A stretch of 49,201 bases of DNA, from the NCBI GenBank assembly GCA_903901225.1, contig CAIUQE010000002.1, positions 1 to 49,201 of the forward strand, written 5' to 3'. The notes beneath the pieces were generated by a model. That model had not been told where the DNA came from. It made no database searches and saw only the letters and a list, made by a program, of their open reading frames with translations. The stretch is from Candidatus Omnitrophota bacterium (lineage in GTDB: Bacteria > Omnitrophota > Gorgyraeia > Zapsychrales > Fredricksoniimonadaceae). Below, one piece after another: positions 1 to 49,201 of this stretch (within the stretch, counting starts at the first letter, position 1; the number at the start of each line of letters is the position of its first letter). A program made the translations under genes and the position numbers.

Positions 1-147
1 CCAATGATGACAGCCGCGGCAGTGGACCGCATTGTACATCACAGCATTATCCTAGAATTGAACATCGAAAGTTACAGGATTAACTCAGCAAAGAAGCAGA
101 AGATGGGCCAGAAACCCCTGGCAAAAAGCCCCGCAGAGGATCGGTAA
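1..147 (+). CDS. istB: IstB-like IS21 helper ATPase, C-terminal fragment
   Basis: The frame is open from the left edge and stops at TAA 145-147, giving about 48 residues. The segment MTAAAVDRIVHH followed by ILELNIESYR matches the usual end of IstB, the AAA+ helper of IS21-family transposition (typical ending: T.A.VDR..HH..I.E....SYR). Only the tail lies in the window; the rest of the gene and istA would be to the left. IstB assists the IstA DDE transposase at the donor ends. The low-complexity Lys/Pro tail is not diagnostic. Assignment rests on the motif, so it is good but not certain. Confidence 0.75.
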   Translation, partial: PMMTAAAVDRIVHHSIILELNIESYRINSAKKQKMGQKPLAKSPAEDR

Positions 148-189
148 TTCTAATTGTCGTTGAAAGGAAGAAATAATTGTCGTTGAACA
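1..189 (+). mobile_element. Right end of an IS21-family insertion sequence
   Basis: Downstream of the istB stop the 14-mer TAATTGTCGTTGAA occurs twice, at 151-164 and 174-187, and the second copy runs into CA at 188-189. Read inward from the other strand this gives TGTTCAACGACAATTA, the TG...CA terminus with tandem subterminal repeats typical of IS21 elements. The element end is therefore placed at about 189. The left end and the target duplication lie outside the window. Confidence 0.65.
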
Positions 190-310
190 CCCGTAGCGTT
201 TCTAGTGCCATCTCGTTCAATATGACTTCCCTCTTATCAGTATTTTTCGTATCCAACCTGCCTATATAATTCAGCCCATAAACAATCACCTCCTTTAATG
301 TTGTTTCCAC
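190..310 (-). pseudogene. Small ORF cut off by the IS21 end
   Basis: About 40 codons read from GTG at 310 (METTLKEVIVYGLNYIG...) to the IS boundary at about 189, then continue as antisense of istB to a stop at 80. This looks like the 5' part of a gene interrupted by the insertion. A strong Shine-Dalgarno-like AAAGGAGGTGATTG lies inside the reading frame. The ATG it would serve is followed almost at once by a stop, so the true start is unclear. No family recognised; it may never have been a gene. Confidence 0.3.
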
Positions 311-676
311 CTAGACATAGAAAATCCCTTGTCAGCATCAAAGATACCAACAAGGGCCATATAGAGACCCCATGGGCACGGAATGAAAACTATTTCAATC
401 TATATACTGACTAAGGACTTGTAGGAATTTTGGGAGGATTTTCGAGGTATAAAAAAACGAACGCTCTTCTATAAATGTTATATAGAAAAACATTCGCTTT
501 ATTCATTCTAGAAAACTGTAGGAACTTTGAAGTTCATTGGCCGTATAGTTATATGAATTTATCGTATCCTTCCGTAGATTCCTGTATCTACCGGCTGGAT
601 ACGAAAAATCAAGGTGTGACAACCAGATGATTACCGTTAATTAAACTACGAACATTCAAGCCTAGAATTGACTTCA
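311..676. other. Non-coding AT-rich stretch
   Basis: No convincing gene is seen. The stretch holds a terminator hairpin at 451-496. The 14-base word TGGATACGAAAAAT occurs here on plus (about 597-610) and again inverted near 240-255. A 51-codon plus-strand frame at 475-630 lacks a ribosome site and crosses the terminator, so it was not accepted. Confidence 0.5.
451..496 (-). terminator. Rho-independent terminator for the small membrane-protein operon
   Basis: A 16-position stem (458-473 with 481-496, three mismatches, innermost seven pairs perfect) closes a 7-nt loop. On the minus strand it is followed by seven T residues (plus-strand A run 451-457). It lies about 180 nt beyond the last stop of the 677-1842 genes. 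Confidence 0.7.
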
Positions 677-856
677 TTACTTTTTAAGTAATGCAAAAAT
701 AAAACTACCAATCCCAAGCAGGATCATAAGAATCCCAAGAAGCCTCATCAGGGCAGCTTTATTGCCTAATTTCTCTTTCTTAGCTACTGATAAATAAAAT
801 ATGTAGATACCGAACCCAAGATACATAATTTTATCAAAAAATGCCCCAACGCTCAT
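677..856 (-). CDS. 59-residue membrane protein
   Basis: ATG at 856 overlaps the stop of the upstream gene as ATGA (853-856), and a GGGGGG-rich ribosome site precedes it. The 59 codons end at TAA 677-679, with a second stop directly after. The product begins MSVGAFFDKIMYLGFGIYIF, has two hydrophobic stretches (about 11-25 and 38-56) around a charged KKEKLGNK linker, and ends in LLKK. No family is recognised. The four-base overlap, the ribosome site and the downstream terminator all argue for a real third gene of the operon. It probably sits in the inner membrane with both termini on the same side. Confidence 0.6.
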   Translation of the reverse strand: MSVGAFFDKIMYLGFGIYIFYLSVAKKEKLGNKAALMRLLGILMILLGIGSFIFALLKK

Positions 857-1248
857 AATGATCCCCCCTTTTTAAATTGTTCCTTAACGGATCGATTGAG
901 AAAGAAAATAAAGCAACCTATGCCCATAACAAAACGCATTAACAACATAAATATTCCTACAACAAGAAAAGGAATCCCTTCTTTTGAAAGATCAGACATT
1001 GATGATAAGTGTTGAGGAAAGGCCCAAATGGCACTCAATATTAAAAGACCCATCATAAAAAGCAGGATTATTCGTGCAATATTATTCAAACTTAATATGC
1101 CAATACCAATGACCACAAATAAAATTGGAAGACCGACGTAGTCTAATCTCCAAATATTCCTGGCCGAATTGATGAGCCCATAAATAATCCCCAATATTAT
1201 GAGAAAATTACCCCAAAAGGCTACACCCCTTGATCTCACCTTATCCAT
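853..1248 (-). CDS. Four-helix membrane protein of unknown function
   Basis: The 131-residue product has four hydrophobic segments (roughly residues 11-28, 38-58, 60-76 and 95-117) and a basic tail ending KKGGSL. A GGAG ribosome site sits about 10 nt before ATG 1248. It starts 15 nt after the end of the upstream membrane gene and overlaps the next by ATGA, so the three are co-translated. No known domain is recognised. A+T content is clearly higher than in the ATP synthase genes, suggesting accessory or transferred DNA. Confidence 0.6.
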   Translation of the reverse strand: MDKVRSRGVAFWGNFLIILGIIYGLINSARNIWRLDYVGLPILFVVIGIGILSLNNIARIILLFMMGLLILSAIWAFPQHLSSMSDLSKEGIPFLVVGIFMLLMRFVMGIGCFIFFLNRSVKEQFKKGGSL

Positions 1249-1263
1249 AGCCCAATCTCCATC

Positions 1264-1842
1264 TCAAGGACTTACAGAAACGCCAATAAAAAAAACAATG
1301 GCGGTTAATAAAATCTTCCCTGCAAATACTATTTTATAATCCACTTTTCTTATAATAACTTGCTCAATCCACGGACACCAAATTATTGCCAACGATGAGA
1401 TCAGTGTTATGTTAAAGATCGTATCTTTATGCGATACAACTATTATTGTTCCCCCGGCGAATATCCAAAAAAATAACCACTTCAAATGGTTCCCAGATAC
1501 AACAATAAAACGAATAGCGCTCTGAATGTCTAAATCCGAAAAGATATATTTTTTTACATAGGGGGTTATTTTTAACTGATTGATATTTTCAACCAAAAGG
1601 TTCTCTGTATCAGACAGGTTATCAAGAGAGTATATTTTTCTTACTCCAGTTGTCATAATCCAATATATTAAAAAAACACCTCCGCCTGCTCCTGACAGAA
1701 GCGGAATGATGTGATCCAGCGTATCCCCGGTTTTATGCAGAATGTAGCCGAGAAAACATAACGCAATGATAATAAAAAAACCTAAAAATATCTTAAATGA
1801 TTTTGATAAAGAATAAACTTTGGCAAGATTTTCCTGATCCAA
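1264..1842 (-). CDS. Membrane protein of unknown function (TTG start)
   Basis: The start is TTG at 1842 with AAGGTG just upstream; an in-frame TAA lies a few codons before it, so no longer version is possible. The 192 residues include two N-terminal helices (about 17-35 and 44-63), a soluble stretch of about 60 residues, then two or three helices (about 120-190). It is the first gene of the three-gene membrane operon. No family recognised. One pure guess is that the cluster is a small immunity or stress module like others found beside insertion sequences. Confidence 0.6.
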   Translation of the reverse strand: MDQENLAKVYSLSKSFKIFLGFFIIIALCFLGYILHKTGDTLDHIIPLLSGAGGGVFLIYWIMTTGVRKIYSLDNLSDTENLLVENINQLKITPYVKKYIFSDLDIQSAIRFIVVSGNHLKWLFFWIFAGGTIIVVSHKDTIFNITLISSLAIIWCPWIEQVIIRKVDYKIVFAGKILLTAIVFFIGVSVSP

Positions 1843-1946
1843 TTCTGCACCTTAATTCGATAGGATAAACATTATTATGTATCTGTCGGCGCCTTGCAGG
1901 ATCCACTTAAAAGTATTATCCAACGCCATCCTATCAACGTCCATTT

Positions 1947-1978
1947 AAATTTCGAATTTCGAATTTCGAATTTCGATT
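1947..1978. repeat. Tandem repeat of AATTTCG
   Basis: The 7-bp unit AATTTCG repeats about four times without error. Each junction forms a TTCGAA palindrome. It may be upstream regulatory DNA of the membrane operon or simple slippage; no function is visible. Confidence 0.8.
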
Positions 1979-2092
1979 TGCTCTTAATTAATGAAAAATA
2001 TTATTAAGCCAAATTCGCAGAAGCCCCACACCTTCCGACTTCCTTATAAATAACTGCACCCCACATCGATCGCATAATACTCACTTTCTATT

Positions 2093-2131
2093 AAAACAAA
2101 TTATGGGATCTTATAAAAAAGCCTGATCCCA
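2093..2131 (-). terminator. Possible terminator downstream of atp/tRNA
   Basis: TGGGATC (2104-2110) pairs perfectly with GATCCCA (2125-2131) around a 14-nt loop. On the minus strand it is followed by TAATTTGTTTT. The stem is short and the T tract interrupted, so this is a moderate candidate for ending transcription from the atp operon or the tRNA promoter. Confidence 0.4.
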
Positions 2132-2340
2132 TTCACTGAAACCAGACCAAACAAGCATCTCTACTTTTGACTTTTAACTTCAAAATCCTGCGCCTAAAGT
2201 GCGCCCAAGGGACATCCAAACTGGTCTGGAATCATATGAACAGGTGGGAAAATCGTCTTCAAAACTTCTTCCATCAAAAGATTGATTCTCGACGGTGCTA
2301 GAGGATACTGGGTTACTAACGAGGCTATTCGTCTCACGCC

Positions 2341-2379
2341 TTTCAAGACCGCCGCATTAGGCCACTCTGCCACCTCTCC
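2341..2379 (-). pseudogene. tRNA-Ser(UGA) remnant, 5' half only
   Basis: On minus, from 2379, the sequence gives acceptor strand GGAGAGG, a D-arm GGCAGAGTGGCCTAATGC, and anticodon loop CTTGAAA with anticodon TGA, as in bacterial tRNA-Ser. The 3' side of the anticodon stem should be ACCGC but reads GGCGT. No T arm (GGTTCGAATCC-like) or matching acceptor end follows in the next 100 nt; the only echo is CCTCT near 2303. The gene therefore seems broken just after the anticodon loop. A promoter is still present upstream. A functional tRNA with a very unusual 3' half cannot be excluded. Confidence 0.55.
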
Positions 2380-2420
2380 AAAAATATGGCAAACCACGCG
2401 ATAGCCACGTGAAGAAAATA

Positions 2421-2448
2421 AATATACCACAAATCCGGCTATATTCAA
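2421..2448 (-). promoter_or_regulatory. Sigma70-type promoter ahead of the tRNA-Ser remnant
   Basis: TTGAAT (plus 2443-2448) and TATATT (plus 2421-2426) are spaced by 16 nt. The -10 box ends 41 nt before the tRNA 5' end. The promoter sits immediately after the atpC stop, which implies the tRNA was once transcribed on its own. Confidence 0.55.
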
Positions 2449-2748
2449 TCAGAAGGAAGCGGGCGCGGCGGGCCGTTGATAAACACCTGAATCCGCGGAG
2501 TCCAGAAGGATTGAAACCTTGTTGTTCGCCACCTCAAAAAACCCGGGTGCCGAGATCCTGAACTTGATGGGGGCGCCCCCCACCGGCCTGATCTCGACAT
2601 CACCCGGCACCAGAGAAGCGATCGTGGGGGCATGGTCCACAAGGACGCCAAAATATCCCGCCCCTCCCGGGACAGAAACATACTGCACGTCCCCTTCAAA
2701 AAGGACCTTGTCCGGCGAAACAAGCGTTAACTGCAGCGGATTGGACAT
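2449..2748 (-). CDS. atpC: ATP synthase epsilon subunit, short form
   Basis: Central-stalk subunit of F1, which joins gamma to the c-ring and tunes ATP hydrolysis. The product starts MSNPLQLTLVSPDKVLFEGD and covers the N-terminal beta-sandwich (VSVPGGAGYFGVLVDHAP). It ends at residue 99, whereas most bacterial epsilon subunits have about 130-140 residues. The C-terminal two-helix domain, which in many bacteria inhibits ATP hydrolysis, is absent. It is the last gene of the atp operon, 5 nt after atpD; the ribosome site (AAGGC) is weak. The stop is followed by a separate tRNA promoter. Confidence 0.92.
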   Translation of the reverse strand: MSNPLQLTLVSPDKVLFEGDVQYVSVPGGAGYFGVLVDHAPTIASLVPGDVEIRPVGGAPIKFRISAPGFFEVANNKVSILLDSADSGVYQRPAAPASF

Positions 2749-2753
2749 AGGGC

Positions 2754-5017
<2,264 letters not shown>

Positions 5018-5020
5018 GGA

Positions 5021-6544
5021 TTACTGCCTCTTGAACCCGGCCTTGAATTCTTCGACCGCCTTTTTAAGGAGGTCGGCATTGTCACCCGCCAGGTCTCCCG
5101 TTTCATCAATGACCTTCGCGACCTGCGGATATTTCTGCGCCATGAACTGGAAAAACTCGGTCTCAAAACGCTTGATCTCGCCGGCGGGCAGATCGTCCAG
5201 ATAACCGTTCACCGCCGCGGAAATGAAAATGACCTGCTGGGACACTTCCAAAGGAACATACTGCCCCTGCTTCAGGGCCTCGACCACGCGCTCGCCGCGG
5301 GTCAACTGGTCCTGGGTCGACTTGTCAAGCTCCGAACCGAACTGCAGGAAAGTCACAAGCTCACGGTACTGAGCCAGGTCAAGGCGAAGTTTTCCCGCGA
5401 CCTTGCGCATGGCCTTCACCTGCGCCTTGCCACCGACGCGCGACACCGAAAGCCCGACGTTGATGGCCGGACGCACACCGGAGTAAAAAAGATCGGACTC
5501 GAGATATATCTGCCCGTCCGTGATGGAGATGACATTGGTCGGAATATAACTTGTGATGTCGCCGCCCTGCGTTTCGATGATGGGCAGCGCGGTCAACGAC
5601 CCCGCCCCCAGCGGATCGGAAAGCTTGGCGGAACGTTCCAGGAGCCTGGAATGGAGATAGAAAACGTCACCGGGATAAGCTTCACGGCCCGGCGGACGGC
5701 GCAACAGGAGCGACAACTGGCGATACGCCTGCGCGTGCTTGGAAAGGTCGTCAAAAACGATGAGGACATCCTTGCCCTTGTACATGAGCTCCTCGCCCAT
5801 GGCGCAGCCCGAATACGGCGCGAGGTACTGGGATGAGGCGGCCGTACGGGACGACGCGCTCACGACCGTCGTGTAATCCATGGCCCCGTTCTTCTTCAGC
5901 GTTTCCACGACCGCCACGATGCTCGATATTTTCTGGCCGATGGCCACATAAATGCAATAAACGTCCTTGCCCTTCTGGTTGATGATCGTGTCGATCGCCA
6001 CCGCCGTCTTGCCGGTCTGGCGGTCGCCGATGATCAGCTCACGCTGGCCGCGGCCGATGGGGATCATGGCGTCAATGGCCTTGATGCCCGTCTGCAGGGG
6101 CCGGTTGATCGGCTGGCGCGAAACAACGTCCGGCGCGATGAACTCAACGGGACGGTAACGGTCGGTCAGGATGGGACCCTTGCCGTCAATGGGCGTGCCC
6201 AGGGCGTTGACGACGCGGCCCTTGAGCGCCTCACCGACGGGAACCTGGACGATCTTGCCGGTGCGCTTGACGGTGTCGCCTTCCTTGATGTCGCGGTCGG
6301 GATTGTCCTTCCCGAAGATGATGACACCGACGCTGTCCTCTTCAAGGTTCACCGCCATGCCCAGGACATTGTTGGGGAATTCTATGACCTCACCGGCCAT
6401 GACATCGTCCAGCCCGTAGACGCGCGCGATGGCGTCGCCCACCTGGATGACGGTGCCGATGGATTCCGTCTTGAGGCTTGTTTTGAAATTTTCAAGTTCG
6501 GACTTGATGATCGAAGAGATCTCTTCGGGTCTCAGGATACTCAT
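5021..6544 (-). CDS. atpA: ATP synthase F1 alpha subunit
   Basis: Non-catalytic nucleotide-binding subunit of the F1 hexamer, 507 residues. Walker A GDRQTGKT is at 173-180. The conserved [12 protein letters not shown] stretch carries the arginine finger that reaches into the beta catalytic site. ATG 6544 overlaps the atpH stop as ATGA, indicating translational coupling. Confidence 0.98.
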
Positions 6545-7089
6545 GCGCCCACCTTCGTTTGAAGCAACTGTTTTTTAAGTTGTAAAAGCCTGTTACGGAC
6601 AGACCCGTCTATCATCGTGTTCCCGACGAAGATCTGGACACCGCCCAGCAAGGCCGGGTCAAGTTCCAGATAAAGCTTGGCTTGCCTGCGGGCGAACGTC
6701 TCGACCTGCGCCTTGATCCGTCCGACGACATCAAGGTCCAGCGGCATCGATGTCCGCAGGACGACATTCACCACATTGCCGTGGGAATACACGATACGGA
6801 TGTACTTCATGATCTCGTCAAGGGCCGCGATACGCCCCTTGACGATGAGAAATTTGACGAACGTGCGCGTTTCTTCCGCGAGGATGTCGGACAACACTTT
6901 GTCGAGCAAAGCGGCCTTCTTGCTCCGGGGTATTCCCGGCGCGAAAAGGAAGTGCGAAAGCTCAGGCGTCTGGCGGATCAGCGCCCCGAGATCTTTCATG
7001 TCCTCGGTGCAGCGCTTGCGTCCGATCTTCGGCTCCGCGAACTCGATGTACGCGTCGGCGTACCTTTTGGCAACAAGGCTATCTCGCAT
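6541..7089 (-). CDS. atpH: ATP synthase delta subunit
   Basis: Peripheral-stalk subunit (OSCP) joining F1 to the b subunits. The frame is open to 7137, but ATG 7089 is preferred because it gives the family-typical start [17 protein letters not shown] and overlaps atpF by only 11 nt. The resulting 182 residues match the usual 175-185. The N-terminal six-helix domain and the C-terminal strand region ([21 protein letters not shown]) are both present. Confidence 0.93.
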
Positions 7090-7582
7090 TCGACTTCTCA
7101 AGTTCACCCAGGAGCGTTTCAACGAGCTTCCTGTCATTGTCCGAGGTCAATTTTTCCTGCATCATCTGCTCCGTCGCCTTGATGACCATGTCGACGATAT
7201 CGCCCTTGAACGTGTCGCGCGCGCGCAGCAGTTCATAGCGCAATTCGGTCCGGGCATCGTTGATGATCTGCTCGGCCTCAACGCGGGCCTTCTCTTTCAT
7301 CTCGCGCGTCTTTTGCTCACCCGCCTGCTCCACTTCCTTGAGCCTCTTCTGGGCCGTATGTTCAATATTGGCCAGCGCCTGCTCGATCTCGGCGCGCATG
7401 CGGACCGCTTCCGCCTTCACGCTCTCGATGGCCTTCATCTGCTCGTCGATCTTCTGCTGGCGCGCCTCAAGAATATTGAAGACAGGCTTCCAGAGGAACC
7501 TCTTGAGAACCGCGAGGACGATGAAGAAGCACACCATCTGGGCGAGGATCAACTTGAAATTCAACAGCTTGAAAAGTTCCAT
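7079..7582 (-). CDS. atpF: ATP synthase b subunit
   Basis: Membrane-anchored peripheral stalk. One N-terminal helix (about 10-28, MVCFFIVLAVLKRFLW) is followed by a long charged coiled coil to the C-terminus. ATG 7582 is preferred over GTG 7588 because AAGGGG lies five bases upstream of it. It overlaps the atpH start by 11 nt. The 167 residues fit a single homodimeric b; no second b' gene is seen. Confidence 0.95.
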   Translation of the reverse strand: MELFKLLNFKLILAQMVCFFIVLAVLKRFLWKPVFNILEARQQKIDEQMKAIESVKAEAVRMRAEIEQALANIEHTAQKRLKEVEQAGEQKTREMKEKARVEAEQIINDARTELRYELLRARDTFKGDIVDMVIKATEQMMQEKLTSDNDRKLVETLLGELEKSNAR

Positions 7583-7671
7583 ACGCACCCCTTACATTAA
7601 AGATACAGCCACCGTGGCCCGTCCCTTTACCGGGAAAAGCCGCCCCGCGTCGCGGCCGGGGGATCCTTTGA

Positions 7672-7905
7672 TCAGATCTTGCCGATCAAGGGGAATATCA
7701 TGAAACCAAGAACGTAGAAAATGATGGTCTCGATGACCGCGCAACCCAGGAGCATGAGGGTCATGATCTTGCCGGTGGCATCAGGCTGACGCCCGAGCGC
7801 CTGCAACGCGCTGGCAACGGCATTGCCCAACCCGGTTCCAACACCAAGTGCGGCAAGGCCAAGAGCGATCGGTAAACCTAAAGCTAATGCTGCGTGAGAA
7901 TCCAT
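7672..7905 (-). CDS. atpE: ATP synthase c subunit
   Basis: Two-helix proteolipid that forms the rotor ring, 77 residues. The polar loop GRQPDATG is at 38-45. The ion-carrying carboxylate is Glu59 in AVIETIIFY. Thr60 and Tyr64 match part of the sodium-binding signature seen in Ilyobacter-type rings. The helix-1 glutamine of that signature is replaced by Leu26, so a proton ring is more likely. About 90 nt to atpF hold GC-rich inverted repeats (CCCCG..CGGGG), perhaps adjusting c-subunit stoichiometry. Confidence 0.96.
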   Translation of the reverse strand: MDSHAALALGLPIALGLAALGVGTGLGNAVASALQALGRQPDATGKIMTLMLLGCAVIETIIFYVLGFMIFPLIGKI

Positions 7906-7920
7906 TGCGTCCTCCTATTG

Positions 7921-8679
7921 TTAGTGAGCTTCTTCATGTTTCATGATCAAGGAAAAATACACCAGTGACAGAATGCTGAAAACCGCGGCCTGGATCGTCG
8001 ATGTCAACAGGACCAGGAAAAAATTCGGCAAAAGCCACATGAACCCGTCCTTAAGCCCCCAGCTGGCAAAGAGCGCCAGGATCATGTCATCACCGTAAAT
8101 ATTGCTCCTCAAGCGCAACGACAGGCTGAGCGGGCGTATGATCTCGCTGACGACATGGACCGAAAGCATGAAGACCGGCATGATCAGCGTGAAGGCCATG
8201 ATCCCGCGGGGCTGACCCATGAGATGGTCAAAGTAACCCAGGAACCCCAGTTCCTTGAACGCCGTGTACTGCACGTAAAAGAACACAATAAGCGAAAGCC
8301 CCATGGTCGTGGACCAGTCCGCGTTGGGGGATTTAAGGAACGGGATGAGCCCGATATAATTCATCGTGAGGATATAAATAAAAAGGGTCCCGATAAAAGG
8401 CGTATATTTGCGCCCGCGGGGCCCCAGGACAGAACAAACAAAGTCATCGACAAAGACTACCAGGAATTCCGCCGCGCTCTGCAGGCGACCGGGAACAACC
8501 ATGCGGTTGCGCGTGGCATAGTAGGCGACCGCGCCAAGCAGGGCAATGACGAACACCGAATAAATGGTGCTTTCCCAGAAATGAAGAAAATGCCCAAAGG
8601 CATTATGGTTCATCTCAGCGATAAGGCCGATAATATTCGGAAATTCAGGAGTTGCAGTAGTTTGGGCTGGTTCGGTCAT
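7921..8679 (-). CDS. atpB: ATP synthase a subunit
   Basis: Membrane stator containing the ion half-channels, 252 residues with five to six helices. The essential arginine is in SLSLRLRSNIYGDD (E. coli SLRLFGNMYAGE, Arg210); FGN is changed to RSN, an unusual variant next to the key residue. It is first in the operon, 15 nt ahead of atpE. The start at 8679 has no visible ribosome site and a leader of only about 16 nt from the predicted transcription start. No atpI is seen upstream. Confidence 0.95.
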   Translation of the reverse strand: MTEPAQTTATPEFPNIIGLIAEMNHNAFGHFLHFWESTIYSVFVIALLGAVAYYATRNRMVVPGRLQSAAEFLVVFVDDFVCSVLGPRGRKYTPFIGTLFIYILTMNYIGLIPFLKSPNADWSTTMGLSLIVFFYVQYTAFKELGFLGYFDHLMGQPRGIMAFTLIMPVFMLSVHVVSEIIRPLSLSLRLRSNIYGDDMILALFASWGLKDGFMWLLPNFFLVLLTSTIQAAVFSILSLVYFSLIMKHEEAH

Positions 8680-8702
8680 GTCGATATGTTTGAATTTTTG
8701 TT

Positions 8703-8730
8703 AATATAACACAAATGAAAAGGCTGTCAA
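8703..8730 (-). promoter_or_regulatory. Promoter of the atp operon
   Basis: A perfect -35 TTGACA (plus 8725-8730) and -10 TATATT (plus 8703-8708) are spaced by 16 nt. The -10 ends 24 nt before the atpB start. This is the best housekeeping promoter in the window. A 12-bp perfect palindrome GGAATTAATTCC (about 8740-8751) lies just upstream. Confidence 0.8.
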
Positions 8731-8824
8731 TCGGCATTAAGGAATTAATTCCGGATCCAGCATCCCCTTTACCGCCTCAATAAAAGGTCAAAAGAAACTT
8801 CCGTCGCGGCCCTCCGGCACTTAA

Positions 8825-9790
8825 CTATTTCAAAATACCCTGATCAACAATTTCTTTAGCCAAGATCTTATTTATTTTTTCCCCCTCTTTTAAATGCGTG
8901 TCATCAAGAAAGTCTTCAGGATCAGAAAATTCTTTGTTATCCCACAGGTATATGTATTTTATTTTATTATTATGAAGGTAATCCTTTAATTTGGAGAAAT
9001 ATTCCCGCATCATATGATTTGCCTGGACCGCTGTTGGAAGAATAACAACAAATAAACCCAGATCGTTGGCTTTAGTAAGCGCGACAATATCTGGCAAGTA
9101 TGACGTGTTAAGTGCTTTATCAAAATCATCTGGAGATCTTAAACTTAAAGTATAATTTGTATAACCCTTGTTATTCTCATAACTCATCCTTTGTTCCTTA
9201 AAAACATGCCCGACATCAAGTGACGGGTTTATTTTTTCAACAAAAAAATGAACAAAGAAATTAAAGAACCCCCTCCCTTTGAAGGAATACATTTTCCATT
9301 TCCTAAGTACGCCCTGCTCCCAGGATGTTTTCATTGCTCCTAATTCTTTCCTATAGTGAGATGGTTCCTCACGATTCCCAAGCTGGCTTAGCACCTCCTC
9401 TGACATCATGGTGTTGTTAGCCCTTGTGAGCGCATCTGTAGCACACATGATACCAACAACAAAATTCTTGTGCCGGGCACTCGCGACCTGATTTTCCAAT
9501 ACTAACTGCCAGTAATCCGCTCCAGTCTTAACCTGGAACCATGGCAAGATCTTGTATTTCTTATGAGTCAATGACTGCAGTTCCATTTCCAGGGAACCGA
9601 TACTGATCCTTTCCGCCGCCGAACTCCCGAGCAGGATCATATCCGGCTTTTCTTCATCGATCATCTTACGAAACTTATAGCTGATGTTCGTGGAAGACGA
9701 AAAACATATAAAAAAATAATTTACTGACACCACCAACAATATGGCCGCCACGATCCACAGCTTATTAAAACCTGAAATAAATGAAATCAT
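8825..9790 (-). CDS. SGNH-hydrolase-fold membrane protein, DltD-like
   Basis: The 321-residue protein has one N-terminal helix (about 9-30) and a periplasmic SGNH-like domain. GSSAAERI (55-62) fits the block with the nucleophilic serine, and DDTHL near the C-terminus (Asp296, His299) fits the DxxH dyad. In Dlt-type systems the SGNH partner works with the MBOAT enzyme to move an acyl or aminoacyl group onto an extracytoplasmic polymer. It overlaps the MBOAT gene by 26 nt and is last in its operon. Overall sequence is diverged, so DltD-like is a role inference. A+T is higher than in the neighbouring atp genes. Confidence 0.65.
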   Translation of the reverse strand: MISFISGFNKLWIVAAILLVVSVNYFFICFSSSTNISYKFRKMIDEEKPDMILLGSSAAERISIGSLEMELQSLTHKKYKILPWFQVKTGADYWQLVLENQVASARHKNFVVGIMCATDALTRANNTMMSEEVLSQLGNREEPSHYRKELGAMKTSWEQGVLRKWKMYSFKGRGFFNFFVHFFVEKINPSLDVGHVFKEQRMSYENNKGYTNYTLSLRSPDDFDKALNTSYLPDIVALTKANDLGLFVVILPTAVQANHMMREYFSKLKDYLHNNKIKYIYLWDNKEFSDPEDFLDDTHLKEGEKINKILAKEIVDQGILK

Positions 9791-11225
9791 TCTGATTTAT
9801 TCCTGCGAATATCATTAAAATCAAGCCGGCCAAAGTGTATAAAAAGAATCTCAAACCATAAAACTCATACAAATCCCATTGTTGCCTGTCTTGCAACCAC
9901 TTCCACGCGAGAGAACACAATAACGGGATCGAATAAAAAAGGAACCCGATCAACAGCACCGTGACCAGATCCCGGTCCGCGAACGACGCCAGTTGCACCC
10001 TCGTGTGCCCCTCAGGCCCGACACGAACGATCTCATCCTTAACCCGCATCCATAAAAACCCCAAGGAAGGTATCCTGATCAACAAAAATCCTATGGTCAC
10101 GACTATCCACGTCACAAAAATAGCCATAGCATTCGTAAACAGATTCTCCTTCCAAAACAAATCGAGGACCGGCTTTAAAACAAATTGATACCCGATAATA
10201 AGGACCGCATAATAGATCCCCCATACCAGGTACTTCCATTCAGCGCCATGCCAGACCCCGACACATCCCCAGGAAACCAAGACAGCGATCGCGTACCCCA
10301 ACCCCAACGGCAATCTTGCAAGCTTGAAAACCAAGGGCAAAAACAAATAATCTTTCATCCATGAAGTTAGCGAAATATGCCACCTGTTCCAAAAATCCAT
10401 AACATTCTTGGCCAGGAATGGCTTGTTAAAATTATTTATTAACTCGAACCCCAATAATCTTGAAGACCCGCGCGCAAAATCAGTATACGCAGAAAAATCG
10501 GCATACAACTGGATCCCGAAACCCAATCCACCAGCGAGCAATAACCCTATCGAAGGCTTTTCAAACCGAAAGACCATGTATAAAATTGCCGCTAAATTGT
10601 CTGCAATAACCAGTTTCTTTACCAATCCCCATACAATAAGATCGATCCCGCTCATAAAATGACGGCCATCAAAGACCCGTTCCTTCTGGATCTGAACAAG
10701 TAAGTTAGTTGCCCTTTGAATAGGGCCTGCAATAAGCTTCGGAAAGAAAGCTATGAACAAGCTAAGATCAATAAATGATCTGGTGGGTTGAATAACTCCG
10801 CGATAAACATCAAAGGTGTAACTCAAAAGTTCAAATGTAAAAAATGAAATGCCAAGAGGCAGGATAATATTCAAATGAAGATGGTTGGCGTTAATATGCA
10901 AGCTGGCGAAAATGGGATCAAGCGACTTGATGAAAAAATTCATGTATTTGAAATAACATAACAAGCCTAAATTCCAGATTATGTTGAAATACAAATATAA
11001 ATCCCTGTGCCCGCCATCCTTGGCCGGGCTCAAACGCAATGCCGTAAAATACACCACCCCTGCAGAACCAATGATAAGCGATAAAAAACGCCAGTCCCAT
11101 GTCGCGTAAAAAATATAACTACACAGGAGAAAAAAAACATTCTGAGACCGGTGGTTGAGCCGCCAATACACAAGAACAACAACAGCAAGAAAGACAAAGT
11201 AACTTAATTGCGGAAAAATGATCAT
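9765..11225 (-). CDS. MBOAT acyltransferase (DltB/AlgI family)
   Basis: Polytopic membrane O-acyltransferase of 486 residues with about 11 hydrophobic segments. The family hallmarks are present: FFPKLIAGPIQR (160-171), DFWNRWHISLTSWMKDYLFLPL around His283, and GVWHGAEW with the invariant His326. Such enzymes pass an acyl group across the membrane from a carrier protein (DltB) or similar donor to a polysaccharide. The start overlaps the ligase stop as ATGA. Neighbouring carrier protein and ligase point to a DltB-like role rather than alginate acetylation. Confidence 0.9.
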   Translation of the reverse strand: MIIFPQLSYFVFLAVVVLVYWRLNHRSQNVFFLLCSYIFYATWDWRFLSLIIGSAGVVYFTALRLSPAKDGGHRDLYLYFNIIWNLGLLCYFKYMNFFIKSLDPIFASLHINANHLHLNIILPLGISFFTFELLSYTFDVYRGVIQPTRSFIDLSLFIAFFPKLIAGPIQRATNLLVQIQKERVFDGRHFMSGIDLIVWGLVKKLVIADNLAAILYMVFRFEKPSIGLLLAGGLGFGIQLYADFSAYTDFARGSSRLLGFELINNFNKPFLAKNVMDFWNRWHISLTSWMKDYLFLPLVFKLARLPLGLGYAIAVLVSWGCVGVWHGAEWKYLVWGIYYAVLIIGYQFVLKPVLDLFWKENLFTNAMAIFVTWIVVTIGFLLIRIPSLGFLWMRVKDEIVRVGPEGHTRVQLASFADRDLVTVLLIGFLFYSIPLLCSLAWKWLQDRQQWDLYEFYGLRFFLYTLAGLILMIFAGINQNDFIYFRF

Positions 11226-13441
11226 TCTCTGGTATTCCCCATGAACCAGGGCTTTTCAGAAGTGCCCGATTTGATCGAATGGATATAGATCGTGGGAAGG
11301 GGGGGGCTGATGATCCGATAGGCCGGGTCGTTGTGCGTAAAAAAAACATTCCCGACACCGTACCGGGCCACAACATCACGTTCCGCGCTCATGACTGCAA
11401 AATACTTCCTTGCCCCTGCTTCAACGTCTTGATGCATGCCCAGCCCTTTAGCCTGTTTCATGAACCGATCTTTCAAAGGGAAACACGCCCAAGCCTGTTG
11501 AAATTCCTGCGTGTCTAATTCTCGGAAAACATCATCAAGAACAAGCCCATGCCCGGACCAAATATCGCTTAAATAAACACATTCAAAATCCCTCTTTCGA
11601 CACTCATTTATGATCGCATTAAAATAATTTCTCGCTGTCGCCTCCGGGACAAGGTTGCATCGCCCGTGGATGTCAGCCAGAATCAATCGGATCCTGGCGA
11701 CCGGCTTGCCTGCGGCCTTGTTGATCTCATCCAGAAGCTTGCGTAAATTATCCAATACAGCCCCGTCATTCTCGTTGGCATCCTGCCGATAACCAACGCC
11801 CCAGAACCCCAAAAGATAAAAATGTTCACGGCTCAACAAAGCCGATTGAAGGATATCGACGATCGCATTAACATCCGGCGTTTTCGCCTTTCTGTAACGC
11901 GCCTTATCCAAAACCGCAACGATCTCGCGGCTTGTCTGACCTGTGACATATTCCTTGAGTTTGCGTAAATTAACCTTACCGACATCATTCTTGGGGAAAC
12001 ACCCGCAAAAAATAAATTCATCCGGGAAGTTGTGCTGTGACAATTTCTCTCGGGAGAAATCCAACACATGCTGCTCGGGATTATCAGCGCCCTCCTTCAA
12101 AATACACGCAGAAACAACCTTCTCCCCCAATATTTCGTCAGGCACGCCGAACGTGCACGACTCAGCAACAAAAGAACAACGCCCAATGACCACATCAATA
12201 TCCTCGGGGACGATCAACTGCCCCTTTCGCTTGATGATATTCTTGATCCTCCCGACGATAACAAGCTGTCCGTCTTGATCGATCAAGCCGACATCGCCGG
12301 TCCTGAGCCATCCATCCATAAAAACAGCTCTTGTTGCTTCAGCATTTCCCCAATACCCCTTCATGACAATATCGCCCTTAACGAGAACTTCACCACAACC
12401 CGGCGGCATGGCGTCTGAAAGGGAGAGCATGGCGGGATCAACGCGGAGCTCACAGCCAACAGGTATCCCTGCCGTATCATAGCGCTTCCGGGCATCCCGT
12501 GGCGTCATCGTCACCCACGTTGTCGTTTCCGTAAGACCATATCCCTGATAACATGGGACATGGAAACGATCTTCAAAATCCCTCCAAATGTTCGGTTTAA
12601 GCTGTGCTGTGCCAACAAGCGCATATTGCACTGAAGTAATATCTTTGCCCGCGCCCTCCGGATACAACGCAAGCAACGACGCCATAATTGATGGCGTTAC
12701 GCTAAGGACCTGTATCCTGTTATGCTCAACAATATTCCAAAGATTCCGGGCCAATATAAAACCGTAAACATCATCAATAAAAATATGCGCCTCGGCGAGA
12801 ATACACGCCAGCCCGGTGATCATCGGCGCATTGATCTGATAAAAAGGCAACATCGACAAAAATCTCTGCCCTTCTTTATAATCGTAAAATGAAGACAACT
12901 GCAGGGCCATCGCATAAAGATTCTTGTACGTCAACCCTACCCCCTTACTGTTGGTAGTTGTCCCTGATGTATAGATAATAAGCGCAACTCTCCCGTCAAT
13001 GTCTTCCTTATCAAAAAAGTCTTTTGAAAAACCATCCCCTCTGCCGCTTGCCAGACATAGCATATTCTTGCCATCCACGGGAACAACTTCAAAACCGCTC
13101 AAAATGCCCTTCAAATCTGCTTGGATTTCATCATAAAAAATAATTTTTGGCGCCAGCTGCTTCAAAATATTATTCAACTCATCAACATGCATATGAGGAT
13201 TCAGCGGCACAAGGGCGGCTTTCGTGGCCGCGCAGGCAAAGAACAAAGGAAAGAAAAATCCGGAATTAACGGTAAAATAAACAATTTTATCGCCTGATGC
13301 CACTGACCTGTTCCTGAGGAAAGATGCCAGGCTCGCACTGGCGTGATGCAGGTCGCCATAACTATAACTTCTTGCATTTTTCAGATCTGAAAGAAAAGTT
13401 CGATGCCCCGAGGGATGGCGTAAGAAGGGAAACTGGTTCAT
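11222..13441 (-). CDS. AMP-forming ligase with an unrecognised C-terminal domain
   Basis: Residues 1-500 form an ANL adenylation enzyme: YTSGTTTNSKG (157-167), YGLTETT (301-307), TGD (381-383), GRIK (397-400) and the catalytic lysine at about 489 in NDVGKVN. It probably activates a carboxylate as AMP ester and loads it on the adjacent carrier protein, like DltA; the substrate cannot be read. Residues from about 510 to 739 form a separate domain, with LLGFWGVGYR (543-552), LILADIHG (586-593) and YLSDIW (623-628), that I do not recognise. DltA has only about 500 residues, so the extra 230 are notable. The start overlaps the carrier gene as ATGA. Confidence 0.85.
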   Translation of the reverse strand: MNQFPFLRHPSGHRTFLSDLKNARSYSYGDLHHASASLASFLRNRSVASGDKIVYFTVNSGFFFPLFFACAATKAALVPLNPHMHVDELNNILKQLAPKIIFYDEIQADLKGILSGFEVVPVDGKNMLCLASGRGDGFSKDFFDKEDIDGRVALIIYTSGTTTNSKGVGLTYKNLYAMALQLSSFYDYKEGQRFLSMLPFYQINAPMITGLACILAEAHIFIDDVYGFILARNLWNIVEHNRIQVLSVTPSIMASLLALYPEGAGKDITSVQYALVGTAQLKPNIWRDFEDRFHVPCYQGYGLTETTTWVTMTPRDARKRYDTAGIPVGCELRVDPAMLSLSDAMPPGCGEVLVKGDIVMKGYWGNAEATRAVFMDGWLRTGDVGLIDQDGQLVIVGRIKNIIKRKGQLIVPEDIDVVIGRCSFVAESCTFGVPDEILGEKVVSACILKEGADNPEQHVLDFSREKLSQHNFPDEFIFCGCFPKNDVGKVNLRKLKEYVTGQTSREIVAVLDKARYRKAKTPDVNAIVDILQSALLSREHFYLLGFWGVGYRQDANENDGAVLDNLRKLLDEINKAAGKPVARIRLILADIHGRCNLVPEATARNYFNAIINECRKRDFECVYLSDIWSGHGLVLDDVFRELDTQEFQQAWACFPLKDRFMKQAKGLGMHQDVEAGARKYFAVMSAERDVVARYGVGNVFFTHNDPAYRIISPPLPTIYIHSIKSGTSEKPWFMGNTRE

Positions 13442-13689
13442 TTTTCACCCTGTCTGCGTGTGACAAAATAATCAAGCTTCTCTAAGGAATTGATCCTTTC
13501 ATTGGCCAGATCTGCGACATCGATGGTGATCTTGAATTCAGACTCTATCAAAGTAATGACTTTGATCAATTCGAATGAATCAAATATGTTTTTTTTAACG
13601 AAATCCTCTCCATCAGCGAGCTTTTGTATCAAGCGCGCCTTACTCTTGAAATTCTTCACCAATATTTCCCGGACTTTTTCTTTTACCAT
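13438..13689 (-). CDS. Acyl/peptidyl carrier protein (DltC-like)
   Basis: Eighty-three residues with the carrier four-helix pattern. FDSFELIKVITLIESEF carries the phosphopantetheine-bearing serine (Ser38) in the DSxE-type context. It precedes an adenylating enzyme, MBOAT and SGNH genes, so it is the likely shuttle for the activated group. ATG 13689 has no ribosome site of its own. It overlaps the stop of a 26-codon upstream frame, suggesting coupled translation. Confidence 0.85.
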   Translation of the reverse strand: MVKEKVREILVKNFKSKARLIQKLADGEDFVKKNIFDSFELIKVITLIESEFKITIDVADLANERINSLEKLDYFVTRRQGEK

Positions 13690-13763
13690 GTGATCATATC
13701 AATACAATCAAGGATCTTGTCCACGGAACAGCCTTTGATCAAACTGAACGCCGACATATTCAT
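13683..13763 (-). CDS. 26-codon upstream ORF coupled to the carrier gene
   Basis: The frame is ATG 13763 to TAA 13683-13685 and encodes MNMSAFSLIKGC plus 14 more residues. AAAAGGAAAACGGGG precedes it as a ribosome site, while the carrier gene has none. Its TAA overlaps the carrier ATG (ATGGTAA). It may be a leader peptide that loads ribosomes onto the operon, or the vestige of a longer gene, since the frame stays open about 20 codons further upstream. It does not resemble DltX. Confidence 0.4.
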   Translation of the reverse strand: MNMSAFSLIKGCSVDKILDCIDMITW

Positions 13764-13806
13764 CCCCGTTTTCCTTTTATAATGATCCTCAACCCTTATC
13801 TCCCGT

Positions 13807-13815
13807 ATTATAACA
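13807..13815 (-). promoter_or_regulatory. Extended -10 promoter of the dlt-like operon
   Basis: TGTTATAAT on minus gives a consensus TATAAT (plus 13807-13812) with an upstream TG. No good -35 is seen at the right spacing. Predicted transcripts start near 13800, some 37 nt before the 26-codon ORF. Confidence 0.5.
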
Positions 13816-14141
13816 CCGCGTGTGCCTTAAGCATGGCAACTGAAAAAGATCAGCCCCACTCGTCGTCCGTCATAGCCTTGGCTCAGATCTTTCTGATACC
13901 GACCTTCAAAACACCGGCACGCAGAATATAAGAATTCAAGAATCATGATAATACATCAAACTATATAAGTCATTTAAAAATGTGTGAATGAACGATATAA
14001 AACACTTTCAAGCTTGAGCTGAAGACCCCAGCACAAAACCGACAATTTATGACCGCTTTCCCAGTCACATCTTCAATAATGCCGTGTTGGTAAAAAATTA
14101 TCCACGATGATGCGATGTTTACGGCAACAAAGAATCCATCC
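13816..14141. other. Intergenic region without recognisable gene
   Basis: AT-rich sequence between the dlt-like operon and the glnB terminator. No ORF with a ribosome site, RNA family or repeat was recognised. Confidence 0.5.
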
Positions 14142-14177
14142 AAAAAAAAAGGGAAGGGGTGTTAAAACCCCTTCCCC
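14142..14177 (-). terminator. Rho-independent terminator after glnB
   Basis: GGGAAGGGG (14151-14159) pairs perfectly with CCCCTTCCC (14168-14176) around an 8-nt loop. On the minus strand nine T residues follow (plus A run 14142-14150). It ends the amtB-glnB unit. Confidence 0.92.
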
Positions 14178-14248
14178 TCAAGATTGACCATTTTACTTTC
14201 ATGCGAACCGTATCGTCTACGTATTGACACGGTTGAAAACCAGGCTTA

Positions 14249-14590
14249 TCAGCCTATCGCCACCCCTCCGCGCTCTTCCGTACGGATACGGACGGTCTGT
14301 TCCAGGGGCAGGACAAATATCTTGCCGTCCCCTGTTTCACCGGTCTTCGCGCCTTTGATGATCGCCTTGATGGCCGGCTCGACAAAGTTCTCGTTGACCG
14401 CGATCTCAAGACGGACCTTACGCAGAAGGTTCCCCATCTCTTTCGCGCCGCGGTAGATCTCGGTGACGCCCTTCTGACGGCCGTGCCCCAACACTTCGCT
14501 GACCGTTATCAGGTTGATCTCGGACTTGTACAACTCGTCCCGGACATCGTCAAGCTTGCCCGGCTGTATGATCGCAATGATCAATTTCAT
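14249..14590 (-). CDS. glnB: PII nitrogen signal protein
   Basis: Trimeric sensor of ATP/ADP and 2-oxoglutarate, 113 residues, likely a GlnK that gates the neighbouring AmtB. The T-loop reads [21 protein letters not shown]. Position 46 is Tyr, but position 51, the uridylylated Tyr in proteobacteria, is Glu, and position 49 is Ala. Known PII covalent modifications at these sites are therefore not possible, and control must be by ligand binding. AAAGGAG precedes the ATG. It lies 30 nt after amtB, the reverse of the common glnK-amtB order. Confidence 0.95.
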
Positions 14591-14620
14591 GGAAAACTCC
14601 TTTCTAATTTTATATTTGCA

Positions 14621-15847
14621 TTATTCCAACATTGTGTACGCGCGCTCATGATGCTCGGTAAGGTCAAGACCGACATCCTCGTCCTTGGTCGAGACCCTCA
14701 TGCCCAGGACAAGGTCAACCGCCTTGTACAGGATAGCCGTCACAATGCCCGAATAGATCAACGTGACCGCCACAGCCTTGAGCTGGATGATGAACTGCGC
14801 CGGGTTGCCGTAGAACCAGCCGTCATTACCGGCCGAATTCACGAGCTTGGTGGCAAAAAGGCCCGTGGCCAGTGCCCCCCAGATCCCGCCGATGCAATGC
14901 ACGCCGAACGCGTCAAGCGCGTCATCATACCCCAGCTTCGGCTTGATGATCGCGGCCGCAATATAACAGAACACGCTCACCAGCAGGCCGATGACCAAGG
15001 CCCCGGTGACATTCACGAAACCGGCCGCAGGCGTGATCGCGACAAGCCCCGCCACAGCGCCGGAACAAATACCGAACAAGGTCGGCTTTCCGTTACGGAA
15101 CCACTCGATGAACGCCCAGCTCAATCCCGCCGCCGCCGCTGCCGTATTGGTCACGACGAACGCGTTCGTCGCGAGCCCGTTGGCCGCGAGAGCAGAACCG
15201 GCATTGAACCCGAACCAGCCGAACCACAAGAGAGCCGTACCCAGCGCCACGAACGGAAGGTTGTGCGGCGAGGGGATATGCTTGTCGGCATTCTTGCGCG
15301 GACCGATCATCAGCGCGGTGATCAGCGCCGCGATACCGGCATTGATGTGCACGACCGTACCACCGGCGAAGTCAAGCGCGCCAAGATTACGCAAGAACCC
15401 GCCCATGCCCCATACCCAGTGGCAGATCGGCGCGTAGACCAGCGTCAGCCACAGAGCCATGAAAACGACAAAGGAAGAGAACTTCATCCTTTCCGCGAAG
15501 GCACCGAGGATCAGCGCCGGCGTGATGACCGCGAACATGGCCTGGAAGATCATGAAGGCCTGATGCGGGATGGTGGCCGAATAATCGTTATACGGTTCAA
15601 CACCCACGCCATTCAACAGGGACCACTGGAACCCACCCCAAAACCCGGTACCAGGGGCGAACGACAAGCTGTAGCCGTAAACCACCCACAGCACGCTGAC
15701 CAGGCAGAGCACAAAGAAGCACTGCATTAAAATACTCAACACGTTCTTTCTCCTGACCATCCCTCCGTAGAAGAAAGCCAGCCCCGGTGTCATGAGCATG
15801 ACAAGGGCCGTCGAAACCAGAACCCAAGCTGTATCTCCTGCATTCAT
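14621..15847 (-). CDS. amtB: Ammonium transporter
   Basis: Inner-membrane ammonium channel/transporter of 408 residues with 11 predicted helices. The twin pore histidines are His168 (GGTVVHINAG) and His317 (DAFGVHCIGG). The C-terminal tail (RVSTKDEDVGLDLTEHHERAY) is the conserved segment that contacts PII. AGGAG stands before ATG 15847. Expression is probably controlled by the long structured leader and attenuator upstream, and activity by the adjacent PII protein. Confidence 0.96.
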   Translation of the reverse strand: MNAGDTAWVLVSTALVMLMTPGLAFFYGGMVRRKNVLSILMQCFFVLCLVSVLWVVYGYSLSFAPGTGFWGGFQWSLLNGVGVEPYNDYSATIPHQAFMIFQAMFAVITPALILGAFAERMKFSSFVVFMALWLTLVYAPICHWVWGMGGFLRNLGALDFAGGTVVHINAGIAALITALMIGPRKNADKHIPSPHNLPFVALGTALLWFGWFGFNAGSALAANGLATNAFVVTNTAAAAAGLSWAFIEWFRNGKPTLFGICSGAVAGLVAITPAAGFVNVTGALVIGLLVSVFCYIAAAIIKPKLGYDDALDAFGVHCIGGIWGALATGLFATKLVNSAGNDGWFYGNPAQFIIQLKAVAVTLIYSGIVTAILYKAVDLVLGMRVSTKDEDVGLDLTEHHERAYTMLE

Positions 15848-15913
15848 TAGACCACTCCTGTTTTATTACTGTTAAACGTTTGATGATACTGAACGGGAGG
15901 CGCGCTGCTGGCA

Positions 15914-15957
15914 CAAAATAAACAAGCGCCTCCAATTCACCTGTGAATTGAAGACGC
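15914..15957 (-). terminator. Attenuator terminator in the amtB leader
   Basis: A 14-bp uninterrupted stem (15926-15939 with 15944-15957, two G-U pairs) closes a CAGG loop. On minus it is followed by TTGTTTATTTTG. It lies 66 nt before the amtB start, so it would stop transcription ahead of the gene. Confidence 0.65.
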
Positions 15958-15968
15958 CTTTGTCTTCA
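15949..15968 (-). promoter_or_regulatory. ANTAR-type hexaloop hairpin (antiterminator)
   Basis: TGAAGAC and GTCTTCA pair perfectly (7 bp) around the hexaloop AAAGGC. Known ANTAR-protein targets have two hairpins with six-base loops carrying A at position 1 and G at position 4; this loop fits. Its 3' arm is also part of the terminator 5' arm, so the two cannot form together. A first hairpin is uncertain: a 3-bp stem at 15981-15992 has loop AGGGAC, which also fits A1/G4 but is weak. Confidence 0.5.
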
Positions 15969-16106
15969 GCCCTTTTAAGAGCCGTCCCTGGCGGGACTAT
16001 GTAAAGCTTCTTTACTTTATCTTCACGGACAGCCATCGCCCGTTATTTTCACGGCCTATTCGGCCGTGCTAGGACCCATAAATAAGGGATCCACTGAGAT
16101 GATTTA

Positions 16107-16135
16107 AATATACACTTCATTCGAAAAGAAATCAA
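16107..16135 (-). promoter_or_regulatory. Promoter of amtB-glnB
   Basis: -35 TTGATT (plus 16130-16135) and -10 TATATT (plus 16107-16112) are spaced by 17 nt. This is a sigma70-type match; no sigma54 GG-N10-GC element was noticed. Confidence 0.65.
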
Positions 16136-16210
16136 GCAATAAATTTATAAAGTTCTCCGTCGGAAATCGGAAGATCTATGAAATTATTTCCCCAATTTTC
16201 CCCATATATG

Positions 16211-16239
16211 TTGCGCGGCCGCCACGGACACCGTATAAT
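16211..16239 (+). promoter_or_regulatory. Promoter giving a leaderless transcript
   Basis: TTGCGC (16211-16216), a 17-nt spacer and consensus TATAAT (16234-16239). The expected start, 7 nt beyond the -10, is the A of the ATG at 16246. Confidence 0.6.
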
Positions 16240-16245
16240 GCTCTT

Positions 16246-16497
16246 ATGTTCATTCCGGAATTACTCATGATCATCCCGCTTCTCATCGTCCTCAGTATTT
16301 TTGGGCTTTCTTTCGTATTCCTGCCTACTATAGTAGCTATTGTCCGCAAGCACCGGCAGGTCGTCCCGATCCTGATCCTCAATATCCTCCTCTGGTGGAC
16401 GTTCATCGCCTGGGCCGTGGCCCTGGCCTGGGCGTTCGTCAAGGAAGACAAAGCCCCCGAATCCCTACCTCCATCGCAAGATACTGTTGCAAAGTAA
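16246..16497 (+). CDS. Superinfection-immunity-like small membrane protein
   Basis: Eighty-three residues with two helices. The segment FLPTIVAIVRKHRQ, then ILILNILLWWTFIAWAVALAWAF, matches the Imm superinfection-immunity family, first known from a phage protein that blocks DNA entry but widespread in bacterial chromosomes with unproven function. No ribosome site precedes the ATG, and the promoter places transcription start on it. The C-terminal tail is soluble and Pro/Ser-rich. It converges with spoVG across a large hairpin. Confidence 0.75.
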   Translation: MFIPELLMIIPLLIVLSIFGLSFVFLPTIVAIVRKHRQVVPILILNILLWWTFIAWAVALAWAFVKEDKAPESLPPSQDTVAK

Positions 16498-16510
16498 ACC
16501 CGGAATAAAA

Positions 16511-16607
16511 AGAGGGGCGCTCATTGCCTTATCCTTTGATAACGCACCCCCAGGCCTTTACCGGCCCCCGCCGGAAAAGGGCGTACCAATTGACTGAGCG
16601 CCCCTCT
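16511..16607 (-). repeat. 97-nt inverted-repeat structure, likely spoVG terminator or small RNA
   Basis: A perfect 13-bp inverted repeat (16511-16523 with 16595-16607) encloses 71 nt. Inside, CCGGC/GCCGG (16561-16565, 16570-16574) with a CCCC loop extends through CCTTT/AAAGG after one mismatch. On minus the closing stem is followed by TTTTATT, so it may terminate spoVG. The size and internal structure are more elaborate than a simple terminator. SRP RNA motifs were not found. Confidence 0.6.
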
Positions 16608-16611
16608 AATC

Positions 16612-16872
16612 TCAATTCTCTTTACGATAATGTTCCATCACCTTGTCAGAAAGGTCCTGGTAGACCGCGACAGAACGGCAAACAACCTGGTCATACCAGC
16701 GATTATCCTTTCCCTGTTCCTGCGGCATGGAAACAAAAAACCCTTTCTTGCCTTCAAGCAGGCGAACCCCGCGGATCACGAGGGCGTCGTTCACCGCCAC
16801 ATCCGCGAACGCCTTCAAATTCCCCGCATCGGGCAACCGATACATCTTCTCAACATGGAACGTTAACGACAT
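16612..16872 (-). CDS. spoVG: SpoVG-family nucleic-acid-binding protein
   Basis: The 86 residues match SpoVG: KAFADVAVNDALVIRGVRLLEGKKGFFVSMP corresponds to the family's core strands and the GLFVAMP motif, followed by a C-terminal helix. SpoVG proteins bind DNA and RNA as small regulators; the name comes from Bacillus sporulation, which is not implied here. AAGGAGG lies five nt before ATG 16872. It is transcribed alone, divergent from the HTH-cupin regulator with a shared intergenic region. Confidence 0.88.
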   Translation of the reverse strand: MSLTFHVEKMYRLPDAGNLKAFADVAVNDALVIRGVRLLEGKKGFFVSMPQEQGKDNRWYDQVVCRSVAVYQDLSDKVMEHYRKEN

Positions 16873-16934
16873 ACTGCCTCCTTAAATTGGTTTTGCTTTC
16901 ACATTAGTTGATTTTTCATCAATTGATTTAATTA

Positions 16935-16963
16935 AATCTACCATCAAGTAGATGTTTTGTCAA
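16935..16963 (-). promoter_or_regulatory. Promoter of spoVG
   Basis: TTGACA (plus 16958-16963), a 17-nt spacer and TAGATT (plus 16935-16940). Confidence 0.65.
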
Positions 16964-17020
16964 CAATATATTTGTCGATTCGTCAATTTGATTTAAACGA
17001 TAGAATTCTTCGTTTGTTTA

Positions 17021-17048
17021 TTGATATTTATTCAACTTATGGTAATAT
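17021..17048 (+). promoter_or_regulatory. Promoter of the HTH-cupin gene
   Basis: TTGATA (17021-17026), a 16-nt spacer and TAATAT (17043-17048); the gene's AAGGAGG ribosome site follows at 17061-17067. Confidence 0.5.
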
Positions 17049-17075
17049 GACAACAACTTAAAGGAGGAATTCATC

Positions 17076-17627
17076 ATGCAGCAATTAGGCACCCACATCC
17101 AGGAAATAAGAAAACTCAGACGGATATCCCTGACCGAACTGGCCAAGACCAGCGGCGTACAGATCGCCACTTTGTCACGCATCGAGAACGGCAAAATGAC
17201 CGGGACCCTGGCCTCGCACCTGAGCATCGCAAAAGCCCTTGGCGTCGATATCACCGAACTTTACCAGGGCTTGCGGGAAAAAACACCGGATCCCATCAAG
17301 GCTAACTCTCCCCTGGAATCCATTTCCACGACAAATGACAAAGTTTCCTGCGAGATCCTGGCGCGCCAGGCCTCGACCAGGAAGATGCTGCCCACCCTGC
17401 TCAAGATCGAAGGGAAAGGCACAACCTCCCAGGAACAGCGTGAAGCGCTCTCCGAACGCTTTGTTTACGTACTTGAGGGCACGGTCATCGTTAAAGTGAA
17501 AGACCAGGCGATACGTCTGGAAAAGAATTCCTCACTTTACTTCAACGCCTCCATGCCTCATGTGATCGAGAACCCCAACAGCCAGACAGCGAAACTCCTT
17601 TCTGTACTGACGCCGGTATCCCTATGA
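17076..17627 (+). CDS. XRE-family regulator with cupin sensor domain
   Basis: A 183-residue transcription factor. The helix-turn-helix spans about residues 8-57 (IQEIRKLRRISLTELAKTSG ... LSRIENGK). The C-terminal cupin (about 95-180) includes SERFVYVLEGTVIVKVKDQ and a final His-containing strand (ASMPHVIENP). Cupins of this type bind a small ligand or metal; the ligand is not evident. Start chosen for AAGGAGG upstream. It overlaps the next gene by ATGA, so the two are co-translated. Divergent from spoVG, which it might regulate (inference). Confidence 0.88.
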   Translation: MQQLGTHIQEIRKLRRISLTELAKTSGVQIATLSRIENGKMTGTLASHLSIAKALGVDITELYQGLREKTPDPIKANSPLESISTTNDKVSCEILARQASTRKMLPTLLKIEGKGTTSQEQREALSERFVYVLEGTVIVKVKDQAIRLEKNSSLYFNASMPHVIENPNSQTAKLLSVLTPVSL

Positions 17628-17971
17628 GCCCCGTCCTCATTTTTGCCGCGGATGAGACCACCCGTGAAGCATTAAAATCCGCCCTGTCACTCCACCTGCC
17701 GCTGATCGTCACGGAAGACCGCGCCCAGTGCCTTGAAGCTGTCGGGCAAAATATCCCGATCCTGAAAGCTTTTATTGGCGTGAGGGCCATCGAAGACGCG
17801 TCTGAACTGGATATTTTCGGTGAGATCGCCGCGTTAAGGCCGGGATTGAAGATGATCGCTATCGGGGATCAACATACGGAAGACGCGGCTGTGGAAGCCG
17901 TCGAGCGCGGCGCCGCAGGCTACATGCTCCTGCCTCTCAATGACGCTGAGATCTTGACGGCGGCGCGCTGA
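17624..17971 (+). CDS. Receiver-like protein lacking phosphorylation residues
   Basis: The 115 residues have the alternating strand-helix pattern and the ending ERGAAGYMLLPLNDAEIL, like the end of response-regulator receivers (GA.GYL.KP.....L). The expected phospho-acceptor Asp in strand 3 is not found (LKAFIGVRA instead), and the conserved Lys of the KP motif is Leu. It is therefore a pseudo-receiver, probably a protein-interaction partner of the coupled HTH-cupin. No output domain follows; in particular no ANTAR domain. Its last 35 bp overlap the convergent gene on minus. Confidence 0.65.
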   Translation: MSPVLIFAADETTREALKSALSLHLPLIVTEDRAQCLEAVGQNIPILKAFIGVRAIEDASELDIFGEIAALRPGLKMIAIGDQHTEDAAVEAVERGAAGYMLLPLNDAEILTAAR

Positions 17972-18989
17972 GCGCTCCCTCCGCCACACCACCCTCTTCC
18001 TTCACAACAGACAAAAATTCCTTGAACCACTCTTTCTTCACCCCTGCGGCCTTCTGAAGTTTGTCGAAATCAGAACGGAACATTTTATAAACACGCGCGT
18101 AACTCCCGGTGACGATCCACGTCAGGTCGGCGGGAGTAATGTCGGAGCGGTCCGCATCGTACACAAGCGCCGCGCCATTCCAGAACAAAGTCAGGCGGCG
18201 GCTAACCGCAAACAACGGCAAAGACCGTACCGGCAGGCCATTGATCAGCTCTTGGGCTCCAAATGTCACTTTGTAAGTACCCGTGAGAACGCCGTTGGCG
18301 TAATCATAGGCCCCGGTGACGTCAAAATCCAGCAGGCCAAGCCTCTTGCGTGAGGCTTCGATCGGCACGGCCAGGACAAGGTTCACGGCCTTCCCGTCAA
18401 AATGATACACCTGCATGAACCGGGTGCTGTAACCTTCCCCCGCCCCGGCAAGGCTGACAACGCTGGCAAAACCATTGTCCAGCAATTTGAAGACCGGCTC
18501 GCCCTTTTTATTATCAAAAACATCAATGTGCCCGAAATAAGCCCACGTTTTCTGTTCATATTTAAAAAGAAGGTACTGGTAATCGGGGAAGCGGAGGCTT
18601 GAACTGGATACCTGCAGGGCCCTGTATTCGCCCAGTTCATACTCTTTGACAACAGGGTACGGCAGGATGCACGCGCTGTAATTGGCGAACCCGCAGCCAA
18701 ACAAATATTCATCACGCAGGGCGAAGTGATGGTGTTCTCTGCCCGCGACAGCGGCGCCAATATCCAGCTTCTTCCATAATTTGCCGATGCTCACGCCGGG
18801 ATAGTAATAATCCTCCCTGTGAACGAGGCTTTTATGGAAAAGATCCCTGTCCGCCGGCTGGTAATGAGCGTCCGTGGAAGAAAAGAATTTCTCCACATCG
18901 AGGAAAGACACGGCTTTGGGAATGAAAAGAAGCGCCAGCGCGGCCAGGATAAGGACGGAAGGAACAAACTTGAGGAACTGGTTTCTCAT
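17937..18989 (-). CDS. Secreted or membrane-anchored protein, unknown function
   Basis: A 350-residue protein with an N-terminal hydrophobic anchor (about 8-27) and a large mixed domain rich in aromatic residues, presumably periplasmic. No catalytic motif is recognised. GGAG precedes ATG 18989, and a separate promoter lies upstream. The 3' end overlaps the convergent pseudo-receiver by 35 bp, encoding a Ser/Pro/Arg tail (LSAPPSRSQRH) that may be an extension by loss of an earlier stop. Confidence 0.7.
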   Translation of the reverse strand: MRNQFLKFVPSVLILAALALLFIPKAVSFLDVEKFFSSTDAHYQPADRDLFHKSLVHREDYYYPGVSIGKLWKKLDIGAAVAGREHHHFALRDEYLFGCGFANYSACILPYPVVKEYELGEYRALQVSSSSLRFPDYQYLLFKYEQKTWAYFGHIDVFDNKKGEPVFKLLDNGFASVVSLAGAGEGYSTRFMQVYHFDGKAVNLVLAVPIEASRKRLGLLDFDVTGAYDYANGVLTGTYKVTFGAQELINGLPVRSLPLFAVSRRLTLFWNGAALVYDADRSDITPADLTWIVTGSYARVYKMFRSDFDKLQKAAGVKKEWFKEFLSVVKEEGGVAEGALSAPPSRSQRH

Positions 18990-19031
18990 AGATTCTCCGC
19001 AGACCTGTTGACCGCGTCCAACATTAGAATA

Positions 19032-19060
19032 AATTTACCCGACATGCCCCGCGGTTTCAA
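19032..19060 (-). promoter_or_regulatory. Promoter of the 350-residue protein gene
   Basis: TTGAAA (plus 19055-19060), a 17-nt spacer and TAAATT (plus 19032-19037), in the 90-nt gap after the nuclease gene. Confidence 0.5.
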
Positions 19061-19079
19061 GGCATTTTTTATATCATCC

Positions 19080-19694
19080 TCAATTCGAACCACGGTCTCG
19101 CTGCCCCTGCCAAAGCCCCCGCCCCGCTTTACGCGCTTCACGGAAAAGCCGCCTGAACTCATCCGCGTGGCGGACATTCGGCGGGATGGTCATCGGATAG
19201 GCATAACCCTGCCTGATGATATCCTCATTGATAAAAAGGCCGTCATCAACCCGGTAAATGTAGGCCAAAAGGCGGCCGTATTTGTCCCGCTTCTCGATAT
19301 CAAATTCAAGGCGCACGCGGCGTCCCCGCAGTAAAGACCTTGTGTATTCCGCCGCAATATGCCCCATCCTGAGGATATCCCCGACATCCTGGCCTGAACG
19401 GGCCGCGTCGCGAAAAAGCTTTTTGTTCTCGCTGGATTCAGGAGTGTCGATGCCAAGGAAACGCACCCTTTCGCCGTTGGAAAGTTTGACCGTGTCACCA
19501 TCATAAATATAAGTGACGGCGATGTCCGCGTATTCTTGGAGGTTACTCACAGCTCCTGAACCTGTGCCCTGGCCCGGAAGGCCATGGCCATGCGAAAAAA
19601 AATACGCCGCAAAAAAGAAAACCAGCAGGAATACCACAAAAAAAACAAGAGGGTTCGATGTCCCGTGAAGAGTATCCTGCCGCGCCATGGTCAA
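19080..19694 (-). CDS. Thermonuclease-family nuclease, membrane-anchored
   Basis: Staphylococcal-nuclease (SNase) fold, 204 residues, with an N-terminal helix (about 15-34) that suggests anchoring or export. Catalytic positions are conserved: DGDT (Asp67), RFLGIDTPE (Arg78, Asp83, Glu86) and DKYGR (Arg141), equivalent to Asp21, Arg35, Asp40, Glu43 and Arg87 of the Staphylococcus enzyme. It would cut DNA or RNA with calcium, outside the cytoplasm. It overlaps spoIID by 4 nt. Confidence 0.9.
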   Translation of the reverse strand: MTMARQDTLHGTSNPLVFFVVFLLVFFFAAYFFSHGHGLPGQGTGSGAVSNLQEYADIAVTYIYDGDTVKLSNGERVRFLGIDTPESSENKKLFRDAARSGQDVGDILRMGHIAAEYTRSLLRGRRVRLEFDIEKRDKYGRLLAYIYRVDDGLFINEDIIRQGYAYPMTIPPNVRHADEFRRLFREARKAGRGLWQGQRDRGSN

Positions 19695-20848
19695 TCCGTG
19701 TCCTTAAGCCTTACGAATTCAGACGAAGGATAATAAAATCCGAGGATCTGGCGGTAATTAAAATGCTTGAGGGCCATGCCGTAAGCACCCCACTGGCACA
19801 GCCCGACCCCGTGCCCCCAGCCATAACCGATGAAATCAACATACCAGCCTTTCATCACGATCTCATACTTATTGCTTTTGAGGATATTCGGGCCAATGAT
19901 ATCACGAAAGACCTTGCCCTCGATGATATCTTCCTTGCCGTCGCGTGTTAGTATCCTGAGCTTCCGGACACGGCCGCTCTTATTGAGTTCCGTGACCTGT
20001 ATCTCCCTGATAAGACCCATCTGATAGCCGCGCGCGTTGAGCGCATCCTGGATGTCCTTGAGGCGAAAATCCTGCTTCCATTTGTAATGCGCCTGGTCCA
20101 CAGAAAAAGGGGACAGCACGCCGCCACGCAACGGAGGGAGATCGATCCCCCATAGCTCTGCCGCATCTTCGGTCACGCCCCCTGAATTGGCATGAAAGAA
20201 AGCGGGGAAGACCACCCCCTGATACATCAGGACCTCGCCTTTAGTCCGGTGAACGGCAAGATTGGTGCGGTAACGTTCCGCCCCCCGTCCGCCATAAACC
20301 TGGGAATAAATATCGTTGGTCACGTCATAATCACGGGACGCGAACTTGTTCATGGAATACAGCGCGAACGTGCGCGTGGCGACAGCCTGGGCCTTGATCG
20401 CCTCCAAAGGCCATGTGTCGGATATCTCATGATAAAGGACGCCGCAAATATACTGCTCGAGGTCTATGGAATTAACGACCGTAAAGTTGACGCCGGCGTT
20501 GTTAACGATGATAACACTGCCCCGGAACTGCCCGGCATTAATGCTGACCAAAGCCTCACGGCGCGGGCTGATGATGACACGCGCAAGGTCATAAACACGA
20601 GTGCCGATGACAGTCTTGCCCTTATCGAGGGCAACCAGGGAGGGATGCAGATAATTGTCCGTGGCGATGACCTTGCCGGTATTGTAATCAACGACATCAT
20701 ACCGGCCATGGACCGCCATGGTGAAATGATCTTCCTCACGCAGGACAGCCACACGGATAAGCCTGGGCTTAGCGGTCACAATGCCGTCCGCCAGGAAAAA
20801 GAGGCACAAGAACAGGAAGAACCCGCGCAGGAAGGCAGGCCTTGTCAC
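19691..20848 (-). CDS. SpoIID/LytB-domain cell-wall protein
   Basis: A 385-residue exported protein with signal peptide (about 1-26). The SpoIID domain spans about 125-375: LEQYICGVLYHEISDTWPLEAIKAQAVATRTFAL is the hallmark, and GYGWGHGVGLCQWGAYGMA the C-terminal signature. SpoIID is a lytic transglycosylase on glycan strands lacking stem peptides in Bacillus; many non-sporulating bacteria carry homologues acting on peptidoglycan. It overlaps ruvB and the nuclease gene by 4 nt on either side. Confidence 0.9.
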   Translation of the reverse strand: MTRPAFLRGFFLFLCLFFLADGIVTAKPRLIRVAVLREEDHFTMAVHGRYDVVDYNTGKVIATDNYLHPSLVALDKGKTVIGTRVYDLARVIISPRREALVSINAGQFRGSVIIVNNAGVNFTVVNSIDLEQYICGVLYHEISDTWPLEAIKAQAVATRTFALYSMNKFASRDYDVTNDIYSQVYGGRGAERYRTNLAVHRTKGEVLMYQGVVFPAFFHANSGGVTEDAAELWGIDLPPLRGGVLSPFSVDQAHYKWKQDFRLKDIQDALNARGYQMGLIREIQVTELNKSGRVRKLRILTRDGKEDIIEGKVFRDIIGPNILKSNKYEIVMKGWYVDFIGYGWGHGVGLCQWGAYGMALKHFNYRQILGFYYPSSEFVRLKDTD

Positions 20849-21840
20849 AGAAGCTTCCTTGCCTTGTCCGTGATCTCGCGACCGCGGGAAGTGCGGCGCA
20901 GGAATCCCGTCTTCAGCAGATACGGCTCCACGACATCCACGATCGTGTCGGATTCTTCATTCAATGTCGCCGCGAGCGCCTCGATCCCGACGGGACCTCC
21001 GCCGTATTGCCGGGCGATGACCTCCAGTATCTTGTGATCCAAGCGGTCAAGCCCGTCAGGATCAATATGCAGCTGCTGCATGGCCGCCTCGACAACAGGC
21101 AGACGGACCTGGCCCCCGCCCGTCTTGACCTGGGCGTAATCCCGCACGCGCTTGAGCAGGCGGTTGGCCACACGGGGCGTCCCGCGCGAACGGCGCGCCA
21201 CTTCAAGGGCCGCTTCCCGGTCAATGTCCACATTGAGCTTCACGGCCGAACGGATGATGATCTCGGCAAGTTCTTGCGGCTCATAAAAATCCAGGTGGTA
21301 AAAAATACCGAAACGGTCCCTCAACGGCGAGGCGAGCAGCCCGCTGCGCGTGGTCGCGCCGATCAGCGTGAAAGGCTTGAGGGTAAAGTTGATGGTCCGG
21401 GCATAAGGGCCCTTGTCGACGATAAAATCGATCTTGAAGCTCTCCATGGCCGGGTACAGGAATTCCTCAACGGTCTTTGAAAGGCGGTGGACTTCGTCGA
21501 TAAAGAGGATGTCGCCCTTTTCAAGATTGGTCAGGATGCCGATAAAATCACCCGCCCGCTCGATGGCCGGGCCTGAGGTGACCGTGATCTTGGCGCCCAT
21601 CTCGCGCGCGATGATATGCGCCAGGGATGTCTTACCCAGTCCGGGCGGGCCGGAAAAAAGCATGTGCTCCAGCGGTTCGGCGCGCTGGTGGGCCGCCTCG
21701 ATGGCGATCCTGATATTGGAAAGGAGTTCTTTCTGCCCGACGAAATCAGTGAGTTTCTCGGGACGAAGCGACAGGCCCGTGACCCTGTCCTCTTCCGTCT
21801 CCTGGGCATTGAGGGCGACGCGCTTGAGCTCTTCCATCAC
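20845..21840 (-). CDS. ruvB: Holliday junction helicase RuvB
   Basis: AAA+ motor that drives branch migration with RuvA; 331 residues, normal length. Walker A GPPGLGKT (64-71), Walker B DEVH (115-118), GATTRSGLL sensor segment and the C-terminal winged helix (TPRVANRLLKRVRDYAQ, then PYLLKTGFLRRTSRGR) are all present. ruvA and ruvC are not adjacent. ATGA overlap with scpA. Confidence 0.98.
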   Translation of the reverse strand: MMEELKRVALNAQETEEDRVTGLSLRPEKLTDFVGQKELLSNIRIAIEAAHQRAEPLEHMLFSGPPGLGKTSLAHIIAREMGAKITVTSGPAIERAGDFIGILTNLEKGDILFIDEVHRLSKTVEEFLYPAMESFKIDFIVDKGPYARTINFTLKPFTLIGATTRSGLLASPLRDRFGIFYHLDFYEPQELAEIIIRSAVKLNVDIDREAALEVARRSRGTPRVANRLLKRVRDYAQVKTGGGQVRLPVVEAAMQQLHIDPDGLDRLDHKILEVIARQYGGGPVGIEALAATLNEESDTIVDVVEPYLLKTGFLRRTSRGREITDKARKLL

Positions 21841-22586
21841 GCCACCGGCTGGGGATGGACAACGATATCTTCCGACTCACGGATCAGCTCGATCTCGGCA
21901 AAATGGCGCTTCTGCGCAATGACGAGCTCTTTCATTTTGCAAAGTTCAAGGATCGCCATGAACGTGACGATAAGCTCGAGCTTGTCGCGGGTCCTGGTAA
22001 AAAGTTCCTGCAGGGTCAAACGGGACCTGCCCTGGAGAAAATGCAGGATCTCGTGGATCTTTTCCTCGAGTGTGTACTCCTCCCGCGCCACGTCATACGT
22101 GGCCCGTTCAGGCTTCTCGGCCATGGCCTTGGTGAGCGCGGTGATCAGGTCAAAAAGGTTGGCCTCAAAATAGACCTCTTTGGCGTCTTCCCTCAACTCG
22201 GCGAGGGCCCGCTCATCGAGGTTCCTCGCGAAAAGGTCCTGGCGCTGTTCAGCCTTTAACTTCAAGAGATCCGCCGCTTCCTTGATGCGCTGGTACTCCT
22301 CAAGCCGCCGGACCAGGTCCGCGCGCGGGTCCTCGACGGCCTCAACCGCGTTGGGATCCTGCGGCAGGAGCATTTTGGACTTGATCTGCAGCAAGGTCGC
22401 GGCCATGACAAGAAAATCTCCGATACCGTCAAGGTCAAGCACCTTCATCAGGTCTATGTACTGGATATATTGTTCGGTGATCCTGGCGATGGGAATATCG
22501 CAGATATCGATCTCTTCTTTCCTGATAAGGTAAAGAAGAAGATCAAGGGGGCCTTCAAATTTATCAAGCTGGATCTTGTAGGCCAT
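21837..22586 (-). CDS. scpA: Segregation and condensation protein A
   Basis: Kleisin subunit that bridges the SMC heads in the condensin-like complex; 249 residues. The N-terminal YKIQLDKFEGPLDLLLYLIRKEEIDICDIPI is diagnostic, and the C-terminal winged helix (about 190-235) is present. scpB, often next in line, is not adjacent; trpS precedes instead by 14 nt. Confidence 0.95.
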   Translation of the reverse strand: MAYKIQLDKFEGPLDLLLYLIRKEEIDICDIPIARITEQYIQYIDLMKVLDLDGIGDFLVMAATLLQIKSKMLLPQDPNAVEAVEDPRADLVRRLEEYQRIKEAADLLKLKAEQRQDLFARNLDERALAELREDAKEVYFEANLFDLITALTKAMAEKPERATYDVAREEYTLEEKIHEILHFLQGRSRLTLQELFTRTRDKLELIVTFMAILELCKMKELVIAQKRHFAEIELIRESEDIVVHPQPVA

Positions 22587-22600
22587 AGGTCAAACCCCGG

Positions 22601-23578
22601 TCATCTGAATACAGCTTCACGCACTTCCCTGATGGTGGCCGACGCCGTGAGACGGGCGCGCTCGGCGCCTTTCTTGAGGACATCTTCGAGATAGCCGCGC
22701 TCGGCAAGGAGCTTCACGCGTTTTTCGCGGATGGGCCTTAACGCTTCAATAATACCGTCAGCGAGTTCTTTCTTGCAATCGGTACAGCCTTTGCCCGCGC
22801 CCTCACACCACGCGCGAACGTCTATCTCACGCGACGCCAGGAACGTGCGGTAGTACGAAAAGACATTGCATTCATCCGGGTGCCCCACGTCCTTCAAACG
22901 CAGGCGTTTGGGGTCGGTCACCATGCCCTTGACTTTCGCCAGGATCTCTTCCGGGCTGTCGGAAAGGTTGATCGTGTTGCCGTAACTTTTTGACATTTTC
23001 CGGCCGTCGAGCCCCAGCAGGCGCGGCGTGGGTGTCAGGATGGCTTCGCAATCAGTAAAAACTTCCTTCTTGTAGAGAAAATTGAACCGGCGGGATATTT
23101 CGCGGGTCAGTTCAAGGTGCGGCAACTGGTCTTCCCCAATGGGCACCGCGTTGGCCTTGTAAAGCAGGATATCCGCCGCCTGGAGGACCGGATACCCGAG
23201 AAAAGCATACGTTTGAAGATCGCGTGAGGTGATCTCCCTCAACTGCTCTTTATACGTCGGGTTGCGTTCCAGCCATCCCAGGGGCGTGATGCACGCCAGG
23301 ACCATCTGGAGTTCCAGGTGTTCCGGGACATCCGACTGGATGAAAATTACGGACTTCTCCGGGTCGACGCCGCAGGCGATCCAGTCGGCCGCCATGTCGA
23401 AGATGTTCGACACGATCGCGCCGCTCTGGGCATATTCGCCCATGAGCGCGTGCCAGTCAACGATCGAATAGTAACACTGGTGCGTGGCTTGCAGGCCAAC
23501 CCAGTTGTGCAAGGCGCCGACGAGATGCCCCAGATGGAGCTTGCCCGTGGGACGCATGCCGCTGAACACTGTCTTCAT
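22601..23578 (-). CDS. trpS: Tryptophanyl-tRNA synthetase
   Basis: Class I aminoacyl-tRNA synthetase charging tRNA-Trp; 325 residues. The frame is open to 23668, but ATG 23578 gives the family start MKTVFSGMRPTGKLHLGH (HIGH-type motif 15-18) and overlaps the infB stop as ATGA. KMSKS is at about 193. Nothing unusual in sequence; its place directly after infB, where rbfA or truB is common, is uncommon. Confidence 0.97.
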   Translation of the reverse strand: MKTVFSGMRPTGKLHLGHLVGALHNWVGLQATHQCYYSIVDWHALMGEYAQSGAIVSNIFDMAADWIACGVDPEKSVIFIQSDVPEHLELQMVLACITPLGWLERNPTYKEQLREITSRDLQTYAFLGYPVLQAADILLYKANAVPIGEDQLPHLELTREISRRFNFLYKKEVFTDCEAILTPTPRLLGLDGRKMSKSYGNTINLSDSPEEILAKVKGMVTDPKRLRLKDVGHPDECNVFSYYRTFLASREIDVRAWCEGAGKGCTDCKKELADGIIEALRPIREKRVKLLAERGYLEDVLKKGAERARLTASATIREVREAVFR

Positions 23579-26058
23579 GCGAGTTTCCTGGCAATATGCT
23601 CGATCTGGAACGCCTCGATGATATCGCCCACCTGGTAGGCGTCGAACTTGTCCACCGAGATGCCGCACTCGAAACCTTCGCCCACTTCCTTCACGTCATC
23701 CTTGAAACGCTTGAGCGCCGAGATCCGGCTCGTATGGATGACCTCGCCGTTGCGCAGCACATCCACGTCCATCTTCTGGCGCATGCGGCCCTTGAGCATG
23801 AAGCATCCCGCCACAGTCCCTGCCTTGGAAAGCTTGAACACCTGGCGGATTTCGGCGCGCGCGATGAAATGCCGCTTGGCATCGGGCTTGAGCATTCCCT
23901 CGAGCGCGGCTTTTACGTCATTGACCGCGTCGTAAATGATATTGTAACGGCGGATATCGACAGGCGTCTTGTCCAGCTCCGCGCTGGCGTCGACGTTCGT
24001 GCCGACGCTGAAAGCGATGATGATCGCCTTGGAGACGTGCGCCAGGATGACATCCGACGCGTTCACATCGCCCACGCCGCTGTGAATGAACTTGATGTTG
24101 ACTTCCCTGTTCGTACTCGGGACCTTCGAAAGGGCCTCACGCAGAGCCTCAACCGACCCCTGCACATCCCCCTTAAGGACAATATTAAGCTCCTGGACCT
24201 CGCCCTCTTTCTTCTGGGCCAAAAGGTCTTCAAGCGTGATCTTGTTCGTTTCCTTAAGGCGGTTCGCCCTGAATTTTTCCATGCGGACATCCGTGATCTG
24301 ACGGGCCATCTTGTCGTTCTCGACCACGAAAAACTTCTCTCCGGCTTCGGGGACCGCGGACAAACCAAGGATCTCGACAGGCATGGACGGCCCCGCCACC
24401 TTGATGGCGCGCTGATGGTCATCGAACAGGGCCTTGACCTTGCCATAATGCGGGCCGACCACAACGAGATCACCTTCTTTCAGCGAACCATTCTGCACGA
24501 TCAGTGTCGCCACGGCGCCGCGCCCGGGGCTCAGGTGAGCCTCGACCACGATACCCGCGGCCTTCTTGTCGGGATTGGCCTTAAGTTCCAATATTTCCGC
24601 CTCGAGAAGGATCATTTCCAGAAGACCGTCAATGCCCTGGGCCGTTAAAGCGGAAACAGGCGCGACAACCGTCTTGCCGCCCCATTCCTCGGGCATAAGG
24701 TCATGCTCCATGAGCTGCTTCTTGACCATTTCCTGGTCGGCGTCCTTACGGTCGATCTTGTTGAGCGCGACGATGATCGGGACCCCGGCGGCCTTGGCGT
24801 GATCAATGGCTTCCAGGGTTTGGGGCATGAGGCCCTCGTTCGCCGCGATAACCAGGACAACGAGGTCCGTGACATGAGCGCCCCTGGCGCGCATGGCCGT
24901 GAAGGCCGCGTGGCCCGGCGTATCCAAAAATGTGATCGTTCCCTTGGCCATGGGCACGGAATACGCCCGGATATGCTGGGTGATCCCGCCATGCTCCGTG
25001 TCAACGACCTTGGTTTTGCGGATGCAATCCATGAGCGACGTCTTGCCGTGATCCACGTGCCCCATGAACGTAACGATGGGCGCGCGCGGTTTCAAGGTCG
25101 AAGGGTCGTCTTTTTCCTTCGCGTGCAAATCAATGGCCTGCTCTTCCTGGGTCTTGGCCTGAAGGAGGTTGTAACCGAGCGTCTCGCAGATCTTGCGGGC
25201 AATATCTTCGCCAAGATTCTGGTTGATGTTCGCGAAAATGCCCATCCCCATCAATATTTTCAGGACAGCGTTCGCCTTTTCCTGGAGACGGAACGCGAGG
25301 TCCCCGACAGTGATCGGTATCTTGATCTCAATATCCCTCAGGGGGCCTTCATATTTGGCCGGGGTGAGTGACGCCGGACCCTGCTCCGCGGGTGCCGCCT
25401 GCGGCGTTGCCTGCTGGGCCGCGCTATGGGCATTGCGCGCCGCCTGCAGCGCCGCCTGCTCTTCTTCACGCCGCTTGGCCAGCGGCTTCACGGAAATGAA
25501 TTCCGGCTGTTCTTTGACGACCTTTTTGATGACCGTCGTTACCGTCTGGCCGTTGGCATCCGTGGACGTTACCTTCTCCTCAGCCGTAACTTTCTCGAAC
25601 TGGGCCAGCTCATTGAGGACAGCCGGCGGAGGGCCTTCCACCGACCTGGCATCAGGCGCGCGCACCACGGGCTTCGGCGGCTCTACGGGCTTGGGCTCAG
25701 GTTTGGTGACAATACGGACCGTGACAGGCGAAGGCGCGGGTTCTTTATCTTTAGCGTCCTGGTGCGCGTCGCTCTTTGGTTTTGACACGGGCTTCTTCTT
25801 CGGCGCCGCGGCAGCCTTCCCGTCAGAAGGCGCGACCTTCCGGGCCGGCGCGCGCTTGGCCGCGGGCTTGATGACAGCAGGAAGCTCCTGCTCCTTGGTG
25901 ATCAATCCTTTGGTCTCAAGCTCCCCTTTGAGGACAGCCAGAACGCCGGGGCTCAATTCCTGGGTATCCCCTTTGGCACGCAATTTCAGCGCCTTGAGCG
26001 TTGTGAGGATCAATTCCTCACTGATGTTATACTTCGCGGCCAGTTCCCTTACTAACAT
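23575..26058 (-). CDS. infB: Translation initiation factor IF-2
   Basis: GTPase that brings initiator tRNA to the 30S subunit; 827 residues. The N-terminal IF2N domain (MLVRELAAKYNISEEL) is followed by a Lys/Pro/Ala-rich linker to about 240, a second IF2N-like segment, and the G domain with GHVDHGKT (about 333-340), DTPGHAAF and NKID. Domains II-IV to the C-terminus are complete. It lies 36 nt after nusA, the usual nusA-infB pair. Confidence 0.98.
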   Translation of the reverse strand: MLVRELAAKYNISEELILTTLKALKLRAKGDTQELSPGVLAVLKGELETKGLITKEQELPAVIKPAAKRAPARKVAPSDGKAAAAPKKKPVSKPKSDAHQDAKDKEPAPSPVTVRIVTKPEPKPVEPPKPVVRAPDARSVEGPPPAVLNELAQFEKVTAEEKVTSTDANGQTVTTVIKKVVKEQPEFISVKPLAKRREEEQAALQAARNAHSAAQQATPQAAPAEQGPASLTPAKYEGPLRDIEIKIPITVGDLAFRLQEKANAVLKILMGMGIFANINQNLGEDIARKICETLGYNLLQAKTQEEQAIDLHAKEKDDPSTLKPRAPIVTFMGHVDHGKTSLMDCIRKTKVVDTEHGGITQHIRAYSVPMAKGTITFLDTPGHAAFTAMRARGAHVTDLVVLVIAANEGLMPQTLEAIDHAKAAGVPIIVALNKIDRKDADQEMVKKQLMEHDLMPEEWGGKTVVAPVSALTAQGIDGLLEMILLEAEILELKANPDKKAAGIVVEAHLSPGRGAVATLIVQNGSLKEGDLVVVGPHYGKVKALFDDHQRAIKVAGPSMPVEILGLSAVPEAGEKFFVVENDKMARQITDVRMEKFRANRLKETNKITLEDLLAQKKEGEVQELNIVLKGDVQGSVEALREALSKVPSTNREVNIKFIHSGVGDVNASDVILAHVSKAIIIAFSVGTNVDASAELDKTPVDIRRYNIIYDAVNDVKAALEGMLKPDAKRHFIARAEIRQVFKLSKAGTVAGCFMLKGRMRQKMDVDVLRNGEVIHTSRISALKRFKDDVKEVGEGFECGISVDKFDAYQVGDIIEAFQIEHIARKLA

Positions 26059-26094
26059 AGATGATCGTCTTTCCGGGGTAAAACCCCAACTGTC

Positions 26095-27177
26095 TTACTC
26101 AGATTTCTCATCCCGCGACGGGGCCGGTTCAGGCTTGTCCGCGTCACCCGCAGGCGCTTCGATCTGTTCAATGACCTCTTCGACCACTTCAATTTCCTTG
26201 GCCGGCGCGCCGCCTTCCGGCTGCTTGAGGTGCTCTTCCCACTGGTTCGCGGAGAAAATATCAAGTTCCCAGCCCAGGAGGCGGCCCGCCAGGCGCACAT
26301 TCTGGCCGTAACGCCCGATGGCAATGGAAAGCTGGTCGTCCGCCACAATGATGTTGGCTTTCTTTTCCAGGCTCAACAGCTGCATCTGGGATATCTCCGC
26401 CGGCGACAATGCCGCCTGGATATATTCCTTGATATCCGACGAGTAACGGACGATGTCGATCTTCTCGCCGTGCAGTTCATTGACGATATTCTTGACCCTC
26501 GACCCGCGCATGCCCACGCAAGCGCCGACGCAGTCCACCTTGTCATCCTTGGAATAGACCGATATCTTGGTGCGCTCGCCGGGGTCGCGCGCGATGGCCT
26601 TCACCTCGATGATGCCCTCATAGATCTCCGGGACTTCCAGCTCGAACAGGCGTTTGACGAAATTCGGATGGGCGCGCGAAAGGACGATCTGCGGGCCGCG
26701 CGACTCGCGCTGGACCTCGAGGATGAACGCGCGCACGCGGTCGCCCTGCTTGAACTCTTCCTTGCCGCACAACTCGCTGCGCGGGATGACGGCTTCCGTC
26801 TTGCCAAGGTCAACGATGACACTGCCGCGGTCAAAGCGGTAGACGCTGCCCGAAATGATCTGCCCGACGCGCGTGCTGTATTCGTTATAAACGACATCTT
26901 TTTCCGCTTCACGGATCTTCTGGAACACGACCTGCTTGGCCGTCTGCGCGGCGATGCGCCCGAACTCGTTGGAACGGATCTCCTGCCCGTTGGCGAAAGC
27001 CTGTATCTTTCCCGTCCTGATGTCGAGCTTCGCCGTGACATCCTCTTCCTTGCCGACAGTCCAGACCTTGCGCGCGGCCGATGCCACCGCGACCTCAACG
27101 GCCTCGATCAGCACTTCCTTGGCAATGCCCTTATCGCGTTCGATCTGCTCCAGGATCGTCATCAATTCACTTTCCAT
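26095..27177 (-). CDS. nusA: Transcription factor NusA
   Basis: RNA-polymerase-associated pausing and antitermination factor, 360 residues. Order: N-terminal domain (1-125), S1 (about 130-200, with SGSVYRFDRGSVIVDLGKTEAVIP), KH1 and KH2 (GMRGSRVKNIVNELHGEKIDI; LSIAIGRYGQNVRLA). The two C-terminal acidic repeats of E. coli are absent, as in most bacteria; an acidic tail (to SRDEKSE) replaces them. GAGGGAG precedes the ATG. Confidence 0.97.
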   Translation of the reverse strand: MESELMTILEQIERDKGIAKEVLIEAVEVAVASAARKVWTVGKEEDVTAKLDIRTGKIQAFANGQEIRSNEFGRIAAQTAKQVVFQKIREAEKDVVYNEYSTRVGQIISGSVYRFDRGSVIVDLGKTEAVIPRSELCGKEEFKQGDRVRAFILEVQRESRGPQIVLSRAHPNFVKRLFELEVPEIYEGIIEVKAIARDPGERTKISVYSKDDKVDCVGACVGMRGSRVKNIVNELHGEKIDIVRYSSDIKEYIQAALSPAEISQMQLLSLEKKANIIVADDQLSIAIGRYGQNVRLAGRLLGWELDIFSANQWEEHLKQPEGGAPAKEIEVVEEVIEQIEAPAGDADKPEPAPSRDEKSE

Positions 27178-27189
27178 AAACTCCCTCTT

Positions 27190-27654
27190 TTAGTTAATGA
27201 CCTGCTTTGCTTTTTCCACTTTATCCATCGGTACGAGGATATCGCCCCTGCGCGTGTGGACAATGATATCCGTTTCACGGACGGCCTGCAACAGTCCGGT
27301 GATCTCACGCCGGCCATCGACGGCTTCCTTCAAAAAGACCTGGACATCACGCCCCAGGACCCTCCTGAGGTCGCGGTAACCCGCCAGCGGGCGGTCCAGC
27401 CCCGGTGACGCGACCTCAAGCGTATAATTATCGCCCAGGTCAAGCTCGCTGTCGAGCCGCTCGACAAGGCGGCGATTCAACGCGGCACATTCTTCCATGC
27501 CAATGCCTCCCGCGGGCCTGTCCGCGAAAAGCTGGATATTCACGACCTCATGGTACGGATTAATGTTGATCTGCACCACTTCGATCCCCAGCTCGGCGCA
27601 AATGGGATCAGCCAATTGTTGAATGTCAGCGGCAAGCGTTTCAGGTCGTGTCAT
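27190..27654 (-). CDS. rimP: Ribosome maturation factor RimP
   Basis: Assembly factor of the 30S subunit, 154 residues. The N-terminal domain (IEVVQININPYHEVVNIQLFADRPAGG..MEECAALNRRLVERLD), the core YTLEVASPGLDRPL and the C-terminal SH3-like domain are all present. Conserved first gene of the rimP-nusA-infB set. Confidence 0.95.
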   Translation of the reverse strand: MTRPETLAADIQQLADPICAELGIEVVQININPYHEVVNIQLFADRPAGGIGMEECAALNRRLVERLDSELDLGDNYTLEVASPGLDRPLAGYRDLRRVLGRDVQVFLKEAVDGRREITGLLQAVRETDIIVHTRRGDILVPMDKVEKAKQVIN

Positions 27655-27674
27655 AAAACTTACTCAAAGATACA

Positions 27675-28859
27675 CTATTTTCCCAAAAAAGCCAAAAGCC
27701 TGGCAACGGCCCCATCCTTCGGGACGCTTTCGACCACGCCCGTGGCGCGATCCTTGATCTCAACCTTTCCTTCCAGGAGGCCGCGTTTACCGATGGTCAC
27801 GCGGTAAGGGATGCCAATGAGGTCAGCGTCGTTGAACTTGCGGCCGGCACTTTCATCACGATCGTCCATTAGAACATCAATTCCCTGTTTTGTCAACCCG
27901 GCGTAGATACTCTCCGCCACGGCCATGGCCTCGGGATCCCCGGACTGGACCGGGAGCAATTCCACGGCGAAAGGCGCGACACCCAGAGGCCATTTGATCC
28001 CCTTGTCATCGTGATGGACCTCGATGATGGTAGCAATGAGGCGGCTGACGCCAATGCCGTAACAGCCCATGATGATCGGGCGCTGTTTGCCGGTCTCATC
28101 AAGGTACAAGGCGGAAAGCGCCTCGGTATATTTTGTGCCCAGCTGGAAGACATGCCCGACCTCGATGGCCTGGCGCTCCACCCCGTCCTTGTCTTTCACT
28201 TTATCCTCGCCGATAGGCGCCGGCACAAGGAATTCATGGGAAACATGACCGCCCATGGCTCCCGGGTCCGCCTCGGCAATGACAGGCTCCAGGCCGCAGC
28301 GGGCGAATATCTTTTTATACGCTGCGTACATGGCCGCGTAGCTTTTCTTGAGCCCTTCTTCGGTGGTATCGAAGCTGTAAGCATCCTTCATGATGAACTC
28401 GCAGGCGCGCACGATGCCAAAACGCGGTCTGGTCTCGTCGCGGAATTTGGTCTGGACCTGGTAGAGCGTCACCGGCAGCTGGCGGTACGACTGGACAAAA
28501 CTCTTGACCAGGTCGGTGATGATCTCCTCGTGCGTGGGGCCGAGGCACATTGCGGCGCCTTTTTTATTCTTGAAACGGATCATGACATCTTCAAGGGTCT
28601 TGTCACGCCCCGTCTTTTGCCATATCTCCAGAGGATGCACGGCCGGCATCAGGAGTTCATGCGCGCCCGCCGCGTTCATCTCCTCGCGGATGATCCCTTC
28701 GATCTTCATCAGGACCCGCAACCCCAGCGGCAGATAGGAATAAACCCCCGAGGTCAGCATGTGCACAAGGCCGGCCCTCAGGAGCAGTTGGTGGCTGATC
28801 GCCTCAGTGCCGGAGGGCACTTCCTTTAACGTCGGAACAAAATAACCGGACCATTTCAT
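27675..28859 (-). CDS. proS: Prolyl-tRNA synthetase without editing insertion
   Basis: Class II synthetase, 394 residues against about 570 in E. coli. Motif 1 (GLRVLMKIEGIIREEM), motif 2 (TKFRDETRPRFGIVRACEFIMKDAYSF) and motif 3 (GCYGIGVSRLIATIIE) are intact. The roughly 180-residue INS domain that removes mischarged alanine, normally between motifs 2 and 3, is missing; only a short linker (PAPIGEDKVKDKDG) is there. The C-terminal anticodon-binding domain is complete. AAGGGG ribosome site. Confidence 0.95.
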   Translation of the reverse strand: MKWSGYFVPTLKEVPSGTEAISHQLLLRAGLVHMLTSGVYSYLPLGLRVLMKIEGIIREEMNAAGAHELLMPAVHPLEIWQKTGRDKTLEDVMIRFKNKKGAAMCLGPTHEEIITDLVKSFVQSYRQLPVTLYQVQTKFRDETRPRFGIVRACEFIMKDAYSFDTTEEGLKKSYAAMYAAYKKIFARCGLEPVIAEADPGAMGGHVSHEFLVPAPIGEDKVKDKDGVERQAIEVGHVFQLGTKYTEALSALYLDETGKQRPIIMGCYGIGVSRLIATIIEVHHDDKGIKWPLGVAPFAVELLPVQSGDPEAMAVAESIYAGLTKQGIDVLMDDRDESAGRKFNDADLIGIPYRVTIGKRGLLEGKVEIKDRATGVVESVPKDGAVARLLAFLGK

Positions 28860-28870
28860 GTCAGACCCCT

Positions 28871-30154
28871 TTAATTCAAGAATTCCGCCCCGAAGCGGAT
28901 GTTGCGTTTGACGAACTTGTCGGCGAACGAAGGCAGCTTGCGGTTCATGACCCAGTCCCCGATGACCTGGTTCGTTGCCTCGTCGACCTTTTCCTGTTTG
29001 AACGTGAAAATGTCCTCAAGCGCTATCTGGTCAGTGCCCCTGTCATAACGCAGGTCCGTGATATTCATGACGCGACGCACGCCGTCAATGCAAAGCTCGG
29101 AATAAACTATCATGTCGATGGAGGTGGCGACCTGCTTGCGGATCTGGTCTCCCGTCAGGCGTATCCCGGACATGAGCATCATCGTGATCATGCGGTTGAA
29201 ACATTCATCGGGAGAATCCGCGTGAACGATCGCCAGGGTCCCGGAATGCCCGGAGGAAATGGACTGGATCATGTCCAAGATCTCTTCGCCGCGCACCTCG
29301 CCGACGATGATGCGGTCAGGGCGCATGCGCAGTGAATTGACAAACAGGTCGCGGATCGTCACCTGTCCCTTACCCTCGATGTTCGACACCTTGGACTGCA
29401 GGTTGACGACATGCTCCTGCATCAGGCGCAATTCCGACGTGTCCTCGATGGTGATGATGCGCTCGTCGGAGGGGATATGCATGGAAAGGACGTTGAGGAT
29501 CGTGGTCTTGCCTGAACCCGTGGCGCCGCAAAAAACAATATTGAGCTTGGCCTTGATCGCGGCGATAAGGAAAGCGGCCATCTGCCGGTTGAGCGTTCTT
29601 TTATCCACAAGGTGGTCGATCGTGGTGATGTCGTGCGAGAACTTGCGGATGGTCATGACCGCCCCCGAGAGAGCGCACGGCGGGATGATGATATTGACGC
29701 GCGAACCATCGGGCATGGCAAAATCCACATAGGGCGAAGATTCATCGACCCGGCGGGGCGACCCTGATACCGCCAGCATCTTCTGGATCGTGTGCATGAG
29801 CTGGGCATTGTCGGCGAACTTGATATCCGTCAGCGTGATCTTTCCCTTTTTCTGGATATAGATGGATTTCGGCCCGTTGATCATGATCTCCGCAACATCC
29901 TTGTCCTCCATCAATGGACGGATGGGCCCGAGGCTGACAGCCGCCGCCGTCAATTCCCGGATCAGGCGCACCCTGTCCTCAAAAGAAACCGCAAGCTGGC
30001 TTTCCTGGGCCAGGTTATTGATCGCGCCATCGACAAAATGCCGCAGCTGATCCTCGTTCATCTGATCCTTGACCTTGAGAAAGTCCGTGCGCGCGATCAG
30101 ATAGCGGTGCAAACGGTCCTTCATCTCTTCATAATTCACGGACATCGGCTGCAT
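28871..30154 (-). CDS. CpaF/TadA-type secretion ATPase
   Basis: Hexameric AAA-like ATPase of type II/IV secretion systems, 427 residues. Walker A GATGSGKT is at 210-217; Asp box, Walker B (RPDRIIVGEVRGEE) and the His box (SGHSGTLAIVHADSP) follow. It powers Tad-type pilus assembly in other bacteria. No other pilus or secretion gene is adjacent, so its partners are elsewhere. AGGAG before ATG 30154. Confidence 0.92.
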   Translation of the reverse strand: MQPMSVNYEEMKDRLHRYLIARTDFLKVKDQMNEDQLRHFVDGAINNLAQESQLAVSFEDRVRLIRELTAAAVSLGPIRPLMEDKDVAEIMINGPKSIYIQKKGKITLTDIKFADNAQLMHTIQKMLAVSGSPRRVDESSPYVDFAMPDGSRVNIIIPPCALSGAVMTIRKFSHDITTIDHLVDKRTLNRQMAAFLIAAIKAKLNIVFCGATGSGKTTILNVLSMHIPSDERIITIEDTSELRLMQEHVVNLQSKVSNIEGKGQVTIRDLFVNSLRMRPDRIIVGEVRGEEILDMIQSISSGHSGTLAIVHADSPDECFNRMITMMLMSGIRLTGDQIRKQVATSIDMIVYSELCIDGVRRVMNITDLRYDRGTDQIALEDIFTFKQEKVDEATNQVIGDWVMNRKLPSFADKFVKRNIRFGAEFLN

Positions 30155-30165
30155 AGCGGAATCTC

Positions 30166-31278
30166 CTATTTAAAGAACCCGACGATCTTGTCGATCAGCC
30201 CGATACGCTCAAAGTCAAGGTAGAACACGAACAGCGCCAGGGCGATGATCAGCCCGAATCCCGCCTTCGACACAACATCCTCGGTCCGGGCGCTCAGGCC
30301 GCGGCCGCGGGCCTTTTCAAGGCCGAGCAGGGCCAGATGCCCGCCGTCCAGGGGGATGAGCGGCAGGACATTGAACAACGCCAGGCTCGCGCTGATCACG
30401 CCGACAATATGCAGCAGGAATGAGAACCCGACCCCGGCCGCGAACTGGACGATGAAGAAAATACCGATCAGCCCCGTCATCCCTTCCCGGGCCGAGCGCT
30501 GGCCGGTGACGATCTCCCAGAGCGACAGGTAGGTCTTTACCGTGATGGCAACCAACTCCTCCCCGCCCTTCACGAAAGCCTCAAAAAACCCATAGCGCCG
30601 GACGACCAGGTTGTCCCCCTTATCGAACTGTTTGGGCTGGATGCCAATGCGCGACACCTGGTGCTCTTTGCCGAAAATGTCCTTTGTAGTCTCAAAGCGC
30701 GGCGTAACGGCAAGCTTGACCTCATGGCCTGAGCGCGAAACCGAGATCCCGAGGGTGCGGCCGCGGGATGCCATGACCACTTCCTGCATCTCGGCCCAGT
30801 TGGCCACATTCTTCCCATCGATCGCGGCAACGACATCACCGGATAAAACCCCCGCCTGCATGGCCGGCGAACCCGCCATCACCTTGTCAACCCTTGCCGG
30901 GACCGCTTTGGCCGACGCGTCAAGGTCAATAGCCCCGATCCAGAAAACAACGACAAAACACAGGTACGCCAGCAGATAATTGACCACCGGCCCCATCAGG
31001 ATGATAAGAGCGCGGTGCCCGGGCGGCTGGGAGAAATATTCATCGCGGGCGCCTTGGCATTGCGACTTCTCATCGCCGAGCATCTTGACATAACCGCCGA
31101 GAGGGATGGCGCACACGCGAAAATCCGTGTCACCTTTCTTCCATCCGAACAATTTCGGGCCGAACCCGAACGCGAATTCTTCCACCCTCACGCCAAGCCT
31201 GCGGGCCATGAAAAAATGCCCCGCCTCATGCACAATGATCAAAAGCCCGAGAACGAACGCGAATATCAAGAACGTCAT
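30166..31278 (-). CDS. rseP: Site-2 intramembrane metalloprotease RseP
   Basis: Zinc protease that cleaves membrane-embedded signalling proteins such as anti-sigma factors; 370 residues. HEAGH is at 17-21 in the first helix, and NVLPLIPLDGGHL near the C-terminus supplies the third zinc ligand. A single PDZ domain (about 110-200) is present, where E. coli has two. ATGA overlap with dxr, a classical pairing. Confidence 0.96.
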   Translation of the reverse strand: MTFLIFAFVLGLLIIVHEAGHFFMARRLGVRVEEFAFGFGPKLFGWKKGDTDFRVCAIPLGGYVKMLGDEKSQCQGARDEYFSQPPGHRALIILMGPVVNYLLAYLCFVVVFWIGAIDLDASAKAVPARVDKVMAGSPAMQAGVLSGDVVAAIDGKNVANWAEMQEVVMASRGRTLGISVSRSGHEVKLAVTPRFETTKDIFGKEHQVSRIGIQPKQFDKGDNLVVRRYGFFEAFVKGGEELVAITVKTYLSLWEIVTGQRSAREGMTGLIGIFFIVQFAAGVGFSFLLHIVGVISASLALFNVLPLIPLDGGHLALLGLEKARGRGLSARTEDVVSKAGFGLIIALALFVFYLDFERIGLIDKIVGFFK

Positions 31279-32438
31279 CTTATCCTTTCCAATATTTCCG
31301 TGGCCTTCGCCCTGGCCCAGGCATCTGCCTGTTCAATATCTTTCAAATCCGGCTTGCGGCATGACGGCAGGCCCCGGTGGGCGCTCACGGTAGCCGCGAC
31401 GATCCTGTGGATCCCCGTAAACTTTATCCTGCCTTGCAAGAAGGCGCTGACCGCCACCTCATCCGCGGCGTTAAGGACCGCCGGCAAAACCCCTCCGGCG
31501 CGCGACACTTCAAACGCCAACGCGAGCAACGGGAACGCCCTGACATCCGGCCTGGCGAACGTGAGCTTGCCCAAACGGACAAAATCCAGCCGGCCTGCCG
31601 GCGCCGGCAGACGCGCGGGATACCCGAGCGCGTACTGGATCGGCAAACGCATATCCGTGACGCTCAACTGCGCAAGGATCGATCCGTCGCGGAATTCCAC
31701 CATCGAATGGATGATGGCTTCAGGATGAATGACCACATCGATCATCCGGGGCACCAGGCCGAACAGGCGCTGTGCTTCGATCACCTCAAATCCCTTGTTC
31801 ATCAGGGTCGCGGAATCCACCGTGATCTTGGCCCCCATCTTCCAGCGGGGATGCGCCAGGACATCCCTGACCGAAAGCCGGTCATGCCGCGATAAGGGCA
31901 CATCCAGCAAAGCCCCCCCCGACGCGGTCAGATGGACCTTATAAAGATCCTCTGCCGGCCGCCCATCAAGGCATTGAAAGATCGCGCTTTGCTCACTGTC
32001 GACCGGGATAACGCGCGCCCCGTGCCGGCGCACCGCCCCCATCAGAATATCACCGGCCATGACAAGAGCTTCCTTGTTCGCCGGCGCGATGATCTTCCCC
32101 GCGCGCGCCGCCGCCAGGAAAGGCGCCAGGGCCCCCGCCCCTGTCATCGCGATCACAACCACGTCGATGTCTTTTTGCGCGACAAGGGCTTCAAGCCCTC
32201 CGGCCGCGTCAAAGAACCTTATCGCCGGGAATTTCTTTTCCAGCGGCGCGATATGCTCACGGGCAATGGCGACATATTTCGGCCGGTACGCGCGTATCTG
32301 GCGCTCCAGCACGCGGACACTGTTGCACGCGGCCAACGCGGCGACTTCAAAATGTCCGGGATGACGTGTGATCACGCGCAGCGTGTTCATGCCGATCGAT
32401 CCGGTCGAACCAAGGACAGCAATGCGTCTTTTTTTCAT
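31275..32438 (-). CDS. dxr: 1-deoxy-D-xylulose 5-phosphate reductoisomerase
   Basis: Second enzyme of the MEP isoprenoid pathway, converting DXP to MEP with NADPH; 387 residues. N-terminal GSTGSIG nucleotide-binding motif, ANKEALVMAG and the metal-binding VDSEQSAIFQCL are present, as is the C-terminal helical domain. It feeds undecaprenyl phosphate synthesis by the nearby uppS. Confidence 0.97.
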   Translation of the reverse strand: MKKRRIAVLGSTGSIGMNTLRVITRHPGHFEVAALAACNSVRVLERQIRAYRPKYVAIAREHIAPLEKKFPAIRFFDAAGGLEALVAQKDIDVVVIAMTGAGALAPFLAAARAGKIIAPANKEALVMAGDILMGAVRRHGARVIPVDSEQSAIFQCLDGRPAEDLYKVHLTASGGALLDVPLSRHDRLSVRDVLAHPRWKMGAKITVDSATLMNKGFEVIEAQRLFGLVPRMIDVVIHPEAIIHSMVEFRDGSILAQLSVTDMRLPIQYALGYPARLPAPAGRLDFVRLGKLTFARPDVRAFPLLALAFEVSRAGGVLPAVLNAADEVAVSAFLQGRIKFTGIHRIVAATVSAHRGLPSCRKPDLKDIEQADAWARAKATEILERIR

Positions 32439-32445
32439 GCAGGGC

Positions 32446-33267
32446 TCAATGCAGGTTCAACGCCGCGCTTATATAAAGGTAAAACGCGGGCACGGAAAAA
32501 AGAAGGCTGTCAATAAGATCAAGGACACCACCGATACCCGGAACAAAATTACCTGAATCCTTCACATTGCAATCCCGCTTGATAAGTGATTCTGACAGAT
32601 CGCCCAGCTGGCCCAACCCGCCAAAAAAGCACCCGATCAGCGCCACGTAACCGATCGTAAAATGCGGCGTGAAGGGAAGAAGATGACGGCACAGGATCGC
32701 GACAAGCGTGCTGCACACAAGCCCCCCGATGGTCCCTTCAACCGACTTGTTCGGGCTCACGTTGGGGATCAGCGGATGCCGCCCGCAACGGCTGCCGATC
32801 AGAAGCGCGCCGATATCCGCCGATTTCGTGACAGCGACGATAAAAAGGACAAGCTTCGCGCCTTCATGCCCCGGCAGCAAAAGATATATCTTCACGATAA
32901 AGCTGAAGAACCAGGACACGTACAGGACACCAAAAAGCGTCGTGGAAAGCCCCAGGATGGCATTGCGGTTATCCTGGCGGTTGAACTGCAGCATCAATAT
33001 AAGAAGGAAGGCGCAGACAATGAACAAAAGCTCCCAGTTCTTCGTCAGCTCAAAACGAAAGAAAATGGACAAGGGGATCAGGACGCCGATGAATATCCCG
33101 GTGTAACTGTAAATGGGTATCTCTTTCTTCTTGATGAGATAAAAGAACTCATACAAGCCACCTGCCGTCAAACAACAGATAAGAAGGATAAAGAACCATG
33201 AGCTCCAGGCGGCCAGAAGGACCAGCAACGCCGCTATACTGCCGCTGATAAAACGCATCGGGTTCAT
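32446..33267 (-). CDS. cdsA: Phosphatidate cytidylyltransferase
   Basis: Integral membrane enzyme making CDP-diacylglycerol for phospholipids; 273 residues with about eight helices. The C-terminal signature (SPNKSVEGTIGG ... LGDLSESLIKRDCNVKDSGNFVPGIGGVLDLIDSLL) is complete. ATG 33267 overlaps the uppS stop as TGATG, with GGGGAGG upstream, and is preferred over TTG 33270. Confidence 0.96.
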   Translation of the reverse strand: MNPMRFISGSIAALLVLLAAWSSWFFILLICCLTAGGLYEFFYLIKKKEIPIYSYTGIFIGVLIPLSIFFRFELTKNWELLFIVCAFLLILMLQFNRQDNRNAILGLSTTLFGVLYVSWFFSFIVKIYLLLPGHEGAKLVLFIVAVTKSADIGALLIGSRCGRHPLIPNVSPNKSVEGTIGGLVCSTLVAILCRHLLPFTPHFTIGYVALIGCFFGGLGQLGDLSESLIKRDCNVKDSGNFVPGIGGVLDLIDSLLFSVPAFYLYISAALNLH

Positions 33268-33986
33268 CAATGCCTCCCCTTCGCCGTCAGGAGCCCGTAA
33301 CGCCGCTCCCGCGCGGCAAAATCGGCCAACGCCTTGTTAAATTCTTCGACCGTGAATTCGGGCCAAAACTTGTCCGTAAAATAAAACTCAGCGTAGGACA
33401 ACTGCCACAAAAGGAAATTGCTGATGCGCTTCTCTCCCGACGTGCGTATCAACAGGTCGGGATCCGGAAGGCCGGCGGTATAAAGCCGGGAGGCGAACAA
33501 TGCCTCATCGATGGCCGCCGGAGTTACCCGCCCGTCGGCACAGTCGCGCGCGATAGACCTGACGGCGTCCATGATCTCCTGGCGACCCCCGTAGTTAAAA
33601 GCAACATTGAGCACCATCCCTGGATTATCCCGTGTGGCCTGCACGGTGCGATCGAACGCGTCCAGGACGGCCTGCGGCGCGCCAGACCTGCTCCCGGAAA
33701 CGCGCATCCGGACCTTGTTCGCGCACAGTTTCATCAATTTCTGGCTCAACGCCGTGATAAGCGTCTGCATCAGCATCGACACTTCAGTGTCCGGACGGCT
33801 CCAGTTCTCCGTTGAAAATGTGTATAACGTCAGGGCCTTGAGCCCCGCGTTGGAAGCCGCCTCAACGATCTCGTCGACGCGCTTGACCCCTTCAATATGC
33901 CCCTGGGTGCGGTCAAGCCCGCGCTGCCTGGCCCAGCGCCCGTTACCGTCCATGATGATCGCCACATGCTGAGGTATGATATCCAT
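33267..33986 (-). CDS. uppS: Undecaprenyl diphosphate synthase
   Basis: cis-Prenyltransferase making the lipid carrier for peptidoglycan and O-antigen; 239 residues. The frame extends to 34034, but ATG 33986 gives MDIIPQHVAIIMDGNGRWA, with catalytic Asp13. Conserved LTLYTFSTENW and the C-terminal LIRTSGEKRISNFLLWQ..YAEFYF are present. Confidence 0.96.
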   Translation of the reverse strand: MDIIPQHVAIIMDGNGRWARQRGLDRTQGHIEGVKRVDEIVEAASNAGLKALTLYTFSTENWSRPDTEVSMLMQTLITALSQKLMKLCANKVRMRVSGSRSGAPQAVLDAFDRTVQATRDNPGMVLNVAFNYGGRQEIMDAVRSIARDCADGRVTPAAIDEALFASRLYTAGLPDPDLLIRTSGEKRISNFLLWQLSYAEFYFTDKFWPEFTVEEFNKALADFAARERRYGLLTAKGRH

Positions 33987-34077
33987 CCACCGTCCCTGAA
34001 AATTAAGAAAGGGGATACACGATCCCCCGTCCACTCAACCCGCGAAATCTGCCGTCAACAACGCGCGCCCGTCAATA

Positions 34078-34572
34078 TTACTTGTTAGCCGCGAGGGAAG
34101 CCGCGGCCGCCTGCTGCTGAGCCACTTTCCGCTCAGCCGCCTCGGCGCGTTCTTTGGCCTGCCGCGCTTCGTCAAGGGCTTTGCCGGCCGCTTCCTGGGC
34201 TTCACTCAATTTCTGCTCAAGGTCCGTCTTTATCCCCTTGACCTGCTGAAGATCCCTGCGCAGGTTATCTTCCTGGGACCGCCCCTCCTGCTGCATGGAA
34301 TCAAGATCGGACTTCAACGAACCGTTCTCGACCTTGGTCTTATCAAGCGTTTCCTGGATACGCGAAAGCTTGACCTGCGCCGCCTGAAGCTCGGCCTCAA
34401 GTTTCTTGACCCTGTACTCCCCCTTCTGAAGTTCCTGTTCAGCCGTCATGCGGCTGTAACGTTCCTCCTCGAGGCTCCTGGTCACATCCGAATTTTCCCT
34501 GGTGAACTTCACCAGGAGCACGATGCTCACGGCCGCCACAAGGAAAAGAATAAATAAAATGCCTTTTTTCAC
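34078..34572 (-). CDS. Membrane-anchored coiled-coil protein
   Basis: GTG 34572 with GGAG seven nt upstream is preferred over a start further upstream, which would overlap the OmpA-like gene by over 100 nt. The 164 residues comprise an N-terminal helix (about 4-22) and then an almost unbroken charged coiled coil ending in an Ala-rich tail. It could be a periplasmic spacer that works with the adjacent OmpA-like lipoprotein (inference). No family recognised. Confidence 0.7.
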   Translation of the reverse strand: MKKGILFILFLVAAVSIVLLVKFTRENSDVTRSLEEERYSRMTAEQELQKGEYRVKKLEAELQAAQVKLSRIQETLDKTKVENGSLKSDLDSMQQEGRSQEDNLRRDLQQVKGIKTDLEQKLSEAQEAAGKALDEARQAKERAEAAERKVAQQQAAAASLAANK

Positions 34573-34600
34573 CCAGGGTCTCCGCTTCCGGCAAATGCCA

Positions 34601-35206
34601 TCACTCGGCGGTTTTTTTGACGACAGGCGGAAGAATGACGATCTCCACGCGGCGATTCTTCTGACGCCCTTCGGAAGTATCGTTCGACGCCACGGCGCGA
34701 TATTCGCCATACCCGATCGCCGCGAGGCGCTCCGGTTTCACCCCGCCCTTATCCTCAAGCTCATGCAGGACGCTCAACGCGCGCGCCGAGGAAAGCTCCC
34801 AGTTGGACTTCCAGGACGAATATTTAATAGGCTGGTTGTCCGTATGCCCCTCAACCCCGATATTAAGATCCGCCACCGTCGTCTGAAGGACGCCGGACAC
34901 CTTGTCAAGTTTCTGGAGAGAATCTTCGCGCAGAGCGGCCTTGCCTGAATCAAAAAGGACCTCCTCAACGAACGTGATGACAAGGCCCTTCTCAAGCATC
35001 TCGACCTTGACCTCCTTGGCCGCGATCTCTTTCGAAAGGCGGGTCTCAAGCTCTTTCTTGGCCCGTTCAAGCTGGCTCAGTTCACTTTTGAGGCGGGAGA
35101 TCCTCTCAACATCCACACGGCGGCCTTTTTGAAAGACTATCGTACACCCGCTTAGCGGCGCGACGATGATCAAAGCCAAAATGGCCATCAAAGCTATTCT
35201 GCGCAT
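34601..35206 (-). CDS. OmpA-family peptidoglycan-binding lipoprotein
   Basis: ATG 35206 follows AAGGGGGG and opens a lipoprotein signal peptide ending LSGC (Cys21); the longer frame to 35299 is not used. After a short coiled coil (about 30-75) comes an OmpA C-terminal domain (about 85-195) with VEGHTDNQP and GYGEYRAVASNDTSEGRQKNRRVEI, the residues that grip peptidoglycan. The product (201 residues) would tether the outer membrane to the wall, like Pal. No Tol genes are adjacent. Confidence 0.9.
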   Translation of the reverse strand: MRRIALMAILALIIVAPLSGCTIVFQKGRRVDVERISRLKSELSQLERAKKELETRLSKEIAAKEVKVEMLEKGLVITFVEEVLFDSGKAALREDSLQKLDKVSGVLQTTVADLNIGVEGHTDNQPIKYSSWKSNWELSSARALSVLHELEDKGGVKPERLAAIGYGEYRAVASNDTSEGRQKNRRVEIVILPPVVKKTAE

Positions 35207-35295
35207 GGAGCCCCCCTTAAAAAGAATACTTGCCTTCAACCCGGTTTTCAAACTAACACAAGCCGCTGACAGCGTCAAGACCAGGGTCATCAAAA

Positions 35296-36567
35296 TCACC
35301 TGACAATGATCTCGTCACGCTCCGACCCGATGGAAATATATTTTATCGGGACCCCCACCAGGTCCTGCATGCGCTCAATGTAGTTGCGCGCCTGGGAAGG
35401 GAGCTTGCGATATTCACGCACATCGCCTGTGGGCCGCTGCCAACCCGGCATCCTTTCATAAACGGGCTTGGAGTGGCACCAAACCTCATAATCATGCGGA
35501 AAATCCCTGAATATCTTCCCTTTGTACTTATAAGCCGTGCAAAGGCTGATCTCTTTGAGCTCATCAAGGACATCCAGTTTCATGATCGCCAGTTCGTCAA
35601 AACCCCCAATGGTCGCCGCGTAACGGACCAGGACGCTGTCAAACCACCCGCAGCGCCGGGCACGGCCGGTCGTTGCCCCGAACTCCTTGCCTTTGGCGCG
35701 GATCTTCTCTTCCATCTTGCTGTCAAACTCCGTCGGAAAAGGTCCTTCGCCCACGCGGGTCGTGTAGGCCTTGACCGCGGCGATGATCTTGTCGAGCTTT
35801 GTCGGGGCCACGCCGCTGCCGCTGGCCACCCCGCCGACCGTCGTATTGGAAGACGTCACGAACGGATACGTCCCGAAATCAATATCAAGGAAAGCCCCCT
35901 GCGCCCCTTCAAAGAGCACCGACTTCTTGCGGTCGATCGCCGCGTTCACGTAAAGCGCCGTGTCACTGACGTAAGGCTTGAGGCGGCGGGCATAGCCCAT
36001 GTATTCATTGTAGATCCCGTCAAACGCAAACCCCTCCTGGCCGAAGACTTTCTTGAAATATTCGTTCTTCTCGCGCAGGTTGTCCTCAAGTTTGGAACGG
36101 AATACCCTGGGGTTCAGCAAATCGACCATGCGGATCCCACAACGGGTGACCTTGTCGGCATAACACGGCCCGATCCCCCGCCCCGTGGTCCCGATGCGGT
36201 GCTCGCGCATTTTCTCGCGCAACCCGTCGAGGACGCGGTGATACGGCATGACCACGTGCGCGTTGACCGCGATCTTCAGCTGCAGGGGCGTCACCTTGAC
36301 CCCGCGTTTTTCAAGGCCATCGATCTCTTCCAGCAGTGCCTTGGGGTCAACAACAACACCGTTGCCGATCACGCAGACCTTGCCCTTGCGCAGGATCGCG
36401 GAGGGCAACAAATGGAACACATAGTGTTCCTTCCCCACGATGACCGTATGCCCGGCGTTGCTGCCGCCCTGGTAACGGACGATCACATCAACATCCTTGG
36501 AAAGGATGTCGATCAGCTTGCCTTTGCCTTCATCCCCCCATTGCGCTCCAACGACAACTATATTCAT
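35296..36567 (-). CDS. purA: Adenylosuccinate synthetase
   Basis: Converts IMP, aspartate and GTP to adenylosuccinate in AMP synthesis; 423 residues. ATG 36567, with AAGGAAG upstream, opens MNIVVVGAQWGDEGKGK; catalytic Asp12 and His40 (NAGHT) are in place. A longer frame to 36633 lacks support. Unremarkable otherwise. Confidence 0.97.
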   Translation of the reverse strand: MNIVVVGAQWGDEGKGKLIDILSKDVDVIVRYQGGSNAGHTVIVGKEHYVFHLLPSAILRKGKVCVIGNGVVVDPKALLEEIDGLEKRGVKVTPLQLKIAVNAHVVMPYHRVLDGLREKMREHRIGTTGRGIGPCYADKVTRCGIRMVDLLNPRVFRSKLEDNLREKNEYFKKVFGQEGFAFDGIYNEYMGYARRLKPYVSDTALYVNAAIDRKKSVLFEGAQGAFLDIDFGTYPFVTSSNTTVGGVASGSGVAPTKLDKIIAAVKAYTTRVGEGPFPTEFDSKMEEKIRAKGKEFGATTGRARRCGWFDSVLVRYAATIGGFDELAIMKLDVLDELKEISLCTAYKYKGKIFRDFPHDYEVWCHSKPVYERMPGWQRPTGDVREYRKLPSQARNYIERMQDLVGVPIKYISIGSERDEIIVR

Positions 36568-36605
36568 CAGATCTTCCTTTTTAATGAAACAGCTTTGAAA
36601 AAATA

Positions 36606-37307
36606 TTACGGCCCGACACGGACCATATAACAAAAAGAGAACAGCGACACGCCCGCCGCCAGATAAGCCGCGGACATCATGACAGAAACAAGCGTCTTGC
36701 GCCGGCCCACCACTCCAGCGAACTTGCCGGACAAAGACAGCAGAAGAGTGCCGCCAGCCAGCAAAGACCCCGCATTCCGGAGTAATTCATACGCGATCAA
36801 AACCCACAGGGAATCAAAAAACCCGTTCGCCGTGATCAACAGGCTGCCCTGCACAGCTACCTGATAACTCAGCGGCCAGGCATTGACCCAGAAAGCCGCC
36901 ACCACCGCCAGAACAACGGCAATAACCGAAGCAACTCCATTGCCCGACTTAAGGCCGCGCACAAACCCGGCAAACGGCAAAGAAGGATCCCGGACCAAAG
37001 CCTGTCGCTCGTAGAGGAACGCGACGCTTGTGATCAAAAAGATGACGCCCAAAACAAGATAAGCTCCGGACGCCACCGCCAGGAACCGCGGCGCAAGGAC
37101 AAACACATTCGCCAGCCCTGAATCAAAGAACACCCGCAACAAAACGAGCGTTACCATGTATCTCACAAAGAACAGCCGCAAGACCTCCGAGCCTGAGGGA
37201 CGCAAAAAAAGCAATGCCAGCCCCAGCGATCCGGCCATCGCCAACAGGGGCGGAGAAAAAGATTCCTGCAACCCCGTCAGGATCAGCACAGGCAGGTCAA
37301 GCCCCAT
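36606..37307 (-). CDS. Polytopic membrane protein of unknown function
   Basis: A 233-residue protein with six or so hydrophobic segments, beginning MGLDLPVLILTGLQESFSPP. The LTGLQESFSPPLLAM opening and six-helix layout recall DsbD/CcdA-type transporters, but no cysteine pair is seen, so that link is not claimed. It sits between serA and purA (6 nt and 38 nt gaps) in the same transcription direction. Confidence 0.7.
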   Translation of the reverse strand: MGLDLPVLILTGLQESFSPPLLAMAGSLGLALLFLRPSGSEVLRLFFVRYMVTLVLLRVFFDSGLANVFVLAPRFLAVASGAYLVLGVIFLITSVAFLYERQALVRDPSLPFAGFVRGLKSGNGVASVIAVVLAVVAAFWVNAWPLSYQVAVQGSLLITANGFFDSLWVLIAYELLRNAGSLLAGGTLLLSLSGKFAGVVGRRKTLVSVMMSAAYLAAGVSLFSFCYMVRVGP

Positions 37308-37313
37308 ACACTA

Positions 37314-38906
37314 TCAGACCTTGAGCATCCTGACGAACTGAATACCCTTGACCGCCTTGAGCCCATCGATAACACTCGCGGGAACGTCCCCATCAACATT
37401 GACCACGCTCACGGCGGTCGCGCCTTCTTTTTCGCGGCCGAACGTGATGTAAGCGATATTGATCCTGGCGTTGCCCAGAGCGGTCCCCACGGCCCCGACG
37501 ATGCCGGGAATATCATTGTTACGGATGAACAGGATATTTCCCGAAGGCATGGCCTCGACGTAAACATTATTGACCTTGACGATCCTGGGCTTCTTGTTGG
37601 ACGACAACGTCCCCCAGACCTCAAGCTTTTCGGTGTCGGTCACAAGTTCCAGCGTGATACAATTGACAAATTCGCTTTCGGAATTCAGGTGCACCTGCTG
37701 GATATCGATGCCGCGCTCCTTGGCGATATCTATGGAATTAATGGCGTTCACATTATCAGCCAGGATCGGCTTGAGGACCCCGTGCGCCAGCGCCATGGTG
37801 ACCGGCATGATATTGTATTTCGCGAGGACGCCGCTGTAAGAGATCTTGATCGCCTTGATCCCGCCGTTGACCAGCTGGCCCGCGAATTTACCGAGCTTGT
37901 CCCCCAGATCGATGTAAGGTTCCAGGAGCTTATAAGTCTCCTCGTCGAGTGATGGAAAATTGGCCGCGTTGCGCACCCCTTTACCCAGGAGCGCGTCCTT
38001 GACCGTAAGCGCAATCTCGATCGCCACGTTAACCTGGGCTTCGGCTGTCGAAGCGCCCAGGTGCGGCGTCAGCACACACTGGTCGAATTTCAACAGAGGC
38101 TGGTCCGGCTTGGGCGGTTCCTCGTCGTAAACATCAAGCGCCGCGCCCGCGATGCGTTTTGTTTCAAGGGCCCGGGCCAGTGCCGCTTCATCGATAATGC
38201 CACCGCGCGCGCAATTGACCAGGCGCACGGTCTTCTTCATGAGCGCGATCTCCTTGTCACCGATCATCCCCTTGGTCTCGTCAGTCTTGGGGACATGGAT
38301 GGTGATAAAATCCGAGTTACGGATAAGATCGTCGAGTGTCGCCACGACGATCCCCCTCTTGGCCGCCATTTCCGCCGAGAGGAACGGGTCATACGCCTTG
38401 ATGGCCATGCCAAAGCCCTGCGCGAATTTCGCCACCGTTGAACCGATGCGGCCGAGGCCGATCACGCCAAGGGTCTTGCCGTAAAGCTCAACGCCCTGGA
38501 ACTTATTGCGCTCCCATTTTCCAGCTTTCATGGACGCATGCGCCTGGGGAATATTACGAGCCAGGGCCATGATAAGGCTGAAAGCATGCTCGGCCGTGGA
38601 GGTCGTGTTGCCGCCGGGCGTGTTCATGGCGATGATACCTTTTTTGGTCGCGGCCTTGAGGTCCACATTGTCAAGCCCGACACCGGCACGGCCGATCACC
38701 TTGAGCTTGCCGGCGACCGCGATCACGTCCTCGGTCACCTGGGTCCCGCTGCGCACAATGAGCGCGTCATAATCACCGATGACCGCCTTGAGCTGGTCAG
38801 GTTTAAGGTCATACTTGCAATCAACGTCAAAGGCATCCCCTTCCCTGAGGATGCTCAAGCCTTCTTCCGCCAATTTATCGCTGACGAGGATCTTCATTTT
38901 TCCCAT
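37314..38906 (-). CDS. serA: D-3-phosphoglycerate dehydrogenase
   Basis: First step of serine synthesis, NAD-dependent oxidation of 3-phosphoglycerate; 530 residues, the long form. NAD-binding GLGRIGS at 150-156, the catalytic Arg/Glu/His region, then an allosteric substrate-binding domain (about 315-450) and a C-terminal ACT domain (about 455-530) for serine feedback. AAGGAG lies before ATG 38906. Follows a class V aminotransferase that could act in the same pathway. Confidence 0.97.
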   Translation of the reverse strand: MGKMKILVSDKLAEEGLSILREGDAFDVDCKYDLKPDQLKAVIGDYDALIVRSGTQVTEDVIAVAGKLKVIGRAGVGLDNVDLKAATKKGIIAMNTPGGNTTSTAEHAFSLIMALARNIPQAHASMKAGKWERNKFQGVELYGKTLGVIGLGRIGSTVAKFAQGFGMAIKAYDPFLSAEMAAKRGIVVATLDDLIRNSDFITIHVPKTDETKGMIGDKEIALMKKTVRLVNCARGGIIDEAALARALETKRIAGAALDVYDEEPPKPDQPLLKFDQCVLTPHLGASTAEAQVNVAIEIALTVKDALLGKGVRNAANFPSLDEETYKLLEPYIDLGDKLGKFAGQLVNGGIKAIKISYSGVLAKYNIMPVTMALAHGVLKPILADNVNAINSIDIAKERGIDIQQVHLNSESEFVNCITLELVTDTEKLEVWGTLSSNKKPRIVKVNNVYVEAMPSGNILFIRNNDIPGIVGAVGTALGNARINIAYITFGREKEGATAVSVVNVDGDVPASVIDGLKAVKGIQFVRMLKV

Positions 38907-38917
38907 GAGAGAACTCC

Positions 38918-40057
38918 TTAACTATTGAACACTTTTTGGGCCGCCGCGAGGCTGGCGCCAAGTTCGAATTTATGGCCGGCTTCCTTGAGGACTTTCTCAA
39001 GACAGGAGAGGCCCGCGAGGATATCATATTCATCCACCGCGCCCATGTGCGCGATGCGGATGACCTTCCCGTCAAGCTCGCCCTGCCCGCCCGCGAACGT
39101 GATCCCGTGGACATCGCGCATGGTCTTGACAAGCTTCTTGGGGTTCAACGCTTCGGGCACGAGGATCGCCGTCAACGCCCTGGAACGGAACTCGGGCTGG
39201 GCGTAAACGCCAAGGCCGATAGCCTCGGCCGCCGCCCATACCGCTTTGGCCAGCTTCAGGTAATAGGCCTGTTTATTGTCGATGCCCTCGGCGACAAGCA
39301 TCTTGATCGCCTCGTTGAGCGCGATCACAATGCTGATCGCCGGCGTGAAAGGCGTATCCGTATCCGCGAGCGCCTTCCTGGCCTTGCGCAGGTCAAAATA
39401 GAACCGCACATTGGTGGAAGCGTCGATCATCGCGATAGCCTTGGCACTCACCGCCACAACCCCGACACCCGGGGGCAGCATCATGCCCTTGTGCGAACCG
39501 GAACAATAGACGTCAACGCCCCATTCATCCATCCTGACAGGCTCGGTACCCATGGCACTCACCGCGTCCACAACCAGGGCCACGCTGGTGGTCTTGATGA
39601 AAGCCCCGATGGAAGCCAGGTCCGGCGTCACGGCGGTTGAAGTTTCGCACTGCGTCAAAAAGACCGCTTTCGCTTCAGGATTCTCGGCGAGAGCCTTCTT
39701 GATCTCCTCGACCGTGACCGCGCGGCCCCACGCGACCTTGAGGACAATGGGCGTGGCCTTGTAGGCTTTAACAAGAGCTGTCCAGCGCTCGCCGAACTTC
39801 CCGTACTCGACCGTGATGACCTTGTCGCCGGGATTGACAAGATTGGCCACCGCCGCTTCCATGGCGCCGGTGCCCGACGATGCCAGCAAATAGACATCCG
39901 ACGTGGTCCCAATCAGCTGTTTCAAGCCGGCAAATACTTCCTTGAGCACCTGCTGGAACTGGGGCGTGCGATGATGGATAATCGGCTTGCCCAGCACTTC
40001 ACAAAGCTCGACCGGAACTTTCGACGGGCCGGGGGTCAACAAGAGGTTCTTTTTCAT
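38918..40057 (-). CDS. Class V aminotransferase (serine/alanine-glyoxylate type)
   Basis: PLP enzyme of 379 residues. N-terminal LLTPGPSKVP, SSGTGAMEAAV, and the PLP-binding lysine Lys190 in CSGSHKGMMLPPG mark the serine-pyruvate/alanine-glyoxylate aminotransferase branch. Pairing with serA 11 nt downstream suggests it supplies the transamination step to phosphoserine, as seen in some lineages lacking canonical serC (inference). Serine-glyoxylate exchange is the alternative. Confidence 0.88.
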   Translation of the reverse strand: MKKNLLLTPGPSKVPVELCEVLGKPIIHHRTPQFQQVLKEVFAGLKQLIGTTSDVYLLASSGTGAMEAAVANLVNPGDKVITVEYGKFGERWTALVKAYKATPIVLKVAWGRAVTVEEIKKALAENPEAKAVFLTQCETSTAVTPDLASIGAFIKTTSVALVVDAVSAMGTEPVRMDEWGVDVYCSGSHKGMMLPPGVGVVAVSAKAIAMIDASTNVRFYFDLRKARKALADTDTPFTPAISIVIALNEAIKMLVAEGIDNKQAYYLKLAKAVWAAAEAIGLGVYAQPEFRSRALTAILVPEALNPKKLVKTMRDVHGITFAGGQGELDGKVIRIAHMGAVDEYDILAGLSCLEKVLKEAGHKFELGASLAAAQKVFNS

Positions 40058-40075
40058 AACGGCATCCTTTTTTTA

Positions 40076-40672
40076 TTAACGCGCGATCGCAGGGATCACC
40101 GCGTCGACAAGACCATACTCCCTGGCTTCCTCGGCGGACATGAAAAAGTCGCGATCGGAATCCTTGAGGATCTTGTCCAATGGTTGTTTGGTATGCTTGG
40201 CCAGGATCTCGGAGAGGTTCTGTTTCATCCTCAGGATCTCCTTGGCTTGAATCGAAATATCGCTCGCCGTCCCTTCAGCCCCGCCCCAGGGCTGGTGGAT
40301 CATGATGCGGGCATTCGGCAGCGCGTGACGCTTGCCGGTGGCGCCGGCGGTCAGAAGGACCGCCCCCATGCTCGCCGCCTGGCCGATGCAATAAGTGCTC
40401 ACCTTGGGCTTGAGGAACTGGATGGTATCGTAAATGGCCAGTCCCGCCGTGACAGACCCGCCGGGCGAATTGATGTAAAGGCTGATATCCTTGTCAGGAT
40501 CCTCGGACTGAAGGAACAGCAGCTGGGCAACAATAAGGTTGGAAACGACATCATCGATCGCCGTACCCAGGAAAATGATGCGGTCCTTGAGCAGGCGCGA
40601 ATAAATGTCATAGGCCCGCTCCGCGTGGCCCGAGCTTTCAACGACCATGGGGACCAGTGTGGCTCTTGTCAT
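40076..40672 (-). CDS. clpP: ATP-dependent Clp protease proteolytic subunit
   Basis: Serine protease of the tetradecameric Clp barrel, 198 residues. Catalytic Ser101 ([10 protein letters not shown]), His126 ([11 protein letters not shown]) and Asp171 are all present. The start overlaps tig as ATGA. clpX, which usually follows, is not downstream; an aminotransferase is. Confidence 0.97.
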
Positions 40673-41565
40673 GCGCTTGCCTCCTCCATTTTGGCTTCCT
40701 TAAGCAGAAATTCCAGCGTTTTGGCCGAAAGGTTCTCGTTCTCGCCCGCCTCGATCTTCTCGATCTGCGCGATCTTGTTAAGGATCAGGAACGTCCGCAC
40801 GTCCTTCTGCGCCGCTTCCTGCAATTCCTTTTTCGACTCTTCAGCTTTCTTGAGGATATCCTCCTCTTTCATGCCGAATGTCTTCATGCGACGGGAAAAC
40901 TCCTCCATCCGTCCGGACAACTGACGGTCGACGAGCGACTGGGGAACATCGAATTTCGAAGACTTGATGAGCGCGTCAATGAGCTGTGTTTCCACGTCAT
41001 AACGGTTCTGGCGTTCTTTCTCCAGCTCAAGGTTGCGCTTGACCGCGTTCCTGAGGTCTTCCAAAGCGGGAAATCCGAGGCCCTTCGCGAACTCATCATC
41101 CAGGACAGCCTTTTCATCCAGCCCCCGGCCCTTCTTGAAAAAATCCAGGCTCTTGCTGACCTCATCATCGGCGACCACGGCGCTTTTTTTCGTGATCTTG
41201 ATCCCCTTGTAAGCCTTGACCTCAACCTCGGGGCGAAGATCGACCGTGGCGCGGAATTTAAGGCCATCGTCATTCAGTTCAACCTGGTCGATGGCGGGAA
41301 AATCAATGGGATCGACCTTTTCCTGGCGGATACCCTCCTGGTAAACTTCCGGAATAAGGTTCTTCATCATTTCCTCGCGGGCCGCGTCCCCGTGGGCCGC
41401 TTCGACAAGCTTGCGGGGAGCCTTACCCGGACGGAAGCCCTTGATACGGGCGTGGCGGGTAATATTATTCAGCACCTCGTCAAGTTTGCGGGTCACGCGT
41501 TCGCGCGGTACCTCAAAATGGATCTCCCGGCGAAGTGAATCAACTTTTTTTACTGAGATCTTCAT
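40669..41565 (-). CDS. tig: Trigger factor lacking the PPIase domain
   Basis: Ribosome-bound chaperone, 298 residues against about 430 in E. coli. The N-terminal ribosome-binding domain has the signature GFRPGKAP (about 43-50). The FKBP-type peptidyl-prolyl isomerase domain that should follow residue 145 is missing: the chain passes directly from [18 protein letters not shown] into the helical C-terminal arms. Short factors of this kind are known. Paired with clpP as usual. Confidence 0.9.
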
Positions 41566-41611
41566 GAATACGGCCTGTTCCTTTCAAGAGCGTTGGATTA
41601 AAAGATAAACC

Positions 41612-41639
41612 ATCATAAAACATCTGTGCCTAAAAGCAA
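41612..41639 (-). promoter_or_regulatory. Promoter of tig-clpP
   Basis: TTGCTT (plus 41634-41639), a 16-nt spacer and TATGAT (plus 41612-41617), between lptB and tig. Confidence 0.5.
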
Positions 41640-41675
41640 CCTCTTCTTGCGTTCTCGCGCGGCAGCGCGCGCAGC

Positions 41676-41697
41676 GCGCGGAAAGACCACTCCGCGC
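41676..41697 (-). other. Stem-loop directly after lptB
   Basis: GCGCGGA (41676-41682) pairs perfectly with TCCGCGC (41691-41697) around 8 nt, starting just past the lptB stop. It lies beside a 25-nt almost pure alternating GC tract (41655-41680). With no T run it may protect the message end rather than terminate. Confidence 0.45.
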
Positions 41698-41698
41698 C

Positions 41699-42421
41699 TC
41701 ACATAGTGAATTTTTCGCCCAGGTATACCCTGCGGGCGTTGGGGTCATTGATCAGGTCCTGTGCCGTACCCGAGATCATGATGCGCCCGTCAGCCACAAG
41801 GTACGCCCGGTCGACGATCGACAACGTTTCCCTCACGTTATGGTCGGTCAACAGGATGCCCAGCCCGCGTTTTTTCAGGTCCTTGATGATCTCCTGGGCC
41901 TCGGCCACAACGATAGGGTCGATCCCGGAGAACGGCTCGTCAAGGAGCAAAAAAGAAGGGTTGGTCACCAGCGCCCGCGTGATCTCGAGCCTGCGGCGCT
42001 CCCCGCCGGAAAGCGTGTACGCCTTGCTGCGCGCCAGATGGGAAATATTCAGCTCCTCAAGCAGTGACGCCAGGCGGCGCTTCCTCTCGCGAAGGCCTAT
42101 GTCCAGGGTCTCAAGGACCGCCATGATGTTCTCTTCCACGGTCAACTTGCGAAAAATGGACGGCTCCTGGGCCAAATACCCCATTCCCAGGCGGCAACGC
42201 TCATGGATCGGCTTGCGGGCGATATCCTCCTGATCGAAGAATATCCTTCCTTCATCCGGCTGGACAATGCCCACGGCCATGTAAAATGACGTCGTCTTCC
42301 CGGCGCCATTGGGCCCGAGCAAGCCGACGATCTCGGACCTGCCTACCGTAAGCCCCAGGCCGTTGACGACACGACGGCCGTTGTAGATCTTCACCAGGTC
42401 TTTTAATTCCAAAAGGTCCAT
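41699..42421 (-). CDS. lptB: LPS export ABC ATPase LptB
   Basis: Cytoplasmic ATPase of the LptB2FG exporter that extracts LPS from the inner membrane; 240 residues. Walker A GPNGAGKT (36-43), signature LSGGERRR (about 136-143) and Walker B FLLLDEPFSGID are conserved; the C-terminal RRVYLGEKF is LptB-typical. It lies 8 nt after the LptC-LptA gene and ends the operon. lptF and lptG are not in the window. Confidence 0.97.
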   Translation of the reverse strand: MDLLELKDLVKIYNGRRVVNGLGLTVGRSEIVGLLGPNGAGKTTSFYMAVGIVQPDEGRIFFDQEDIARKPIHERCRLGMGYLAQEPSIFRKLTVEENIMAVLETLDIGLRERKRRLASLLEELNISHLARSKAYTLSGGERRRLEITRALVTNPSFLLLDEPFSGIDPIVVAEAQEIIKDLKKRGLGILLTDHNVRETLSIVDRAYLVADGRIMISGTAQDLINDPNARRVYLGEKFTM

Positions 42422-42429
42422 GTCTTCCC

Positions 42430-43320
42430 TCAGTTGCTCAAGACTTCTTTTGACGTATGGTCACCGGGGTCGATGAGAAGTTTCGGTTTCCCGGTCAGGA
42501 CCATGCGCTGATCGTCGGCCGTATAAACAAGTTTGTCCGAATACGTGACATTCTCACCCTGGTGCAGTTCAACATTGCCCGTGCAGACAATGCACTTGAT
42601 CTTGCGCGAATCCTTATTAAAAGTGACCTCCATGCGGTCAGAGACGAGTGTCCTTCCCGTCGAAAGCTCGACCGCACGGACATTCTCGGTAAAAACAGCG
42701 GTCTGGGACACCTGGTCCACTTCCATGGGACCGTCGGAGGTGATCTGGATCCGGTTATCGGCCTTCTTGTTCTTGCCCCCCGCCTTCTGGCTCTCCGTCA
42801 CGATATCCGCGACAACATCACTTTTAAGCGTCGCCTCCTTAAGGCTTGGATGCGCTTCCATCCCCTGCCCCTGAATGACCATATTGGTATCTTCAATGCG
42901 AACTTTGTCGTCGGTCTGGACCAGGTCCCTGTTGCGCTGCCAGTTCAACGTGTCCGTCTTGAGGGTGGCCCCGTCCTGTGATGTGATGACCACATCCTGC
43001 TGGAGCTTCACGTCGCCGGTGGCCTTGTCGATCTGGCCTTTCCTGGCCGTCAGGTTAACATCCTGGTCGCCATAAGCGTTGGCATTCACGTTCGTGACAG
43101 CCACCTGGTCGCCCTGGATGTGGGCCTTATCACCCTTGATATCCCAGGCCTTCTGCCCCTCCTCGGTATAACCGGAAAGATTGAACCCTTCCATATCCTG
43201 CGCGGGTACCTCGCGCGGCACTTTCCCGGGCGCGGCAGGCACGACGGGATCCACTGTCGCCGCAAAAGCCGTCCCGACAAGACACAAGAAGAATAAAAAG
43301 GCTGCCGCCGCGCGTCTCAT
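42430..43320 (-). CDS. LptC-LptA fusion, periplasmic LPS transport protein
   Basis: ATG 43320 overlaps the kdsC stop as ATGA and is preferred over 43332. The 296 residues start with a signal or anchor (about 1-20). Two OstA/LptC-like beta-jellyroll regions follow: residues about 40-165 resemble LptC (FNLSGYTEEGQKAWDIKGDKA..) and about 185-285 resemble LptA (VFTENVRAVELSTGRTLVSDRMEVTF). Most proteobacteria use separate LptC and LptA (about 190 and 180 residues). One chain here may form the continuous periplasmic LPS slide. Confidence 0.8.
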   Translation of the reverse strand: MRRAAAAFLFFLCLVGTAFAATVDPVVPAAPGKVPREVPAQDMEGFNLSGYTEEGQKAWDIKGDKAHIQGDQVAVTNVNANAYGDQDVNLTARKGQIDKATGDVKLQQDVVITSQDGATLKTDTLNWQRNRDLVQTDDKVRIEDTNMVIQGQGMEAHPSLKEATLKSDVVADIVTESQKAGGKNKKADNRIQITSDGPMEVDQVSQTAVFTENVRAVELSTGRTLVSDRMEVTFNKDSRKIKCIVCTGNVELHQGENVTYSDKLVYTADDQRMVLTGKPKLLIDPGDHTSKEVLSN

Positions 43321-43826
43321 GCCGTCCCCCACTGGCCCTGCGCCTTGAGTATCATTTCAAGCGTCTCCCGGACCGCGCCGCGACCGCCGGAACGTTGCGT
43401 CACGTAATGCGCCACCGGCCGCAGTTCAGCCGCCGCGTTGGCCACAGCCACCGCGCAACCGGCCCGCCGGAGAATGTCCAGGTCCGGAATGTCATCGCCG
43501 ATATAGCAAACGTCCTCATCCTTCACGGCGAACACCTTGAGCATCCTGTCATACGCCGCGACCTTGGGAGAGGCATTGAGATAAACCCGATCGAACTTGA
43601 GGTCCTTGGCCCTCGCCTTTACCGCCCGGCAACCGCGTGCCGATATGATGGCGGTCTTCAGCCCCGCGCGGCGCGCCCTGGCGATGGCGTAACCATCCTG
43701 GACATCAAAGAACTTGAGTTCCTTGCCGGCACCGTCATAAACGATCCGTCCGTCCGTCATGACGCCATCCACGTCCATGGCGACAACCTTGATCTTTTTC
43801 AGAAGGGCCGAAGAGATCCTTTTCAC
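43317..43826 (-). CDS. kdsC: Kdo-8-phosphate phosphatase
   Basis: HAD-family phosphatase releasing Kdo from Kdo-8-P; 169 residues. Nucleophile Asp18 and acid/base Asp20 (MDVDGVMTDG), the tetramer-type short cap, and YIGDDIPDLDIL for magnesium are present. Overlaps kdsD and lptCA by 4 nt each side. Confidence 0.95.
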   Translation of the reverse strand: MKRISSALLKKIKVVAMDVDGVMTDGRIVYDGAGKELKFFDVQDGYAIARARRAGLKTAIISARGCRAVKARAKDLKFDRVYLNASPKVAAYDRMLKVFAVKDEDVCYIGDDIPDLDILRRAGCAVAVANAAAELRPVAHYVTQRSGGRGAVRETLEMILKAQGQWGTA

Positions 43827-44785
43827 CGCGTCAGCCCCGCTTTCAAAAGGTCCTGGACATCCAGCAGCCCGACAAGGTGCCCGTTGTCGTCGACCACCGG
43901 CAGTTCGTCAACCTTCTTGAGCATCAGCAGGTCGAACGCCTCGGCCGCCAGCCGGTCGCTCGAGATCGTCAGAGGAGACCTGGTCATGACATCACGCACG
44001 GGCCTGCCCAGAAGGCCGGGATCAGCCTCAAGATGCCGGCGAAGGTCGCCATCCGTGAATATCCCCGAAAATTTTTTCTTCGCGTCGACCACGCACGCCG
44101 AACCGCACCGCGCCCGGGTGACCGCCACAAGCACGTCCTTCACCAGCGCGGTATCGGGCACTTTGGCAAAATTGGCCCCCTTGCGCATGACATCCGCCAC
44201 GGTCAACAGGAGCCTGCGGCCAAGGCTGCCGCCGGGATGGAAGAACGCGAAATCTTCACGTTTGAAATTCTTGCGGTCAATGAGGCACGCGGCCAGCGCG
44301 TCACCCATGGCCAGAGTCGCCGTTGTCGACGCCATGGGCGCGAGGCCCAGCGGGCAGCCCTCGGTCCTGACATCCACATGAAGGACAAGGTCCGCGTGAC
44401 GTCCCAGCGACGAAGTCTTGTCCCCCGTCATGGCAATGGTCTTGCAACCGATCTTTTTCAGGGAAGGAAAAAGCCTGACCGTCTCCTCAGTCTCGCCGCT
44501 GGAAGAGACCAGGATCACCACGTCATCGCGCGTCACCTGGCCCAGGTCGCCATGGACCGCTTCGGCGCTGTGCATGAAAATGCTCGGCGTCCCGGTCGAG
44601 GAAAGTGTCGCCGAGATCTTGCGCGCCACAATGCCGGTCTTGCCCATGCCGGTGACGACCACGCGCCCCGCGCAACGGGCGATGGCATCCACGGCTTTCG
44701 TAAAATCCTTGTCCAGGTTCCTGACAAGCCCCCTGATGGCGGCCGCTTCAGTTTCCAGTACCTCTTTAGCGCGTTTTAACGGCAT
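43823..44785 (-). CDS. kdsD: Arabinose-5-phosphate isomerase
   Basis: Converts ribulose-5-P to arabinose-5-P, the first Kdo step; 320 residues. N-terminal SIS domain (GRVVVTGMGKTGIVARKISATLSSTGTPSIFMH) and two C-terminal CBS domains (about 200-320) for regulation by nucleotides or sugars. Complete. Its stop overlaps kdsC. Confidence 0.96.
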   Translation of the reverse strand: MPLKRAKEVLETEAAAIRGLVRNLDKDFTKAVDAIARCAGRVVVTGMGKTGIVARKISATLSSTGTPSIFMHSAEAVHGDLGQVTRDDVVILVSSSGETEETVRLFPSLKKIGCKTIAMTGDKTSSLGRHADLVLHVDVRTEGCPLGLAPMASTTATLAMGDALAACLIDRKNFKREDFAFFHPGGSLGRRLLLTVADVMRKGANFAKVPDTALVKDVLVAVTRARCGSACVVDAKKKFSGIFTDGDLRRHLEADPGLLGRPVRDVMTRSPLTISSDRLAAEAFDLLMLKKVDELPVVDDNGHLVGLLDVQDLLKAGLTR

Positions 44786-44786
44786 A

Positions 44787-45617
44787 TCACTTCAACCCCT
44801 TGACCAGGCGGTCGATCCTGACCATGGTCTTTAATAACGGTTCAAGCCTGGCGATCGGCAGCATGTTCGGCCCGTCGGAAAGCGCCTTTTTGGGGTCCGT
44901 GTGCGTTTCCATGAAGACCGCCGCCACGCCCGCCGCAACGCCGCAACGCGACAACAGCGGAATGAACTCGCTGCGGCCGCCCGTCGCATGGCCCAGCCCA
45001 CCGGGCTGCTGCACGCTGTGCGTCACGTCATAAACAACAGGGTACCCTGTCGACGCCATGATCTCCAGGGACGTAAAATCCGTCACCAGATTGTTATACC
45101 CGAAGCTGACACCGCGTTCGGTCAGCAAAAGTTTTTTGCAACCCGCGGCCTCAACCTTTTTCACGATGGATTTCACATCCCAGGGGGCCAAAAACTGCCC
45201 TTTCTTGACATTGACAACACGGCCGCTCTCGGCCGCGCGCACCACCAGCGAGGTCTGCCGGCACAGGAACGCCGGGATCTGGATGATGTCCAGCACCTTT
45301 TCCGCCAGCGGCATCTCGTTGATGTCATGCACATCGCTCACGACAGGAACACCGAAACGCTCCTTAACCTCGGCGAGGATATCAAGACCTTCCTCCAGGC
45401 CCGGCCCGCGGAAAGAACTGATCGAGGTGCGATTCGCCTTATCGTAACTGGCTTTGAACACAAACGGGATCCCGAGCCGCCGCGTCAGTTTCACAAGGTC
45501 GCCCGCCATCCTCAGCGTCGAGGCGCGGTCTTCGATAACGCAGGGCCCCGCGATAAGGACGAACGGCGCTTTACCATTGAACGTAACGTTGCCGGCTTTG
45601 ACACTATGCTGTTTCAT
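44787..45617 (-). CDS. kdsA: Kdo-8-phosphate synthase
   Basis: Condenses arabinose-5-P with phosphoenolpyruvate; 276 residues. ATG 45617 overlaps the kdsB stop as ATGA; the longer frame to 45788 is just kdsB antiphase. FVLIAGPCVIED, SSFRGPGLEEGL, VVYDVTHSVQQPGG and METHTDPKKALSDGPNML are diagnostic. A metal-binding Cys is not seen at the usual position of the metal-dependent class (GPCVIED has Cys, as that class does), so it is probably metal-dependent. Confidence 0.95.
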   Translation of the reverse strand: MKQHSVKAGNVTFNGKAPFVLIAGPCVIEDRASTLRMAGDLVKLTRRLGIPFVFKASYDKANRTSISSFRGPGLEEGLDILAEVKERFGVPVVSDVHDINEMPLAEKVLDIIQIPAFLCRQTSLVVRAAESGRVVNVKKGQFLAPWDVKSIVKKVEAAGCKKLLLTERGVSFGYNNLVTDFTSLEIMASTGYPVVYDVTHSVQQPGGLGHATGGRSEFIPLLSRCGVAAGVAAVFMETHTDPKKALSDGPNMLPIARLEPLLKTMVRIDRLVKGLK

Positions 45618-46354
45618 TTCAGACCGTGCGCTTTCATATAGGCTTCGACCTTCACGACATCTTCGGACGTATCGACGCCGATGCTCTCCATCGATGTCTC
45701 GACCGTCTTGATCCTGTGCCCCGCTTCCAGCACCCGCAACTGTTCCAGGCATTCCTGCTGTTCCAAAAACGATTTGGGCCAGCGGCAATAGTCGAGCAAA
45801 AATTCCCTGCGGTACGCGTAAATACCCAGGTGCTTGAAATAATCCTTCACATCCGCCACGCCGTCACGCTTGAACGGGATGGGCGAACGTGAAAAATACA
45901 ACGCGCAACGGTTTTTGTCGATAACGACCTTGACCACGTTGGGATTATGGAATTCTTCAACGCTGGCGATGCGCTTTACCGGCGTTGAAAGGACACACCC
46001 GGCGTCTTTCACAAGGTCACGCACCAGAGCGTCAATGAGCTCTCCCTGGATCAGCGGTTCATCCGACTGGATGTTCACGATGATATCCGCGTCTGTCGCC
46101 GCAGCGACTTCCGCCACCCGGTCGGAACCCGACGGATGATCCGGACGCGTCAGGAGGGCCCTGCCCCCGAAAGACCGGGCAAGTTCCAGGACATGTGCCT
46201 CATCGCACGCGATAATGACATCCGAAAGTTCTTTGGCCGTCTTCGCCCGTTCCCAGACGCGTTGCAACATGGGCTTGCCGGCGATCGGGACCAGCACCTT
46301 GCCCGGCAGGCGGGTCGACGCCCACCGCGCGGGAATGACTCCGATGGCTTTCAC
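45614..46354 (-). CDS. kdsB: CMP-Kdo synthetase
   Basis: Activates Kdo with CTP for lipid A glycosylation; 246 residues. N-terminal IPARWASTRLPGKVL is the nucleotide-binding signature, and QSDEPLI the metal site. GTG 46354 directly follows the hldE stop (TAAGTG), with GAGG upstream. Confidence 0.96.
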   Translation of the reverse strand: MKAIGVIPARWASTRLPGKVLVPIAGKPMLQRVWERAKTAKELSDVIIACDEAHVLELARSFGGRALLTRPDHPSGSDRVAEVAAATDADIIVNIQSDEPLIQGELIDALVRDLVKDAGCVLSTPVKRIASVEEFHNPNVVKVVIDKNRCALYFSRSPIPFKRDGVADVKDYFKHLGIYAYRREFLLDYCRWPKSFLEQQECLEQLRVLEAGHRIKTVETSMESIGVDTSEDVVKVEAYMKAHGLK

Positions 46355-47380
46355 TTATTTATCCTCTTTCAACGAACGCACAAGCTCCTCGGGCAACACC
46401 GCGGCCGCGCCGATCTTGGCCACCACGACACCCGCGGCATGATTGGCAATATCCGCGGCCTGGCGCTTCGTGGCCCCCGAGGCAATGGCCAGCGCGAACA
46501 CGGAGATCACCGTATCGCCCGCGCCCGAAACATCGAACACTTCACGCGCCTTCGTCGGGATATGATGATGCGGCTTGCCGGCCTCGAACAGGCACATGCC
46601 GTCTTCGCCGAGCGTCACCAACAGCGACTCGATCCCCAGATATTTCAACAGGCCTTCACCGGCCTCGATGATCACTTTCATGCTGTTCAGCTTCGTCGAT
46701 CCGATACCAAGCCCGCGACGGGTATCCGGCTCCAGGCTTTTGAGCGCGTTCTCGGTCTCGGTACGGTTGGGCGTGATCGACGTCACCGGGCCGTAAAATT
46801 TCAGGTGCTCGACCTTGGGGTCGACGATCACAGGGATATGTTTCTGGCGGCACATGGCCGTGATATCCGCCACCAGCGCGGCCTGCACCACCCCTTTGCC
46901 GTAATCGGAAATGATGATGGCATCAAAATGATGGAAATTCCTTTTGATGAAAGGCGCGACAGTCTTGCGGTAAAAAAGATTGTCCGGATCGTCGGAAACA
47001 GTCTCGCGGTCAATACGCACCACCTGCTGGCGATGGGCAATGATGCGGGTTTTGAGGATGGTCTCCACCCGCTTGTCGGTCAGGACGCCTTCCGTGCGGA
47101 TCTGACGCTCGGCAAGGACCTTCTTCAAAAGATCCCCTTCCTTGTCGTCGCCCACCCGCCCGACCAGCGTGACCTTCGCGCCCAGGCTGCTCAAATTATT
47201 CGCCACGTTCGCCGCGCCACCCGGCGTGTGGAACAGCTGTTCCTGCAGGACCACGGGCACAGGGGCTTCCGGCGAAATGCGGCTGACGGAGCCTTTGATA
47301 TACTGGTCAAGGATAAGATCCCCGATAACAAGGACATGCTTCCTGCTGAAAGCATTCAGTATCCCCGCGTATTTGTGCAT
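46355..47380 (-). CDS. D-beta-heptose 7-phosphate kinase (HldE/RfaE1 kinase domain)
   Basis: PfkB-family kinase of 341 residues making heptose-1,7-bisphosphate for the LPS core. TPGGAANVANNLSSLGA and the anion hole DVSGAGDTVISVFALA are conserved. The adenylyltransferase half found in E. coli HldE is absent, so that activity must be a separate gene elsewhere. First gene of the Kdo/heptose/Lpt operon, directly behind the promoter. Confidence 0.93.
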   Translation of the reverse strand: MHKYAGILNAFSRKHVLVIGDLILDQYIKGSVSRISPEAPVPVVLQEQLFHTPGGAANVANNLSSLGAKVTLVGRVGDDKEGDLLKKVLAERQIRTEGVLTDKRVETILKTRIIAHRQQVVRIDRETVSDDPDNLFYRKTVAPFIKRNFHHFDAIIISDYGKGVVQAALVADITAMCRQKHIPVIVDPKVEHLKFYGPVTSITPNRTETENALKSLEPDTRRGLGIGSTKLNSMKVIIEAGEGLLKYLGIESLLVTLGEDGMCLFEAGKPHHHIPTKAREVFDVSGAGDTVISVFALAIASGATKRQAADIANHAAGVVVAKIGAAAVLPEELVRSLKEDK

Positions 47381-47421
47381 AAACCCTCGGTTAATAATAT
47401 ATTAGACTTATAGGAGCCGTT

Positions 47422-47450
47422 ATACTAACACGCTTCATTTATGGTGTCAA
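47422..47450 (-). promoter_or_regulatory. Promoter of the Kdo/Lpt operon
   Basis: Perfect TTGACA (plus 47445-47450), a 17-nt spacer and TAGTAT (plus 47422-47427), 42 nt before ATG 47380. Confidence 0.75.
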
Positions 47451-47463
47451 CGAGGAGAGGGGC

Positions 47464-47530
47464 AATCCAAAGGACATGCATAACAGGGGCACATGTACCA
47501 AAGCCGTCCTTTGGATTTGGCACGTGCCCC
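47464..47530. repeat. Interlocked inverted repeats (REP-like)
   Basis: A perfect 12-bp repeat, AATCCAAAGGAC (47464-47475) with GTCCTTTGGATT (47506-47517), interlocks with GGGGCACATG (47486-47495) against its near-complement at 47521-47530 (one mismatch). The arms alternate, so the two stems would form a pseudoknot or be mutually exclusive. The location between the toxin-antitoxin stop and the hldE promoter suits a dispersed palindromic element. Confidence 0.7.
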
Positions 47531-47556
47531 CCGCTTTGAATCTCTATTGCATTCGA

Positions 47557-47862
47557 TCAAACCAAGGCTGCCACTTGATCAAAGCTTTCATCAGGGATCA
47601 ACATGACATGACAACGAACGGCCTTCGCGGCCTTAATAATGGAAGAAATCTTCGGATCATGGGCGGTGCTCTCGGTCCTGGCCACATGAGGTTGAAGAAC
47701 TTTCATTTTCAAAGCAAGATCACGTTGAGAAAGACTTCTCCTTCTGCGCATCACGGCCAGCTGGGTCGATAACGGCAATTCAGCAAAAACTTTTGCATGA
47801 GCTTTCGCCGCCGCTGGGTTTGTAGCCAATATTTCCTGTAAATGTTTGTCAAATGTTTTCAT
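47557..47862 (-). CDS. higA: HigA-type antitoxin
   Basis: HTH protein of 101 residues with an XRE helix-turn-helix at about 38-90 (MRRRRSLSQRDLALKMKVLQPHVARTES). It overlaps the toxin gene by 14 nt and follows it, the toxin-first order of HigBA. It should neutralise HigB and repress the operon through the palindrome upstream of higB. Confidence 0.85.
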   Translation of the reverse strand: MKTFDKHLQEILATNPAAAKAHAKVFAELPLSTQLAVMRRRRSLSQRDLALKMKVLQPHVARTESTAHDPKISSIIKAAKAVRCHVMLIPDESFDQVAALV

Positions 47863-48199
47863 TTTTCAATACCTCCTTAAATCTCTTCTTTGCTAAAACC
47901 AAATCGTCTTTAGGCGTCTTGGCACTTTTCTTCTCAATACTATGTAAAAGCCAGGCATTGCCTTGATGCACGGCAAAGAATATTCGATATTGAATACCGT
48001 TATACAGCCGTTTTAACTCCCAGATCTTATCCCCTAGCGGTCGAACTGTGATCTGCTGCGATCTGAGCCCTTCGGCCCCCAATACTTCAAGATCAACAGC
48101 TAGACGAGCAAATGCTTCCGGTCGTTCCCTTACCAAAGAAATAAGGTATTCTTTTACAGGACCGCTGGTGCCTTCTGGATAATAAATGATATCAATCAT
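47849..48199 (-). CDS. higB: HigB/RelE-superfamily toxin
   Basis: The 116-residue phage Gp49/HigB-like protein contains DKIWELKRLYNGIQYRIFFAVHQGNAWLLHSIEKKSAKTPKD, typical of ribosome-dependent mRNA interferases. ATG 48199 (MIDIIYYPEG) is preferred because the longer frame to 48220 would start inside the operator. It is co-translated with higA. Target and activity are inferred from family. Confidence 0.85.
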   Translation of the reverse strand: MIDIIYYPEGTSGPVKEYLISLVRERPEAFARLAVDLEVLGAEGLRSQQITVRPLGDKIWELKRLYNGIQYRIFFAVHQGNAWLLHSIEKKSAKTPKDDLVLAKKRFKEVLKNENI

Positions 48200-48208
48200 C
48201 ACATTCCA

Positions 48209-48236
48209 ATGATAACACATCTGTTATCAGACGCAA
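48209..48236 (-). promoter_or_regulatory. higBA promoter and operator
   Basis: -35 TTGCGT (plus 48231-48236), a 16-nt spacer and -10 TATCAT (plus 48209-48214). A perfect 8-bp inverted repeat, TGATAACA and TGTTATCA (48210-48229) with a 4-nt centre, covers the spacer and -10. That is the expected site for repression by the antitoxin. Confidence 0.7.
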
Positions 48237-48306
48237 GGGGGTATTTTTGAGCTTCTTTCTACTATCCTTAATGTCTATTATGGATAGTTGGAGAGCTCGA
48301 AACAAA

Positions 48307-48408
48307 CTACTCATTTTCAAAGTATTGCGCAAAGAGCCCCACGTCCACATGTTTATAGACAAGTTCGACCACCCCGTTTTCGCCTAAAGAAACCCGCGCA
48401 TTCTTACC
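48307..48408 (-). pseudogene. Open coding-like remnant between rpoB and higB
   Basis: A 33-codon frame without start ends at TAG 48307 and reads GKNARVSLGENGVVELVYK followed by HVDVGLFAQYFENE, with coding-like composition. One frameshift would join it to an upstream open stretch (NYDHEPKVKV). No ribosome site or start is visible. It may be the tail of a deleted gene. Confidence 0.3.
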
Positions 48409-48442
48409 TTAACCTTTGGTTCATGGTCGTAATTAGTCGTTA

Positions 48443-49201
<759 letters not shown>

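What the first reader, a model, noticed from the sequence alone, without database searches (positions are those of the whole stretch)
8825..13815. Dlt-like aminoacyl or acyl transfer operon in an LPS-bearing bacterium
Four genes, joined by 4- to 26-nt overlaps, supply every part of a D-alanylation-type pathway: adenylating ligase, carrier with Ser38, MBOAT with His283/His326, and an SGNH partner with Ser56/Asp296/His299. In Gram-positives Dlt decorates teichoic acids. This window shows Kdo, heptose and Lpt genes, so the acceptor is more likely LPS, a capsule or another envelope glycan. The operon is visibly AT-richer than the atp operon next to it, hinting at transfer. Function is inferred; parts are seen directly.
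Basis: partly seen in the sequence, partly recalled or inferred. Interest (0 to 1): 0.8.

Follow-up and report, generated by a model that had tools for sequence, protein, structure and literature searches.

The report
Dlt-like operon with isonitrile-synthase-like domain
An uncultured bacterium (Omnitrophota) carries an acquired four-gene machine that activates an unknown acid, carries it across the cell membrane and probably attaches it to a sugar on the cell surface; its activating enzyme is fused to a distant relative of the enzymes that make isonitriles, so the attached group may be a capped amino acid rather than the D-alanine first suggested.

Summary
The four genes are real and overlapping. 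Carrier Ser38, MBOAT His283/His326 and SGNH Asp296/His299 are confirmed; the conserved SGNH serine is Ser57, not Ser56. The operon is an insertion: in a same-genus genome atpB and glnK are adjacent, and its G+C is 37-48% against about 57% around it. "Dlt-like" holds as chemistry but not as membership: the ligase is acyl-CoA-ligase type without the FDxS amine-binding motif, no DltD or separate DltX is found, and the MBOAT itself ends in the acyl-shuttle motif FIYFRF. Two weak AlphaFold models of it both match isonitrile synthase PIsnA best in the PDB, and a bridging domain in another Omnitrophota's giant protein links it to Pfam DIT1_PvcA (25.8 bits from both profiles; best of 5,000 shuffles 8.3 and 7.1). 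It lacks the family's canonical motifs, so its chemistry is open. Three of 384 sampled Omnitrophota carry the fusion. Best reading: the domain caps an amino acid's nitrogen, and the product is activated, exported and esterified onto an envelope glycan, much as fungal CrmA products are esterified to mannitol. New variant of a known kind; acyl group and acceptor unproven.

The parts
13438..13689 (-). Acyl carrier protein, 83 aa, phosphopantetheine site Ser38 in DSF
   Evidence: PF00550 20.4 bits (cut-off 20.8); DSF invariant in the G066 and G018 homologues; genome encodes an AcpS-family phosphopantetheinyl transferase
11933..13441 (-). Ligase, adenylating part (about residues 1-503): acyl-CoA-ligase type, no FDxS amine-binding motif
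   Evidence: PF00501 200 bits, PF13193 36 bits; best NCBIfam matches FadD-type; best PDB matches FadD13 and oxalyl-CoA synthetase; motifs
11222..11932 (-). Ligase, fused C-terminal domain (about residues 504-739): divergent relative of the DIT1/PvcA isonitrile-synthase family
   Evidence: Foldseek best hit PIsnA for two models; bridging domain L127; joint alignment
9765..11225 (-). MBOAT acyltransferase, 486 aa, His283 and His326
   Evidence: PF03062 57 bits; DltB model 165 bits, cut-off 375; PDB DltB E 4e-25
9768..9785 (-). C-terminal acyl-shuttle hexapeptide FIYFRF (Tyr483) of the MBOAT
   Evidence: fits FXYXXF described for DltX and PatA in PMC12148441; FIYFKF in G066 and, in another frame, in G018
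8825..9790 (-). SGNH acyltransferase partner with an N-terminal hydrophobic segment; Ser57, Asp296, His299
   Evidence: Invariant residues in A2; profile finds MBOAT-adjacent SGNH/DUF1574 proteins
14140..14180 (-). Probable intrinsic terminator downstream of glnK, separating the operon from glnK
   Evidence: G+C-rich hairpin followed by a run of T on the minus strand (sequence, fold)

Best explanation
This is a horizontally acquired, carrier-dependent MBOAT-SGNH operon that decorates an envelope glycan with an unusual acyl group. Proposed steps: (1) the ligase's C-terminal domain, a divergent member of the DIT1/PvcA superfamily, converts the amine of an amino acid into an isonitrile, an N-formyl or a similar capped form (inferred); (2) the adjoining adenylating part, which has no amine-binding motif, activates the carboxyl group and loads it on Ser38 of the carrier (inferred from families); (3) the MBOAT, using His326, moves the acyl group to its own C-terminal Tyr483 in FIYFRF and so across the membrane (from published PatA and Dlt chemistry); (4) the SGNH protein, Ser57/Asp296/His299, passes it to a hydroxyl of a periplasmic or surface glycan (inferred). 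Shown by tools: the parts, their residues, the insertion, and the homology of the fused domain. Not shown: the acyl group, the reaction of the fused domain, and the acceptor.
For: Four overlapping genes. Fused domain conserved in all three loci, 53-57% identical to the window's. Two AlphaFold models from different members both have PIsnA as best PDB hit (E 1.3e-5 and 9.3e-4). A domain in a 37,731-aa frame of genome G094 passes the Pfam DIT1_PvcA cut-off (34.3 against 26.4 bits) and matches the fused-domain profile over positions 6-210 of 216; both profiles score it 25.8 bits against best shuffles of 8.3 and 7.1 in 5,000. With that sequence added, profile-profile comparison with PvcA gives E 8.7e-5 in the expected register, against 0.47 for CDPS. 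An acid-type ligase without FDxS fits an amine already capped. FIYFRF shuttle motif (PMC12148441). Precedent: fungal CrmA joins isocyanide synthase, adenylation, thiolation and transferase domains and is required for mannitol esters derived from valine isocyanide (PMC9381783).
Against: The fused domain itself does not reach the PF05141 cut-off and lacks the FPxKSPN, SDGxxF and SIHPQ motifs of the family, so isonitrile formation may be lost. The structure models are of low confidence (mean pLDDT 63 and 55). Profile-profile comparison without the bridge was not significant. One of the three loci (G066) has no homologue of this SGNH protein. No dioxygenase gene, which accompanies many isonitrile synthases, is in the operon.
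Confidence: 0.4

Rival explanations
1. Carrier-dependent envelope acylation with an ordinary fatty, hydroxy or aryl acid; the fused PvcA-like domain has lost catalysis or does something unrelated (binding, regulation, or another reaction on the acid).
For: Ligase best matches are fatty-acyl and aryl-CoA ligases; canonical motifs of the PvcA family are missing; other Omnitrophota have ligase-carrier-MBOAT-SGNH clusters with acyl-CoA-ligase-type enzymes and no such domain.
Against: The fused domain is well conserved (53-57%, long invariant blocks such as LILADIHGRCNLVPEA and PPLPTIYIHSIK) across different families of the phylum, which argues for a kept activity.
Confidence: 0.3
2. One reading: a Dlt-type pathway that esterifies D-alanine or another free amino acid onto LPS or another glycan.
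For: All four functional classes are present; the MBOAT's only solved relatives found by sequence are DltB and its only NCBIfam match is DltB. A clear amino-acid version exists in another Omnitrophota (L092).
Against: Amino-acid adenylation model 153 bits against a cut-off of 317, no FDxS motif; no DltD match in the genome; the 235-residue extra domain is unexplained.
Confidence: 0.13
3. The product is a small acylated lipid or diffusible metabolite, as with fungal CrmA esters, rather than a decorated envelope polymer.
For: The G066 locus keeps carrier, ligase and MBOAT but no homologue of this SGNH protein, and has MFS/HlyD/OEP export genes upstream; CrmA-dependent esters are soluble mannitol derivatives.
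Against: The window and G018 loci have SGNH proteins (G018 two intact copies and a fragment), which in characterised MBOAT-SGNH systems act on envelope polymers (PMC12148441).
Confidence: 0.12

Closest known systems
DltXABCD teichoic-acid D-alanylation (Gram-positive bacteria)
   Same: Adenylating ligase, carrier, MBOAT and SGNH protein; Tyr in an FxYxxF hexapeptide expected to carry the acyl group across the membrane (PMC12148441).
   Different: Ligase is acid-type and fused to another domain; no separate DltX (the motif is on the MBOAT); SGNH protein is not DltD (PF04914 negative in the genome); host has LPS genes.
PatA/PatB and AlgI/AlgJ MBOAT-SGNH acetyltransferases
   Same: MBOAT with a C-terminal FIYFxF-type motif and a separate SGNH partner.
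   Different: Those are thought to use an acyl-CoA donor and need no ligase or carrier (PMC12148441); here a ligase and carrier are in the operon.
CrmA, fungal isocyanide synthase-NRPS-like enzyme (PMC9381783, PMC5974471)
   Same: An isocyanide-synthase-family domain joined to an adenylating domain, with a carrier and acyl transfer to a polyol hydroxyl. This is a likeness of function; common descent of the whole arrangement was not tested.
   Different: Reported only in fungi in the 2018 survey; acyl transfer there is not by MBOAT and SGNH proteins; the domain here is far more divergent.
PvcA/IsnA isonitrile synthases and yeast Dit1 (PF05141)
   Same: Remote homology, shown through the G094 bridging domain; PIsnA is the best structural match.
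   Different: Below the Pfam cut-off; lacks FPxKSPN, SDGxxF and SIHPQ; shorter; fused to a ligase.
Omnitrophota ligase-carrier-MBOAT-SGNH clusters (L087, L092, L106, L114)
   Same: Same four functional classes in one neighbourhood.
   Different: Ligases only 23-26% identical to this one, of amino-acid type (L092) or nearest to the exosortase-associated acyl-CoA-ligase model (L087, L106, L114), none with the fused domain.

Membership tests
Dlt (D-alanylation) system | DltA-type amino-acid adenylating ligase | tested here: not met
   TIGR01733 153 bits, cut-off 317; DltA not in the best 25 families; no FDxS motif, present in control L092
Dlt (D-alanylation) system | Carrier with a phosphopantetheine-site serine | tested here: met
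   Ser38 in DSF, invariant in three loci; PF00550 20.4 bits against cut-off 20.8; the modification itself was not tested
Dlt (D-alanylation) system | DltB equivalog | tested here: not met
   TIGR04091 165 bits, cut-off 375
Dlt (D-alanylation) system | Separate DltX microprotein | tested here: not met
   [quoted passage not shown] no room for a further gene in the overlapping operon
Dlt (D-alanylation) system | DltD (PF04914) | tested here: not met
   No match in the genome; controls ring
Dlt (D-alanylation) system | D-Ala esters on teichoic acid | not testable with these tools
   Needs chemistry on cells
MBOAT-SGNH acyltransferase pairs | MBOAT with the conserved histidines | tested here: met
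   PF03062 57 bits; His283, His326
MBOAT-SGNH acyltransferase pairs | C-terminal FxYxxF acyl-shuttle motif | tested here: met
   FIYFRF, Tyr483; 33 of 36 MBOAT frames in the sampled loci end in such a motif
MBOAT-SGNH acyltransferase pairs | SGNH partner with Ser and DxxH | tested here: met
   Ser57, Asp296, His299 invariant in A2; profile link to MBOAT-adjacent SGNH proteins. No homologue in genome G066
DIT1_PvcA (PF05141) isonitrile synthases | Score above the Pfam cut-off | tested here: not met
   No match for the ligase or its domain
DIT1_PvcA (PF05141) isonitrile synthases | Common descent of the domain | tested here: met
   Bridging domain L127 passes PF05141 and matches the fused domain; PIsnA best structural hit twice
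DIT1_PvcA (PF05141) isonitrile synthases | Motifs FPxKSPN, SDGxxF, SIHPQ seen in the eight members fetched | tested here: not met
   Joint alignment: YWG-VG, AD-IHGRCN and no SIHPQ
DIT1_PvcA (PF05141) isonitrile synthases | Isonitrile formation from an amino acid and ribulose-5-phosphate | not testable with these tools
   Needs an enzyme assay
Cyclodipeptide synthases | Profile match and catalytic serine motif (GxSxxNS in most members fetched) | tested here: not met
   CDPS profile no better than shuffles, profile-profile E 0.47; invariant GxWGVG in place of the serine motif

The most novel reading that the evidence does not exclude
A bacterial system that makes an isocyano-acyl (or N-formyl-aminoacyl) group on a ligase/isonitrile-synthase-like fusion and attaches it as an ester to the cell envelope, giving the cell a metal-binding or reactive surface coat. 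It would be a bacterial counterpart of the fungal isocyanide synthase-NRPS logic, coupled to an MBOAT-SGNH exporter.
Probability: 0.2. Interest if true: 0.88.

Novelty: new variant of a known kind. Interest (0 to 1): 0.6.

Why it matters
MBOAT-SGNH pairs are known mostly for acetyl groups, and for D-alanine through Dlt. This operon suggests that the carrier-fed branch can deliver chemically unusual groups made by a domain fused to the ligase. If the group is an isonitrile or another N-capped amino acid, it would join natural-product chemistry to envelope decoration in a candidate phylum known almost only from genomes, and it gives a directly testable protein of 739 aa. It also extends the DIT1/PvcA superfamily to a remote branch that profile libraries miss.

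Tried and rejected
Cyclodipeptide synthase as the identity of the fused domain: among the next-best structural hits, but the CDPS profile and serine motif do not fit. Direct HH comparison of the three-sequence domain profile with PvcA: not significant and out of register. The PvcA profile on the fused domains was only suggestive: 2, 15 and 23 of 1,000 shuffles scored as high. A reverse top hit among 576 frames was out of register and is not used. Pfam, NCBIfam and PDB sequence searches with the domain gave nothing convincing. Scans for more members: genome contigs gave only the same two loci, viral contigs and plasmids none, 27 genomes of the family of G066 none beyond the two. Weak hits of the domain profile in other Omnitrophota at E 0.009-0.1 were judged noise. 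PF05141 hits in G254 and G294 (E about 0.007) were judged chance; the G294 frame reads like a uridylate kinase. G018's shorter MBOAT first looked like loss of the shuttle motif; the motif is there in another frame, so it is a frameshift, real or of assembly. The PvcA structure paper is not held, so active-site residues could not be checked against it. No structure prediction was made for the SGNH protein: both jobs went to the fused domain.

Full report
WHAT IS THERE. The window is contig C2 of a 2.38-Mb assembly, and the only close relatives of its ligase domain in the genome collection are two MAGs titled Omnitrophota/Omnitrophica; both also appear in this genome's own phylum. [quoted passage not shown] They sit between glnK-amt and the atp operon. 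A G+C-rich hairpin with a T run follows glnK, so the operon is probably transcribed by itself. In a genome of the same genus (G116), atpB (83% identical) and glnK (87%) are about 220 bp apart with nothing of the operon between them.

RESIDUES. The SGNH serine conserved in the homologues is Ser57. The SGNH protein has no significant Pfam match by itself, but a three-sequence profile of it, run on some 40 MBOAT neighbourhoods of the phylum, ranks highly the frames that directly follow MBOAT genes, with the serine block or the DxxH block aligned in the best hits. Those proteins match GDSL lipase or DUF1574 weakly. The SGNH assignment therefore stands.

The ligase is longer than its two Pfam domains, which end near residue 490. 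The remaining part, about residues 504-739, matches nothing convincing in Pfam, NCBIfam or PDB sequences. It is conserved (53-57%) in two other Omnitrophota loci, G066 and G018, in each fused to the same kind of ligase and flanked by carrier and MBOAT. AlphaFold models made from two different members are of low confidence (pLDDT 63 and 55), yet both have the isonitrile synthase PIsnA as best match among 350,542 PDB chains (E 1.3e-5 and 9.3e-4). Cyclodipeptide synthases and class-I aminoacyl-tRNA synthetases follow in the first list; CDPSs are known to be derived from the latter fold (PMC2922099).

THE BRIDGE. Direct sequence comparison with eight isonitrile synthases fetched from plasmids was only suggestive or not significant. 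A search of 384 Omnitrophota for Pfam DIT1_PvcA then gave one hit above the cut-off, inside a 37,731-aa open frame of genome G094 (hmmscan 34.3 bits, cut-off 26.4). This sequence was found without reference to the fused domain, and the fused-domain profile matches it over almost its whole length, positions 6-210 of 216. Scored alone, it gets 25.8 bits from the fused-domain profile and 25.8 bits from the PvcA profile; the best of 5,000 shuffles get 8.3 and 7.1. Adding it to the profile lifts the comparison with PvcA to E 8.7e-5 in the register expected by eye, with CDPS at 0.47. I put common descent of the fused domain with DIT1/PvcA at about 0.85. A joint alignment shows that the FPxKSPN, SDGxxF and SIHPQ motifs of the family are not kept. 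Isonitrile formation can therefore not be assumed. Yeast Dit1, in the same family, is reported not to be an isocyanide synthase and most likely makes N-formyl tyrosine (PMC7345447).

WHAT THE LIGASE ACTIVATES. Its nearest relatives are acyl-CoA and aryl-CoA ligases. It scores 153 bits on the amino-acid adenylation model (cut-off 317) and has no FDxS motif, whose Asp binds the substrate amine in amino-acid-activating enzymes (from general knowledge of the family). The control is internal: the ligase of L092 (genome G271), which also stands beside a carrier, an MBOAT and an SGNH gene, passes that model at 330 bits and has FDLS. So aminoacyl versions exist in the phylum, and this does not look like one. 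An acid-type ligase fused to a family that modifies amino-acid nitrogens is coherent: the substrate would be an amino acid whose amine is already blocked. That link is inference.

HOW IT SHOULD WORK. In Dlt, the MBOAT moves D-Ala from the carrier to a tyrosine in DltX; in PatA the same kind of hexapeptide is the MBOAT's own C-terminus (PMC12148441). This MBOAT ends in FIYFRF, and 33 of 36 MBOAT frames in the sampled loci end in such a motif. The expected route is ligase, carrier Ser38, MBOAT His326, Tyr483, SGNH Ser57, and then a glycan hydroxyl. The genome has an AcpS-family enzyme to modify the carrier. The window also encodes LptB, LptC, a KdsD-type isomerase and a heptose kinase, so LPS is a possible acceptor, but nothing ties the operon to it.

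CLOSEST PRECEDENT. Fungal CrmA combines isocyanide synthase, adenylation, thiolation and transferase domains and is required for mannitol esters derived from valine isocyanide; the authors leave open which acyltransferase makes the ester (PMC9381783). In a 2018 survey such isocyanide synthase-NRPS proteins were found only in fungi (PMC5974471). The Omnitrophota operon has a similar functional set with the transfer step given to a membrane MBOAT-SGNH pair. This is a likeness of logic, not membership.

DISTRIBUTION. The fusion occurs in 3 of 384 sampled Omnitrophota and in 2 of 27 genomes of the family of G066. G018 has two intact SGNH homologues and a fragment upstream of the carrier; G066 has none but has a PP-loop-like gene and export genes upstream. 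The core is thus carrier, fused ligase and MBOAT, with a variable last step.

VERDICT. Observation confirmed with one residue corrected; interpretation partly supported. It is a new variant of carrier-fed MBOAT-SGNH systems. The acyl group, the reaction of the fused domain and the acceptor remain open.

Noticed in passing
L127:2641-3480 (genome G094, contig C3 about 47140-47979): A DIT1_PvcA (isonitrile-synthase-family) domain lies inside a 37,731-aa open frame, one of the giant genes of Omnitrophota. It passes the Pfam cut-off and was the bridge used here; no other Pfam domain was found in the 2,000 residues around it.
   Followed up: partly
L092 (G271:C565:21500-28992): An amino-acid-type (DltA-like) ligase, carrier, MBOAT and SGNH gene in a row in another Omnitrophota: a better candidate for true aminoacyl envelope transfer than the window's operon.
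   Followed up: partly
L087 and L114 (G053, G027): MBOAT, SGNH, a gene of similar start (CVLPxxFPxVxxDNEGVC) , carrier and exosortase-associated acyl-CoA-ligase-type gene in the same order in two genomes of different families.
   Followed up: partly
L006:8253-9647 (G018): The MBOAT gene is frameshifted near its end, so that the FIYFKF motif falls in another frame; it could be decay or an assembly error.
   Followed up: partly
L006:14913-15161 (G018): A third, broken copy of the SGNH gene beside two intact ones, suggesting duplication and decay.
   Followed up: no
L005:7526-8374 (G066): A PP-loop-like (SGGVDS) gene without a clear family just upstream of the carrier; it may add a further modification.
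   Followed up: no
G131:C27:21966-22160: Another very long open frame (9,346 aa) met while searching; not studied.
   Followed up: no

What the first reader, a model, noticed from the sequence alone, without database searches (positions are those of the whole stretch)
11222..11912. Unknown domain of about 230 residues fused to the adenylating enzyme
The ligase has normal A3-A10 motifs and a catalytic lysine near 489. It then continues from about 510 to 739 with a second domain containing LLGFWGVGYR, LILADIHG and YLSDIW. DltA proteins stop near residue 500. A fusion within a coupled operon suggests that the domain makes, modifies or hands over the activated group. I do not recognise it.
Basis: partly seen in the sequence, partly recalled or inferred. 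Interest (0 to 1): 0.75.

Follow-up and report, generated by a model that had tools for sequence, protein, structure and literature searches.

The report
Ligase fused to isonitrile-synthase-like domain
In an uncultured bacterium, an enzyme that activates acids carries an extra domain folded like isonitrile synthases, and it sits in a gene cluster that looks built to attach an acid to the cell surface, which hints at an unusual surface decoration.

Summary
The 739-residue protein (11222-13441, minus strand) has a complete adenylating unit (A3-A10, Lys489), then about 240 residues with no Pfam, NCBIfam or PDB sequence match. The fusion is not an assembly artefact: two other Omnitrophota species, in another class, carry it at 56-60% identity with the same ACP-fusion-MBOAT order. 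The extra domain is not a new fold. Its model best matches isonitrile synthases PIsnA and PvcA (Foldseek E 5.7e-6; Z 14.8/14.6, next family 11.3). Its profile ranks a DIT1_PvcA domain first and a Microvirga ICS-like protein second of 325 targets. Several residues typical of canonical synthases are replaced, so isonitrile chemistry is unproven and isonitrile-synthase membership is not claimed. The adenylating part is not DltA-like; it resembles acyl-CoA/acyl-acid ligases. The rest is Dlt-like: carrier protein, DltB-like MBOAT ending in the FxYxxF acyl-shuttle motif, and a putative SGNH protein. A cousin operon in another species lacks the extra domain. Best reading: the domain makes or modifies, probably at the amino group of an amino acid, the acid that the ligase loads on the ACP for transfer to an envelope polymer. 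Ligase-ICS fusions were reported only in fungi (CrmA).

The parts
11222..13441 (-). Fusion protein, 739 aa: acyl-adenylating ligase plus C-terminal ICS-fold domain
   Evidence: full-length homologues in G119 and G072
11954..13441 (-). Adenylating part, residues 1-496: A3 157-167, A4 198-206, A5 300-306, A8 397-416, A10 483-490 with Lys489; nearest solved relatives FadD13 and oxalyl-/malonyl-CoA synthetases; no Asp in the A4 stretch LPFY[QH]INAP
11225..11953 (-). C-terminal domain, residues 497-739: isonitrile-synthase (DIT1_PvcA) fold, divergent
   Evidence: weak repeat
13438..13689 (-). Carrier protein, 83 aa; invariant F-DS38-F (probable phosphopantetheine Ser38); 4-bp ATGA overlap with the ligase start
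9765..11225 (-). DltB-like MBOAT acyltransferase, 486 aa, His326 in WHG; 4-bp ATGA overlap with the ligase stop
9768..9785 (-). C-terminal FIYFRF, residues 481-486, fits the FxYxxF acyl-shuttle motif (Tyr483)
   Evidence: motif defined in PMC12148441
8825..9790 (-). Putative SGNH/DltD-like membrane-anchored protein, 321 aa: invariant Ser57 in LLG[ST]S and D296-x-x-H299; overlaps the MBOAT end
   Evidence: no family or PDB match, so motif-based only

Best explanation
The extra domain is a divergent member of the isonitrile-synthase (PvcA/IsnA/DIT1) fold superfamily. It is fused to an acyl-adenylating ligase in a Dlt-like envelope-acylation operon. Most likely it builds or modifies the carboxylic acid that the neighbouring ligase activates. 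By analogy with its relatives it would act on the alpha-amino group of an amino acid, adding one carbon to give an isonitrile or the related N-formyl acid. The ligase then adenylates that acid and loads it on Ser38 of the small carrier protein. The MBOAT moves the acyl group across the membrane to Tyr483 of its own C-terminal FxYxxF tail, and the SGNH-like protein (Ser57) transfers it to an envelope polymer. Supported by computation: the fusion, its recurrence, the fold relationship, the operon order and coupling, the MBOAT class and the shuttle motif. Inferred: the substrate, the product, isonitrile or formyl chemistry, and the acceptor.
For: Foldseek's four best hits of the model are PIsnA (E 5.7e-6 to 4.5e-5, prob 1.00); VIA Z 14.8 PIsnA and 14.6 PvcA against 11.3 for the next family, 217-222 residues aligned. 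A poorer model of an orthologue again put PIsnA/PvcA in Foldseek's first five places. HH comparison with a DIT1_PvcA domain of another Omnitrophota: 232 columns, E 5.2e-6, rank 1 of 325 targets, a Microvirga ICS-like protein rank 2, best shuffle 27.9 against 44.9 and 36.2. That bridge domain is over the PF05141 cut-off. Fusion and gene order kept in three genomes. The A4 stretch lacks an Asp, and the nearest relatives are acyl ligases, which fits an acid without a free alpha-amine. MBOAT resembles DltB at 4e-25; FIYF[RK]F at its end. A cousin operon has carrier, ligase without the domain, MBOAT and an SGNH-like protein plus an ABC importer, fitting the domain as supplier of the acid.
Against: The domain scores below Pfam reporting for DIT1_PvcA. 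Residues conserved in the canonical synthases examined are replaced: Lys of FPxK, the second Lys, and His of P[WY]H, although the alignment is uncertain there. The best model is only moderate (pLDDT 65, residues 203-243 below 50) and the orthologue's is low (47.8), with VIA Z only 6.2 there. No active-site paper was available to check catalytic residues. Only three members, all from metagenome-type assemblies. No SGNH gene lies within the 16.7 kb around the G119 copy.
Confidence: 0.5

Rival explanations
1. The domain keeps the isonitrile-synthase fold but has lost or changed the chemistry: it makes a different bond on an amine or acid, or only binds the substrate or carrier protein, and the group attached is an ordinary acid.
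For: Replacement of residues conserved in canonical synthases; no Pfam DIT1_PvcA score. DIT1 itself is reported not to be an isocyanide synthase but to give formyl tyrosine (PMC7345447).
Against: Dense conservation across three species of two classes, including W51-G-V-G, E61, D63, D94, N100 and THND-type residues, argues against decay. Alignment at these positions is not secure.
Confidence: 0.35
2. The domain is a cyclodipeptide-synthase- or tRNA-synthetase-like HUP-type domain that uses aminoacyl-tRNA or ATP.
For: TyrRS structures reach Z about 10-11 and a CDPS appears in the Foldseek list; related nucleotide-binding folds.
Against: ICS entries stand above them in both Foldseek searches and by 3 Z units in the better model. 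No HIGH or KMSKS motif and no CDPS-type serine after the first strand (sequence; motifs from own knowledge). Profile evidence points to DIT1_PvcA.
Confidence: 0.08
3. A wholly new fold or an assembly artefact.
For: No sequence-library match; metagenome assemblies.
Against: Same fusion in two independent assemblies; fold and profile matches.
Confidence: 0.05

Closest known systems
PvcA / IsnA / PIsnA isonitrile synthases (PF05141 DIT1_PvcA)
   Same: Fold (Z about 14.6-14.8); profile similarity to a DIT1_PvcA domain over its whole length and to part of a Microvirga ICS-like protein; acidic positions after the first strand and an Asp after the second strand
   Different: Below the Pfam threshold; canonical FPxK lysine and P[WY]H histidine replaced; fused to a ligase; no dioxygenase partner seen in the loci
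CrmA, fungal ICS-NRPS-like enzyme
   Same: ICS domain and adenylating domain in one protein, with a carrier; makes a valine isocyanide (PMC9381783)
   Different: [quoted passage not shown] feeds secondary-metabolite pathways; no MBOAT/SGNH partners reported there
Dlt D-alanylation system (DltABCD, DltX)
   Same: Separate carrier protein, ligase, DltB-like MBOAT and SGNH-like protein in one operon; FxYxxF shuttle motif (PMC12148441)
   Different: Ligase is not DltA-like and carries the extra domain; the shuttle motif is at the MBOAT end, as in PatA, rather than on DltX; SGNH protein matches no DltD model
Yeast DIT1
   Same: DIT1_PvcA superfamily member whose product ends in a cell wall (PMC7345447)
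   Different: Stand-alone, eukaryotic; no ligase or carrier protein

Membership tests
Isonitrile synthase (PvcA/IsnA) | ICS fold | tested here: met
   (predicted model, pLDDT 65); weaker repeat
Isonitrile synthase (PvcA/IsnA) | Score over Pfam PF05141 DIT1_PvcA cut-off | tested here: not met
   (no match at E<=10)
Isonitrile synthase (PvcA/IsnA) | Residues conserved in canonical members (FPxK Lys, D..E, P[WY]H) | tested here: not met
   Lys and His replaced, acidic pair partly kept; alignment uncertain
Isonitrile synthase (PvcA/IsnA) | Converts an amino acid plus ribulose-5-phosphate to an isonitrile | not testable with these tools
   needs biochemistry
DIT1_PvcA superfamily (homology only) | Profile similarity above background | tested here: met
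   ranks 1 and 2 of 325 targets are DIT1_PvcA/ICS-like
Dlt-type MBOAT-SGNH acylation system | Carrier protein and ligase encoded with MBOAT | tested here: met
   4-bp overlaps
Dlt-type MBOAT-SGNH acylation system | DltB-like MBOAT with catalytic His and FxYxxF acyl shuttle | tested here: met
   (motif on the MBOAT end rather than on DltX)
Dlt-type MBOAT-SGNH acylation system | SGNH partner | tested here: inconclusive
   motifs only, no family match; none within the G119 locus
DltA (D-alanine ligase) | DltA-type adenylating enzyme | tested here: not met
   Best models are acyl-CoA ligases; nearest solved FadD13, no DltA in the 60 shown at E<=1e-20; no A4 Asp
Cyclodipeptide synthase | CDPS fold with catalytic Ser | tested here: inconclusive
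   CDPS only low in Foldseek lists; no serine in GFWGVG

The most novel reading that the evidence does not exclude
A bacterial envelope-acylation pathway that decorates a surface polymer with an isonitrile- or formamide-bearing amino acid, made in situ by an isonitrile-synthase domain fused to the loading ligase: a metal-binding or chemically reactive cell coat.
Probability: 0.25. Interest if true: 0.85.

Novelty: new variant of a known kind. Interest (0 to 1): 0.58.

Why it matters
Known ICS proteins in bacteria were described in two architectures, stand-alone or with a dioxygenase, and ligase-ICS fusions only in fungi (PMC5974471). Carrier-fed MBOAT/SGNH acylation is known for D-alanine; the carrier protein was described as absent from the other MBOAT/SGNH pathways (PMC12148441). 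Joining the two would mean a new class of surface modification with unusual chemistry, and it points to a divergent ICS-like subgroup in Omnitrophota that Pfam misses.

Tried and rejected
Sequence-only searches gave nothing: Pfam, NCBIfam, PDB sequences, plasmids, phages, viral contigs, first genome scan. The weak bpMoxR Pfam match (E 0.06-0.2) and the endoglucanase match (E 0.057) were taken as chance. Weak matches at E 0.006-0.1 were not followed and read as chance. Direct HH of the domain against an alignment of canonical ICS sequences was weak (prob 4; 54 when the bridge domain is added), so the sequence link rests on the bridge domain and the Microvirga protein. An orthologue was modelled to repeat the fold match; the model was poor (pLDDT 48) though ICS entries still came first in Foldseek. 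The PvcA structure paper was not held and no paper mentioning PIsnA was found, so catalytic residues could not be checked. Rejected: DltA identity of the ligase; assembly artefact.

Full report
The reading frame is real and as described. On the minus strand, 11222-13441 encodes 739 residues. PF00501 covers residues 12-363 and PF13193 covers 414-488. A3, A5, A7, A8 and A10 are in place, with Lys489 in the A10 motif. Beyond residue about 496 no Pfam, NCBIfam or PDB sequence matches.

The fusion recurs. Searching 384 Omnitrophota genomes gave two full-length relatives (G119, G072), 55-59% identical over the domain in that search, both in another class; none in the other genomes of the window's own genus or family that were searched. 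A second genome-collection scan returned the same two assemblies (PLLJ01000021, CAIOAT010000013), 56-60% identical. That scan needs exact short peptides, so three genomes is a lower bound. Close relatives of the ligase at E <= 1e-60 were found only as this fusion, in 145 genomes searched.

The fold. An AlphaFold2 model from three sequences (mean pLDDT 65, pTM 0.68; residues 203-243 below 50) matched PIsnA, an isonitrile synthase, in Foldseek's first four places (E 5.7e-6 to 4.5e-5), with tyrosyl-tRNA synthetases next at 3.8e-4. VIA-align 2 gave Z 14.8 for PIsnA and 14.6 for PvcA with 217-222 residues aligned, against 11.3 for the best TyrRS. A model of an orthologue was poor (pLDDT 47.8); Foldseek still put PIsnA and PvcA in the first five places, but only at E 1e-3 to 8e-3, and VIA gave Z 6.2, not above its background.

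Sequence support came through a bridge. An Omnitrophota genome (G144) has an open frame of 37,731 aa holding a domain over the PF05141 cut-off. HH comparison of the three-row profile with that single domain aligned 232 columns at E 5.2e-6. In a control of 325 targets (the bridge domain and seven ICS or ICS-like sequences, 200 shuffles and the reverse of the bridge domain, and background ORFs from the window and fetched loci) the bridge domain ranked first (score 44.9) and a Microvirga ICS-like protein second (36.2); the best shuffle scored 27.9. Canonical ICS sequences taken singly did not stand out.

Membership is not claimed. In the joint alignment the Lys of FPxK, a second Lys and the His of P[WY]H, conserved in nearly all the ICS sequences used, are replaced in the fusion domain; the acidic pair is partly kept and an Asp after the second strand is kept. 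The alignment is uncertain at this distance, and no active-site study could be read. So: homologous fold, divergent, chemistry open.

The ligase part is not DltA. Its best NCBIfam models are acyl-CoA ligases, its nearest solved relatives FadD13 and oxalyl-CoA synthetase, and its A4 stretch reads LPFY[QH]INAP with no Asp. In amino-acid-activating domains an Asp there binds the alpha-amine (own knowledge), so an acid without a free alpha-amine is the likelier substrate. An isonitrile or N-formyl amino acid would fit; so would an ordinary acid.

The operon is Dlt-like. Carrier protein, fusion and MBOAT are joined by two 4-bp ATGA overlaps, and the SGNH-like gene overlaps the MBOAT end. The carrier protein has invariant DSF with Ser38. 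The MBOAT matches solved DltB at 4e-25, keeps WHG, and ends in FIYFRF; the G119 copy ends in FIYFKF, and the G072 copy has the same tail in a shifted frame. This fits the FxYxxF acyl-shuttle motif described for MBOAT-SGNH systems (PMC12148441). The SGNH-like protein has invariant Ser57 and DxxH but no family or PDB match, and no such gene was seen in the 16.7 kb around the G119 copy.

A cousin operon in G133 has a carrier-like gene, an ABC transporter, a 511-aa ligase without the extra domain (25% identical), an MBOAT ending FIYFRI and a protein with GSS and DATHF motifs. There the acid may be imported, whereas here the fused domain may supply it; this is inference. Third-position GC of the four genes is 0.44-0.52 against 0.67-0.78 in flanking atp, glnK and amtB genes, which with the patchy distribution suggests horizontal transfer.

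Compared with the literature: ICS proteins in bacteria were described as stand-alone or fused to a dioxygenase, and ICS-NRPS-like fusions as found only in fungi (PMC5974471); CrmA combines ICS, adenylation, thiolation and transferase domains (PMC9381783). DIT1 gives formyl tyrosine for a spore wall (PMC7345447). A bacterial ligase-ICS-fold fusion in an acylation operon is not described in the papers I read. I rate it a new variant of a known kind.

Noticed in passing
L020 / L031 (G144:C3 around 47173-48003, minus strand): A DIT1_PvcA domain lies inside an open frame of 37,731 aa in another Omnitrophota genome. Giant ORFs are known in this phylum with few annotated domains (PMC10066038).
   Followed up: partly
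L049 (G133:C223:21500-29732): Cousin operon without the extra domain: carrier-like gene, ABC transporter genes, ligase, MBOAT ending FIYFRI, and a putative SGNH protein.
   Followed up: partly
L023 and L025 (Microvirga and Agrobacterium plasmids): ICS-like genes next to ROK-family and TRAP-transporter genes, two of them in Microvirga either side of the ROK gene; they read FP[FY]KxPxPxKT and look like sugar-metabolism context.
   Followed up: no
L017 10051-10203 and 3260-4599: The G072 MBOAT is cut short by a frameshift while its FIYFKF tail is present in another frame; pieces of a third SGNH-like gene lie upstream of two tandem copies.
   Followed up: no
L016 5335-6183: A PP-loop (YSGGVDSTV) protein lies just upstream of the carrier protein gene in the G119 copy.
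   Followed up: no
window 8825-13689: Third-position GC 0.44-0.52 against 0.67-0.78 in the flanking atp and amtB/glnK genes: looks horizontally acquired.
   Followed up: partly

What the first reader, a model, noticed from the sequence alone, without database searches (positions are those of the whole stretch)
15914..15968. amtB-glnB leader has mutually exclusive terminator and ANTAR-type hairpin
A 14-bp stem followed by a T-rich tract lies just before amtB. Overlapping its 5' arm is a perfect 7-bp hairpin with hexaloop AAAGGC, which fits the A1/G4 loop rule of ANTAR protein targets. The target gene, a nitrogen transporter with its PII, fits known ANTAR use in nitrogen control (for example NasR, and GnfR in Geobacter). 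No ANTAR gene is in the window.
Basis: partly seen in the sequence, partly recalled or inferred. Interest (0 to 1): 0.75.

Follow-up and report, generated by a model that had tools for sequence, protein, structure and literature searches.

The report
Ammonium-transporter RNA switch for ANTAR antiterminator
In an uncultured bacterium, the messenger RNA of an ammonium transporter begins with a stop signal and a competing set of small hairpins that a nitrogen-sensing RNA-binding protein probably grips to let transcription continue; the same kind of switch sits before other nitrogen genes in its relatives.

Summary
The amtB-glnB leader (minus strand) carries a terminator whose 5' arm overlaps a 7-bp hexaloop hairpin, H3 (AAAGGC, A1/G4). 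Two more ANTAR-type hairpins, H1 and H2, lie upstream. The window alone is unremarkable; relatives make the case. In 102 amtB leaders, A1/G4 hexaloops number 145 against 19.1 expected, the most enriched of 16 loop classes; A1/G4 pairs spaced 18-35 nt number 54 against 1.25. H1, H3 and the terminator covary modestly. One ANTAR gene, GAF-GAF-ANTAR, was found in the genome. It lies beside glutamine synthetase III, whose leader carries the motif. Weaker versions precede amtB2 and an ATP-grasp operon. In 13 of 80 relatives' loci the order is ANTAR-amtB-glnB-GSIII. NtrC and GlnD were not found over cut-off. Best reading: a one-component nitrogen antiterminator controls amtB-glnB. ANTAR targets before ammonium-transporter and PII genes were already reported (PMC3369931). 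The tandem-GAF regulator, triple arrays and hairpin spacers make this a variant. Nothing has been tested at the bench.

The parts
14621..15847 (-). amtB, ammonium transporter (408 aa), the regulated gene
   Evidence: Pfam Ammonium_transp 449.9 bits; NCBIfam TIGR00836 over cut-off
14249..14590 (-). glnB/glnK, PII protein (113 aa), next gene on the same strand
   Evidence: Pfam P-II 94.3 bits
16107..16135 (-). possible sigma-70-type promoter TTGATT-17-TATATT (inferred)
   Evidence: consensus scan, one found against 1.1 expected, so at chance number; a TATA element is also seen in most family leaders that reach that far
16050..16068 (-). P0: 7-bp hairpin with GAATA pentaloop, conserved in the family, role unknown
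   Evidence: the four inner pairs are unchanged in 12 of 12 rows with letters there; one pair has changes on both sides; one pair is broken in 4 of 12 rows as aligned
16025..16043 (-). H1: ANTAR-type hairpin, here with a 7-nt loop GATGGCT (six-base loop in 11 of 13 aligned leaders)
16002..16019 (-). H2: ANTAR-type hexaloop hairpin TAAAGT-AAAGAA-GCTTTA (A1, G4)
   Evidence: H1+H2 are the best match of model R1 in the own genome, 29.1 bits; present in 10 of 13 aligned leaders
15984..15997 (-). spacer hairpin 1 in the H2-H3 linker
15968..15983 (-). spacer hairpin 2 in the H2-H3 linker (its last base is the first of H3)
15949..15968 (-). H3 (antiterminator hairpin): TGAAGAC-AAAGGC-GTCTTCA, hexaloop with A1 and G4
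15924..15959 (-). intrinsic terminator stem-loop, 15-16 pairs, mutually exclusive with H3
15914..15923 (-). T-rich tract of the terminator (GTTTATTTTG)
15896..15933 (-). alternative hairpin pairing the terminator 3' arm with downstream sequence, role unclear
   Evidence: -17.9 kcal/mol alone and part of the minimum-energy fold of the whole leader

Best explanation
The leader is an ANTAR-responsive transcription antiterminator. Transcription starts upstream of P0 (inferred). With enough nitrogen, the nascent RNA folds the 15-16-bp terminator at 15924-15959 and polymerase stops before amtB. Under nitrogen limitation the GAF-GAF-ANTAR protein, presumably as a dimer, binds the loops of H1, H2 and H3 through the conserved G4 and usual A1. 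This holds H3 closed, keeps the terminator's 5' arm occupied and lets polymerase read into amtB-glnB. The hairpins inserted between H2 and H3 keep the two about 5 unpaired nt apart although 33 nt lie between them. The same protein would also switch on glutamine synthetase III and probably amtB2-glnB and an ATP-grasp/alpha-E/transglutaminase operon in this genome. The signal may be glutamine (GAF1, PtsP-like) and/or 2-oxoglutarate (GAF2, NifA-like). Shown by computation: anatomy, conservation, covariation, one ANTAR gene, shared motif, gene linkage. Inferred: RNA binding, direction of control, ligands, promoter, dimer.
For: A1/G4 hexaloops 145 against 19.1 expected in 102 amtB leaders, the highest of 16 loop classes. 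A1/G4 pairs spaced 18-35 nt: 54 against 1.25; eight other classes tried gave 0-10. Against real sequence, 1.01 such pairs per kb in the relevant intergenic regions and 0.027 per kb elsewhere. Cells with changes on both sides: 11 against 3.4 in shuffles for P0-H1-H2-H3, and 21 against 8.6 for the terminator, each reached by 0 of 500 shuffles. Loop position 4 of H3 is G in 13 of 13 leaders although its terminator partner is U in 8, C in 4 and not a standard partner in 1. Model R1, built only from relatives' amtB leaders, ranks this leader first, the ANTAR-GSIII leader second and a terminator-overlapping site before an ATP-grasp gene third in the 2.38-Mb genome. One ANTAR match; the residues reported to coordinate or stack on G4 in EutV (R142, K149, E160, Y164) are identical (with passages of PMC8934654). 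ANTAR is followed by amtB in 29 and by GSIII in 19 of 80 relatives' loci. Without protein the terminator is favoured by 8.6 kcal/mol in a transcript cut at the T tract.
Against: No experiment. R1's whole-genome E-values are weak (0.033 for this leader, 0.48 and 3.28 for the next two) and it does not report the amtB2 leader at E 10; 150 of 572 candidates were scored. R1 matches 39 of 92 genomes at E 0.5, and 40 of 74 ANTAR-bearing genomes give none. Five of 18 ANTAR-negative genomes have R1 matches; they are 68, 77, 84, 85 and 88% complete. G060 (95% complete, no ANTAR found) also has such hairpins before one amtB. H1 here has a 7-nt loop and no A1. Of further EutV contacts, R168, R175 and R177 are H, C and T here, and N173 is D. 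The measure 'further pair types' does not exceed shuffles for the hairpins (390 of 500) or the terminator (220 of 500), nor does 'pairs with a change on both sides' for the terminator (83 of 500). H2 has no pair with changes on both sides. The window's T tract is interrupted. The full-length leader's minimum-energy fold keeps H3 and not the terminator, because of a downstream alternative hairpin.
Confidence: 0.86

Rival explanations
1. A metabolite riboswitch (for example a glutamine-binding RNA) controls the same terminator without a protein.
For: Leader position and target genes would fit; P0 is an additional conserved hairpin of unknown role.
Against: No Rfam family reaches its gathering score in the window; the permissive scan of the leader gave two sub-threshold matches to unrelated families. 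What is conserved is small repeated hexaloop hairpins with fixed loop letters at variable distance from the gene, often beside an ANTAR gene, not one compact fold.
Confidence: 0.05
2. An ordinary constitutive terminator with a chance hairpin inside its stem; no regulation.
For: Terminator-like sites in the region are at chance number; single hairpins of this type are at chance genome-wide.
Against: Covariation and loop-letter conservation across the family; 7.6-fold enrichment in leaders; the same motif before GSIII. G002 keeps an H3-type hairpin (gaagacAAAGGCgtcttc) before a gene that lies upstream of amtB.
Confidence: 0.04
3. ANTAR-bound, but acting on translation or RNA stability rather than termination.
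For: Hits without a terminator, some near ribosome-binding sites, are reported for other ANTAR targets (PMC3369931, section read).
Against: H3 overlaps a conserved terminator stem in the 13 aligned leaders (94.2% of cells paired), with T-rich tracts, and lies 85-251 nt upstream of the start codon.
Confidence: 0.05

Closest known systems
EutV/eutP leader of Enterococcus faecalis (Ramesh et al. 2012, PMC3369931)
   Same: Hexaloop hairpins with A1 and G4; the last overlaps the terminator. eutP loops start 24 nt apart (A29 and A53, section read); H1 to H2 here is also 24 (coordinates).
   Different: REC-ANTAR two-component protein there; GAF-GAF-ANTAR here. Three hairpins, and a 33-nt H2-H3 linker that folds into hairpins.
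Predicted ANTAR nitrogen regulons (Desulfotomaculum, Pelobacter; PMC3369931, section and figure legends read)
   Same: Hits before ammonium transporters, P-II, glutamine and glutamate synthases and nitrogenase genes; several sites per transcription unit.
   Different: Other organisms. 'Omnitrophota' with 'ANTAR' as whole words gave 0 papers in the library.
NasR of Klebsiella oxytoca (NIT-ANTAR; PMC7496416, passages read)
   Same: One-component ANTAR regulator of a nitrogen pathway, acting by transcription attenuation.
   Different: NIT nitrate sensor there, tandem GAF here; other target genes.
GnfR of Geobacter (recalled; one search found no paper)
   Same: As recalled, ANTAR antitermination of nitrogen-fixation and assimilation genes.
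   Different: As recalled, a two-component response regulator; not compared by sequence here.

Membership tests
ANTAR-target RNA (dual hexaloop, PMC3369931) | two hairpins of at least 3 bp with six-base loops | tested here: met
   H2 and H3 have six-base loops and 6 and 7 pairs; H1 has a 7-nt loop
ANTAR-target RNA (dual hexaloop, PMC3369931) | A at loop position 1 and G at position 4 | tested here: met
   met by H2 and H3; not by H1 (G1/G4 in a 7-nt loop). Family: G4 in 36 of 36 loops, A1 in 26 of 36
ANTAR-target RNA (dual hexaloop, PMC3369931) | short linker (5-12 nt in E. faecalis eut genes) | tested here: inconclusive
   H1-H2 linker 5 nt; H2-H3 33 nt (coordinates), or 5 unpaired nt if the inserted hairpins fold; the other nine rows with H2 leave 4-14 nt
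ANTAR-target RNA (dual hexaloop, PMC3369931) | last hairpin overlaps an intrinsic terminator | tested here: met
ANTAR-target RNA (dual hexaloop, PMC3369931) | genome encodes an ANTAR protein | tested here: met
   one match in the assembly
ANTAR-target RNA (dual hexaloop, PMC3369931) | binds the ANTAR protein, loop-dependent | not testable with these tools
   needs a binding assay
ANTAR domain protein (PF03861) | profile score over the curated cut-off | tested here: met
   72.6 bits in the genome search and 69 in hmmscan, cut-off 27.3
ANTAR domain protein (PF03861) | residues that coordinate or stack on G4 in EutV (R142, K149, E160, Y164) | tested here: met
   all four identical in the 6wsh alignment; numbering inferred by fitting the residue names in passages of PMC8934654; R168, R175 and R177 differ
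Known Rfam RNA family | score at or over a family's gathering threshold | tested here: not met
   0 matches in the window
GnfR-type (REC-ANTAR) regulation | receiver domain in the ANTAR protein | tested here: not met
   Pfam finds GAF, GAF and ANTAR and no receiver

The most novel reading that the evidence does not exclude
In Omnitrophota, general nitrogen control is run mainly at the RNA level. One tandem-GAF ANTAR protein senses glutamine (PtsP-like GAF1) and 2-oxoglutarate (NifA-like GAF2) directly and antiterminates ammonium uptake, glutamine synthetase III, an ATP-grasp/alpha-E/transglutaminase operon of unknown purpose and, where present, nitrogenase, in place of the NtrC/GlnD cascade. 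It reads arrays of two, three or more hexaloops whose spacing is kept by exchangeable spacer hairpins.
Probability: 0.35. Interest if true: 0.75.

Novelty: new variant of a known kind. Interest (0 to 1): 0.55.

Why it matters
It gives an uncultured phylum a concrete, testable nitrogen-control circuit and a predicted regulon. The predicted sensor is a single protein whose two GAF domains resemble the glutamine-responsive GAF of EI-Ntr and the 2-oxoglutarate-binding GAF of NifA. It also suggests how ANTAR targets may tolerate long linkers, by folding them away, which would matter for motif searches that fix the linker length.

Tried and rejected
A scan for the single hairpin in the own genome gave chance numbers, so a single hairpin is not used as evidence. 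Of 46 such hits I examined the 40 that came as loci. Two, both in the GSIII leader, have another A1/G4 hairpin 15-40 nt away together with a T-rich tract. One more (L295) has a nearby hairpin but no T-rich tract. The window's H3 has only a match inside its own terminator within that distance; H2 and H1 lie 52 and 76 nt upstream.

I first took R1's third genome hit (C48, 18.8 bits) for chance because the frame list leaves out frames that run off the locus. On checking it overlaps a strong terminator before an ATP-grasp gene, and I withdrew that reading.

Alignment A2 was made from sequences chosen for pairing, so it served for the search model only and never for covariation; 27 of the 37 candidate pairs were used, the rest judged spurious or duplicate. 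Covariation was counted on A4, aligned by MAFFT: 13 of the 15 closest amtB leaders (L032-L046). L034 was dropped because another gene lies between leader and amtB, L046 because I could not recognise its H1 and H2.

The statistics used 102 leaders from 74 genomes out of 117 amtB matches. Left out: 13 partial matches, one weak full-length match (G084:C9) and L105, cut off at a contig end.

Beyond Omnitrophota-like loci, 4 of 15 loci examined among L251-L266 had an A1/G4 pair downstream of the regulator (L254 not examined), so I claim nothing for those groups. ETF and ETF-QO genes upstream of the regulator were considered as a redox link and left open.

Full report
What is there. amtB and glnB lie on the minus strand (14621-15847 and 14249-14590). 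Reading the leader 5' to 3' on that strand: a possible promoter TTGATT-17-TATATT at 16135-16107 (at chance number by itself); P0, a 7-bp hairpin with a GAATA pentaloop; H1 with loop GATGGCT; H2 with hexaloop AAAGAA; two further hairpins; H3 with hexaloop AAAGGC; then the terminator, whose 5' arm begins inside the H3 loop and runs through its 3' arm, and a T-rich tract. The stem has 15 pairs in the fold and 16 in the scan, not 14.

Is it more than chance? Not from the window alone. I collected 102 amtB upstream regions (450 nt; one of 226 nt) from 74 of the 92 genomes searched, own included. Hexaloop hairpins with at least 5 pairs were classed by loop positions 1 and 4. The A/G class had 145 against 19.1 expected from dinucleotide shuffles. 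The next, G/G, had 52 against 15.3; the remaining fourteen classes lay between 0.5- and 1.8-fold. 77 of 102 leaders had at least one A/G hairpin against 17% of shuffles, and 44 had two or more against 1.6%. A/G pairs at 18-35 nt: 54 against 1.25; 34 of 102 leaders have such a pair, 48 of 102 if G is also allowed at position 1. Against real sequence, in 80 regulator loci the 48 intergenic regions before amtB or GSIII held 23 such pairs in 22.7 kb, and 18 of the 48 had at least one. The rest held 46 in 1730 kb, both strands counted.

Conservation. In 13 family leaders (A4) P0, H1, H2 and H3 together pair in 92.3% of cells with 11 cells changed on both sides (shuffles 3.4), and the terminator in 94.2% with 21 (shuffles 8.6); 0 of 500 shuffles reach either. 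Not all measures stand out: further pair types reach the observed value in 390 and 220 of 500 shuffles, and for the terminator the number of pairs with a double change in 83 of 500. The shuffles do not correct for relatedness. H2 is nearly invariant and gives no double change. Loop position 4 is G in 36 of 36 loops; position 1 is A in 26, G in 9 and T in 1. At H3, G4 also lies in the terminator, but its partner there is U in 8, C in 4 and non-standard in 1 of 13, while G never changes, so terminator pairing alone does not explain it.

Spacing. H1 and H2 loops start 24 nt apart, as in eutP (positions from PMC3369931, section read). H2 and H3 are 52 nt apart; longer linkers abolish EutV action. 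In relatives without an insert the H2-H3 linker is 6-9 nt (3 rows). In the seven rows with an insert, folding closes it into one or two hairpins, leaving 4-14 unpaired nt (5 in the window); at most 3% of shuffled linkers fold as well in each. Three rows lack H2 and have an H1-H3 linker of 10-15 nt. I infer that the inserts are spacers that preserve the working distance.

The protein. One ANTAR match in the 2.38-Mb, 94.8%-complete assembly, in a GAF-GAF-ANTAR protein. The ANTAR part aligns with 1s8n (a putative antiterminator), NasR (4akk) and EutV (6wsh). The residues reported to coordinate or stack on G4 in EutV are kept; three other contacts are not (passages of PMC8934654). A predicted model (mean pLDDT 81.2, pTM 0.51, 14 sequences) shows a long helix from the second GAF into the ANTAR helices. 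Tandem-GAF structures are its best PDB matches; no ANTAR structure is among the 50 listed. GAF1 is nearest to PtsP GAF domains (NCBIfam ptsP model 2e-35, best stretch 19-179), and residues 187-378 match the NifA model (1.8e-29). Both lie below those models' whole-protein cut-offs, as a part would. Glutamine acts through the EI-Ntr GAF (PMC4848567 passages) and NifA's GAF binds 2-oxoglutarate (PMC8219145 passages). That these ligands carry over is my inference.

The regulon in this genome. Model R1, built from 27 hairpin pairs of relatives' amtB leaders, ranks this leader first (E 0.033), then a site between the ANTAR gene and glutamine synthetase III (E 0.48), then one before an ATP-grasp gene (E 3.28). 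The GSIII leader has A1/G4 hairpins agggcAATGATgtcct, one 35 nt upstream (loop AGCGCG) and one 22 nt downstream (loop AAAGAT), and a T run. The ATP-grasp leader has gggtAATGAGgccc overlapping a -20.3 kcal/mol terminator with a T run; its would-be partner hairpin does not fold alone. The gene is CP_ATPgrasp_2, followed by Alpha-E and transglutaminase genes. The amtB2-glnB leader, missed by R1, has a three-pair hairpin GGC-AATGAT-GCC at the foot of a terminator; GGC-ANNGNN-GCC is present in all ten aligned amtB2-type leaders (10 of the 14 printed).

The regulon in relatives. Over 92 genomes R1 hits 39 at E 0.5. I looked at 18 of the hits, chosen as not before amtB by position. Downstream genes: GSIII (4), nifH (2), carA (1), HMGL-like (1), porin BBP2 (1), Gcw_chp (1), a Pyr_redox_2 protein (1), a PAS-LuxR regulator (1), DUF2126-transglutaminase (1), AsmA-like at 652 nt (1), three without a Pfam match and one without a usable frame. 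Seven of 18 are clearly nitrogen genes. The own genome has only partial matches to the NifH family, 35.6 bits at best, and a single GSIII. The NtrC model gave 44 matches, all within its first 152 of 463 positions, and GlnD one 200-position match, none over cut-off.

Who it is. Of the 80 best regulator loci (216 confirmed), 57 of the 64 with at least 58% identity bear an Omnitrophota or Omnitrophica title; the others include Elusimicrobia, Planctomycetales and a Woesearchaeota bin. A contig of the same-genus genome G004 (40,713 bases) has the length of an Omnitrophica record there (L189), so I place the window in Omnitrophota by inference. Among the genes searched for, ANTAR is followed by amtB in 29 of 80 loci, by GSIII in 19, and by amtB-glnB-GSIII in 13; many loci are cut by contig ends. 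Among 47 genomes at least 90% complete and at most 5% contaminated, 40 have amtB and ANTAR, 3 amtB only, 1 ANTAR only and 3 neither (Fisher p 0.005). R1 hits fall in 20 of 41 with ANTAR and 0 of 6 without (p 0.03). Over all 92 genomes the second association is not significant (34 of 74 against 5 of 18, p 0.19). Phylogeny was not corrected for.

Relation to the literature. Ramesh et al. 2012 (PMC3369931; abstract, two results sections and their legends read) already reported ANTAR targets before P-II and ammonium transporter genes in other bacteria, so the kind is known. 'Omnitrophota' with 'ANTAR' as whole words gave 0 papers in the open library; 'ANTAR domain' with 'Nitrospira' gave one paper, judged unrelated by title. 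PMC10066038, a survey of Omnitrophota, holds none of five nitrogen and regulation terms. Subscription papers are not covered. What differs here is the tandem-GAF one-component regulator linked to its targets, three-hairpin arrays and folded spacers.

Noticed in passing
L315:3523-7528 (own genome C48) and L316 (G024): An ANTAR-type leader precedes an ATP-grasp/Alpha-E/transglutaminase operon in the own genome; in G024 an R1 hit precedes a DUF2126-transglutaminase gene. This links a cluster of unclear function to nitrogen control.
   Followed up: partly
window 16050-16068 (-): P0, a hairpin with a GAANA-type pentaloop and a stem that varies in its outer part, conserved just upstream of H1 in the family; it recalls a GNRA-like fold (recalled) and does not fit the ANTAR loop rule.
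   Followed up: partly
window 15896-15933 (-): A third mutually exclusive hairpin pairs the terminator's 3' arm with downstream sequence; similar complementarity is visible by eye in G003 and G001 of the same genus.
   Followed up: partly
window 17076-17971 (+): An XRE-type regulator with a cupin-like C-terminal part (by eye) is followed by a short frame that matches only the receiver part of the NtrC model weakly (E 5e-6) and has no Pfam hit.
   Followed up: no
window 16246-16872: A small membrane-protein-like frame (16246-16497, +) and an 86-aa frame that by eye resembles SpoVG (16612-16872, -), with a long inverted repeat between them (about 16511-16605).
   Followed up: no
L138:3217-7905: An ETF fusion and an ETF-QO-like protein lie directly upstream of the ANTAR gene on the same strand, the last overlapping it by 4 bases.
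   Followed up: partly
L270 (G002): A 255-aa frame lies between an H3-type hairpin (at -963) and amtB.
   Followed up: partly
L179 (G007) and L172 (G015): nifH genes of two relatives carry R1 hits (E 0.17 and 0.035) in front, with a terminator-like sequence, suggesting antitermination control of nitrogen fixation.
   Followed up: partly
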